Origin: Herpetosiphonaceae bacterium
GTDB lineage: Bacteria; Chloroflexota; Chloroflexia; Chloroflexales; Herpetosiphonaceae
DNA: 37,947 nt
Assembly (NCBI GenBank): GCA_013538855.1
Contig: JABXJS010000026.1
Coordinates: 1-37,947 of the forward strand
Direction of reading: 5' to 3'
Positions 1-37,947 of this stretch are shown here, piece by piece; the stretch's first letter is position 1, and each line of letters opens with the position of its first letter. A program made the translations under genes and the position numbers. The notes under the pieces were generated by a model, which worked only from the letters and a program-made list of their open reading frames with translations, was not told the origin of the DNA and searched no databases.

Positions 1-245
1 GTGCGCGTCGGCGGCGGGCCGGGCGTACGCGTTGGGTACGGCCGCGGCGGCCCAGATGGGCTGGCGCGGGTCGGCTCAGGGCGCTGGGTGCTCTGGGGTG
101 TTGCGGTCGCATCGAGCGCCGCTGTCGCCGTTGGCGTTGCCTTGGGCGAGGCCACCGTTACACGCTGAATCGCCTGCTGCAGGCCCACAAGCAGCAGAAG
201 CACACATAGCCCACGTACAAGTCGCCGCCGTCGCGTTCGGTTCAT
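1..245 (-). CDS. Secreted or membrane-anchored P/T-rich protein, N-terminal part (runs off window)
   Basis: The reading frame starts with ATG at 245 behind a strong ribosome binding site (AAGGAGG, 255-249 on the minus strand) and stays open to the window edge, giving 81 codons. Residues 1-8 are arginine-rich (MNRTRRRR). A hydrophobic stretch follows at about residues 9-23 (LCVLLLLVGL core), so this looks like a signal peptide or N-terminal anchor. From about residue 32 the sequence is low-complexity Pro/Thr/Ala/Arg, with motifs such as ATPTATA and YPTRTPGPPPT, as in an extracellular linker. No lipobox cysteine lies in the usual place, unlike the lipoprotein at 1398-2282. The function cannot be told from this fragment. 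Confidence 0.6.
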   Translation of the reverse strand, partial: MNRTRRRRLVRGLCVLLLLVGLQQAIQRVTVASPKATPTATAALDATATPQSTQRPEPTRASPSGPPRPYPTRTPGPPPTR

Positions 246-890
246 TGCGTCCTCCTTGTCAAAGGTCCGGTCTTGCTTCCATGACTCTGGTAGGAGGCGA
301 AACATTACAGCGCACGGCTAAAGTCTGGGCCTGGCCGCGCCCTTGCAAGCGACTACATTGTGATTAGCTCAGCATTTTTAATGAGCAATGAACGTCTCTC
401 AGTATAACGTATATTGCCGCTGCTCCTAGCAGTGCACGCCGCAGCACAGGCGCATGATTCTTGAGCAGAAGCGCCTGTGACTCGACGTCACAGCTCAGCG
501 ATCAGAGTCCACGCTGTTGCTAAGCATCCGTTCGCCGTTGGCGCACTCGAGGCTGCGGGTGCTTCAGCACGACGCCAAGCGGGCGGCCAACGCCGCTGCC
601 CGCACACATGCTGGCACAGCCAAAGCGCACCAAGCCGCACAGCTGCGCGACATGGCACCAGCATACGCAGATCTATGCCGTTGCTCGCAGGTGGTCACTC
701 GCGCAGCGCAGGTGCTGGCCCATGCTGGTGGTGCTGCGCCAAGCGCCGATGCGCTCAGGATGCTCCGTCACCACGAGCGAAGAGCAAAGCCAATCATGGC
801 TGGCTGCGGTGTCTAGATGCCACCGCGTGCAAGGACATTCGTCACCCGCAGCGTCGAAAGTGCCAACCATGAGCGCGCGCCTGGCACCAG
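246..890. other. Intergenic region, no supported gene
   Basis: Several frames are open here because of the high GC content, but none has a good ribosome binding site or a recognisable protein. The AT-richer part at about 365-425 is the most likely place for the promoter of the minus-strand gene ending this region; a TATACT-like box is present on the minus strand but without a convincing -35 partner. I see nothing else in it. Confidence 0.5.
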
Positions 891-1248
891 CGCTGGCCCT
901 GCGACACACACGCCGTGGCCCAACCACATACGCTGCCTCCACCATCAGCCCACGCATCCACCGCGCTCGGCGCTGGCCCTGCGACACCCACGCCGTGGCC
1001 CAACCACATACGCTGCCTCCACCATCAGCCCGCGCACGCACAAGAAAAGCGCAGCTCTACCGCGCTCGGCGCTGGCCCTGCGACACACACGCCGTGGCCC
1101 AACCACACACGCTGCCTCCACCATCAGCCCGCGCATCCACCGCGCTCGGCGCTGGCCCTGCGACACCCACGCCGTGGCCCAACCACACACGCTGCCTCCA
1201 CCATCAGCCCGCGCACGCACAAGAAAAGCGCAGATCCACCGCGCTCGG
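891..1248. repeat. Higher-order tandem repeat, 2 x 179 bp (80 + 99 bp subunits)
   Basis: The motif CGCTGGCCCT starts at 891, 971, 1070 and 1150, and its truncated form CGCTGAG starts at 1249, giving spacings of 80, 99, 80 and 99 bp. The 99-bp subunits differ from the 80-bp ones by an insertion of about 19 bp containing CACAAGAAAAGCGCAG. Two 179-bp units are therefore almost identical, with only scattered single-base differences such as CACATACG versus CACACACG. The subunits touch one another with no variable spacers, so this is not a CRISPR array. No gene covers it convincingly. Confidence 0.85.
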
Positions 1249-1253
1249 CGCTG

Positions 1254-1290
1254 AGCTGTCGTCCGCAGCTTGCGACTGCGGACGACAGCT
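1254..1290. repeat. Perfect hairpin repeat, copy 1
   Basis: A 15-bp perfect inverted repeat with a 7-nt loop (CTTGCGA); the arms are 1254-1268 and 1276-1290. The same core recurs at 1331-1361. There is no adjacent T-tract, so it is more like a dispersed palindromic repeat than a canonical intrinsic terminator. Confidence 0.75.
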
Positions 1291-1330
1291 GCGATTTGGT
1301 GTTTCACGAAAGCCGACAACTTGAATGCCC

Positions 1331-1361
1331 TGTCGTCCGCAGCTTGCGACTGCGGACGACA
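1331..1361 (-). repeat. Perfect hairpin repeat, copy 2, downstream of the lipoprotein gene
   Basis: The arms 1331-1342 and 1350-1361 pair perfectly (12 bp) around the same CTTGCGA loop as copy 1, so 31 nt are identical between the copies. It lies 37 nt beyond the stop codon of the minus-strand lipoprotein gene and could act as its transcription end or as an mRNA-stabilising hairpin, although no T-tract follows. Confidence 0.7.
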
Positions 1362-1397
1362 ACAGCTAGTCAGTAGGCTGGCGGAGCTTGCCCAAGG

Positions 1398-2282
1398 CTA
1401 CGGTGTCGCGGTTACAGCGGGCGTCGGCGTCATCGTCACCCACACCCGCGTTGGCAGCGGGGTTGACGTGACGGTCACATCGGACCAGTTGGGCGTCGGC
1501 GTTGCCGTTACGTCGGGCCATACAGGCGTCGCGGTCACCGTTTCCGGGGGCCAGGCGGGCGTCGGCGTCACCGTTCCGGCGGGCCACGTCGGCTGGGGTG
1601 TGCCCGGCCATACAGGCGTCGCGGTCACCGTTTCCGGGGGCCAGGCGGGCGTCGGCGTGGCGGTCACGTCGGGCCAGTTGGGCGTCGCGGTCACCGTCTC
1701 CGGGGGCCAGGCGGGCGTCGGCGTCACCGTTCCGGCGGGCCAGGTCGGCTGGGGTGTTCCCGGCCAAACGGGCGTCGGCGTCATCGTCACCCACACCCGC
1801 GTTGGCAGCGGGGTTGACGTGACGGTCACGTCGGGCCAGCTGGGCGTTGCGGTCACGTCGGGCCACACAGGCGTGGACGTGACCGTTCCGGCGGGCCAGG
1901 TTGGGAAGCTAGTGGGCCAACTCGGGCCGCATGGTGTTGCCGTAGAGTTGGGCTGGTCGGCGGGCGGAGCGGCGGCGGCGCTCAGGCTGAAGGTACCGAC
2001 GCATGTTGGCGTCACCGTTGTCGGCGGCCACGTCGGCTGGGGCGTGCCGGGCCAGGATGGTGTGCTGGGGGGCACCATGGTGGGATAAGGGTAGGGGTAG
2101 GGGAAGGGCAGCGGCGTTGCCGTGCCTGCGACGTGGGTGGGATGCGGCGGGTGGGTGGGATGGTCGGGATTGCCTGGATTGCCTGCGACTATCGTTGGCA
2201 GCGTCACATTGGGCTGACAGGCAGCCAACATGAGCAGCACCAGCATCCCGCCAAGCGAACGTTTCCAGCTTGATCTGTTCAT
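1398..2282 (-). CDS. Lipoprotein with long Pro/Thr/Trp repeat domain
   Basis: The start is the ATG at 2282, preceded by AAAGGAGG at good spacing; the reading frame is open further upstream but without signals. The 294-residue product begins with MNRSSWKRS, a hydrophobic core and a lipobox LAAC (Cys at about residue 21), so it is probably cleaved by signal peptidase II and lipid-anchored outside the membrane. After a YPYPYPYP stretch and a short Ala/Pro region, the C-terminal two-thirds consists of imperfect repeats of about 10-20 residues built from WP, TVTPTP, TVTATP and PETVTATP. A block TSTPLPTRVWVTMTPTP occurs twice. The repeats are also visible in the DNA. A cell-surface stalk or linker is plausible, but there is no recognisable functional domain. 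It probably forms its own transcription unit. Confidence 0.75.
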   Translation of the reverse strand: MNRSSWKRSLGGMLVLLMLAACQPNVTLPTIVAGNPGNPDHPTHPPHPTHVAGTATPLPFPYPYPYPTMVPPSTPSWPGTPQPTWPPTTVTPTCVGTFSLSAAAAPPADQPNSTATPCGPSWPTSFPTWPAGTVTSTPVWPDVTATPSWPDVTVTSTPLPTRVWVTMTPTPVWPGTPQPTWPAGTVTPTPAWPPETVTATPNWPDVTATPTPAWPPETVTATPVWPGTPQPTWPAGTVTPTPAWPPETVTATPVWPDVTATPTPNWSDVTVTSTPLPTRVWVTMTPTPAVTATP

Positions 2283-2503
2283 ACATCCTCCTTTGCTAGA
2301 ACAGGTCTTACAAAGGATGACTCCCTGGAGGGGTGATGCATTACAGGTACTTCCTAGTACCATTATCCTAAGTTTTTATGCTTTTGTAGGATAAAAGTCA
2401 TGAGCGATGGATGTGGCGCTGGCTTAAGGCGAGGCCGTCGCGACAGCGGATGGCAGGCGCTGCTGTGCTGCCGCGACGGGCCGATGGAGCTATGCGGATC
2501 AAG
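2283..2503. other. Intergenic region with two small palindromes
   Basis: This stretch separates the end of argF from the lipoprotein start. It holds a perfect palindrome GGTACT-TCCT-AGTACC (2346-2361) and an inverted repeat TTATCCTA...TAGGATAA (about 2365-2396) in an AT-rich setting. On the minus strand a GATAAT box (about 2370-2365) could be the -10 of the lipoprotein gene, but a good -35 is not clear. A GC-rich inverted repeat with CCGTCGCG arms (about 2436-2480) could end the arg transcript; no T-tract follows. Confidence 0.4.
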
Positions 2504-3472
2504 CTAGGCGGCGCGGCGCACCGAGCGGGTGAGGGCCACGCCGCCGAGCAGCGCGGCCAAGATGGCCTTGTGCATATGCAGGCGATTCTCGGCCTGATCG
2601 AAGATCAAGTTGTTGCTGCCTTCGGCGATCTCGGCGCTAATCTCCTCGCCGCGGTGCATCGGCAGGCAGTGCATCACCTGGGCGCTGGGCGCAGCGGCAG
2701 CGACAAGGGCAGCATTGATCTGGAAGGGAGCCAGCGCGGCGAGGTGCGCGGGGTCCTCCTGCTGGCCCATGCTGGTCCACACATCGGTGTAGAGCACATC
2801 GGCTCCAGCGACGGCGGCGTAGGGATCGTCGGTGATGGTGATGGTGGTGCCAGCGCGCTGGGCGGCCTCTAGCGCTGGCTGAAGCACCGCACGCTCGACA
2901 CCGCAGCTTGCGGGGGTGCCAAGGCGGAAGTTAACGCCGAAGCGCGGCGCGGCCTCCAGCCACGAGTTAGAGATATTGTTGCTATCGCCGACGTAGGCGA
3001 CGGTAAGGCCCTTGAGCGACCCAAAGTGCTCGCGCATGGTCAGCAGATCGGCCAGCGCCTGAACTGGATGCAGCAGATCGGAGAGGCCGTTGATCACCGG
3101 CACCGTGCTGACGGCGGCCAGCTCCTCCAGCGTGCTGTGCTCGAAAACGCGCGCCATAATCCCGTCGCACATGCGGCTGAGCACGCGCGCGGTGTCGGCG
3201 ACAGTCTCGCCGCGGCCTAGCTGCGTATCGCGTGGGCTAAGGTAGACGGCGTGGCCGCCGAGCTGGGTCATGGCGACCTCGAAGCCAACGCGGGTGCGCG
3301 TCGAGGGCTTCTCGAAGATCATCGCCAGCGAGTAGCCATCGAGCACGCGGTGCGGAATGCGGCGCTGCTGGCGCTGCTTCAGCTCGGCGGCGGACTCGAG
3401 CAGATCGTGCAGCTCGGCATCGGACAGATCGAACAGGGACAGCAGATTGCGACCATAGAGCGAGTGGGTCAT
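2504..3472 (-). CDS. argF: Ornithine carbamoyltransferase
   Basis: The enzyme transfers the carbamoyl group of carbamoyl phosphate to ornithine, making citrulline, in the cytoplasm. The 322-residue length is normal for the family. The carbamoyl-phosphate loop FEKPSTRTR is at residues 53-61, the ornithine-side motif DVWTSMG is present in the C-terminal half, and HCLPMHRG, with the active-site cysteine, starts at residue 268. These motifs separate it from aspartate carbamoyltransferase. The ATG at 3472 is preceded by AAGGAG. It is the last gene of the arginine cluster, 54 nt after argH, and probably depends on the argC promoter and attenuator unless the argJ-argH gap holds another promoter. Catabolic ArcB is a formal alternative, but the biosynthetic neighbours argue for ArgF. 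Confidence 0.96.
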   Translation of the reverse strand: MTHSLYGRNLLSLFDLSDAELHDLLESAAELKQRQQRRIPHRVLDGYSLAMIFEKPSTRTRVGFEVAMTQLGGHAVYLSPRDTQLGRGETVADTARVLSRMCDGIMARVFEHSTLEELAAVSTVPVINGLSDLLHPVQALADLLTMREHFGSLKGLTVAYVGDSNNISNSWLEAAPRFGVNFRLGTPASCGVERAVLQPALEAAQRAGTTITITDDPYAAVAGADVLYTDVWTSMGQQEDPAHLAALAPFQINAALVAAAAPSAQVMHCLPMHRGEEISAEIAEGSNNLIFDQAENRLHMHKAILAALLGGVALTRSVRRAA

Positions 3473-3526
3473 TGGAAGCTCCTTCGTATGTTGGCGGCGC
3501 TAGGGCCGCCGTAGCTCAGCAGCTCG

Positions 3527-4888
3527 TCAGCCTGCAACCAGGCGGCGAGCAAGAATCAGTTGGTCGCGCACAGCGTTGGGCGCAGTGCCGCCCGGAACGT
3601 CCCGAGCAGCGGTGGAGGCCATAACATCAAAGATGGCGGCCGGATTGGTCAAGGCTGGGTGCGCCGCCGTGAACTCCTGCGGCGGCAGCTCGCGCAGGGC
3701 CACGCCACGCTGCTCGGCGGCGCGCACAAGGCGGCCAGAGATATGGTGGGCCTCGCGGAAGGGCACGCCGACGCGCACGAGGGCATCGGCGACATCGGTG
3801 GCGAGCATGGCGTCGTCGAGGGCGGCGTGCATGCGCTGGTGATCGAACTCGGCGGTGCGCACGGCTCCGGCCACAACCGCCAGCGTGAGCAGCAGCGTAT
3901 CGACGGCATCGAAGAGCGGCTCCTTGTCCTCCTGCAAGTCCTTGTCGTAGGCCGAGGGCAGGCCCTTGAGCATCGTCAGCACGCTCACAAGGTTGCCGAT
4001 GAGGCGGCCGGACTTGCCGCGGGCCAGCTCGAGCGAGTCGGGGTTTTTCTTCTGCGGCATCAGGCTCGATCCGGTCGAGAAGGCATCGGCGAGGCGCACA
4101 AAGCCCCACTCGCTGCTGCTCCAGATGATCCAGTCCTCGGCGAGGCGGCTGATGTGCACGCCGACAAGCGCGGCGGCGGCCAGCACCTCGACGATGAAAT
4201 CGCGGTCGCTGGTGGCGTCGAGGCTGTTGGTGCTGATGCTGGCGAAGCCTAGCTCCTGGGCCAGCGCCGCACGATCAACGGCGAAGGCGGTGCCGGCCAG
4301 CGCACCAGAGCCAAGCGGCAGCACCGCGACGCGCTGGCGGGCATCGCGCAGGCGCTCGCGATCACGCTGCAGCGGCCAGAAGTGGGCCAGCAGCGCGTGG
4401 GCCAGCAGGATAGGCTGGGCACGCTGGAGGTGCGTGTAGCCTGGCAGCACGGCCAGCTCCGCCGCCTCCGCCTGCGCAACCAGGGCCTGCTGTAGCTCGC
4501 GGAGCGCAGCATCGAGTGCATCAAGTGCGCTAAGCGTCCACAGGCGTGTGTCGGTGGCCACCTGATCGTTGCGCGAGCGGCCGGTGTGTAGCTTGCCCGC
4601 CAGCGCGCCGATCAACTCGCCAAGTCGACGCTCAACGGCGGTGTGAATATCCTCATCGGTTGGTAGCGCCTGGAAGGAGTCGGCGGCGAACTCGGCGCGC
4701 ACCTGCTCTAGCCCGGCGACGAGCTGCTGATGCTCGTCGGCGCTGAGGATGCCAGCGCGCAGCAGGCCGCCAGCCCAGGCGACGGAGCCGCTGATGTCCT
4801 CATTCCACAGGCGCTGATCGATTGGAAGCGAATCGTTGAACAGGCGCATCTTGGCGTCTATTGATCCGCTGAAACGTCCACCCCACAT
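3527..4888 (-). CDS. argH: Argininosuccinate lyase
   Basis: This enzyme splits argininosuccinate into arginine and fumarate, the last step of arginine synthesis. The 453-residue protein belongs to the fumarase/aspartase superfamily: it opens with the typical MWGGRFSG, has HTGRSRNDQVATD at residues 101-113, GYTHLQ (catalytic histidine region) at 150-155, and the superfamily signature GSSLMPQKKNP at 273-283. The ATG at 4888 has a modest GAGG ribosome binding site. Upstream, 453 nt of tandem repeats separate it from argJ, the only large gap in the operon; downstream, argF follows after 54 nt. Confidence 0.96.
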   Translation of the reverse strand: MWGGRFSGSIDAKMRLFNDSLPIDQRLWNEDISGSVAWAGGLLRAGILSADEHQQLVAGLEQVRAEFAADSFQALPTDEDIHTAVERRLGELIGALAGKLHTGRSRNDQVATDTRLWTLSALDALDAALRELQQALVAQAEAAELAVLPGYTHLQRAQPILLAHALLAHFWPLQRDRERLRDARQRVAVLPLGSGALAGTAFAVDRAALAQELGFASISTNSLDATSDRDFIVEVLAAAALVGVHISRLAEDWIIWSSSEWGFVRLADAFSTGSSLMPQKKNPDSLELARGKSGRLIGNLVSVLTMLKGLPSAYDKDLQEDKEPLFDAVDTLLLTLAVVAGAVRTAEFDHQRMHAALDDAMLATDVADALVRVGVPFREAHHISGRLVRAAEQRGVALRELPPQEFTAAHPALTNPAAIFDVMASTAARDVPGGTAPNAVRDQLILARRLVAG

Positions 4889-4934
4889 ACAAACCTCATT
4901 GTGCTATGTGCCCAGGAGGCACGGTGTACTTTGA

Positions 4935-5280
4935 AATCCCTGCCGGGGGCTGCGGGCTGCGCCCACAACCGCTGCGCTGCTGCGCGCCAGCCGGGCTGTG
5001 CCGTCCAGCAATCCCTGCCGGGGGCTGCGGGCTGCGCCCACAACTGCTGCGCTGCCGCGCGCCAGCCGGGCTGTGCCGTCCAGCATAATTCCTGCCGGGG
5101 GCTGCGGGCTGCGCCCACAACCGCTGCGCTGCCGCGCGCCAGCCGGGCTGTGCTGTCCAGCGTAATTCCTACCATGCGGGCTGCGCCATAGTTTGCCCGG
5201 CCTTATGCATTCCGGCGGAAGTGCTGTCCAGCGTAATTCCTGCCGGGAGCTGCGGGCTGCGCCCACAACCGCCGCTTGTT
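4935..5280. repeat. Intra-operon tandem repeat, about 75-77 bp units
   Basis: The unit begins AATCCCTGCCGGGGGCTGCG or AATTCCTGCCGGGGG and contains GGGCTGCGCCCACAA and CCAGCCGGGCTGTG. Units start at 4935, 5010, 5087, 5164 and 5235, so the spacing is 75, 77, 77 and 71 bp. The first three are nearly identical, the fourth is diverged (ACCATGCGGG, then an unrelated ATAGTTTGCCCGG part) and the fifth is truncated. It fills most of the gap between argJ and argH. GGGCGCAGCCCGCAGCCCC tracts could fold in the RNA. No coding sequence is convincing. Confidence 0.85.
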
Positions 5281-5341
5281 AGCTGCGTGCTGGCGCACCA
5301 CGGATCACAGCGACGGCACAGCCAGCGCGGCCACGACTAGG

Positions 5342-6529
5342 CTACGTGCGATAGTCGGCGTTGATGCTGACGTACTCCGCCGACAGATCGCAGGTCCAGG
5401 CCTGCCCGACCGCGTCGGCTAGCCCTAAGTCCAGGCGGATCGCAACCTCGGGTCCGGCCATCTGAGCGGCGGCGTCGGCCTCGGCGAAGGCGCAGGGCGT
5501 GCCGCTAGCGACAACCTGGACGGAGCCAAGCCACAGCTTGAGCAGCTGCGGCTCGAAGGGCACGCCGGCGATGCCAGCGGCGGCCAGGATGCGGCCCCAG
5601 TTCGGATCGCCGCCGTGGATAGCGGTCTTGACCAGCGGCGAGCGGGCGATAGCGCGGGCGATGGTGCGGGCGTCGCTGACCGAGTGCGCGCCGGAGACCG
5701 TCACCTCAACGAGCTTGGTCGCGCCCTCGCCATCGGCGGCGATCTGGCGGGCCAGGTCGCGGCTCAAGTCGGTCAGCGCGGTGCAGAACGCATCGTAGCT
5801 CGCGCTGTCGATCGTCACATCGGCAGCGCCGGAGGCCAGCAGCAGCACGGTGTCGTTGGTGCTAGGATCGCCATCGACGGTGACGCAGTTGAAGGTGGCG
5901 GCGGTGGCGTGGTGCAGCGCCGACTGAAGCAGCTCGGGCGCGATCTGGGCGTCGGTGGTGATGATCGCGAGCATGGTGGCCATCATCGGATGGATCATGC
6001 CCGCGCCCTTGGCCACGCCAGCCAGCGTGATCGTGCGGCCGTTGATAGTCAGCGTTGTGCTGGCCGTCTTCGGGCGCGTGTCGGTGGTCATAATTGCCTG
6101 CGCCACGCTGGGCGCGCCAGCGACGGCGAGCGCGGGGGCCAGCGACTGCACGCCAGCGGCGATCTTGGCCGTATCGAGCTGCACGCCGATCACGCCGGTG
6201 GAGAGCACGAGCACTGCGCCAGGATCGCAGCCAAGCGCGGCGGCGGCGCTTTGAGCCATGGTGCTGGCGGCCTGCTCGCCCTGCGGGCCAGTGCAGGCGT
6301 TGGCGCAGCCGGAGTTCGCGATGATCGCGCGCACACCGGCGGCGTTGGCGGCCAGCACAGCCTGATCGTAGAGCACAGGCGCGGCCTTGATCTGATTGGT
6401 GGTGAAGACACCGGCGGCAGTGCACGGGCCATCGGCCACAATCAGCGCCAGATCGGGCTTGCCGCTGGCCTTGAGGCCACAGCGGCCGCCAGCAGCGCGG
6501 AATCCGGGGGCAAACTGAAAATCGCTCAT
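5342..6529 (-). CDS. argJ: Bifunctional ornithine acetyltransferase / N-acetylglutamate synthase
   Basis: ArgJ moves the acetyl group from N-acetylornithine to glutamate, giving ornithine and N-acetylglutamate (the cyclic pathway); many members also use acetyl-CoA. The 395-residue product has the self-cleavage motif KGAGMIHPMMATML at residues 174-187, with Thr185 as the expected nucleophile that becomes the N-terminus of the beta chain. TGVIG (111-115), the SGCANACTG segment around 73-81 and the C-terminal EYVSINADYRT also fit. Its ATG overlaps the stop codon of argG by 4 nt (ATGA), which shows translational coupling. Whether it is mono- or bifunctional cannot be read from the sequence; the separate ArgA-like gene in the same operon leaves both options open. 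Confidence 0.95.
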   Translation of the reverse strand: MSDFQFAPGFRAAGGRCGLKASGKPDLALIVADGPCTAAGVFTTNQIKAAPVLYDQAVLAANAAGVRAIIANSGCANACTGPQGEQAASTMAQSAAAALGCDPGAVLVLSTGVIGVQLDTAKIAAGVQSLAPALAVAGAPSVAQAIMTTDTRPKTASTTLTINGRTITLAGVAKGAGMIHPMMATMLAIITTDAQIAPELLQSALHHATAATFNCVTVDGDPSTNDTVLLLASGAADVTIDSASYDAFCTALTDLSRDLARQIAADGEGATKLVEVTVSGAHSVSDARTIARAIARSPLVKTAIHGGDPNWGRILAAAGIAGVPFEPQLLKLWLGSVQVVASGTPCAFAEADAAAQMAGPEVAIRLDLGLADAVGQAWTCDLSAEYVSINADYRT

Positions 6530-7737
6530 GCCTGCTCGCCTCGCGTCAAAGCCTCGACCTTGTTGGGCAGGCCATAGATTTTGATGAAGCCCTCGGCGTC
6601 GGCCTGGTTATAGACCGCATCGGCGCTGAAGGTCGCCAGGTCGGGCACATACAGGCTGCGCTCGGCCTCGCGGCCAACCAGATGCACGCCGCCCTTGTAG
6701 AGCTTGAGGCGCGCCCAGCCAGTGACATCGCGCTGCGTCTCGCTGACAAAGGCCGACAGTGCGCGGCGCAGCGGCGACCACCACTGGCCGTTGTAGACCA
6801 ACTCGGCGAAGCGCACGGCCACTAGCTCCTTGTAGTGCAGCGTCTCGCGGTCGAGCGTCAGCTCCTCCAGGCCCTGGTGGGCGCGATAGAGCAAGGTGCC
6901 GCCAGGCGTTTCATAGACGCCGTGGCTCTTCATGCCCACGAGGCGATTCTCGACCAGATCGACGCGGCCGGCGCCGTGCTGCGCGCCAAGCGCATTGAGC
7001 TTCTGGAGCAGCGCGACCGGCTCTAGCCGCTCGCCATCGACGCTGACGGGCACGCCCTGCTCAAAGCCGATCTGCACATAGAGCGGCGTATCGGGCGCAT
7101 CCTCGGGCGCAACCGTCCACTGGTACATCGGCTCCTCCGGCTCGTCGGCGGGGTTTTCGAGCATGCCGCCCTCGTGGCTGAGGTGCCAGAGGTTGCCGTC
7201 GCGCGAGTAGATCGAGGCGCGGGTGCTGGTGACGGGCACATTGTGGGCGGCGGCGTAGTCCAGCGCGTCCTCGCGCGAGCGAATGTGCCACTCGCGCCAG
7301 GGGGCGATGATGCGCATGTGCGGAGCCAGCGCCATGTAGGTCAGCTCAAAGCGCACCTGGTCGTTGCCCTTGCCAGTCGCACCGTGGGCCAGCGCGTCTG
7401 CACCCACCTGCAGCGCGGCGCGCACCTGGCCGCGGGCGATCAGCGGGCGGGCGATGCTGGTGCCGAGCAGATAGGTGCGCTCGTAGATTGCGCCGGACTG
7501 GAGCATGGGAAAGAGAAAGTCGCGCACAAACTCGGCGCGCAGGTCCTCGACGATGCAGGCGCTCGCGCCCGAGGCGATGGCCTTCTGCTCCACGCCGCTA
7601 AGATCGTCGGTCTGGCCGAGATTGCAGCAGTAGCAGACGACCTCGCAGCCATAGTTTTCCTTCAGCCAGGGCACAATAACGCTGGTATCCAACCCGCCTG
7701 AGTAGGCCAGGACGACTGTGTTGACGGACTTGGTCAT
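6526..7737 (-). CDS. argG: Argininosuccinate synthase
   Basis: ArgG joins citrulline and aspartate at the cost of ATP to give argininosuccinate. The 403-residue protein carries the N-type ATP pyrophosphatase P-loop AYSGGLDTS at residues 11-19 and the family motifs GKGNDQVRFE (about 120-129) and TSTRASIYSRDGNLWHLSHEGG (about 170-191, partly). The length is normal. The ATG at 7737 follows GAAGGAGC at good spacing. It lies 96 nt after the argA-like gene and overlaps argJ by 4 nt. Confidence 0.96.
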   Translation of the reverse strand: MTKSVNTVVLAYSGGLDTSVIVPWLKENYGCEVVCYCCNLGQTDDLSGVEQKAIASGASACIVEDLRAEFVRDFLFPMLQSGAIYERTYLLGTSIARPLIARGQVRAALQVGADALAHGATGKGNDQVRFELTYMALAPHMRIIAPWREWHIRSREDALDYAAAHNVPVTSTRASIYSRDGNLWHLSHEGGMLENPADEPEEPMYQWTVAPEDAPDTPLYVQIGFEQGVPVSVDGERLEPVALLQKLNALGAQHGAGRVDLVENRLVGMKSHGVYETPGGTLLYRAHQGLEELTLDRETLHYKELVAVRFAELVYNGQWWSPLRRALSAFVSETQRDVTGWARLKLYKGGVHLVGREAERSLYVPDLATFSADAVYNQADAEGFIKIYGLPNKVEALTRGEQA

Positions 7738-7833
7738 GATGGTTCGGCTCCTTCAAAAGACAAGCTCAGTGATCCAACATAGGGCGATGAGCGAGCGCTG
7801 CTCAGCCGACGGCGCTGTCGTGGTGGGGCAGGG

Positions 7834-8337
7834 TTAGTCGCCGTCGTAGACAACGGCGGTCTCGTCGCAGCAGGTGACGAGCGGGCACTTGACGCAATCG
7901 CGCCAAACTTTTTCAGGGAAGCGATCTTTATTGGTGATCGTAAAACCTAGGCGCAAGAAAAATGGCACAGCGCGGGTAAGCGCAAAAATCGTATTAATCT
8001 GCCGCCGCTTGGCCTGCTCAACCAGCGTGCGCACGATCTGTGCGCCGATGCCAGCGGAGCGGTAGCGCTCGTCGACGGCCAGCGAGCGCACCTCAACTAA
8101 GCTTGGATTCATCAGCAGCAGCGAGCCAATGCCGACCACATAGCCAGCATCGAGCGCAACGACCCAGTCGCCAAGCGTGGCACGAATCTCGTCAATGGTG
8201 CGCGGCAGCAGGTGACCGGCGCGCACATTGACGCTGATCAGCTCGAGCATGCCGGTGATATCGTCCGGGCTGGCGGGGCGCACCTCGATGGGCGCGGTGG
8301 CGAGCAGCGTCGAGGCGGCGGTCGAAACAACAGTCAT
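7834..8337 (-). CDS. argA: GNAT-family N-acetyltransferase, probable short-form N-acetylglutamate synthase
   Basis: This 167-residue single-domain GNAT protein has the acetyl-CoA loop RYRSAGIGAQIV at residues 91-102 and the C-terminal part LGFTITNKDRFPEKVW. That ending, followed by a cysteine-rich DCVKCPLVTCCDE (147-159), is typical of the stand-alone short N-acetylglutamate synthases, which lack the amino-acid-kinase domain of classical ArgA. It would make N-acetylglutamate from glutamate and acetyl-CoA to prime the pathway. The ATG at 8337 has a GGAGG site. Position between the nudix gene and argG supports the role. Substrate specificity is inferred from family resemblance and context. Confidence 0.8.
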   Translation of the reverse strand: MTVVSTAASTLLATAPIEVRPASPDDITGMLELISVNVRAGHLLPRTIDEIRATLGDWVVALDAGYVVGIGSLLLMNPSLVEVRSLAVDERYRSAGIGAQIVRTLVEQAKRRQINTIFALTRAVPFFLRLGFTITNKDRFPEKVWRDCVKCPLVTCCDETAVVYDGD

Positions 8338-8400
8338 AATCGGTCCTCCAGAGTGGTGGTCCGCCCGCGAACGACGCCGTGCGAGGGTGGGCCAGGGTGG

Positions 8401-8946
8401 CTACCAGCCGATGGCTGGCGCAGTTTGCAAAGGGTCATCAAAATCGGCAACGAACGACAGAATGCCACGGGGCTGCTGGCCGACGGCCAACAGCGGGGCG
8501 AGCGCCTTCAGCTCCAGCGGCCACAGCGGCAGGGTCGGCACCGTGTCCAGCGGCACCCAGCACGGCAGCGGCGCGGCGGGGCGCTCGCGGCGCAGTGCAG
8601 GAGCGCCGTTAAGACGTGCGTAGAAGAACACTTCTAACCCAAAGCCGTGGCGACCAGCGCCGCCAGGAGGCTGGCAGTAGGTTGGCGCAACCCACTCGCG
8701 CAGGAAGGCCACCGGGCCAGCCGCGCAGTCGAGACCGGTCTCCTCGCGCAGCTCGCGCACGACGCACTCGGCCATGCTCTCGCCTGGCTCCAGCCCGCCG
8801 CCTGGCGGCCGCCACGCTGGCTCAGCATCTGTGCCAGGGATAAGCAGCAGGCAGCCGGCGTGAACAACGATTGCCCGCGTGCGCACATTAGCATAGATGT
8901 TGTGGCTGTAGAAGGGGTCATTTGTGCCTACTTCTGAGATCGGCAT
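8401..8946 (-). CDS. NUDIX hydrolase inside the arginine operon
   Basis: The 181-residue protein has a perfect Nudix box (G-x5-E-x7-RELREETGL) at residues 50-72, which binds the metal for hydrolysis of a nucleoside-diphosphate-linked substrate. The substrate cannot be predicted. The start ATG at 8946 is only 2 nt after the argB stop codon, so the two genes are almost certainly translationally coupled and co-transcribed; argA follows after 63 nt. A role in arginine metabolism is not established; it may be a housekeeping enzyme carried in the operon or may remove a damaged nucleotide or an ADP-linked side product. Confidence 0.9.
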   Translation of the reverse strand: MPISEVGTNDPFYSHNIYANVRTRAIVVHAGCLLLIPGTDAEPAWRPPGGGLEPGESMAECVVRELREETGLDCAAGPVAFLREWVAPTYCQPPGGAGRHGFGLEVFFYARLNGAPALRRERPAAPLPCWVPLDTVPTLPLWPLELKALAPLLAVGQQPRGILSFVADFDDPLQTAPAIGW

Positions 8947-8948
8947 CG

Positions 8949-9713
8949 CTAGCCCTCACTGCTTGCTGTGACAATTGCCGTGCCACCGTTCAGATCGCCG
9001 ATGTTGGTGATGCGCACCGCCGCGACGCCCTGCTCCAGCGCCGCCAGCGCGGCGGCCACCTTGGGCAGCATGCCACCGCTGATGGTTGCGTCGTCGATTA
9101 AGCGCTGCACCGCTGCGCTGCTCAGGCGCTGCGCTGGCTTGCCAGCGACGAGCACGCCTGGAACGTTGGAGACAAACACGGCCTCGTCGGCCTCCAGGGC
9201 GGCGGCGACCGCGCCGGCGAACACATCGGCGTTGACGTTGTAGGTCTGGCCGCTGCCATCGCCGCAGATGGGAGCCAGCACCGGCACGCAGCCAGCCGCC
9301 AGCAGCTCCAGCAGCAGCAGCGAGCGCACGTGCGTCGGCTCGCCAACAAAGCCCAGGTCGCCAGCCGGATGCTGGGCCGGGCGCACATGGACGAGGCCGC
9401 GATCAACGCCAGACATGCCCAGCGCGTCGATGCCTGCGGCGTTGAGCGCCGCCACCACGCGCGTGTTGACGCCGCCGCGAAGCACCAGCGTCGCCGCGTG
9501 CAGCGCGGTCGCATCGGTGACGCGCAGCCCGGCCACCCAGCGCGGCTCGCCGCCAAGGGCCACCTGCAGCTGGCCGATCTCCTTGCCGCCGCCGTGGACA
9601 ATCACCGGCGGCTGGCCCGCCGCCACCAGCGCGCTCACCGCCTGCACCATCTGCGCCAGCCAGCCCGGATCGTCGATATCGTTGCCGCCAAATTTGAGCA
9701 CCCGTAGCGTCAT
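8949..9713 (-). CDS. argB: Acetylglutamate kinase
   Basis: ArgB phosphorylates N-acetylglutamate with ATP, giving N-acetylglutamyl 5-phosphate. The 254-residue protein is an amino-acid-kinase fold: LKFGGN near the N-terminus, the glycine-rich VIVHGGGKEI at residues 37-46, YNVNADVFAG in the middle and a C-terminal SGGMLPKV. It lacks the N-terminal helix extension seen in arginine-inhibited hexameric NAGKs, so it may be the shorter, arginine-insensitive type; that is inference. The first strand reads LKFGGN where most NAGKs have IKYGG; this also resembles the LysW-dependent LysZ group, but the arginine context favours ArgB. AAGGAG precedes the ATG at 9713. Confidence 0.9.
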   Translation of the reverse strand: MTLRVLKFGGNDIDDPGWLAQMVQAVSALVAAGQPPVIVHGGGKEIGQLQVALGGEPRWVAGLRVTDATALHAATLVLRGGVNTRVVAALNAAGIDALGMSGVDRGLVHVRPAQHPAGDLGFVGEPTHVRSLLLLELLAAGCVPVLAPICGDGSGQTYNVNADVFAGAVAAALEADEAVFVSNVPGVLVAGKPAQRLSSAAVQRLIDDATISGGMLPKVAAALAALEQGVAAVRITNIGDLNGGTAIVTASSEG

Positions 9714-9786
9714 GCTTGCTCCTTGCTGCGCTGCCTACGCAGCACCAGCGTTACTCCGTCATTGCACAAAGATCAGCGTCATTGCC

Positions 9787-10797
9787 CTACTGCAGGCCGA
9801 GCGTCTCGGGCAGGCCGTACATCACGTTCATGTTTTGGATGGCCTGACCCGCCGCGCCCTTGACCAGATTGTCAATCGCTGCGGTGACGATCAGCAGGCC
9901 GGGCTGGGCCATGGTCAGACCGATCGCGCACTGGTTTGTATAGGTCACGTGCGCCAGCGTCGGCAGCTGGCCGGGCGGCAGCACGCGCACGAACGGCTCC
10001 GCCGCATAACGCTCGCCATAGGCGCGCTGGACATCCGCCAGCGCTAGCTCCTGGCGCACCTGCACATACATCGTGCTGAGGATGCCGCGCTGGACCGGCA
10101 GCAGATGCGGCGCGAAGATCACCGTGAGCGGGCGTGCGGCCAGCTTGCCCAGCTCCTGCTCCATCTCGCCAACGTGGCGATGGGTGTGGCCGATGTTGTA
10201 GGGGCTAAAGTTTTCGTTGGCCTCGACAAAGTGCAGATTCTGCTTGAGGCTGCGGCCAGCGCCGGACACGCCCGAGGCGGCGTTGACGATGATCGGGGCC
10301 GTATCGAGGTGCGCCTGCATCGCGATCAGCGGCGCGAGGCCCAGCAGCACGCTGGTGGGATAGCAGCCGGGGTTTGCGATCAGCTGGGCATCGACGAGCG
10401 CGGCGCGGTTCAGCTCCGGCAGGCCGTAGGGCGCGCTCAGCAGGGCCGGGTCAGGATGCGCGGCCCCGTACCACTGCTGATAGCTGGCGGCGCTATCGAG
10501 GCGCAGATCGGCGGACAAATCAATCACCCGCACGCCGTGGCTCTGGGCCAGCAGGGCAGTGCGGGCGGCGACGCCGTGGGGCAGCGCGGTGAAGACCACA
10601 TCGACCGCGCCCCAGTCCGCGTCCTCCAGCGCCAGCAGCGGCAGGTCGAGCGGCCCAGGCACGACAGCGGCCAAGCTGGAGCCAGCGTTGGACTCGGAGA
10701 CAGCCCAGGCGACGGTGGCCTGCGGATGGCGCTGAAGCCAGCGCGCCAGCTCGTACCCGGCATAGCCAGTGATCCCAAAAATTCCAACCTGCAGCAT
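9787..10797 (-). CDS. argC: N-acetyl-gamma-glutamyl-phosphate reductase
   Basis: ArgC reduces N-acetylglutamyl phosphate to the semialdehyde using NADPH. The 336-residue protein starts with the dinucleotide-binding loop GITGYAG (residues 8-14) and has the catalytic cysteine in NPGCYPTS (Cys145). SGVSGAG and the HTHRHVGEMEQEL stretch are also typical of the family. The ATG at 10797 is preceded by GGAGGT. It is the first enzyme gene of the operon and begins only 20 nt after an intrinsic terminator, which points to read-through control by the leader described at 10817-11021. Confidence 0.96.
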   Translation of the reverse strand: MLQVGIFGITGYAGYELARWLQRHPQATVAWAVSESNAGSSLAAVVPGPLDLPLLALEDADWGAVDVVFTALPHGVAARTALLAQSHGVRVIDLSADLRLDSAASYQQWYGAAHPDPALLSAPYGLPELNRAALVDAQLIANPGCYPTSVLLGLAPLIAMQAHLDTAPIIVNAASGVSGAGRSLKQNLHFVEANENFSPYNIGHTHRHVGEMEQELGKLAARPLTVIFAPHLLPVQRGILSTMYVQVRQELALADVQRAYGERYAAEPFVRVLPPGQLPTLAHVTYTNQCAIGLTMAQPGLLIVTAAIDNLVKGAAGQAIQNMNVMYGLPETLGLQ

Positions 10798-10816
10798 CGA
10801 TACCTCCGCGAAACAT

Positions 10817-10857
10817 AAAAAAGCCCCCCTGAAACCGCAGAACGGTTCAGGGGGGCT
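10817..10857 (-). terminator. Intrinsic terminator (attenuator) in front of argC
   Basis: On the minus strand the arms AGCCCCCCTGAACCG and CGGTTTCAGGGGGGCT form a stem of about 15 bp with one bulged base and a 5-nt loop (TTCTG), followed at once by a run of T. It stands between the leader peptide stop (10876) and argC, so it would stop transcription before argC unless an alternative fold prevents it. Confidence 0.93.
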
Positions 10858-10875
10858 ATGGTCAGCAACTCAGAT

Positions 10876-10983
10876 TTAGCTGGATCGCCGGCAGACCACG
10901 AAAGCCCTCTGAACCACGTGGGTACGAGGACGACGGAGGCGCAGCGCCGGTTTAAAAAGATTGTCCAGCTGTTGTAGTTTCAT
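10876..10983 (-). CDS. Arginine-rich leader peptide of the arg operon
   Basis: A 35-codon frame (ATG at 10983, TAA at 10878-10876), not an ordinary gene. It contains seven arginine codons at positions 15, 17, 18, 20, 26, 32 and 33, including the cluster RLRRPR at 15-20 and CRRSS at the end. The use of CGC, CGT, CGT, CGT, AGG, CGG and CGA covers several arginine tRNAs. There is no SD sequence, but the promoter just upstream would start the mRNA at or within a few bases of the ATG. I infer that scarcity of charged arginine tRNA stalls the ribosome in the 15-20 cluster, uncovers the pairing segment at 10915-10903 and prevents the terminator from forming; when arginine is plentiful the ribosome reaches the stop and termination follows. 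Confidence 0.85.
   Translation of the reverse strand: MKLQQLDNLFKPALRLRRPRTHVVQRAFVVCRRSS
10903..10915 (-). promoter_or_regulatory. Antiterminator segment within the leader peptide frame
   Basis: The RNA segment GGTTCAGAGGGCT (codons 23-27 of the leader) imitates the 3' arm of the terminator. It can pair with the terminator 5' arm AGCCCCCCTGAACC: seven base pairs (GGTTCAG/CTGAACC), a small internal loop (A against CC) and five more (GGGCT/AGCCC). Forming this duplex is incompatible with the terminator hairpin. It lies just downstream of the arginine codon cluster, as required for control by a stalled ribosome. Confidence 0.8.
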
Positions 10984-10992
10984 AGCAGCGTG

Positions 10993-11021
10993 ATAATAGA
11001 GCCAGATAAGCACTTTGTCAA
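10993..11021 (-). promoter_or_regulatory. Sigma-70-type promoter of the arginine operon
   Basis: Reading the minus strand, TTGACA (11021-11016, perfect -35), a 17-bp spacer and TATTAT (10998-10993, 5 of 6 -10) are followed after 9 nt by the ATG of the leader peptide. A start about 7 nt beyond the -10 gives a 5' leader of only 0-4 nt. Confidence 0.88.
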
Positions 11022-11080
11022 GCAAGAAAATTAGGAATAGTGCAGAGTGTGCTGATCAAGCAACAGGTCAGCAATGCACG

Positions 11081-11965
11081 CTATGGTGTCAGCAGAATAT
11101 TCGTGTAGCGCCCAGCATAGCCAATCTGCTCAAACAGCTTGGGCAGCTCGGCAACCGGGTGTGCGGTTAGCGCTTGATGCTCAAATGTCCAGTACTGTTT
11201 CCAGTAGCGGGCCACCAAATCACAGAACGGCGCTGTGCCCATGCCGGAGCGCTCAATGCCATACGGCCACAGCTCTGTCATCAGCGGAATAGCGCGTTTG
11301 AACAGTGCGGCCCCACCTTTAATCGCGTACCCCTCCCAACCTTGAATATCCATCCAGGCCAGCTGAATCTTGTTTACAAGATCCGTGGGTAAGTCGGCAA
11401 GAAGCACATCGAGGCTCTGCGCGGGAACAGGGATTGTTTGGCGCGATGACTCGTTGAAGGCATTAGCGGCTGTTGGCTGATCGGCCTGGCTGCGCACCCG
11501 ATGGTCGCCGAGGTTGCCTTCGCTGATTTCAAAATTTACGGTGCCTGGCTGATCCGAGATCGCAACAGGTAGGCAGGTTATTTGATCAGCCATGCCGTTT
11601 TGGCGCACATTCTGCTGCAGCAGATGAAAGTTTGCTGGCTCTGGCTCCAGCGCGATGGCGCGCTTAAAAATGTTGTGGTGCAGCATGCCGATGGAAATGA
11701 CACCAATGTTTGATCCAATATCTAGCAGCGTGCCGTCGGGGGTGAGCGCAAATCCATGCTGACGCAAGAAGTTGGTGGTGCGCACAATCAAGTCTAGCTC
11801 AAACTCTCGATAGCAGTAAAGCTCGCGGCTCAGGGAGCTATCCCGACAGTAAATGGTAAAGCGACCCTGCTTTGTATTCACCGTCGTTGTAGACCGAATA
11901 TCGCGATTGATCCGCCAGCGGATTTCACGTATGCGGCGGTTGATACTGTTTAGCATTTGCAACAC
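11081..11965 (-). CDS. FkbM-family methyltransferase
   Basis: This is a SAM-dependent class I methyltransferase of the FkbM type: LDIGSNIGVISIG (about residues 82-94) is the SAM-binding loop, IALEPEPANFHLLQQN the acidic second strand, and DIQGWEGYAIKGG the FkbM-typical later motif. The 294-residue length and the short basic N-terminus (SINRRIREIRWRI) fit the family. The acceptor is unknown; relatives methylate hydroxyls of sugars, polyketides or other secondary products. An AAGGAG lies just before a cluster of possible starts: GTG at 11965 (spacing very short), TTG at 11962 and ATG at 11956; the last two fit the spacing better. No glycan or polyketide genes are nearby. It is read in the same direction as the arg operon but ends before the arg promoter. 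Confidence 0.88.
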   Translation of the reverse strand: MLQMLNSINRRIREIRWRINRDIRSTTTVNTKQGRFTIYCRDSSLSRELYCYREFELDLIVRTTNFLRQHGFALTPDGTLLDIGSNIGVISIGMLHHNIFKRAIALEPEPANFHLLQQNVRQNGMADQITCLPVAISDQPGTVNFEISEGNLGDHRVRSQADQPTAANAFNESSRQTIPVPAQSLDVLLADLPTDLVNKIQLAWMDIQGWEGYAIKGGAALFKRAIPLMTELWPYGIERSGMGTAPFCDLVARYWKQYWTFEHQALTAHPVAELPKLFEQIGYAGRYTNILLTP

Positions 11966-12021
11966 GACTCCTTCAAAATATGTGCTCGAACTTTCCAGCC
12001 CAAGCGAGTGGGTAAGAGTTT

Positions 12022-12060
12022 ACCATATTGATTCAGTAGGAGCAGTATCAAGCTTGATAC
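12022..12060 (-). promoter_or_regulatory. Candidate promoter with overlapping 16-bp palindrome, upstream of the methyltransferase
   Basis: The minus strand reads TTGATA (12051-12046), an 18-bp spacer and TATGGT (12027-12022), about 60 nt before the methyltransferase start. A perfect palindrome GTATCAAGCTTGATAC (12045-12060) covers the -35 box, which is a good place for a repressor site. Confidence 0.5.
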
Positions 12061-12076
12061 AAACCACCGCGCAGCT

Positions 12077-12108
12077 GTGCGGCCCCGGCGTGTATGCCAG
12101 GGCCGCAC
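12077..12108 (-). terminator. Hairpin after the large secreted protein gene
   Basis: Arms GTGCGGCCC (12077-12085) and GGGCCGCAC (12100-12108) pair perfectly over 9 bp, 28 nt beyond the stop codon at 12136. No T-tract follows on the minus strand, so the terminator role is tentative. Confidence 0.45.
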
Positions 12109-12135
12109 GTGAGGGTGCAACAGATGTAGCGTCGG

Positions 12136-15100
12136 CTACTTCTTGAGGAAAGGCAGCAGCGCCTTGGACGGGGCGATGCGGAAGCTCCAGCTGTAGTCGC
12201 CGTCCATGGTGCGGGCGTCGAGCGCCTGGACGCCGGACGGGCCGCCCTTGAGCGTGGCGGTGTACTGGCCATCCATCAGCGCATCGGGAACGAAGCCGAT
12301 GCCGATCACCTGATCGAGGCTGTCGTTGGTCAGCAGGTAGGTTGAGCCAGCCACGAGCGCGCCGTTCGCATCGCGCACCGTAAGCGCGCTGGCGAACAGG
12401 TCCGGGTCCATCGGCGTGTTGAAGGCGATCTCGACGCCGCCGGGGCCGACGCCGTTTGGCAGCGGGTTCCAGGTGTTGGGGGCCAGCGCCCAGGGCCTGC
12501 CGCGCTGCAGCGGCGTCCACGCGCTGTAGTTGCCGCTGGCATCGTAGGCGCGCAGGCCATAGAAGACCTCGACGTTGTCGGGGATGCCCCAGAGCTTGCC
12601 ATCGACGAGGCCGCTGGTGTTGGCGATCACGTCCTTTGGCCCCATGTGGCGGGTGTAGAAGAAGTTGCTCACATCATCGGCCTGGTTGGGATCGACCACG
12701 CCGAGGCCCACCTCGTAGCCCGCCAGATCGTGCTCGCTGTTCTGGTCCCAGCGCAGGCTTAGCTCGTTAGGCAGCGAAGTAGCGCTGAGATTGCTGGGCA
12801 CAGCTGGCGCGCGCGCGTCGGTCAGGTCGATCAACTGATCGCCGTAGGCGCGCACCGGCGGGCCGCTGGTGTTGGACACCTCGATGGCCACGCGGTACAC
12901 GCCCGTCGGCACCGCGCTCAAATCCCAGGTGGCGCTGCCGCTGCCGAGCGGCTGGTCGGCCTCCAGCACGGTGAAGGTGGTGGGGTCGATCACGTTGTCG
13001 ATGACCTGGACGTAGCCCACGTCAACAGTCGCAGCTGGCGTGTCGATATCGGCGGCGCTCCAATCGAAGCTCACCTGGCCGATGTTCGCGCCGGAGCCGT
13101 TGCAGGTCACGGTGACGCCAGCGACCGCCGCGCCGCCACACACATTGTTGCTGATGCCGCCAGTTGGTGCCTCGTTGAGCACCAGCGCGTTGGCGGTGTA
13201 GTCGGCGGGCGGGTTGTCGATCAGCAGTTGGTAGGTGCCGGGCGCTGCGCCATGCAGCACGAACATCAGCACCCCGCCTGCAAGATCGCTCTCGGCGGTG
13301 TAGACCTCGGTTGTGCCGTTGACCGTGCCTGCGGTCAAAATGGTGCCGCTGGGCAACTGGAGGCGAATCTGGCCCAGACCCAGCGTGCCGGTGTACTCGA
13401 TGCCCATCAGCAGCCGCGTGGTGTCGGTGAGCACATAGGGCACGGTGTCCTGAATAACATGGCGTTGATCTGCGCCAACGAGCGCCGCCTCGCGCCAGTC
13501 GATCTGGCGGCTGCTGTAGCCAGCCACACCTGCCGCCGCCCGCGCCCGCAGCAGCGCGACCGGCACCGGCTGGAAGCGGTTGGCATCCTTGAAGAAGATC
13601 ACGTCTGGCGGGCTGGTGCCCATGTCGAGGAAGCCGCCGACATTACCAACAAGCGCCAGCGAGCCCATCGCCAGCAGGCCCGCGCTTTTGCGGCCGGTCT
13701 TGGTGTCTTGGTACTGGCCAAAGCCGACGGTCAGCGAGGCCAGCGTGACCGGATCGCGCGGCAGGCCAGCAAAAATTTTCTCTGGGATGATCAGGCTCAC
13801 GTTGGCATCGCCCTGCACGCGAATCTTCTTCGTGCCGTCGCTGAGCGTCACCTGGCCGATGCGCAGATGCGCCGAGCCATCGACGAGCAAGGTGTTGACG
13901 GTCAGATTAACGTTCATGCCTGGGCCGCCGTTGAAGCCAAAGCCCTGGCCGATGTTGACGCTAGCCTGCGCCACCTGGAAGATCAGGATCGAGAGCGAGG
14001 CGTTGGCGCTCATCTGGAAGGCTGGCGGGGCCTGCACGGAGAGGCTGCCGTTGACGGTGGCGAGCGGCAGGCTGCCCAGCGCGCCAAGCGGGATGGCCGC
14101 ATCGCTGGTGGCCTTCATGGTCACTTGAATCGTGGCCGTGCCGGCGTTGAGATCGAAGGAGCCGCTGACCGCCGCGATGCTCATGCCCGTGCCCGGCAGC
14201 TTGATCTTAGGAATGGGGCCGCCGGAGGTAAACTCAACCGTCACACCGAAGCCATCGACGCTGTTGTCGGGCTTGGTGCGGATGCGCACCTCCACGCCGA
14301 TGCCGCCGCCGTTCGCGCCAGGCTCGATGCCCGGCAAGGGCAGCTTGCCAGCCGCCTCGAACTGGAATCCGCCAGCGGGCAGCTTCACAAACGTGCCTTT
14401 CAGCCCCACGAACTGATAGCCGCCAAACTTAATCGGCGCAATCTGGAAGCCGCCGCCCTGGATGCTGATGTCACCTGTGCCCGACACGCTCAGGCCCTGG
14501 ATGGTGATGGCGTTGGTGCCAGTGCCGCCGCCAACGTTATCGAAGATGATGCCAGCCGGCAGTGTGGCAGCCACGTCGTCAGCGGCAAATCCGCCATCGG
14601 GCAGGCCACGCGGATTCGTCACCGTCAGGCCGAAGCCGGCGATCTTCAGGCTGAAGCCGGAGAGCTGCACATCAAACTCGTTGATTGTGGTCTCTGGCGC
14701 TGGTGTACCCGGCACAGATGGACAGAGCACTGGCCGTCCAAAGCGCAGGCACTTGGGCGCATTCGCTGGCGGCGGCGGTGTGCTGGCATCCACCCCCTTG
14801 CCGTAGCGCAAGATGGCGGTGGCGTTCACCCCGGCGCTGTTGCCGCTGTTGGGCAAGACGATTGAGAATGTGCCGGTGCCGGTGATCATCAGCGTATCGC
14901 TGACCACGCCGACCGTCGCGCCGAGCGTGCCCTGAAACACCGAGCTTTGCAGCGGCGGCAGCGAGAATGTGCCACTGCCAATCGCAACCTTGAACTTTTT
15001 GTTGCCGCTGCCGTCTAGCTCCACGCCCAGCATGAAGTTGTTGATGCCCGCCGCTGTCTGCCCGCCTAGGTAGGCCGGCCACTGCAGCGCCACACTGCTG

Positions 15101-16425
15101 GCCTTGAGGCCCCAGAAGTTCTCGGCGGCGCTGCCGCTGAATACCGCGCCCTGAAGCTTGAAGGTCATGGTGCCAATCTTCGGCGAAATTGCGCCCAGGC
15201 CAGCGGAGAAGACGGGCACAAACACGCCTGGCGCGGTCTCTGTGCGCCCCACCGACAGGATGATGGGCAGCTTGCGGCTAGCCTCGCCGTCGTCGCCAAA
15301 GAAGGTCATGGTTGATTTGATCTGCAGCGACTGCACGCCGCCGGCGTTGACAATGCCGAGCGTCTGGTTGGTCAGCTTGAAGGCGTTGCCAAACTCCCAG
15401 CTGTTGATCGGCACCTCGACGCCGCCGATCTCGAACTGGCCGCCCTTGTACTTGAGGTTGCTGAATGCGAAGATCAGGGATGGGTTCGTCGGGTCGAGCG
15501 TCGGCACGCTCTGGTTGTCGGCCTTGAGCACGCGCACGAGCGCCGCCTGGAATGTCGCCGGCGCGCTCACTGTCGCAGGCGCAACCGTGACGCCAGAGAC
15601 ATCCATGATCAGCCCAGCCAGCGCAGCCTTGAAGGCATCGACGCTGCCGCTAAACGCGCCGGTGCTGCTGAAGGTGGCGCGCATGGTGATGCGCAGGTTG
15701 GGGTTTTCGCCCTGCTGGTTGAGCTTGAGATCAATCGGCACGGTGCCCTTGAAGGTCTTGGCAGTCAGATCGAACTCGCCATCGACCAGCGCCAGCTCGT
15801 TGACGCTGCCGCCGTTGCGGAAGAAGGCCAGCGCGCCGACGCGGCTAGCAAAGTGCAGGCTGATGTTGGCGTTGCGCGTGATACCCTCCTGGGCGAAGAC
15901 GGGCACCGCGCCAGCGGCCGGATTAAAGATTTTGCGGTTGGTCACATCGACGAACAGCCGCCCGACGCGCACCTGGCCGGGATCGTTGGGTGCGGCGATA
16001 ACCGTGGACCCCAGCAGCGCCAGCCCGGTCGCATCGTCAAGCATGCCAACGTCACCGATCAAAAAATCGGTGCTGCCGGTGTTGGGATCAGCCTGATTGA
16101 AGTGGTAGAACGTGGCCGTTGAGATGTTGGGATCAAGCACGGAGCCATCGAAAATGTTGCCGATGTCGCCGACCTTCACAACAGCGGGCAGCCCACGTGG
16201 CCCGATGATCACATTGCCACGTAGCCGGAAGCCGCCGCCGTTGGCCGTGGTCTCGGCAAACTCATCGGCGCAGACCGTGATATTGACAATGTCGCGGCAT
16301 GTCTGCTGCGGCTGCGCGTGGCCAACCGACAGCCCGACGATCAGCAGCAGCAGCGCTGTGAGCAGCCCTGCGAGCGGTGTTGTCCGCAGCTGTGGCGCAA
16401 TCCGTGTCCAGCCTGTGCTAGCCAT
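12136..16425 (-). CDS. Very large secreted protein with FnIII-like and Ig-like C-terminal domains
   Basis: The start chosen is the ATG at 16425, with AAGGAGG before it and a clear signal peptide after it (TPLAGLLTALLLLIVGLSVGHAQ, cleavage near residue 33); the frame is open 66 codons further upstream but that part is Arg/Ser/Cys-rich noise. The mature protein of about 1400 residues has a long N-terminal two-thirds of Gly/Val/Thr/Leu-rich, beta-type sequence with recurring patterns (GTFSL, GTGTFSI, LSVSGTGDISIQGGG). A fibronectin-III-like domain (PSNLSATSLPNELSLRWD) and a Big_5-like Ig domain (VEIAFNTPMDPDLF) follow at the C-terminus, which ends in LLPFLKK. An extracellular structural or adhesive role is plausible. 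I do not recognise the N-terminal part. It may be co-transcribed with the small gene 52 nt upstream. Confidence 0.85.
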   Translation of the reverse strand: MASTGWTRIAPQLRTTPLAGLLTALLLLIVGLSVGHAQPQQTCRDIVNITVCADEFAETTANGGGFRLRGNVIIGPRGLPAVVKVGDIGNIFDGSVLDPNISTATFYHFNQADPNTGSTDFLIGDVGMLDDATGLALLGSTVIAAPNDPGQVRVGRLFVDVTNRKIFNPAAGAVPVFAQEGITRNANISLHFASRVGALAFFRNGGSVNELALVDGEFDLTAKTFKGTVPIDLKLNQQGENPNLRITMRATFSSTGAFSGSVDAFKAALAGLIMDVSGVTVAPATVSAPATFQAALVRVLKADNQSVPTLDPTNPSLIFAFSNLKYKGGQFEIGGVEVPINSWEFGNAFKLTNQTLGIVNAGGVQSLQIKSTMTFFGDDGEASRKLPIILSVGRTETAPGVFVPVFSAGLGAISPKIGTMTFKLQGAVFSGSAAENFWGLKASSVALQWPAYLGGQTAAGINNFMLGVELDGSGNKKFKVAIGSGTFSLPPLQSSVFQGTLGATVGVVSDTLMITGTGTFSIVLPNSGNSAGVNATAILRYGKGVDASTPPPPANAPKCLRFGRPVLCPSVPGTPAPETTINEFDVQLSGFSLKIAGFGLTVTNPRGLPDGGFAADDVAATLPAGIIFDNVGGGTGTNAITIQGLSVSGTGDISIQGGGFQIAPIKFGGYQFVGLKGTFVKLPAGGFQFEAAGKLPLPGIEPGANGGGIGVEVRIRTKPDNSVDGFGVTVEFTSGGPIPKIKLPGTGMSIAAVSGSFDLNAGTATIQVTMKATSDAAIPLGALGSLPLATVNGSLSVQAPPAFQMSANASLSILIFQVAQASVNIGQGFGFNGGPGMNVNLTVNTLLVDGSAHLRIGQVTLSDGTKKIRVQGDANVSLIIPEKIFAGLPRDPVTLASLTVGFGQYQDTKTGRKSAGLLAMGSLALVGNVGGFLDMGTSPPDVIFFKDANRFQPVPVALLRARAAAGVAGYSSRQIDWREAALVGADQRHVIQDTVPYVLTDTTRLLMGIEYTGTLGLGQIRLQLPSGTILTAGTVNGTTEVYTAESDLAGGVLMFVLHGAAPGTYQLLIDNPPADYTANALVLNEAPTGGISNNVCGGAAVAGVTVTCNGSGANIGQVSFDWSAADIDTPAATVDVGYVQVIDNVIDPTTFTVLEADQPLGSGSATWDLSAVPTGVYRVAIEVSNTSGPPVRAYGDQLIDLTDARAPAVPSNLSATSLPNELSLRWDQNSEHDLAGYEVGLGVVDPNQADDVSNFFYTRHMGPKDVIANTSGLVDGKLWGIPDNVEVFYGLRAYDASGNYSAWTPLQRGRPWALAPNTWNPLPNGVGPGGVEIAFNTPMDPDLFASALTVRDANGALVAGSTYLLTNDSLDQVIGIGFVPDALMDGQYTATLKGGPSGVQALDARTMDGDYSWSFRIAPSKALLPFLKK

Positions 16426-16477
16426 CGCTACCTCCTTATGCCTAAATACTCGCCACGCATCCGCACTCGCGCCCGCA

Positions 16478-16681
16478 CTAGTCTGAATCGTCGCCAAGGT
16501 ACTCGGCAAAGATGCGCAGCAGCACCTCGCGCACCTGCACCGCCGTGCTGCCGCTGAGGACGATCTCCTCGACAACCTGCTCGGCGACCTGCTCGGGCGC
16601 GCTCGGCTCGGCGCTGTCATCATGCAGCAGCCAGCGCTCGATCCTGATCAATGTGATGGTTTCGCGAATGATGTGATGCAT
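16478..16681 (-). CDS. Small acidic protein of unknown function
   Basis: A 67-residue frame from the ATG at 16681 (an in-frame upstream start at 16729 lacks signals). It begins MHHIIRETITLIRIERWLLHDD and is rich in Glu/Asp/Val, with two predicted helices separated by a Ser/Pro linker. There is no SD sequence, but TATACT ends 6 nt before the ATG on the minus strand and could be a -10 box producing a leaderless mRNA. It lies 52 nt upstream of the gene for the large secreted protein, in the same direction, and divergent from the STAND regulator. No family recognised. Confidence 0.5.
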   Translation of the reverse strand: MHHIIRETITLIRIERWLLHDDSAEPSAPEQVAEQVVEEIVLSGSTAVQVREVLLRIFAEYLGDDSD

Positions 16682-16714
16682 GGGTGGAGTATAGAGAGGG
16701 GCGGCAGGAAAGAC

Positions 16715-16730
16715 TTCACAAAATTTCACA
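16715..16730. promoter_or_regulatory. Direct repeat TTCACA in the divergent intergenic region
   Basis: TTCACA occurs at 16715-16720 and 16725-16730, exactly 10 bp (one helical turn) apart, between the divergent starts at 16681 and 16784. It is a candidate binding site for the neighbouring XRE-type regulator. Confidence 0.35.
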
Positions 16731-16783
16731 GCTGGAAAAAATCACCACTTTACGGCAGATTATGCGTGTACTATCATTCATCC

Positions 16784-19591
16784 ATGGCACACCCAGAGAC
16801 CGCAACGATCACCAGCTTTGGCGGCTACCTGCGCTTCCTGCGCCGCCGCGCCCGGCTCACGCAGACCGAGCTGAGCATTGCCGTTGGCTACAGCCCCGGT
16901 CAAATCTCGATGCTAGAAAATGGCCAGCGCACGCCCAACATTACCGCCATCGCCGCCCTGTTTGTGCCAGCGCTAGGCATCGAGCACGATGCGGAGCGCC
17001 GCGAGCATCTGCTGGCCCTCGCCGCCACCGGCTCCGCTCCCACCCGCGAGGTTGTCGCCGAGGCCGCGCTGATCGCCCGCCAAGAGATCGGCCAGCTTGA
17101 GCCGATTCCGCACGTGCCCGAGTATGTGGTTGCCCGCCCGATCCTCGCCGAGCAGCTGCGCCTGCGCCTGGAGCACGCGCGCCAGCTCGCGCTGTGCGGC
17201 ATGGGCGGCATGGGCAAGACCACGCTCGCCGCGCAGCTTGCCAGCGCTTGTGGCGGCTGCGGCGTGTTTTGGATGACCTGCTCTGCCGCAACAACGCTCG
17301 CGCCCGAGTTTCTGCTGCGCCAGCTCGCGGTGTTCGCCAGCACGCGCATCGAGCAGCCGCAGCGCCTGCTGCCGCTGCTCGATCAGCCGACCGCTGGCAG
17401 CCCCACGCCGGCCTTTGCGCAGCAGCTCGCGCTGGTTGTGGCCGCGCTTGATGAGCTGACCGCACCGCTGCTCATCTTCGACGACGCCCAGGCGCTCAAC
17501 GCGCTGCCAGCGGTCGGCGCGCTGCTGGAGCAGCTGATCGCGCGCCTGCCCGCTTGTCAGATGCTGTTTGTCACCCGTGCCGAGCTAGGCTTTGGGCGCA
17601 TCGCCCACCTCGATGTCGGCGGGCTGGAGCGGGCGGAGTTCGCGCTGCTCTGCGAGCGCCTGACAGGAGCCAGCCCGTCGCACGTCGCTCAGGTCTACGA
17701 GCAAACCGACGGCAGCCCGATGCTGGCGCGGCTCGCCCTCCAGTACTGGGAGCAGCACGGTGGCGGCCAGCGCGACGGCCAGCCCTTCCCCATCGCCAGC
17801 TATCTGATCGAGTCGATCTTGAACGATCTTCAGCCCGATGCGCGCCGCCTGCTTGATCTGCTGGCGGTCTGGCGTGGCACGCTCAATCTGACCACGGCGG
17901 CGGTCGCCGAGCAGCTCAGCGCCCGCTGGCCCGCGCACAACCATCAGGCTGGGCTGATCGCGCTGCAGCGCAGTCGGCTGATCGAGCAGGTCGCCGCCGC
18001 CGCGCCGCATCCGCTGCTGCGCGAGCCGCTGCTGATCGCGATTAACGCGCAGCCCACCTACAGCCACCAGCTGCACCAGGCCGCCGCCGCGCTGGCCCTC
18101 CAGCTCGACGATCCCATCCGCGCCATCCAGCATCTGATCCACGCCAGCGACTTCGATGCCGCCTGCGCGCTCATGCTGCGCCAGCCCAGCGAGTACCTGC
18201 CGCCGGGCCAGGCCACGCTGATGGCCAGCGTCCTCGACGAGCTGCTCGCCGCGCTGCGCGGGCCGCAGTACGCCCGCAGCCACTTGCAGGCGCAGACGTT
18301 CGATCTCTTGATTCTGCGCGGCGATCTGCTGGCGCAGTCCACGCGCCTCGACGACGCGCAGTCGAGCTACTATGCGGCGCTGAACATGGCCACGCAGCCG
18401 ATCGATCAGGCGCGCCTCGGCGAGAAGATCGCGCTGTGCGCTTATCGCCGCGGCGCGTTCGAGGAGGCGCTGACATTGTGCGATCACGCGGTCGCGGCGC
18501 TCGGCGGCAGCAACTCAGCCGACGCATTCAGCCATCTGATGCAGATTCAGTCCACGCGCATTCGCATCCTGATCACGCTGGCCCGCGTCGATGAGGCGCG
18601 CCAGCTGTGCGAGGCGGCGCTGGCCCAGGTGGCCCCGCTGGCGCTGGCACAGCCGCTCGTAGCAGGCACCATCAAGTCCTACGCCAACCTGACGCTGGGC
18701 TACCTGGCGCGGATGCAGGGCGACAACCCCCAGGCGCACTACCATCTGCACAAGTGCATCCAGCAGAGCCGCGCCATCGGGGCCAAGGGCGTCACCGCCG
18801 ATGCGCTCCAGTACTTGAGCGTTACGCTGCGCGATATGGGCGATATGGCCGGGGCCGAGGCGGCCGGCGATCAGGCGCTAGAGCTGGCCCACGCCGCCGG
18901 CAATGAGTATCTGATGTCGAACATCCTGCACCATCTCTCGCTGAGCGACTACTATCACGCCGACCTGGAGCGCGCCCTGTGGCGCACCCAGCGCGTGCTC
19001 CAGCTCAAGATACCGATGGGCGATATCGATGGCATTGTCGCCAGCCGCATGGTGCAGGCGATCACGCTGGTGGCCTGCGGCGATATTGACGGCGCGAGCG
19101 CGGCGGCGCGCCAGGCTGGCCGCGACTGCGACCTGCTGGAGAACACCTGGCTGCGCGGCATCGCCGACTTCGGCCACGCCATCGCTCTCAGCGTCTCCGC
19201 CGACCTCGCCGGGGCCGAGCGCTGCCTGCTGCGCGCCCTCGCCACGCCGCTGCTCAGCCGCGATGTGCCCTTCTACACCGGCACCCAGATGTACCTGGCG
19301 CTGGTCTATGTCGCCCAGGGCCGCCTCGATGCAGCCGCAGAGCTGATCGACCCGCCGCCGCCCGCTGGGGCAGGCCACAGCACCGCGCTGCTGCGCGAGC
19401 TTGTGCGCGGCATGTGGCTGCTCGGCCACGGGCGCGCTGCCGCTGCCCAGCGCTGCGCCGAGCAGCTGATCGCCCAGGCCAACCAGACCCAGTTCCTGAT
19501 CTACGCCCAGGAGGGCGCGCGCCTCGCCGCCCTCATCGCCAGCCCGCCCCCGCTCGCCGAGCTGCCGCGCCGCATCTGCTGCCCTACGTGA
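16784..19591 (+). CDS. XRE-type STAND ATPase regulator with TPR repeats
   Basis: The start is the ATG at 16784; the frame is open upstream but a TACTAT box ends 9 nt before this ATG, and the helix-turn-helix begins right after it. Residues about 14-65 form a Cro/C1-type HTH (RRARLTQTELSIAVGYSPGQ, SMLENGQRTPN). Residues 139-147 are a P-loop (GMGGMGKTT) of NB-ARC/STAND type and LLIFDDAQ at about 233-240 is the Walker B. The C-terminal half (about 480-920) is alpha-helical with TPR-like repeats rich in Ala/Leu (for example ARLGEKIALCAYRRGAFEEALTLCDHAVAAL). Such 900-residue proteins act as ligand- or partner-triggered transcription regulators. It is divergent from the small protein and the giant secreted protein, its most likely targets. 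Confidence 0.88.
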   Translation: MAHPETATITSFGGYLRFLRRRARLTQTELSIAVGYSPGQISMLENGQRTPNITAIAALFVPALGIEHDAERREHLLALAATGSAPTREVVAEAALIARQEIGQLEPIPHVPEYVVARPILAEQLRLRLEHARQLALCGMGGMGKTTLAAQLASACGGCGVFWMTCSAATTLAPEFLLRQLAVFASTRIEQPQRLLPLLDQPTAGSPTPAFAQQLALVVAALDELTAPLLIFDDAQALNALPAVGALLEQLIARLPACQMLFVTRAELGFGRIAHLDVGGLERAEFALLCERLTGASPSHVAQVYEQTDGSPMLARLALQYWEQHGGGQRDGQPFPIASYLIESILNDLQPDARRLLDLLAVWRGTLNLTTAAVAEQLSARWPAHNHQAGLIALQRSRLIEQVAAAAPHPLLREPLLIAINAQPTYSHQLHQAAAALALQLDDPIRAIQHLIHASDFDAACALMLRQPSEYLPPGQATLMASVLDELLAALRGPQYARSHLQAQTFDLLILRGDLLAQSTRLDDAQSSYYAALNMATQPIDQARLGEKIALCAYRRGAFEEALTLCDHAVAALGGSNSADAFSHLMQIQSTRIRILITLARVDEARQLCEAALAQVAPLALAQPLVAGTIKSYANLTLGYLARMQGDNPQAHYHLHKCIQQSRAIGAKGVTADALQYLSVTLRDMGDMAGAEAAGDQALELAHAAGNEYLMSNILHHLSLSDYYHADLERALWRTQRVLQLKIPMGDIDGIVASRMVQAITLVACGDIDGASAAARQAGRDCDLLENTWLRGIADFGHAIALSVSADLAGAERCLLRALATPLLSRDVPFYTGTQMYLALVYVAQGRLDAAAELIDPPPPAGAGHSTALLRELVRGMWLLGHGRAAAAQRCAEQLIAQANQTQFLIYAQEGARLAALIASPPPLAELPRRICCPT

Positions 19592-19610
19592 GGCAGGCTT
19601 GGCCTCACGT
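19586..19610. terminator. Hairpin shared by two convergent genes, overlapping both stop codons
   Basis: Arms ACGTGAGGC (19586-19594) and GCCTCACGT (19602-19610) are perfect complements with a 7-nt loop. The left arm includes the TGA of the plus-strand regulator (19589-19591) and the right arm the TGA of the minus-strand gene (19607-19605). There is no T-tract on either side. Confidence 0.6.
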
Positions 19611-20060
19611 CCAGTATTGGCCTAGGTGACGGGAGAGCAGGTTGCACTGACGCATCAGCACATAGCAATACTCCATGTTCAGCCCAATGCTGCCTGTCAG
19701 CGTATGCACGCCAAAATCTTGCACAGCCCAGGTATCGAGGCTCAACTGGTAGGCCGCAGACAAGCTTCTGCGCTTGTCTGCGCCAACGATAAGATTAAAT
19801 GTATCGCCCATGCTGCTCTCCAGCTTGGCCCAATCCTGGTTGAGATCCAAAACCGCCAGCAGATCCTGCAGAAACGGCAGCAGGTCACTTCTAACCGCCC
19901 AGAATACGAAACGGTTGACGGTGCAGAAATCATTGTCGAGGTAGGCGGCAAATCGAGCGCGCGGGTAGTCCAGGTCAATCGTATCGTAGACGATTTTGAG
20001 CGTGCTCGATGCGCCTAGCCCCAGATCAAGCCCGATAAACGCATCTTCATCACTGTCCAT
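19605..20060 (-). CDS. Hypothetical protein, about 150 residues
   Basis: A 151-residue frame starting with ATG at 20060 behind GAGGA. The N-terminal half is acidic (MDSDEDAFIGLDLGLGASS), and the middle holds aromatic and charged segments (YPRARFAAYLDNDF, FVFWAVRSDLL). There is no signal peptide or membrane segment. I do not recognise a family. It converges on the STAND regulator with a 13-nt gap and shares a hairpin with it. Confidence 0.65.
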   Translation of the reverse strand: MDSDEDAFIGLDLGLGASSTLKIVYDTIDLDYPRARFAAYLDNDFCTVNRFVFWAVRSDLLPFLQDLLAVLDLNQDWAKLESSMGDTFNLIVGADKRRSLSAAYQLSLDTWAVQDFGVHTLTGSIGLNMEYCYVLMRQCNLLSRHLGQYWT

Positions 20061-20177
20061 TTGTCCTCGCTAGCCCCCTGCACGGCTCAGCGCATCCACT
20101 GAACGATTACGTAGCAGGGCTTTTTCTCTCCATCCATGTTGGGCATGCGCTGCCCAGATTCGCCAAGAGCATGCTGT

Positions 20178-20212
20178 GCCCGCCGCCCCGGCTAGGCCAG
20201 GGCGGCGGGGCG
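20178..20212 (-). terminator. GC-rich hairpin downstream of the monooxygenase gene
   Basis: CCCGCCGCCCC and GGGCGGCGGGGC face each other around GGCTAGGCCA, immediately after the stop codon at 20216. No T-tract follows, so rho-independent termination is only possible. Confidence 0.45.
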
Positions 20213-20215
20213 CGG

Positions 20216-21520
20216 CTAGCGCGCGAGCTGGCGGATGAGCTTCTTCAGGCCGTTGCGGTAGCTGAAGTGCTCGACCTCGAGGTAGTGGCGCGTGGAGTTG
20301 ACGTACTTGATGCTGTGGTCCATCTCGACGCGCGGCGTGGCCTTGCGGCGGCGGAACTCGGCGGCCTTGGTTGGGTCGTGGCGCTGCGCATGGATGAAGC
20401 GCGCAATCACCTGCGCCTGGTAGTCCACCAGCCCCCACTGGCCGCTGTCTGGCTGGATCAGCCCGGCCACGAACAGGTTGTCGTACTCCGGGTGGAAGAT
20501 GTTCATGTAGAGCTGCGGGCGGCCGTCGCGCCAGTTTAGGTACTGCGTGTCGATAAACGGGAAGCTGATCTTGAAGCCAGTGGCGTAGATCAGCACGTCG
20601 ATCTGCTCCTCGCTGCCATCGACAAAGGCCACACGGTCGCCGCGCAGCTCGCGCACGTCGGGCTTGGCCGTGATCTCGCCGTGGCCGATGTAGTAGAGCA
20701 TCTGCGAGTTGACGATCGGGTGCGTCTCGTAGAACTTATGGTCGGGCTTGGGCAGGCCGTACTTGGTCGGGTCGCCTAAGATCAGCTTGATCAGCGCGAC
20801 GTTGAAGGCGCGGCGCAGCGCCAGCGGCACCCGCAGCTTCAGCCCGGCCTCGGCGATCTGGTCGGCGGGCTTGCCCAGCACAAACTTGGGCGCGTACCAG
20901 TAGCCGCGCCGCGTGCTGTGGAAGGTCTGCGCGGCGTTCTGCGCCGCCTCTACCGCGATGTCGCAGCCAGAGTTGCCCGCGCCCACCACGAGCACGCGCT
21001 TGTCCAGCAGCACGTCCGGCGTCTTGTACTCGGCGGAGTGCAGCGCCAGCCCGTCGAAGTGGCCGGGGTAGTGCGGTATCTTCGGGTCCCAGTTGTGGCC
21101 GTTGGCGATGATCACACCGCGATAGCGCCGCGTCGCGCCGCTGTCGAGCGCCACGTCCCAATGCTCGCCCGCTGGCGTGATTGAGACGACGGAGGTGTTG
21201 AACTGGATCAGGCGGTACAGGTCGAAGGCGCGCGCGTAGGAGCGCAGGTACTCCCAGGCTTGGTGGTGGCTCGGGTAGTCGGGGTACTCGGCGGGCATCG
21301 GAAAGTCGGTGTACTCGGTGCCTGGCTTCGACGAGATCAGGTGCGTCGATTTGTAGACGCTGCTGTTGGGTCGGCCATAGTACCAGTTGCCGCCCACGTC
21401 GTCCTCGCGCTCGATCACGTCGCAGTCGATGTCGAGCGCGACCAGGTTTTTGGCGGCGGTCAGCCCCGACGAGCCAGCGCCGACCACGCAGTACTTGGCG
21501 GTGTAGTCCAGCGGTTGCAT
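20216..21520 (-). CDS. Flavin-containing monooxygenase
   Basis: The start is the ATG at 21520 with GAGGTGAT before it; the upstream in-frame ATG at 21568 lacks support. The 434-residue protein has the FAD fold VVGAGSSGL at residues 12-20 (GxGxxG 14-19), the FMO identifying motif FDGLALHSAEY (155-165, pattern FxGxxxHxxxY) and the NADPH loop VVGAGNSGCDIA (178-189). Class B monooxygenases of this kind oxygenate nitrogen, sulfur or carbonyl carbon (Baeyer-Villiger) of small substrates; the real substrate is unknown. It follows an acyl-CoA dehydrogenase gene in the same direction after a gap of 253 nt, so a shared catabolic role is possible but unproven. Confidence 0.92.
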   Translation of the reverse strand: MQPLDYTAKYCVVGAGSSGLTAAKNLVALDIDCDVIEREDDVGGNWYYGRPNSSVYKSTHLISSKPGTEYTDFPMPAEYPDYPSHHQAWEYLRSYARAFDLYRLIQFNTSVVSITPAGEHWDVALDSGATRRYRGVIIANGHNWDPKIPHYPGHFDGLALHSAEYKTPDVLLDKRVLVVGAGNSGCDIAVEAAQNAAQTFHSTRRGYWYAPKFVLGKPADQIAEAGLKLRVPLALRRAFNVALIKLILGDPTKYGLPKPDHKFYETHPIVNSQMLYYIGHGEITAKPDVRELRGDRVAFVDGSEEQIDVLIYATGFKISFPFIDTQYLNWRDGRPQLYMNIFHPEYDNLFVAGLIQPDSGQWGLVDYQAQVIARFIHAQRHDPTKAAEFRRRKATPRVEMDHSIKYVNSTRHYLEVEHFSYRNGLKKLIRQLAR

Positions 21521-21626
21521 ACGATCACCTCTCAGCGGCGTCGCCGGACGTGGGCAGCGCCGCAGCATTGTTCAAACTCGTGGTTGCAGCGAGCGCGGCG
21601 GCTCGCCGTGGTGTGTCAGGCTCAGC

Positions 21627-21652
21627 GTGTGGCCGCGAGCTCGCGGCCACAC
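21627..21652. repeat. Perfect 26-bp palindrome between the dehydrogenase and monooxygenase genes
   Basis: The half-site GTGTGGCCGCGAG is followed directly by its reverse complement, so the two strands read identically over 26 bp. It lies about mid-way in the 253-nt gap. It could be a strong cruciform, a non-canonical transcription end for the dehydrogenase gene, or a protein site. Confidence 0.7.
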
Positions 21653-21773
21653 ACATATCGATGTTGAGCCAGCAGCGGCATGGCCGCATACAGCATGCGC
21701 GTTCGGCGCAGTTGCTCGCGCGCTGACGACTGCTGACCGTGCATTGGTAGCAGTAGCCCGCCAAGCTGCGCGC

Positions 21774-22943
21774 CTACTTGCGCCGCCGCGGCAGCATGTC
21801 CTCGTACTTGGCGATGATGCCGAGCATGATCTCGTCTGCGCCGCCGCCGATGGACAGCAGGCGCGCATCGCGGAAGTAGCGCGCCATCGGGTACTCCTCG
21901 ACGTAGCCCATGCCGCCGTGAAACTGCAGGCAGGTGTCGGCGACCTCGCGGGCCAGCCGCCCGGCCTTGAGCTTGGCCATCGACACGTCGCGGGTGATGT
22001 CGTGGCCTGCGACCAGCAGCCGCGTGCAGTGGTAGGTCAGCTGGCGCAGCGCCTCCACCTCGGTCAGCAGCTCGCACAGCTTGAAGTGAATCCACTGGTT
22101 GTCGATCAGCGGCTGGCCGAAGGTCTTGCGCTCGCGGCAGTAGTTGATCGTCATGCGGATGACCTTCTCTGCGCCGGCGTTGCCCATGATCGCGCCAACC
22201 AGGCGCTCCTTCTGAAACTGCTGCATCTGCAGCATAAAGCCCATGCCCTCTTCGCCGATGCGGTTGGCCACCGGCACGCGCACGTCGTCGAACGAGAGCA
22301 GCGCGGTGTCGCTGGAGTGGTTGCCCAGCTTCTCCAGCTTGCGCGACACGTGGAAGCCCGGCGTGTCGGTGGGCACGATGATCAGCGACATGCCGCGGAA
22401 GCCGCCCTCGTCGCCGGTGCGCGCCAGCAGCGTGATAAAGTCGGCCTGCGTGCCGTTGGTGATCCACATCTTGGAGCCGTTGATCACGTACTCGTCGCCG
22501 TCGCGCACGGCGCGGGTGCGGATGGCCGCCACGTCGGAGCCGGCGTCCGGCTCGCTGACGGCGATGGCGGCGATCATGTCGCCGGCGATGGCCGGGGCCA
22601 GAAAGCGCTGCTTCAGCTCCTCGGAGCCAAACTCGGCCAGCGCGGGCGTGGCCATGTCGGTGTGCACAGCGATGGCCATCGGCACACCGCCGCAGTCGGC
22701 GCGGCCCACCTCCTCGGCCAGCACGACGTTGTACCAGTAGTCGAGGCCAGCGCCGCCGTACTCCTCGGGGTAGGACACGCCGAGAAAGCCGAGGTCGCCC
22801 ATCTGCTTAAACAGCTTGCGGCCATCGAAGCAGCGCGCCGCCTCCCACTCCTCGACGTGGGGGTTGATCTCGCGCTCAACAAAGCGCCGCACGGTCTGGC
22901 GAAACAGCTCCTGATCTTTATCGAAGTAGATCTCAGAGGACAT
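21774..22943 (-). CDS. Acyl-CoA dehydrogenase
   Basis: A FAD-dependent dehydrogenase that introduces the alpha,beta double bond into an acyl-CoA and passes electrons to ETF. The 389-residue length is standard. AIAVSEPDAGSDVA (around 145-158), the MWITNGTQADF segment (about 180-190) and the C-terminal QFHGGMGYVEEYPMARYFRDAR are family signatures; the catalytic glutamate is expected in GYVEEYP (about residues 349-350), as in short-chain and branched-chain members. Chain length and branching cannot be fixed from the sequence; isovaleryl-CoA or a general short-chain substrate is possible. The ATG at 22943 has AAAGGAG. It probably starts a two-gene unit with the monooxygenase. Confidence 0.93.
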   Translation of the reverse strand: MSSEIYFDKDQELFRQTVRRFVEREINPHVEEWEAARCFDGRKLFKQMGDLGFLGVSYPEEYGGAGLDYWYNVVLAEEVGRADCGGVPMAIAVHTDMATPALAEFGSEELKQRFLAPAIAGDMIAAIAVSEPDAGSDVAAIRTRAVRDGDEYVINGSKMWITNGTQADFITLLARTGDEGGFRGMSLIIVPTDTPGFHVSRKLEKLGNHSSDTALLSFDDVRVPVANRIGEEGMGFMLQMQQFQKERLVGAIMGNAGAEKVIRMTINYCRERKTFGQPLIDNQWIHFKLCELLTEVEALRQLTYHCTRLLVAGHDITRDVSMAKLKAGRLAREVADTCLQFHGGMGYVEEYPMARYFRDARLLSIGGGADEIMLGIIAKYEDMLPRRRK

Positions 22944-23122
22944 ACAACGCTCCTTTGCGTGGGGGCTGGCGTCCGCGCTGGACGCTGACGATATGTGTTA
23001 GCTGGTGTGTGCTCGGTACTGCGGAAGGATCAGCGCGCATGACGCTGTGCATCTATTTTAGTTCAAATGCACAAAAGCGCAACTTGTCATCACGCCCACA
23101 ACGCCGCTGTCGCCGCTGTGCC

Positions 23123-23437
23123 AAAGGCCGGATTCGGCCTGCACCGCCGCCGACGCTTGCCCGCCACCACGAGCGGGCCACCACCAACGCAGCTTTTTTC
23201 TCCATCATAGTTCACACCACTGCCTATGCTGTCGGGCATACCACCAGCAAGTGCTGGCGACGTGCGTCTCACGCTAGGAAAATAAACGTCTGTGGTGTGT
23301 CGCGGCGGCTCAGGGTTGGCGGGTGCCCTTCGGGCAGGCTGATGCTGGAGCGCACGCTGATTGGCTTGACGCCAGGTGGCCCAGCCCTCACGCCAGCGTG
23401 CGATGGCTTGAGCAGTCGGCTAGGCTGGCTACGACAG
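23123..23437. repeat. Long direct repeat, copy A
   Basis: About 315 bp beginning AAAGGCCGGATTCGGCCTGC and ending GGCTGGCTACGACAG. It returns at 23488-23802, a period of 365 bp, with scattered substitutions. It contains the small hairpin TGCCCTTCGGGCA. Minus-strand frames within it are open, but most differences between the copies change the amino acid, so it is not a gene. Confidence 0.85.
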
Positions 23438-23487
23438 TCAACCGCGCTGGTGGGATTCGCCGCCGCTGCCGCCGCCGCCACAGGGCA

Positions 23488-23802
23488 AAAGGCCGGGTCG
23501 GGCCTGCACCGCCGCCGACGCGAACCCTGAATCACGTGCGCACAAACACCAACGCTGCTTTTTTCTCCATCATAGTTCACACCACTGCCTATGCTGTCGG
23601 CCATACCACCAGCAAGTGCTAGCGACGTGCGTCTCCCGCTAGGAAAATCAGCGTCTGTGGTTTGTCGCGGCGGCTCAGGGTTGGCGGGTGCCCTTCGGGC
23701 AGGCTGGTGCTGGAGCGCACGCTGATTGGCGCGTCGCCAGGTGGCCCAGCCCCCACGCCAGCGTGCGATGGCTTGAGCAGTCGGCTAGACTGGCTGCGAC
23801 AA
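23488..23802. repeat. Long direct repeat, copy B
   Basis: Second copy of the repeat at 23123-23437. It ends about 55 nt before the start of the membrane-protein gene and therefore may contain its promoter. About 50 bp of GC-rich unrelated sequence separates the copies. Confidence 0.85.
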
Positions 23803-23857
23803 TTTAGGGCCAGCCAGCGTCGTAGCGAAAAGTCTACCTGTGAAAGGAGCCACCTGA

Positions 23858-24631
23858 TTGAAGCAACGAACACGCTGGATACGCCTGCTGGTAATGCTGC
23901 TGCCGCCGCTCTTTGTCGGCATCCTCGAGTTCTGGCACCCGACGCTGACGTTGACCACAATCTTTGATGATGTCAGCCCGGTGCTCGACCGCTGGATGCT
24001 GGTGCACACGCTGCAGCTAATCGCCTTCGGCGGCGTGGCGCTGGCGGTGTTTGTGGCCCTGGCGGGGCAGCGCGGCTGGCAGGCCAACCTGGCGCGGCTG
24101 GCAATGGGCTGCTTCGCGCTGTTCTATGGCGCGTTCGACGTGTTGGCCGGGCTAGCGCCGGGCTTCGTGATGCGCCAGGCCCAGAGCGGCGCGGCGGGTC
24201 TTGATCGCGGCACCCTGGCGGCAACGACCGAGTACTTGCTGCGGACGGCGGAGCTGGGCGCTGGCGCATGGCTGAAGAATATCGGCGAGGTGAGCTGGTT
24301 CATTGGCATGATCGCCACGGCCTTTGTGCTGCTCAACGGGCGGCGGCTGTGGCTCGGCTGGGGGCTGGCGCTGCTCGCGATCCTCGGCCTGATGTTCTTC
24401 GGCCTGCTCTCGTGGGTTGGGCTGCTGGCAGTCGCCTGTGTGATCGCCGCCGTCGTGCTCAATGCGCAGCCACACTGGCTCATGCTGCCAACCGGCCTGC
24501 TGCTCGCTGTTGCCGCCGTGAGCCTCACGTCGGGCCATCTGCCGCCCTACGGCCCGCTGACCTTCGAGTGTCTCGCGCTGGCGCTGCTGTGGCGCTTTGT
24601 GCTGGAGCCGCAGCAGCGCCCAGCGCGCTAA
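23858..24631 (+). CDS. Integral membrane protein of unknown function
   Basis: The frame starts with TTG at 23858 behind GAAAGGAG; it encodes 257 residues. The protein begins MKQRTRWIRLLVMLLPPLFVGILEFWHP and has about seven hydrophobic segments (near residues 8-24, 47-68, 77-98, 148-160, 166-186, 187-203 and 208-222). Between them is an extracytoplasmic or cytoplasmic loop around residues 100-140 (RQAQSGAAGLDRGTLAATTEYLLRT, in part). There is no transporter signature that I recognise. It forms a single-gene unit: a repeat lies upstream and a terminator at 24744-24775 downstream. Confidence 0.8.
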   Translation: MKQRTRWIRLLVMLLPPLFVGILEFWHPTLTLTTIFDDVSPVLDRWMLVHTLQLIAFGGVALAVFVALAGQRGWQANLARLAMGCFALFYGAFDVLAGLAPGFVMRQAQSGAAGLDRGTLAATTEYLLRTAELGAGAWLKNIGEVSWFIGMIATAFVLLNGRRLWLGWGLALLAILGLMFFGLLSWVGLLAVACVIAAVVLNAQPHWLMLPTGLLLAVAAVSLTSGHLPPYGPLTFECLALALLWRFVLEPQQRPAR

Positions 24632-24743
24632 GCGACGGGAGTGCCGGTGTACCGCGCAGCGCGCATACGCTGGGCGCAGCCTGGAACCCTGCGCTGCGCC
24701 CTAAATTCACACCCAGTCCGCAGTACGCACCACACCTGAGTCT

Positions 24744-24775
24744 AAGCATCGCTAATCAGCGATGCTTATTTTATT
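24744..24775 (+). terminator. Intrinsic terminator after the membrane protein gene
   Basis: Arms AAGCATCGCT and AGCGATGCTT (10 bp) with loop AATC, followed by ATTTTATT. The hairpin is 24744-24767. It closes the unit before the ABC operon promoter, which starts within its T-tract. Confidence 0.88.
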
Positions 24776-24802
24776 GACATACATCTAAAATCTATGTATA
24801 GT
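24774..24802 (+). promoter_or_regulatory. Sigma-70-type promoter of the ABC-transporter/PadR operon
   Basis: TTGACA (24774-24779), a 17-bp spacer and TATAGT (24797-24802) match the consensus closely. Transcription would start near 24809 and give a 5' untranslated leader of about 135 nt before the ATG at 24945. Confidence 0.88.
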
Positions 24803-24851
24803 CATGGTCGATGTATAGCTACAAGGCCATTTCGATGTGGACATCCCACAT
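24779..24851 (+). promoter_or_regulatory. Probable PadR operator sites
   Basis: The inverted repeat ATACAT-N9-ATGTAT (24779-24799) fills the promoter spacer and part of the -10 box. ATGTATAG occurs twice as a direct repeat (24794 and 24811, 17 bp apart). A second perfect inverted repeat ATGTGG-ACATC-CCACAT is at 24835-24851, where ATGT and ACAT half-sites resemble the ATGT-N8-ACAT pattern described for PadR-family sites. The operon encodes a PadR regulator, so autoregulation is likely (inference). Confidence 0.6.
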
Positions 24852-24898
24852 TGTGGGTGCATGGCGGGGCTTGCAACTGCGCCCCCAACGCGCCCACA
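24852..24898 (+). promoter_or_regulatory. Structured 5' leader of the ABC operon
   Basis: TGTGGGTGC (24852-24860) pairs with GCGCCCACA (24890-24898), and GGGGC (24866-24870) with GCCCC (24881-24885), giving a long two-part hairpin upstream of the AAGGAG at about 24931. No T-tract follows, so it may affect mRNA stability or translation rather than termination. Confidence 0.4.
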
Positions 24899-24944
24899 TG
24901 CTGCACGGGGATGCAGCGCAACGTAGTCTAAGGAGCGCACGACG

Positions 24945-25904
24945 ATGCAGGCAGTGCTACAAACGCACCAGCTCAGCCGCTCGTTCGGCGGGCGTGCGGC
25001 GGTGGAGGGGCTAGATCTACGGCTTGAGGCAGGCACGATTTTCGGGCTGCTCGGGCCAAATGGCGCAGGCAAGACAACAACAATTCGGCTGCTGCTAGGG
25101 CTGCTCAAGCCCAGCGGCGGCCATGCCGAGGTGCTCGGGCTGGATGTGCGCAAGGCCGCCCGTCAAATTCGCGCCCAGACTGGCGTGCTGCTGGAGCACA
25201 GCGGCCTCTACGAGCGCCTAAGCGCTGCTGATAACCTAGCGTTTGCCGGGCGCGCCTACGGCCTAGAGCGCGCCGAGCGCCAGGCACGCGCCAAGCTGCT
25301 ACTGAGCACATTTGGGCTGTGGGAGCGGCGACACGAGCCGGTCGCCACCTGGAGCCGCGGCATGCGCCAGAAGCTGGCCATCGCCCGCGCGCTGATCCAT
25401 CGCCCGCGGCTGGTGTTTCTTGACGAGCCGACGGCGGGCCTCGACCCAGCCGCCGCCGTCAGCCTGCGCCAGACGCTGCTTGAGCTGGTCGCCAGCACCC
25501 AGACGACGCTGTTCATTACCACGCACAACCTGGCCGAGGCCGAGCGCATGTGCACGCTGATCGGCGTGCTGCGCCAGGGGCGGCTGGCGGCCCTCGGGCG
25601 GCCGGAGCAGATCAGGAGCGCCAGCGGCCAGCGCCAGCAGGTCACGCTACATGGCAGCGGCTTCGATAGCCCCGACGTGCGCGCAGCCATCGCGCTCCTG
25701 CCTGGCTGGACGCTGCACAGCGCCAGCGCGCAGGAGCTACAGCTCGATCAGCCGCCAAGCAGCACGCTGGCCCCGCTGATCACGGCGATCGTCAGCCATG
25801 GCGGCCAGATCGACAGCGTGCAGGCGCAGCAAGGCTCGCTCGAGTCGGCCTTTCTGGCGCTGGTCACGCCCCAGCAGCACACGGAGGTGCCCAATGATCG
25901 CTGA
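24945..25904 (+). CDS. ABC transporter ATP-binding protein
   Basis: The ATPase of an ABC-2-type exporter. The 319-residue protein has Walker A GPNGAGKT (37-44), the signature WSRGMRQKL (136-144, a variant of LSGGQ with SRGM), Walker B RLVFLDEP (155-162) and a C-terminal domain of about 100 residues as in drug-export and CcmA-like ATPases. The ATG at 24945 follows AAGGAG. Its last codons overlap the permease gene by 11 nt, so both are coupled. Promoter and probable operators lie upstream. The cargo is unknown; drug or lipid export are the usual roles. Confidence 0.94.
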   Translation: MQAVLQTHQLSRSFGGRAAVEGLDLRLEAGTIFGLLGPNGAGKTTTIRLLLGLLKPSGGHAEVLGLDVRKAARQIRAQTGVLLEHSGLYERLSAADNLAFAGRAYGLERAERQARAKLLLSTFGLWERRHEPVATWSRGMRQKLAIARALIHRPRLVFLDEPTAGLDPAAAVSLRQTLLELVASTQTTLFITTHNLAEAERMCTLIGVLRQGRLAALGRPEQIRSASGQRQQVTLHGSGFDSPDVRAAIALLPGWTLHSASAQELQLDQPPSSTLAPLITAIVSHGGQIDSVQAQQGSLESAFLALVTPQQHTEVPNDR

Positions 25905-26622
25905 CTATCGCGCTATGCTCTGGAAAGAGGGCCGCGAGCTTGTGGCCCAGTTCATCGGCAACCGGCTGCGGCTGCTGGTGCAGCTGGGCATCGTGGCCTA
26001 CTTCGCCGTGCTGCTGCCGCTGATCTTCGAGGACAGCTGGATTCCACGCCATGCGCTGATCTTCTGGGTGCTGCTGCCGTCGGCGCTGGCCCTGCCCATG
26101 GCCGCCGACAGCTTCGCCGGCGAGCGCGAGCGCCACACGCTAGAGACGCTGCTCGCGCTGCCGCTTAGCCCACGCGCCATCCTGGCAGGCAAGCTGACGA
26201 TGCAGGTGCTCTGGGCCTGGCTGTTCACCCAGATCGTCGTGGGGCTGAGCCTGATCACCGCCAATCTGATCGACCAGCAGCCTGGCGTGCAGTGGTTCAG
26301 CGGGCAGACGCTGCTGTTTGGCGCGGGCCTGAGCCTGGCCGTAACCGTTTTTTTGAACAGCCTGGGCATGTTCGTCTCGGCGCGCATGAGCGGCGTCAAG
26401 CAGGCGCAGATGCTGCTGGGCCTGCTGGTGATCGGCCTCGGCATGGCGACAGCCTTCGGCTTGAGCCTGCTGCCAGCCAATGCCGCGCTGCGCCAGGCTC
26501 CCCAGGTGCTGCCAGCCGCTCAGCTGGCGCTCGCCGGTGGCGGCATCCTGCTGCTGATCAGCCAGGGGCTGCTGCTGCTCACGCTGGCCCGGCTTAAACG
26601 ACCATGGCAGATGCTCAAGTGA
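25894..26622 (+). CDS. ABC-2-type transporter permease
   Basis: The membrane partner of the ATPase encoded just upstream. The start ATG at 25894 has GGAGG in front and overlaps the previous gene by 11 nt; a longer in-frame start at 25798 would lie inside the ATPase gene and is rejected. The 242-residue protein has about six hydrophobic segments: residues about 28-47, 52-66, 105-127, 142-165, 175-195 and 212-232. The motif DSFAGERERHTLETLLALPLSPRAILAGK (in part) between segments 2 and 3 is the conserved coupling region of ABC-2 permeases. One permease gene implies a homodimer. Confidence 0.92.
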   Translation: MIADYRAMLWKEGRELVAQFIGNRLRLLVQLGIVAYFAVLLPLIFEDSWIPRHALIFWVLLPSALALPMAADSFAGERERHTLETLLALPLSPRAILAGKLTMQVLWAWLFTQIVVGLSLITANLIDQQPGVQWFSGQTLLFGAGLSLAVTVFLNSLGMFVSARMSGVKQAQMLLGLLVIGLGMATAFGLSLLPANAALRQAPQVLPAAQLALAGGGILLLISQGLLLLTLARLKRPWQMLK

Positions 26623-26658
26623 TATTTCGACTCACCCTTTAGCAAGGAGACCATCCCT

Positions 26659-27075
26659 ATGCCATCAAACGCTATCGAGCTGTACCTGCGCAGCATCGGT
26701 TATCAGCTGCGGGCGCTACCAGCAGACCTGCGCAGCGCCGAGCTAGCCGAGCTGCGCGCGCACCTGCTGGCGCTGGCCGCCGACTACCAGGCCCAGGGCA
26801 TGGATATGGACACAGCGGCAAAAAATGCTGTCGCACAGTTCGGCCCGGCGCATGGGCTTGGCCGCCAGCTGCGGCGCAGCCATCAGCGCAGCACGCGCAG
26901 CGCCGCAGTTGCCGTCCTGGCGCTGCTCGGCTACCTCGTTGCGCTGGCGGTCGTGCTCACGTGGCTGCGCGTCACCTCCAGCGCCGAGACGCTGCCGCTG
27001 CAAATTGTCGGCGCGGTACTGCTGCCGCTGCCGATCCTGCTGCTACGCCGCCGCCGTCAGCGCCGGAGCGCCTAG
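26659..27075 (+). CDS. Small membrane protein with HAAS-like (permease-prefix) domain, copy 1
   Basis: A 138-residue protein from the ATG at 26659 (AAGGAG upstream). Residues about 1-65 form a soluble helical domain (IELYLRSIGYQLRALPADLR, then SAELAELRAHLLALAADYQ). This resembles the HAAS/permease-prefix domains that often accompany PadR regulators and ABC permeases. Two hydrophobic segments follow (about 78-98 and 112-127) with a basic tail RRRRQRRSA. A close paralogue lies at 27447, with PadR between them. It may be a membrane partner that binds PadR or the transporter; this is inferred from context. Confidence 0.82.
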   Translation: MPSNAIELYLRSIGYQLRALPADLRSAELAELRAHLLALAADYQAQGMDMDTAAKNAVAQFGPAHGLGRQLRRSHQRSTRSAAVAVLALLGYLVALAVVLTWLRVTSSAETLPLQIVGAVLLPLPILLLRRRRQRRSA

Positions 27076-27115
27076 CCCGCACCGCTATACCGCTACACAG
27101 AAGAAAGGACAACCT

Positions 27116-27457
27116 ATGGCACGCGATCTGTCACGTGGCGATGTGCCCACGCTGATTCTGGCGGTGCTCGTGCAGGGACCGCTGCACGGCTACGGCATCG
27201 CCCGCACCATCGAGGCGACAAGCGCCCAGGTGCTCCAACTGCGCGAAGGCTCGCTCTACCCAGCCCTGCGCGGCCTAGAGCAGCAGGGCTTTGTCGAAAG
27301 CCAGTGGGATACGCAGGAGAGCGGCCCGGCGCGCAAAGTCTACGGCATCACCGCCGCCGGTCGCACCGAGCTAGCCCGCCGCCAAGACGAGTGGGAGCGC
27401 TACGCCAACGCCGTCGATGCGCTGCTGCAGCGCAGGAGGCCCAGCTATGACACCTAG
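27116..27457 (+). CDS. PadR-family transcriptional regulator
   Basis: A 113-residue winged-helix protein. The start is the ATG at 27116 (AAAGGA upstream); the long open frame before it overlaps the preceding gene. The sequence has the PadR pattern: LILAVLVQGPLHGYGIARTIE (in part; residues about 13-33), EGSLYPALRGLEQQGFV (recognition helix region) and YGITAAGRTEL (wing and linker). It would repress the operon by binding the palindromes at 24779-24851 and be released by a ligand, probably a substrate of the exporter; this is inference from the family. It overlaps the next gene by 11 nt. Confidence 0.92.
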   Translation: MARDLSRGDVPTLILAVLVQGPLHGYGIARTIEATSAQVLQLREGSLYPALRGLEQQGFVESQWDTQESGPARKVYGITAAGRTELARRQDEWERYANAVDALLQRRRPSYDT

Positions 27458-27884
27458 CGCTATTGAGGAATACCTGCTGGTCGTCGCTCGCCAGCTACGC
27501 CATCTGCCCGCCGCCAGCCGCAGCGCCGAGCTAGCCGAGCTACGCGCGCACCTGCTGGCGCTGGCCGCCGACTACCAGGCTCAGGGCATGGATGCGGACG
27601 CGGCGGCGGCGCACGCTGTCGCGCAGTTCGGCCCGCCCAAGCCGCTGGGCAGCGGTCTGCGCCGCGCCTGGTATGCGAGCATCGGCTACGGCCGCGCGCT
27701 CATCCACTACGCCGGCGTGTACGTGGCCTCGCTGCTGCTGATCTTTGCCTTCCTGAGCGCAACGATGGACAAGCCCACCGACTTCGCCCACACGCTGCCG
27801 GCCCAGATCGCTTGGGCGGTGCTGCTGCCGCTGCCAGCGCTGATCTTCCAGGTGCTGTACCAGCGCCGCCGCGTCCGTCGCTAG
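27447..27884 (+). CDS. Small membrane protein with HAAS-like (permease-prefix) domain, copy 2
   Basis: The 145-residue product is a paralogue of the protein encoded at 26659: AELAELRAHLLALAADYQ is identical in both. It has AQGMDADAAAAHAVAQFGP followed by two hydrophobic segments (about 89-108 and 119-139) and a basic tail. The ATG at 27447 has AGGAGG and lies inside the end of the PadR gene. It is the last gene of the operon, closed by the terminator at 27893-27936. The pair looks like a duplication that has kept the helical domain and diverged in the membrane part. Confidence 0.82.
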   Translation: MTPSAIEEYLLVVARQLRHLPAASRSAELAELRAHLLALAADYQAQGMDADAAAAHAVAQFGPPKPLGSGLRRAWYASIGYGRALIHYAGVYVASLLLIFAFLSATMDKPTDFAHTLPAQIAWAVLLPLPALIFQVLYQRRRVRR

Positions 27885-27892
27885 CCCACGCC

Positions 27893-27936
27893 AAAAGACT
27901 GGCCCCGCTGCGACAATCAGCAGGGCCAGTCTTTTT
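27893..27936. terminator. Bidirectional intrinsic terminator
   Basis: AAAAGACTGGCCC and GGGCCAGTCTTTTTT form a stem with T-rich ends on both strands. It separates the plus-strand ABC/PadR operon from the convergent minus-strand molybdopterin oxidoreductase gene. Confidence 0.92.
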
Positions 27937-27954
27937 TCAGGTCCAGGGTGCACG

Positions 27955-30039
27955 CTAGGCCGCTGCAACCGTCACCGCGACGCTATTGAGCGCCGCATTG
28001 CCGGTCAGCAGATCAATCGCGCTATCGTCGGTCAGGTCGTTGATGCTTGCGCCGGGGTGCTCCGCCGCCACGCGGAGCTGCGCCGCTGGCCGTGCGTGGC
28101 CCCAGCCGTGGGGCAGGCTGACCACGCCGGGCATGATCTCGGCGCTGATCGCCAGCGGCACCTCGATCGCGCCGACCGCCGAGGTCACGCGCACCTGCTG
28201 TCCGGCGCTCAGCTGCCGCAGGGCGGCGTCGTCAGGATGCATCAGCAGCGTGCAGCGCTCGGCACCGCGCACCAGCCGCTCGACATTGTGCATCCACGAG
28301 TTGTTTGAGCGCAGTTGGCGACGGCCGATCAGGACCAGCTCGGCGCTGGCTGGCTGGTCGAGCAGCTCACGCTCGACGCGCGCGAGATCCTGCACAAACA
28401 GCTCAGGCGCACAGTGGATCAGGCCATCCGCGGTGGCCAGGCGCTGGGGCAGGCTCGGCTCCAGCGCGCCAAGGTCCACGCCGTGCGGCTCGCTCTGCAG
28501 GCGCTCCAGCGAGAGCGTGTCGCGCCACGGGCCGCCGCGCAGGCCACGCGCCAGCAGCTTATCAGGATGCAGCGGCTGGACTGGCTCGTCGGGGTTGACG
28601 AGCTGCCCGGCCAGCGCCTGGATAATCTGCCAGTCGTGGCGCATGTCCGGCTCGGGCGCAAAGATGGCCGGCGAGTACTTGGCGACATTGCGAATCGCCA
28701 GCACGTTGAAGGTTACGTCGTAGTGCTCATGCTCCAGCGCCGAGGTCGGCGGCAGGATAATGTTGGCGTGGCGCGTGGTCTCGTTGATGTAGAAGTCGAT
28801 GGCGACCATAAAGTCTAGCTCGGCCAGCGCCGCGTCGAGCTGCGCGCCATTGGGCGTCGAGAGCGCCGGATTGCCGGCCACAGTCACGAAGCCGCGGATC
28901 TGCCCCGCGCCTGGCGTGCGCATCTCCTCGGCCAGCGCTGCCACCGGCAGCTCGCCGGCGAACTCGGGCAGGCCGCGCACCCGCGAGCGCCAGCGGCCCC
29001 AGTTGCCCTTGCCGCCAGCGGCGACGACATCGAAGGCCGGGCGGGTCCACAGCGCGCCGCCTGGCCGATCAAGGTTGCCAGTGACAATGTTGAGCAGGTT
29101 GATCAGCCAGTTGCACAGGCCGCCGAAGCGCTGCACCGAGGTGCCGATCCGGCCGTAGACCACCGCCGCCGGAGCCGCCGCGAAGTCGCGCGCCAGCCGC
29201 CGCATGGTCGCCGCGTCGATGCCGGTTGGCCCGGCCACGCGCTCGGGCGCATAGGGCCGCACCAGCTCGGTCACACGGTCCAAGTCGCGGCAAAGCTCGG
29301 CCAGCCTGCCAGGGCTGACGAGCTGCTCGTCAAACAGCGTGTGCAGCATGCCCAGCAGCAGCAGCACATCGGAGCCAGGGCGAATGAAGATGTGCTCGTC
29401 GGCCAGCTCCGCCGTCTCGCTGCGCCGCGGGTCCACCACCACCAGCCGCCCGCCGCGCTCGCTGATCGCGCGCAACCGCCGCTTGACATCAGGTGCCGAC
29501 ATCAGGCTGCCGTTGGAGACCGCTGGATTTGCGCCCAGGATGAGCATATGCTGGGTGCGGTCAATATCGGGGATGGGCAGCAGCAGCTGGTGGCCGAACA
29601 TCCAGTAGGCTGTAAACTGGTGCGGCAGCTGGTCTACCGAGGTGGCCGAGAAGCGATTGCGCGTGCCCAGCGCCTTGATCAGCGCCGGCACAAACAGCAG
29701 CGAGCCATAGTTGTGCACCGTCGGGTTGCCAATATAGATGCCCAGCGCGTCGGGGCCGTGCTGTGCCTGCACCGCGCGCAGCCCACGCGCCGCCTCAGCA
29801 ATGGCCGTGTCCCAGTCGATGCGCTCCCAGCCGCTGGCGGTGCGCCGCACCGGATGGCGCAGGCGATCTGGGTCGGCGTGAATATCTTTGAGGCCCACAG
29901 CCTTGGGGCAGATATGGCCGCGGCTAAAAGGATCGGCTTCGTCGCCAGCAATCCGGGTGATCGTCGCCCCCTCCACCGTAATCTCAAGGCCACACATAGC
30001 CTCGCACAGCGGACAGGTGCGGTAGTGAACATCAGGCAT
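27955..30039 (-). CDS. Molybdopterin-dependent oxidoreductase (DMSO-reductase superfamily)
   Basis: The start is the ATG at 30039 with GGAGG in front; an in-frame codon 40 residues earlier lacks signals and overlaps the neighbouring gene. The 694-residue protein binds a [4Fe-4S] cluster through Cys9, Cys12, Cys16 and Cys44 (CPLCEAMC...HICPK) and a bis-molybdopterin cofactor, with the domain order of formate dehydrogenase or nitrate-reductase-like enzymes. At the place where a Cys, SeCys or Ser usually binds the metal, the sequence reads ATSVDQLPHQ (132-141), with Asp136 the likeliest ligand. There is no twin-arginine signal, so it is probably cytoplasmic, and no electron-transfer subunit is encoded nearby. 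The substrate is unknown. Confidence 0.9.
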   Translation of the reverse strand: MPDVHYRTCPLCEAMCGLEITVEGATITRIAGDEADPFSRGHICPKAVGLKDIHADPDRLRHPVRRTASGWERIDWDTAIAEAARGLRAVQAQHGPDALGIYIGNPTVHNYGSLLFVPALIKALGTRNRFSATSVDQLPHQFTAYWMFGHQLLLPIPDIDRTQHMLILGANPAVSNGSLMSAPDVKRRLRAISERGGRLVVVDPRRSETAELADEHIFIRPGSDVLLLLGMLHTLFDEQLVSPGRLAELCRDLDRVTELVRPYAPERVAGPTGIDAATMRRLARDFAAAPAAVVYGRIGTSVQRFGGLCNWLINLLNIVTGNLDRPGGALWTRPAFDVVAAGGKGNWGRWRSRVRGLPEFAGELPVAALAEEMRTPGAGQIRGFVTVAGNPALSTPNGAQLDAALAELDFMVAIDFYINETTRHANIILPPTSALEHEHYDVTFNVLAIRNVAKYSPAIFAPEPDMRHDWQIIQALAGQLVNPDEPVQPLHPDKLLARGLRGGPWRDTLSLERLQSEPHGVDLGALEPSLPQRLATADGLIHCAPELFVQDLARVERELLDQPASAELVLIGRRQLRSNNSWMHNVERLVRGAERCTLLMHPDDAALRQLSAGQQVRVTSAVGAIEVPLAISAEIMPGVVSLPHGWGHARPAAQLRVAAEHPGASINDLTDDSAIDLLTGNAALNSVAVTVAAA

Positions 30040-30098
30040 CAGCGCCTCCTCCAAAAACAACAGAGCTTTGCAGCACAGCCGATAGCGGTAGCCGGTGC

Positions 30099-30962
30099 CT
30101 AGAGGGCTTGGTAGGCGCGCAGCTTGAGCAGCGCCTGGATGGTCACCGCGCCGCGCCACTCGTACTCCACCGCCGCCGTGATCGGCTGCCAGTTGATTGG
30201 CCAGCCGCCGTCGGGCTGCTGCTGGCGCTGGAGCGCGGCGCTGGCCGCAGCGATCTGCTCGGCGCTGAAGAGCGCGTGGAAGGGGTGCGCAGGCGACGGT
30301 GCCCAGTCCAGCGGGCCTTTGAGATAGCCGCCCGCCTGTGGGTCAAAGTTGACCTCGCCAGCCGCCAGAATGCGCTGGCCCAGCGCATCCAGCAGCGGCT
30401 TAGCCCGCGCTTGATCGGGCGTGTGGCGCAGAAATTCTACAGCGCACATTACGGTGTGGAAGTCGCTGCCGTCGAAAGCGGCCAGGGCCTGCCAGCACCA
30501 CGCGCTAGCCTGCTCAACCCACGGATGCTGCACGCCATGCTTCAGCAGCAGGCCCACCAGCGCCGCCGTTGGGTTCAGCGACGGCTCAGGCTCCGCCGAC
30601 ACATTCCACCACGGCGCGCGCGGGTAGTCCAGCACGGCGGCGGTGGCAAAGGGCACGCCAGCGCCAGGCAGGCTGATCGACTGCAGCCAGTCGACAGCTT
30701 CGACGACGCATGGGACGTCAAACTGATCGAGCGCGTCGAGCCACTCGAAGGCCACCTGCACATCGACAGGCTGGCTCGACGGTACGCGCTTATCCGGCTC
30801 GAGCGCATTGCCAAAGCCGCCATCGGCATTTTGATAGGCCAGCAGCGCGCGCACCGCGCCATCAGGGGCCGCAGCGGCGAACAGCGCGGCAAACAGCTGC
30901 CGCTCCAGCAGGCGCGCGTGCTGCAGTAGAAAGTCGTGCGCACGCTCAATCCGTGAGGTCAT
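30099..30962 (-). CDS. Alpha/alpha-toroid (prenyltransferase/terpenoid-cyclase-like) protein
   Basis: The 287-residue protein contains repeated QxxDGGFG/W-type motifs (YQNADGGFGNALEPD at about residues 43-57 and QQQPDGGWPINW at about 247-258) and regular helical hairpins. These are seen in the alpha/alpha-toroid fold of terpene cyclases, prenyltransferases and related proteins. The DxDD motif of squalene-hopene cyclase is absent and the protein is less than half its length, so cyclase activity is doubtful. AAAGGAG precedes the ATG at 30962. It is upstream of, and close to, the molybdopterin enzyme gene (59 nt to its start) and may be co-transcribed with it. Confidence 0.78.
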   Translation of the reverse strand: MTSRIERAHDFLLQHARLLERQLFAALFAAAAPDGAVRALLAYQNADGGFGNALEPDKRVPSSQPVDVQVAFEWLDALDQFDVPCVVEAVDWLQSISLPGAGVPFATAAVLDYPRAPWWNVSAEPEPSLNPTAALVGLLLKHGVQHPWVEQASAWCWQALAAFDGSDFHTVMCAVEFLRHTPDQARAKPLLDALGQRILAAGEVNFDPQAGGYLKGPLDWAPSPAHPFHALFSAEQIAAASAALQRQQQPDGGWPINWQPITAAVEYEWRGAVTIQALLKLRAYQAL

Positions 30963-31010
30963 TCCAGACTCCTTTATCTACGCTGGACGCCTCACGCGCA
31001 CTCAGCGCGC

Positions 31011-31784
31011 CTACGCGGCCATGCGCGGCGCACGCGGGCGCGGCACGCTGCGGAAGAAGGCGACCAGCACCAGCACCAGCACGAGCGCGGCAGCAGCCCC
31101 GGCGACAAACGCCACCAGCGCCGCCTGCTTAACGACGATGCCCACATACGCCCATAGAATCACAAGCGTGTAGGCCACATCGCGATGCCGCCAGGCAATC
31201 GCAGCGGTGATGCCCAGACCGGCCAGCAGCATCAGCACCGCCCAGGCCGACTCGCTCAGCGGGTCGCCGCGCCAGCCCGCCCAGTATAGCACTGTTGCGA
31301 TGTTGGCGATGGTCGCCACGGTGATCCAGCCCAAGTACAGGCTGAACGGCACCTGCACAAGCCACTGCTCCCGCCGCCCGATCGCCTCGCGGCCAACGTT
31401 GAGCCGCCGATAGAGCACGATCAGCGTCGCCAGCAGCCCCAGCATCAGCACCACGGTGAGCGGAAACACCTCGTAGTGCCAGGCAAAGATCCAGGTGGCA
31501 TTAAAAAAGCAGGTCGCGGCAAACAGCCAGCCAACCCGCTGCACCCACGCGCTCTCGCGGTACTTCGGCAGCGCCTGATACACCGCAAAGGCGATCAGCG
31601 CGAGATAGATCACGCTCCAGATCGAGAAAACATAGCCAGCGGGGACAAACTTAATCGGGAATTTGTCGGAGATTGCGCCGGTGGTCTGTCCATTGAGGGG
31701 CACAAGGTTGGCTAGGGCGTTAACGCCAATCGTGATCACCAGCGCGGCGATGTTGACCCACGCCCGTGTTGTTGAGCGGGCCAT
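31011..31784 (-). CDS. TspO/MBR-family tryptophan-rich sensory protein
   Basis: A 257-residue membrane protein. The core (residues about 1-235) has the TspO-type pattern FVPAGYVFSIWSVIYLAL, FNATWIFAWHYE and a Trp-rich later part (LGWITVATIANIATVLYWAGW, in part), spread over about seven membrane segments, more than the usual five. TspO proteins bind porphyrins or other hydrophobic ligands and affect stress and pigment metabolism. The basic tail PRPRAPRMAA faces the cytoplasm if the usual topology holds. AAAGGAGG precedes the ATG at 31784. The next gene on the strand follows after 48 nt. Confidence 0.85.
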   Translation of the reverse strand: MARSTTRAWVNIAALVITIGVNALANLVPLNGQTTGAISDKFPIKFVPAGYVFSIWSVIYLALIAFAVYQALPKYRESAWVQRVGWLFAATCFFNATWIFAWHYEVFPLTVVLMLGLLATLIVLYRRLNVGREAIGRREQWLVQVPFSLYLGWITVATIANIATVLYWAGWRGDPLSESAWAVLMLLAGLGITAAIAWRHRDVAYTLVILWAYVGIVVKQAALVAFVAGAAAALVLVLVLVAFFRSVPRPRAPRMAA

Positions 31785-31825
31785 ACGGTCCTCCTTTCGC
31801 GCCAGGTGCCAGCGTGCGCAGACGG

Positions 31826-32221
31826 CTACTTAAAGCGCTCAAGCCACTGCACAGCCTCGTCAATATCGCTGAACATGCGCACGAGACCGCGCGCGCCGAT
31901 CAGCCCCATAATCAAGTTGCCGATCAGCCGACTCACGCCCGACTCAACCACCAGCGCAAGGCTTGTCGCGCTCACGCGCGCCTCGGGCTGCATATAGAAG
32001 CCGCGCGCCTCCCGTGACAGCGGCATGGCCTCGCGCAGATCCAGCAGCCGCGGGTACGATTTGGCCCCGCACAGCTGGTTTACGGCGGCCACGTTGGCTC
32101 GCGCATCAATCAGCGTCTCCTGAACACCTGGCTTAATCTTGATCCAAATGATTCCAGATTCCAAGGTGATCTGTGCTGTTCGTGTCTCAACAGTTTCGAC
32201 AGTGTTTCGTTGTGTGTTCAC
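31826..32221 (-). CDS. STAS/SpoIIAA-like small protein
   Basis: A 131-residue protein starting with GTG at 32221 (GAGAGGT upstream). The layout is that of a STAS/SpoIIAA-type domain: an N-terminal beta strand pair (ITLESGIIWIKIKPG), then a helix with QETLIDARANVAAVNQL, the strand RLLDLREA, and the C-terminal strand-helix AVQWLERFK. A MARVFS-like segment (VRMFSDIDEAVQWL) matches the usual end of such domains. The match is by pattern only, without a catalytic motif; a role in binding partners or ligands is plausible. It precedes the TspO gene by 41 nt and is in the same direction. Confidence 0.6.
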   Translation of the reverse strand: MNTQRNTVETVETRTAQITLESGIIWIKIKPGVQETLIDARANVAAVNQLCGAKSYPRLLDLREAMPLSREARGFYMQPEARVSATSLALVVESGVSRLIGNLIMGLIGARGLVRMFSDIDEAVQWLERFK

Positions 32222-32373
32222 AGACGACCTCTCTCGGTATACGCATGCACCTGCCCGCCGGATGAGCGGCTGTGCTGACCTTTAGTGCTTAAGTTTATTG
32301 TATATGGTACGTCTATCCCCCACATGTGTGAGAAACATGGTGCCACCACCACTAATACTTGCTAAACTAAGCA

Positions 32374-32407
32374 TCGCCGCGCTAGCTTGCGAGCTAGCTT
32401 ACGGCGA
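32374..32407 (-). terminator. Two-part hairpin downstream of the carboxylase gene
   Basis: TCGCCG...CGGCGA (outer) and GCTAGCT-TGCG-AGCTAGC (inner) form a strong stem 85 nt beyond the stop codon at 32492. On the minus strand it is followed by TGCTTAGTTT, a weak T-tract. Confidence 0.5.
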
Positions 32408-32491
32408 CGCTGGAGCGCTAGTATGTTGAAAATTACGCCTAGCGCGCTTCAACAGCCTGTGCTGTAGCAGCCGCTGCTGGCTGCAAGCCCG

Positions 32492-34102
32492 CTACATGCG
32501 AAAGACGCCGTAGCGCGGCGCGCCGGGCGTGGCCCAGTCCACGTTGTGCGCCACCGCCAGGCCCATGCTCAGCGCGCGGCGCGTGTCGCGCGGGTCGATG
32601 ATGCCATCGTCCCACAGGCGGGCGGTGGCGTAGTACGGCGAGGACTCCTGCTCGAACTTCTGGCGCGTCATCATCTGCATCATCTCGATCTGGCCCTGGT
32701 TTGGCTCCTGGCCGCGCGCCCTGGCCCGATCCTCCTGCACAATCCGCAGCACGCCCGCCGCCTGCTCGCCGCCCATCACGGCGATGCGGCTGTTCGGCCA
32801 CGTCCACAGGAAGCGCGGATCGTAGGCCCGCCCGCACATGCCGTAGTTGCCCGCGCCATACGAGCCGCCGACGATCACCGTGAACTGCGGCACCGTCGAG
32901 GTCGCCACCGCGTTGACCATCTTCGAGCCATGCTTGATGATGCCATCGCGCTCGTACTTGGTGCCGACCATAAAGCCCGTGATATTCTGCAGGTAGATCA
33001 GCGGCGTGCGCGACTGGTTGCACAGCTGGATGAACTGCGCCGCCTTCATGGCACACTCCGAGAACAGCACGCCGTTGTTGCCGATGATGCCCACCGGGTA
33101 GCCGTCGATGTGCGCATGGCCCGTCACCAGCGTCGGGCCGTAGTCGCGCTTAAACTCCAGCCACTCCGAGCCGTCGACGATCCGCGCGATGATCTCGCGC
33201 ACATCAAACGGGATGCGCGGGTTGGCCGGTATCACGCCCAGCAGCTCGTCGCTGGCGTACAGCGGCGCGCGCGGGGTGCTGCGCCGGTCGGCCAGCGCCT
33301 TGCGCCGATTCAGCTGCGCCACGATCTCGCGGCAGATGCGGATGGCGTCGGCGTCGTCCTCGGCGGTGTAGTCGCTCACGCCCGACACGCTGCCATGCAT
33401 CGCGGCCCCGCCCAGCGTCTCGTCATCGACCTCCTCGCCGGTCGCCATCTTCACCAGCGGCGGCCCGCCCAGAAACACCTTGGCCTGGTCGCGCACCATC
33501 ACCACGTAGTCGCTCATGCCCGGCACGTAGGCCCCGCCCGCCGTCGACGAGCCAAACACCAGCGCGATCTGCGGGATACCCTGCGCCGACATGCGCGCCT
33601 GGTTGGCAAAGCCGCGCCCGCCGATGTCGGCGAAAAACTCGGCCTGATACAGCAGGTTGGCCCCCGCCGACTCCACCAGCGTGATGCACGGCAGCGCGTT
33701 CTCGGCGGCGATCTGCTGCGCCCGCAGCGACTTGTGCACGGTGATCGGGTACACCGCGCCGCCCTTCACCGTCGCATCGTTGACCACGATCATACACTCG
33801 GTGCCGCGCACCACGCCGATGCCCGTGATCTGCGACGCGCCCGGCGACTCGTCGTCGTACATGTCCCAGGCCGCCAGCGGCGACAGCTCCAAGAACGGCG
33901 TGCCCGGATCGAGCAGCAGCTCCAGCCGCTCGCGGGGCAGCAGCTTGCCCGCCGCACGAAACTTGGCCACGCCGCGCTCGCCGCCGCCGCCGCGCACCTG
34001 CGCCTGGCGCGCATTCAGCTCGGCCACCAGCGCCTCCATCGCCGCATAGCTCTCCTGGTACTCCGCCGCCCGCGGATTAATCGAGGTGTTCAGCACCGAC
34101 AT
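32492..34102 (-). CDS. Acyl-CoA carboxylase, carboxyltransferase (beta) subunit
   Basis: The start is the ATG at 34102 with GGGAGGG before it; an upstream in-frame GTG at 34114 lies inside that site. The 536-residue protein is a crotonase-fold carboxyltransferase that transfers CO2 from biotin carboxyl carrier to an acyl-CoA. The N-terminal domain has LVESAGANLLYQAEFF and GSSTAGGAYVPGMSDYVVMV, the C-terminal domain has NNGVLFSECAMKAAQFI and GGSYGAGNYGMCGRAYDPRF. GGAYVPGMSD resembles methylcrotonyl-CoA carboxylase beta subunits. No biotin-carrying alpha subunit gene is in the window, so the exact substrate (3-methylcrotonyl-, geranyl- or another acyl-CoA) is open. The acyl-CoA dehydrogenase 10 kb away could belong to the same leucine-type pathway. 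Confidence 0.92.
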   Translation of the reverse strand: MSVLNTSINPRAAEYQESYAAMEALVAELNARQAQVRGGGGERGVAKFRAAGKLLPRERLELLLDPGTPFLELSPLAAWDMYDDESPGASQITGIGVVRGTECMIVVNDATVKGGAVYPITVHKSLRAQQIAAENALPCITLVESAGANLLYQAEFFADIGGRGFANQARMSAQGIPQIALVFGSSTAGGAYVPGMSDYVVMVRDQAKVFLGGPPLVKMATGEEVDDETLGGAAMHGSVSGVSDYTAEDDADAIRICREIVAQLNRRKALADRRSTPRAPLYASDELLGVIPANPRIPFDVREIIARIVDGSEWLEFKRDYGPTLVTGHAHIDGYPVGIIGNNGVLFSECAMKAAQFIQLCNQSRTPLIYLQNITGFMVGTKYERDGIIKHGSKMVNAVATSTVPQFTVIVGGSYGAGNYGMCGRAYDPRFLWTWPNSRIAVMGGEQAAGVLRIVQEDRARARGQEPNQGQIEMMQMMTRQKFEQESSPYYATARLWDDGIIDPRDTRRALSMGLAVAHNVDWATPGAPRYGVFRM

Positions 34103-34344
34103 ACGCCCTCCCACGTGCTACAGGCCACAACGTCCCCCGATCATAGCAGAAAAGCCGCCGCTGTAGAGTCATCCCCTGCGCCAGCGCCGGCTCCGCGTGT
34201 GTTTTTTGATGAAGATTCGTCTGTGGTTCAACCCCCGTGGTGCGGCTGTGCGCCTGCGCTGGTGCCCGCCCACGCGCTCAATTGATCGGCTCCTTCACAC
34301 GCGGTCGGACCAGCTCTCTACGCCGCCTGCTGGCCGCCAGAGGA

Positions 34345-34521
34345 CGCAGCGCCACAGCGCTCTACGCGCCTAGCAGACAGTCGAGCAACGCGCTGCCGCC
34401 AACCCGCTGTCCGATCAACATATCCAGCGCTAGCTCGCCCGCCGTCAGGTGCGCAGGCACGAGATTGCGCGCGAACGGCCACTCCGACCAAGCGTGTTCA
34501 CATTGGCCGGATCGACAAAAG
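34345..34521. repeat. 177-bp tandem duplication, downstream copy
   Basis: Together with 34522-34698 this is a direct tandem repeat with a period of 177 bp, seen for example in the two copies of CTACGCGCCTAGCAGAC (34362 and 34539). The copies differ at scattered positions. It duplicates the 3' end of the decayed gene at 34539-34828. Confidence 0.9.
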
Positions 34522-34698
34522 AGGAGCGCCACAGCGTTCTACGCGCCTAGCAGACGGTCGAGAACCTCGCTGCCGCCAACCCGCTGCCCGGTCAAAATGT
34601 CCAGCGCTAGCTCGCCCTCCGTCAGGTGCGCAAGCACGAGATTGCGCTCGAACGGCCACTCCGACCAAGTGTGTTCACATTGGCCGGATCGACAAAAG
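34522..34698. repeat. 177-bp tandem duplication, upstream copy
   Basis: The copy that is joined to the 5' part of the decayed gene. It starts near GAGCGCCACAGCG and ends CGGATCGACAAAAGA. Confidence 0.9.
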
Positions 34699-34828
34699 AG
34701 TAGTAGGCATCAGGATGCTCTGCCTGTGATTTGGCGTAGCGTGTGCAGCGGGCCAGCGCCTGCGCCAGCCAAGGCGCATCCGGCAGCTCAGCCTGCGATG
34801 GTGGATCATACGGCTGCCAATCACGCAT
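34539..34828 (-). pseudogene. Frameshifted small gene with partly duplicated 3' end
   Basis: The minus-strand ATG at 34828 opens a frame reading MRDWQPYDPPSQAELPDA... up to YYSFVDPANVNT at about codon 53. The sense then moves into another frame that reads WSEWPFERNLVLAHLT and DILTGQRVGGSEVLDRLLGA and stops at 34541-34539; one missing base explains the shift. The tandem copy (34345-34521) repeats this second part with a stop at the matching place (34364-34362) and with many amino-acid changes, as expected for a drifting non-coding copy. The product family is not recognised. The expected full protein would have been about 97 residues. I see no SD at the start. Confidence 0.65.
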
Positions 34829-35090
34829 GAAATCGCCTGCTCAGGCGCTGCCTTCACGGCTTCCAGATCGGACGCTGAGCGGCTGAGCATTGTTGGCTGT
34901 CTAGCCAACGGCTCATGCCATCGCACCTGGGTGCTGGGGCTACGCCAGCAGGCGCTGCGCATAGAGCGGGCGGGCCGCTGCCGAAGCAGGCCCACGGCGC
35001 ACACAGCGGCGGCGCAACCACAGACGCGGCATCACCCAATACCCAACCACGGCAGCGCTCAGCTTCATGCTGCTGGCGGCGCAGTGTGCA
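34829..35090. other. Intergenic region with a stem-loop
   Basis: It lies between the ClC gene end (35091) and the decayed gene. The only structure is a hairpin GTTGGCT-GTCT-AGCCAAC (34892-34909) flanked by GAGC and GCTC that extend the stem, with no T-tract. No gene is supported. Confidence 0.5.
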
Positions 35091-36908
35091 TCAGCCGCGG
35101 GCCTTGAGGCGCAGCTTAAAGCGCTGGCTCAGCCAGCCGGCCTCAAGCTGGGTCTCGTCGTGCAGGCGCTGGGTGTGGGCGGCGATCACGTTGGCCCGCG
35201 AGAGGTAGCCGACAACCTGGCGCTGGTTGGCACGGCTGACCACAGGCAAGCGCCCGACGTTGGCCGCGAGCATGCGCGCCATGGCCGTCTCGACCGACTC
35301 GTCGGGATAGGTGACAATCAGCTCGCGCTGAGCGATATCGCGCACGCTGGTTGCCGCGTCAAGCGTCGCCAGCCCGTGCAGCACATCGCTGCGCGTGACG
35401 ATTCCGCACAACTCGTTGTCGCTATCGACAACAAACAGGCCGTAGTGGCGCGTCAGCTCAGGCGCGCCGGCCTGGATGCCCGCGACGACCTGGAGCGCCG
35501 GCAGCGTCTCCGCGATCAGCACCGGGTCGGTGTCCATCACGCTGGCGACCGTGACCATGTGCAGGACGTTGGTCTCGTACTCCTGGTGCACGCGAATGCC
35601 GGCGCGGTGCAGCTGCTCGGTCAGAATGGTGGTCGGCAGCCAGTGCGACACGATCGCATCGGCGATCACGCTGGTGATGAGCACAGGCAAGATCGACTCG
35701 TAGCTCTGGGTGATCTCAAACACAAAGATCACCGAGGCAAAGGTGGCGTTGGTGCAGCTGCCAAACACCGCCGCCATGCCCGCCATGGCAAAGGCCAGCG
35801 GCAGCGTGCCGCTGCTTGGAAACAGCCACAGCACCAGCGCACCAAACAGCGCGCCAATGATCGCCCCGATCATGAAAATCGGCGCGAGCGTGCCGCCAGA
35901 GGTGCCCGATCCTAGCGAGACCAGCCAGACCGCCGCCTTGGCCAGCAGCAGGAGCACCAAAAACTGCACCGGATACTGCGCATTGAGAATGTTTTCAATC
36001 AGATAGTAGCCTGGCCCAAACACATCGACGCCAGGATACAGCAGCGTTGGCACCATGTAGCCGACCACGCCAACAAACAGGCCGCCGATGGCCGGATGCA
36101 GGTACGTGCTGATCGGCAGGTGCTCGAACAGATCTTCCAGCCGGTAGAGCGCGCGCGTCAGCAGGATGCCAGCGCCGCCGCAGACGCAGCCCAGCAGCAC
36201 AAAGAAGATCAGGCTAAGCGGATGGCCAAACGTTGTATGCGCGACAGTGAAGATCGGCTTTGCGCCAAAAATTTGAATATAGATGCCGGTGGCAACGGTG
36301 CAGGCGATGGCGAGCGGCACAAACGAGCGCGTGCGAAACTCAAACAGCAGCAGCTCGATGGCAAACACAATTGCCGCAATCGGCGTGTTGAAGGTGGCCG
36401 CCAGCCCACCGGCAGCGCCGCAGGCGAGCAGCACCTTGCGCTCCGCCGCCGTCATATGCAGCAGCTGGCCAACCACCGAGCCAAGCGCCCCGCCGGTTTG
36501 GATGATCGGGCCTTCCGCGCCAAACGGCTGCCCCGAGCCAATCGAGATCGCGGCGCTGAGCGGCTTGAGCAGCGCAACCTTGGGCGCGACGCGGCTTTTG
36601 TTTTTCAGGATCGCCTCCATCGCCTCGGGGATGCCATGGCCGCGCACCAGCGGCGTGCCCCACTTGGCCATGGCCCCGATGATCAGGCCGCCGAGCGCAG
36701 GCACAACGATGATCAGCGCGCCGAGCGGGCTGCCCAGCGGGCTGACAATCTCTGCATTCAGCTGGCCGTAGTACAGCAGATGCGTCACGATGCCGATCAA
36801 ATTGTGGAGGATTTTCGCCGCGACGCCGGCCAGCGCGCCCACCACCACCGCCATCAGCGAGACTTTAACCAGATTGTATTGCGAGTGAATCTCTTCAGGT
36901 ACCAGCAT
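35091..36908 (-). CDS. ClC-family chloride channel or H+/Cl- antiporter with CBS domains
   Basis: The 605-residue protein has a ClC membrane part of about 410 residues followed by two CBS domains (about 455-585). In the ion pathway, the usual GSGIPE is replaced by GHGIPEA (starting at residue 90), and the gating glutamate is kept in GAEGP (Glu132) after GSGQPF. The conserved glutamate suggests exchanger-type gating; the Ser-to-His change affects the selectivity-filter position. The CBS pair (ASVMDTDPVLIAETLPALQVV and ELIVTYPDESVETAMARML, in part) would bind nucleotides and regulate the channel. AAAGGAG precedes the ATG at 36908. The gene stands alone. Confidence 0.92.
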   Translation of the reverse strand: MLVPEEIHSQYNLVKVSLMAVVVGALAGVAAKILHNLIGIVTHLLYYGQLNAEIVSPLGSPLGALIIVVPALGGLIIGAMAKWGTPLVRGHGIPEAMEAILKNKSRVAPKVALLKPLSAAISIGSGQPFGAEGPIIQTGGALGSVVGQLLHMTAAERKVLLACGAAGGLAATFNTPIAAIVFAIELLLFEFRTRSFVPLAIACTVATGIYIQIFGAKPIFTVAHTTFGHPLSLIFFVLLGCVCGGAGILLTRALYRLEDLFEHLPISTYLHPAIGGLFVGVVGYMVPTLLYPGVDVFGPGYYLIENILNAQYPVQFLVLLLLAKAAVWLVSLGSGTSGGTLAPIFMIGAIIGALFGALVLWLFPSSGTLPLAFAMAGMAAVFGSCTNATFASVIFVFEITQSYESILPVLITSVIADAIVSHWLPTTILTEQLHRAGIRVHQEYETNVLHMVTVASVMDTDPVLIAETLPALQVVAGIQAGAPELTRHYGLFVVDSDNELCGIVTRSDVLHGLATLDAATSVRDIAQRELIVTYPDESVETAMARMLAANVGRLPVVSRANQRQVVGYLSRANVIAAHTQRLHDETQLEAGWLSQRFKLRLKARG

Positions 36909-36981
36909 AAAGCGTAGTGCTCCTTTCTACCTGTGAAATTATATCGCAATACGATAATAAAGATTCAGCTTAAGTTTTTGC

Positions 36982-37031
36982 ACACACGCAGGACCGGCCC
37001 TGCGATGGTGTGTGGCCGGGCCTGCGTGTGG
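36982..37031 (-). terminator. Long hairpin between the WD40 and ClC genes
   Basis: CACACGCAGG-A-CCGGCC and GGCCGG-G-CCTGCGTGTG pair over about 16 bp with one mismatch, about 25 nt after the stop codon of the WD40 gene. The following minus-strand sequence TGCAAAAACTT has no T-tract. Coordinates are approximate to within a few bases. Confidence 0.5.
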
Positions 37032-37055
37032 AAAGCGGAGTAAGCGTGCGTGGAA

Positions 37056-37862
37056 CTACTTGGCGGCGGGAAAGGCTGGGCACACCGCGACGTACGCGTT
37101 ATCGGGCAAGTACTGCTGCCACTCATCTAGCGTAAGATTGCGCTTGGCCTGCGCGCAGCCCTGCTCGATCAGCGACTCGAGCGTGCGCGTCAGCTTGATC
37201 GTCTGGTCCTGGGAGCCAGAGATAAGCGTGCGGCCGTCGGGGGTGTAGGCCAGCGCCGTCACTTTGCCCTGGTGCGGGCGCAGGATGCGCCTGGGATTGG
37301 CCAGCGTGTCCAGGGACCAAACCTCTACTGCGCCCTCGGTGGTGCCAACAGCAAAGCTTGCGGCAGTTGGGCTAGCGGCGAGGGCGGCAATCGAGCCAGA
37401 GGCGTTCGTCGCGGCCTTGAAGTGCAGCTCGCCGTCGGCCAGCGTCCACAGCTCAATGACCCAGCTGCTGCTTGTGACAATGACGGTTGTACTGTCGGCG
37501 CTCACCGCTAGGCCGGTCGTCACCTGCGTATGTTTCGTCGATGTGCGCAGCGGCGGGGCGCTGAGGTTATCCAGCGCCCATAGGCTGATGGTTGTGCCCG
37601 AGGCGGCCAGCAGATAGCGGCCATCGCCAGTAAAGGCCAAATACGCCAGAAACGAATTGTGGCCGCTCACGCTCAGGCGCTGTGGGGCAGCGCTAAGGTT
37701 TGCCACATCCCACACCAGGATCACGCCATCCCAGTCGATTGTGGCAAAGAAGCGGCTGTCAGCGCTGAAGGCGCTGGCTCCGACCGTCGTCTGGTGCCCA
37801 GTGAGCCGCTGCGGGTCTGCCGCCAAATCGTGGGCATCCCAGAGATAGACATACTCAGTAGA
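37056..37862 (-). CDS. WD40-repeat protein, N-terminally interrupted by an in-frame stop
   Basis: The frame is open from 37862 to the stop at 37056, with a possible start TTG at 37826 but no ribosome binding site. It encodes about four and a half WD40 blades (ending VILVWD, ISLWAL, VIELWT, VEVWSL and TIKLTR) and a C-terminal tail that ends CPAFPAAK. The first coding stretch STEYVYLWDAHDL is the end of a blade whose beginning lies upstream. In the same frame, a TGA at 37865-37863 cuts this blade, and codons up to the window edge (at least 27) continue in frame before it. So the gene is probably split by a stop mutation or a sequencing error. WD40 proteins of this kind are scaffolds; the partners are unknown. 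Confidence 0.7.
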   Translation of the reverse strand, partial: STEYVYLWDAHDLAADPQRLTGHQTTVGASAFSADSRFFATIDWDGVILVWDVANLSAAPQRLSVSGHNSFLAYLAFTGDGRYLLAASGTTISLWALDNLSAPPLRTSTKHTQVTTGLAVSADSTTVIVTSSSWVIELWTLADGELHFKAATNASGSIAALAASPTAASFAVGTTEGAVEVWSLDTLANPRRILRPHQGKVTALAYTPDGRTLISGSQDQTIKLTRTLESLIEQGCAQAKRNLTLDEWQQYLPDNAYVAVCPAFPAAK

Positions 37863-37947
37863 TCACAGGATTGGCTCGGGTGGCGTGTAGGGTCGGTACG
37901 GTGCGAGCGGGATAGCCCGAACCATGCCGTAGATGGCCGTTACGGCA
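37863..37947 (-). pseudogene. In-frame upstream part of the WD40 gene, ends at TGA
   Basis: The minus-strand frame that ends at TGA 37865-37863 reads AVTAIYGMV...PPEPIL before the stop and is in phase with the WD40 frame that follows. The order (AVTAI, then IL-stop-STEYVYLWD) matches one WD40 blade with a stop where a small residue is expected. It continues beyond the window. Confidence 0.45.

Follow-up and report, generated by a model that had tools for sequence, protein, structure and literature searches.

The arginine biosynthetic operon in this Herpetosiphonaceae genome is very likely controlled by a ribosome-mediated transcription attenuator that is specific for arginine, a conclusion that we draw without expression, start-site, or ribosome profiling data. 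Sequence analysis establishes, at the level of prediction, a promoter, a short arginine-rich open reading frame (ORF), an intrinsic terminator, an alternative pairing, covariation, conservation, and the absence of ArgR. The element is real, with strong comparative support, and it represents a new specificity of a known form of control and no new principle.

Organization of the leader and the arginine operon

A sequence-only reading of this DNA had described a 35-codon frame with seven Arg codons, including the stretch RLRRPR, between a near-consensus promoter and an intrinsic terminator directly before argC. Both the coordinates and the description of the frame are correct, and the two flanking signals were recovered in our analysis. 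On the minus strand of the window (the whole stretch of 37,947 nucleotides that was analyzed), the order is promoter, Arg-rich ORF, terminator, and argC, with the following parts:

11016 to 11021, minus strand: -35 hexamer TTGACA, kept in all 28 of the relatives' loci
10993 to 10998, minus strand: -10 hexamer TATTAT, separated from the -35 hexamer by a 17-nt spacer
near 10986, minus strand: transcription start, inferred from the promoter
10876 to 10983, minus strand: leader peptide ORF of 35 codons, its ATG about 3 nt past the predicted transcription start
10924 to 10941, minus strand: control codons RLRRPR in the ORF translation, four Arg in six codons; Arg is kept with synonymous changes in relatives
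10904 to 10931, minus strand: strand 1:2 hairpin (CCUCGU..ACC/GGU..AGAGG) of the centroid fold, for which RNAalifold finds a corresponding helix
10903 to 10915, minus strand: strand 2, GGUUCAGAGGGCU, the putative 5' arm of the antiterminator, pairing with 10844-10857
10822 to 10857, minus strand: intrinsic terminator hairpin of 36 nt (folding, RNAalifold), whose 5' arm is strand 3, the antiterminator partner
10817 to 10822, minus strand: U tract of the terminator, read from the sequence

The promoter, TTGACA(11021)-17-TATTAT(10993), scores 11/12 and is the sole one in 1.1 kb (shuffle mean 0.3). It sits between the leader ORF and an upstream methyltransferase-like gene (11081-11965) on the same strand as the leader. 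The ORF, read from 10983 to 10876, translates to MKLQQLDNLFKPALRLRRPRTHVVQRAFVVCRRSS followed by a stop codon. The terminator, AGCCCCCCUGAACCGUUCUGCGGUUUCAGGGGGGCU-UUUUU, has a folding energy of -30.2 kcal/mol (z -6.7), and a purine-rich GCGGAGG lies between it and the argC start at 10797. Clusters of at least four Arg in six codons are not rare in this GC-rich window, where they occur in 18 of the 256 ATG ORFs of 15-45 aa, and on its own the Arg cluster carries little weight. The element is significant because of the combination of its parts and their conservation, not because of the Arg cluster alone.

Downstream, the gene order is argC-B-nudix-GNAT-G-J-H-F, with names assigned by NCBIfam profiles, and the operon covers most of the arginine pathway:

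9787 to 10797, minus strand: argC, first gene of the operon (TIGR01850, 381 bits)
8949 to 9713, minus strand: argB (TIGR00761)
8401 to 8946, minus strand: Nudix hydrolase-like gene between argB and the argA-like gene (weak NCBIfam matches)
7834 to 8337, minus strand: GNAT acetyltransferase, argA-like (NF005840 at 142.8 bits, slightly under the cut-off; N-acetylglutamate synthase domain matches)
6526 to 7737, minus strand: argG (NCBIfam)
5342 to 6529, minus strand: argJ (NCBIfam)
3527 to 4888, minus strand: argH (NCBIfam)
2504 to 3472, minus strand: argF (NCBIfam)

In the argJ-argH gap inside the operon, a unit of 75-77 nt is repeated in tandem about three times (window 4934-5170). Near-perfect two-copy tandem repeats of 177-179 nt are found at window 890-1253 and 34348-34700.

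Conservation of the leader within the order

Homologues of argC are present in 59 of the 60 genomes of the order. We examined 28 argC loci from the genome's own family (f1, genus g2 left out) and the sister family f3, and every one of them carries the TTGACA promoter, the Arg-rich ORF, the terminator, and the alternative pairing. The arrangement is kept despite differing upstream sequence, whereas an Arg ORF with a terminator appeared in only 2 of 80 reverse-complement controls. Conservation of the Arg-rich frame before argC in relatives, which the sequence-only reading had proposed as a check, is thus borne out.

Across these loci the ATG lies 7-12 nt past the -10 hexamer (mostly 9-10), and the ORF has 24-35 codons, 5-7 of them Arg. 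An ATG 9-10 nt past the -10 hexamer predicts a 5' UTR of only about 3-4 nt in most f1 and f3 loci. The window's leader ORF is therefore predicted to be nearly leaderless, with its transcription start inferred and not mapped. The Arg clusters take the form RLRRPR in f1, LRRxxRRP in most of f3, and RRxxRRRVR with CGA codons in genus g6, and outside the cluster the peptides vary. A bias toward synonymous variation had also been anticipated, and it was found in only two of three groups. Codon changes in the Arg block are synonymous rather than nonsynonymous by 5:0 in f1 (p 0.005) and by 7:2 in f3 (p 0.009), whereas the f3/g6 subgroup gives a nonsignificant 3:6. Since the choice of blocks was guided by the Arg motif, this result is supporting evidence only, and no ribosome data bear on translation of the ORF.

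In each of 31 genomes, an RNA model of the leader had exactly one strong match (E < 1e-18). The matches fall at the known argC loci, and three extra ones (G154, G156, and G157) were checked and also lie before argC. Weak R1 matches in families f2, f4, f7, and f11 were set aside, as none of the six inspected resembles the element. No leader was found at argC in f4 (Chloroflexaceae), f2, or genus g2 of f1, and ArgR is likewise absent from these groups. Given these groups, loss of the leader is tolerated.

Distribution in the phylum and beyond

More distant argC loci were drawn from a broad genome collection. The same arrangement, with terminators, precedes argC in genomes of Anaerolineae and Caldilineaceae (for example L052, MNLVNQTFFRRLRRRQTTGLVICSV; L056, MTLLIAIPVAELRRPRRRPQTDPVWQG; and L062, MKHFPTQLFRRYRRRQTIGLGFSVV), and these putative leaders are more divergent. 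Further genomes of the phylum that carry the leader belong to f35, f48, and f65; in f61 the leader is shorter and has three Arg. In some Anaerolineae leaders the ATG is about 30-40 nt from the -10 hexamer, which seemingly indicates a longer 5' UTR, and the promoter assignment is less certain. Matches from the automated scan in f15, f30, f50, and f18 look chance-like, with only f15 inspected individually. Among 61 argC loci from other phyla that were scanned for an Arg ORF plus terminator, the only hits were an ORF that looks like chance (L111) and, twice, the tail of ribosomal protein S9.

Two other types of region before argC were noted. At L224 (genome G230, f47), a hand reading of the last ~140 nt before argC gave TTGACA-17-TATTCT and, 7 nt on, an Arg-rich ORF, MARKSNLALSFLRREMRGRERVFLGNSVYPWEG. 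This ORF extends as far as argC and contains a GC-rich hairpin and TGTGTTTTT; it could possibly be a divergent version of the Arg leader in a genome that does not belong to the main clade. Separately, Chloroflexus-type loci (L040, L041, L044, L045, and L064, the last from Chloroflexus islandicus, which resembles f4) share a conserved ORF of ~28 aa directly before argC, MFTRILNFLRRLGQIHPAVIAIAPDRTW and variants. In front of it lies GC-rich sequence that is well conserved and contains inverted segments, GGCGCATC...GATGCGCC. An Rfam search of this upstream region gave no match, and the region may be a different putative control element in a family without the Arg leader.

Mutually exclusive folds of the leader RNA

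The antiterminator is absent from the sequence-only reading and was found in the present analysis. Inside the ORF, the segment that directly follows the Arg cluster (10915-10903, GGUUCAGAGGGCU) is complementary to the 5' arm of the terminator, AGCCCCCCUGAACC. When the RNA was folded without the 3' arm of the terminator, the antiterminator formed (-35.1 kcal/mol for the 84-nt segment, z -4.0). With the 3' arm included, the terminator forms instead (-65.2 kcal/mol for the whole leader, z -3.6). The two predicted folds are mutually exclusive.

We measured the pairing between strands 2 and 3 with a permutation test in place of counting pairs in the 2:3 helix, because loop indels shift the MAFFT alignment out of register. 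For 31 representatives, cognate duplexes average -15.7 kcal/mol, compared with -12.5 kcal/mol (sd 0.47) for permuted partners, and none of 10,000 permutations matches the cognate pairing. Control duplexes using the first 45 nt of the ORF reach -5.9 kcal/mol. This outcome is not a formal probability, since the sequences are related. The putative antiterminator arm covaries with the terminator.

In the centroid fold, the 1:2 hairpin (10931-10904) overlaps the last Arg codons and competes with the antiterminator. It is a consensus helix with compensatory changes according to RNAalifold, yet it is weak in single sequences (mean z -0.7). From the f1/f3 alignment alone, RNAalifold recovers both the terminator and the 1:2 helix, and 7 of the 14 pairs show changes on both sides. 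Many Anaerolineae and Caldilineaceae leaders carry a strand 1 that is a plain copy of strand 3 (CCAGACC), and their predicted layout is the textbook 1:2/2:3/3:4 arrangement.

Absence of ArgR and of known RNA regulators

The sequence-only reading saw no ArgR gene and no T-box at the locus; the former statement extends to the whole genome and to the class, and the latter is confirmed. The ArgR N-domain (PF01316) was not found in the whole genome, and the C-domain (PF02863) was found in none of 150 genomes of the class. The latter search works, because 66 of 301 genomes of the phylum match PF02863. None of the leader-bearing genomes recognized here is among these 66 ArgR carriers, one of which gave a chance-like leader match with a GTG start. 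We considered whether leader and ArgR strictly exclude each other throughout the phylum; this is not shown, since many families lack both. In f2, f4, and many further Chloroflexota families, we found neither ArgR nor an Arg leader at argC.

The T-box family (RF00230) is matched neither at the locus nor on its contig. Elsewhere in the genome there are eight T-box matches (C252, C155, C60, C279, C188, C25, C133, and C68) of 63-95 bits, one above the gathering score, so tRNA-sensing RNAs of another type are in use in this genome, probably for other genes. Searches of the locus against Rfam at gathering and permissive thresholds returned nothing credible, the best permissive match being PyrR, far under its cut-off. 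A promoter-plus-Arg pattern has four matches in the genome, including this leader (control 1). A crude filter for promoter, ORF, and terminator detected no leader-peptide attenuator at trpE, ilvB, or leuA in this genome.

Proposed mechanism

The sequence-only reading had compared the layout to trp/his/leu-type attenuators, with arginine as the sensed amino acid, and this interpretation is supported by the conserved frame and the covarying antiterminator. In our proposal, transcription would start about 3 nt before the ATG, and a ribosome would load directly at the 5' end of the RNA and trail RNA polymerase. With ample arginyl-tRNA, the ribosome would cross the Arg cluster and strand 2 and reach the stop codon. 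With strand 2 then masked or base-paired to strand 1, the terminator would form and transcription would stop before argC. If arginyl-tRNA is short, the ribosome would stall at the Arg codons and disrupt strand 1, and the freed strand 2 could pair with the 5' arm of the terminator, so that polymerase would read into argC.

The median distance from the last clustered Arg codon to the start of strand 2 is 12 nt, which is about the stretch that would be left uncovered by a stalled ribosome. The ORF in f3 has its stop codon where strand 2 ends, so a ribosome that does not stall would mask this strand. In f1 the ORF extends beyond strand 2, so masking would be transient and termination would rely on the 1:2 hairpin or on timing. 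We infer where transcription starts, that the ORF is translated, that ribosomes stall when arginyl-tRNA is low, that read-through then changes, and that the operon responds to arginine.

Alternative explanations

The leader peptide could instead be a nascent-chain sensor in the manner of the fungal arginine attenuator peptide, TnaC, or the RLR/R-x-R macrolide arrest motif, with ribosome-bound arginine or a drug causing the stall. The window peptide does contain R-L-R, and drug-responsive leader peptides have been reported to carry this motif (PMC8632094). However, only the Arg cluster is conserved and there is no fixed peptide (RLRRPR, RRFRRP, RRADRRRVR, RRLRRRQT, and others), and the target is always argC. 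Moreover, a stall would free the antiterminator and activate the operon, the opposite of the effect expected if high arginine caused the stall. Activation by stalling thus fits starvation sensing via arginyl-tRNA and speaks against a sensor of high arginine. We regard a nascent-chain sensor as very unlikely.

Strong RNA structure and covariation would be equally expected if the leader were a structured RNA or a protein-binding attenuator whose reading frame is incidental. Against that idea, the position of the ATG, the 24-35-codon frame, and Arg identity are retained with synonymous third-base changes, and no Rfam family reaches its gathering score; we give it slightly less credence still. The least probable explanation in our judgment is that the terminator is constitutive or belongs to the upstream gene, with the Arg-rich ORF a by-product of high GC content. 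The frequency of Arg clusters in short ORFs of the window (18/256) and the same-strand methyltransferase-like gene upstream are compatible with it. It is already contradicted by an arrangement that persists in 28/28 loci with differing upstream sequence, and against it also stand a promoter located between that gene and the ORF and the covarying pairing between ORF and terminator.

Relation to known systems

The putative arginine attenuator resembles the trp, his, leu, ilv, thr, phe, and cysS attenuators in having a short ORF with a run of pathway-product codons before a biosynthetic operon, and in its overlapping predicted 2:3 (antiterminator) and 3:4 (terminator) pairings; the corresponding 1:2 pairing is a consensus helix that is weak in single sequences. 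It differs from them in its arginine specificity, its occurrence in Chloroflexota, and the lack of an Rfam match at the gathering score. Its ORF also starts only ~0-5 nt past the predicted transcription start, and therefore there is no room for a Shine-Dalgarno sequence. The poly-cysteine short ORFs before mycobacterial cys operons are leaderless. These candidates (PMC1262725) are likewise rich in the sensed amino acid, but they lack a conserved intrinsic terminator, whereas the leader described here has a predicted terminator and antiterminator. The same survey of Actinobacteria reported no conserved RNA structure at arginine operons (PMC1262725).

Arginine limitation is sensed through Arg codons of another bacterial leader peptide, rbfL of Staphylococcus aureus (PMC13009471). 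That system depends on two rare Arg codons, acts on translation and not transcription, and lowers a biofilm regulator without turning on arginine synthesis (PMC13009471). The Salmonella speF leader region is also under arginine-dependent control, in a study in which arginine codons feature prominently, but it governs ornithine decarboxylase (putrescine synthesis) and not an arginine biosynthetic operon (PMC6386406). The usual bacterial controls of the same genes are ArgR/AhrC repression and arginine T-boxes; here ArgR is absent and the locus has no T-box. In fungi, the arginine attenuator peptide is an upstream peptide that also controls arginine synthesis. It is a eukaryotic, translational system that arrests at high arginine via the nascent chain.

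The open-licence literature yielded no case of a bacterial arginine biosynthetic operon under an arginine leader-peptide attenuator, and none in Chloroflexota. Priority is uncertain, with the subscription literature outside our scope. According to a 2010 survey, leader-peptide systems had been known from Proteobacteria and Actinobacteria alone, and the survey itself extended them to Firmicutes (PMC2965389). We lean toward the view, with reservations, that this is the first ribosome-mediated transcription attenuator with specificity for arginine to be described for an arginine biosynthetic operon, that it was inherited through Chloroflexia and Anaerolineae, and that it does the job of ArgR from a near-leaderless ORF. 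The best reading is that the leader acts in place of ArgR control. For Chloroflexota without ArgR, it offers a specific way in which arginine synthesis may be regulated. It also brings arginine into the set of amino acids that ribosome-mediated attenuation senses, and a further phylum into the range of such attenuators.
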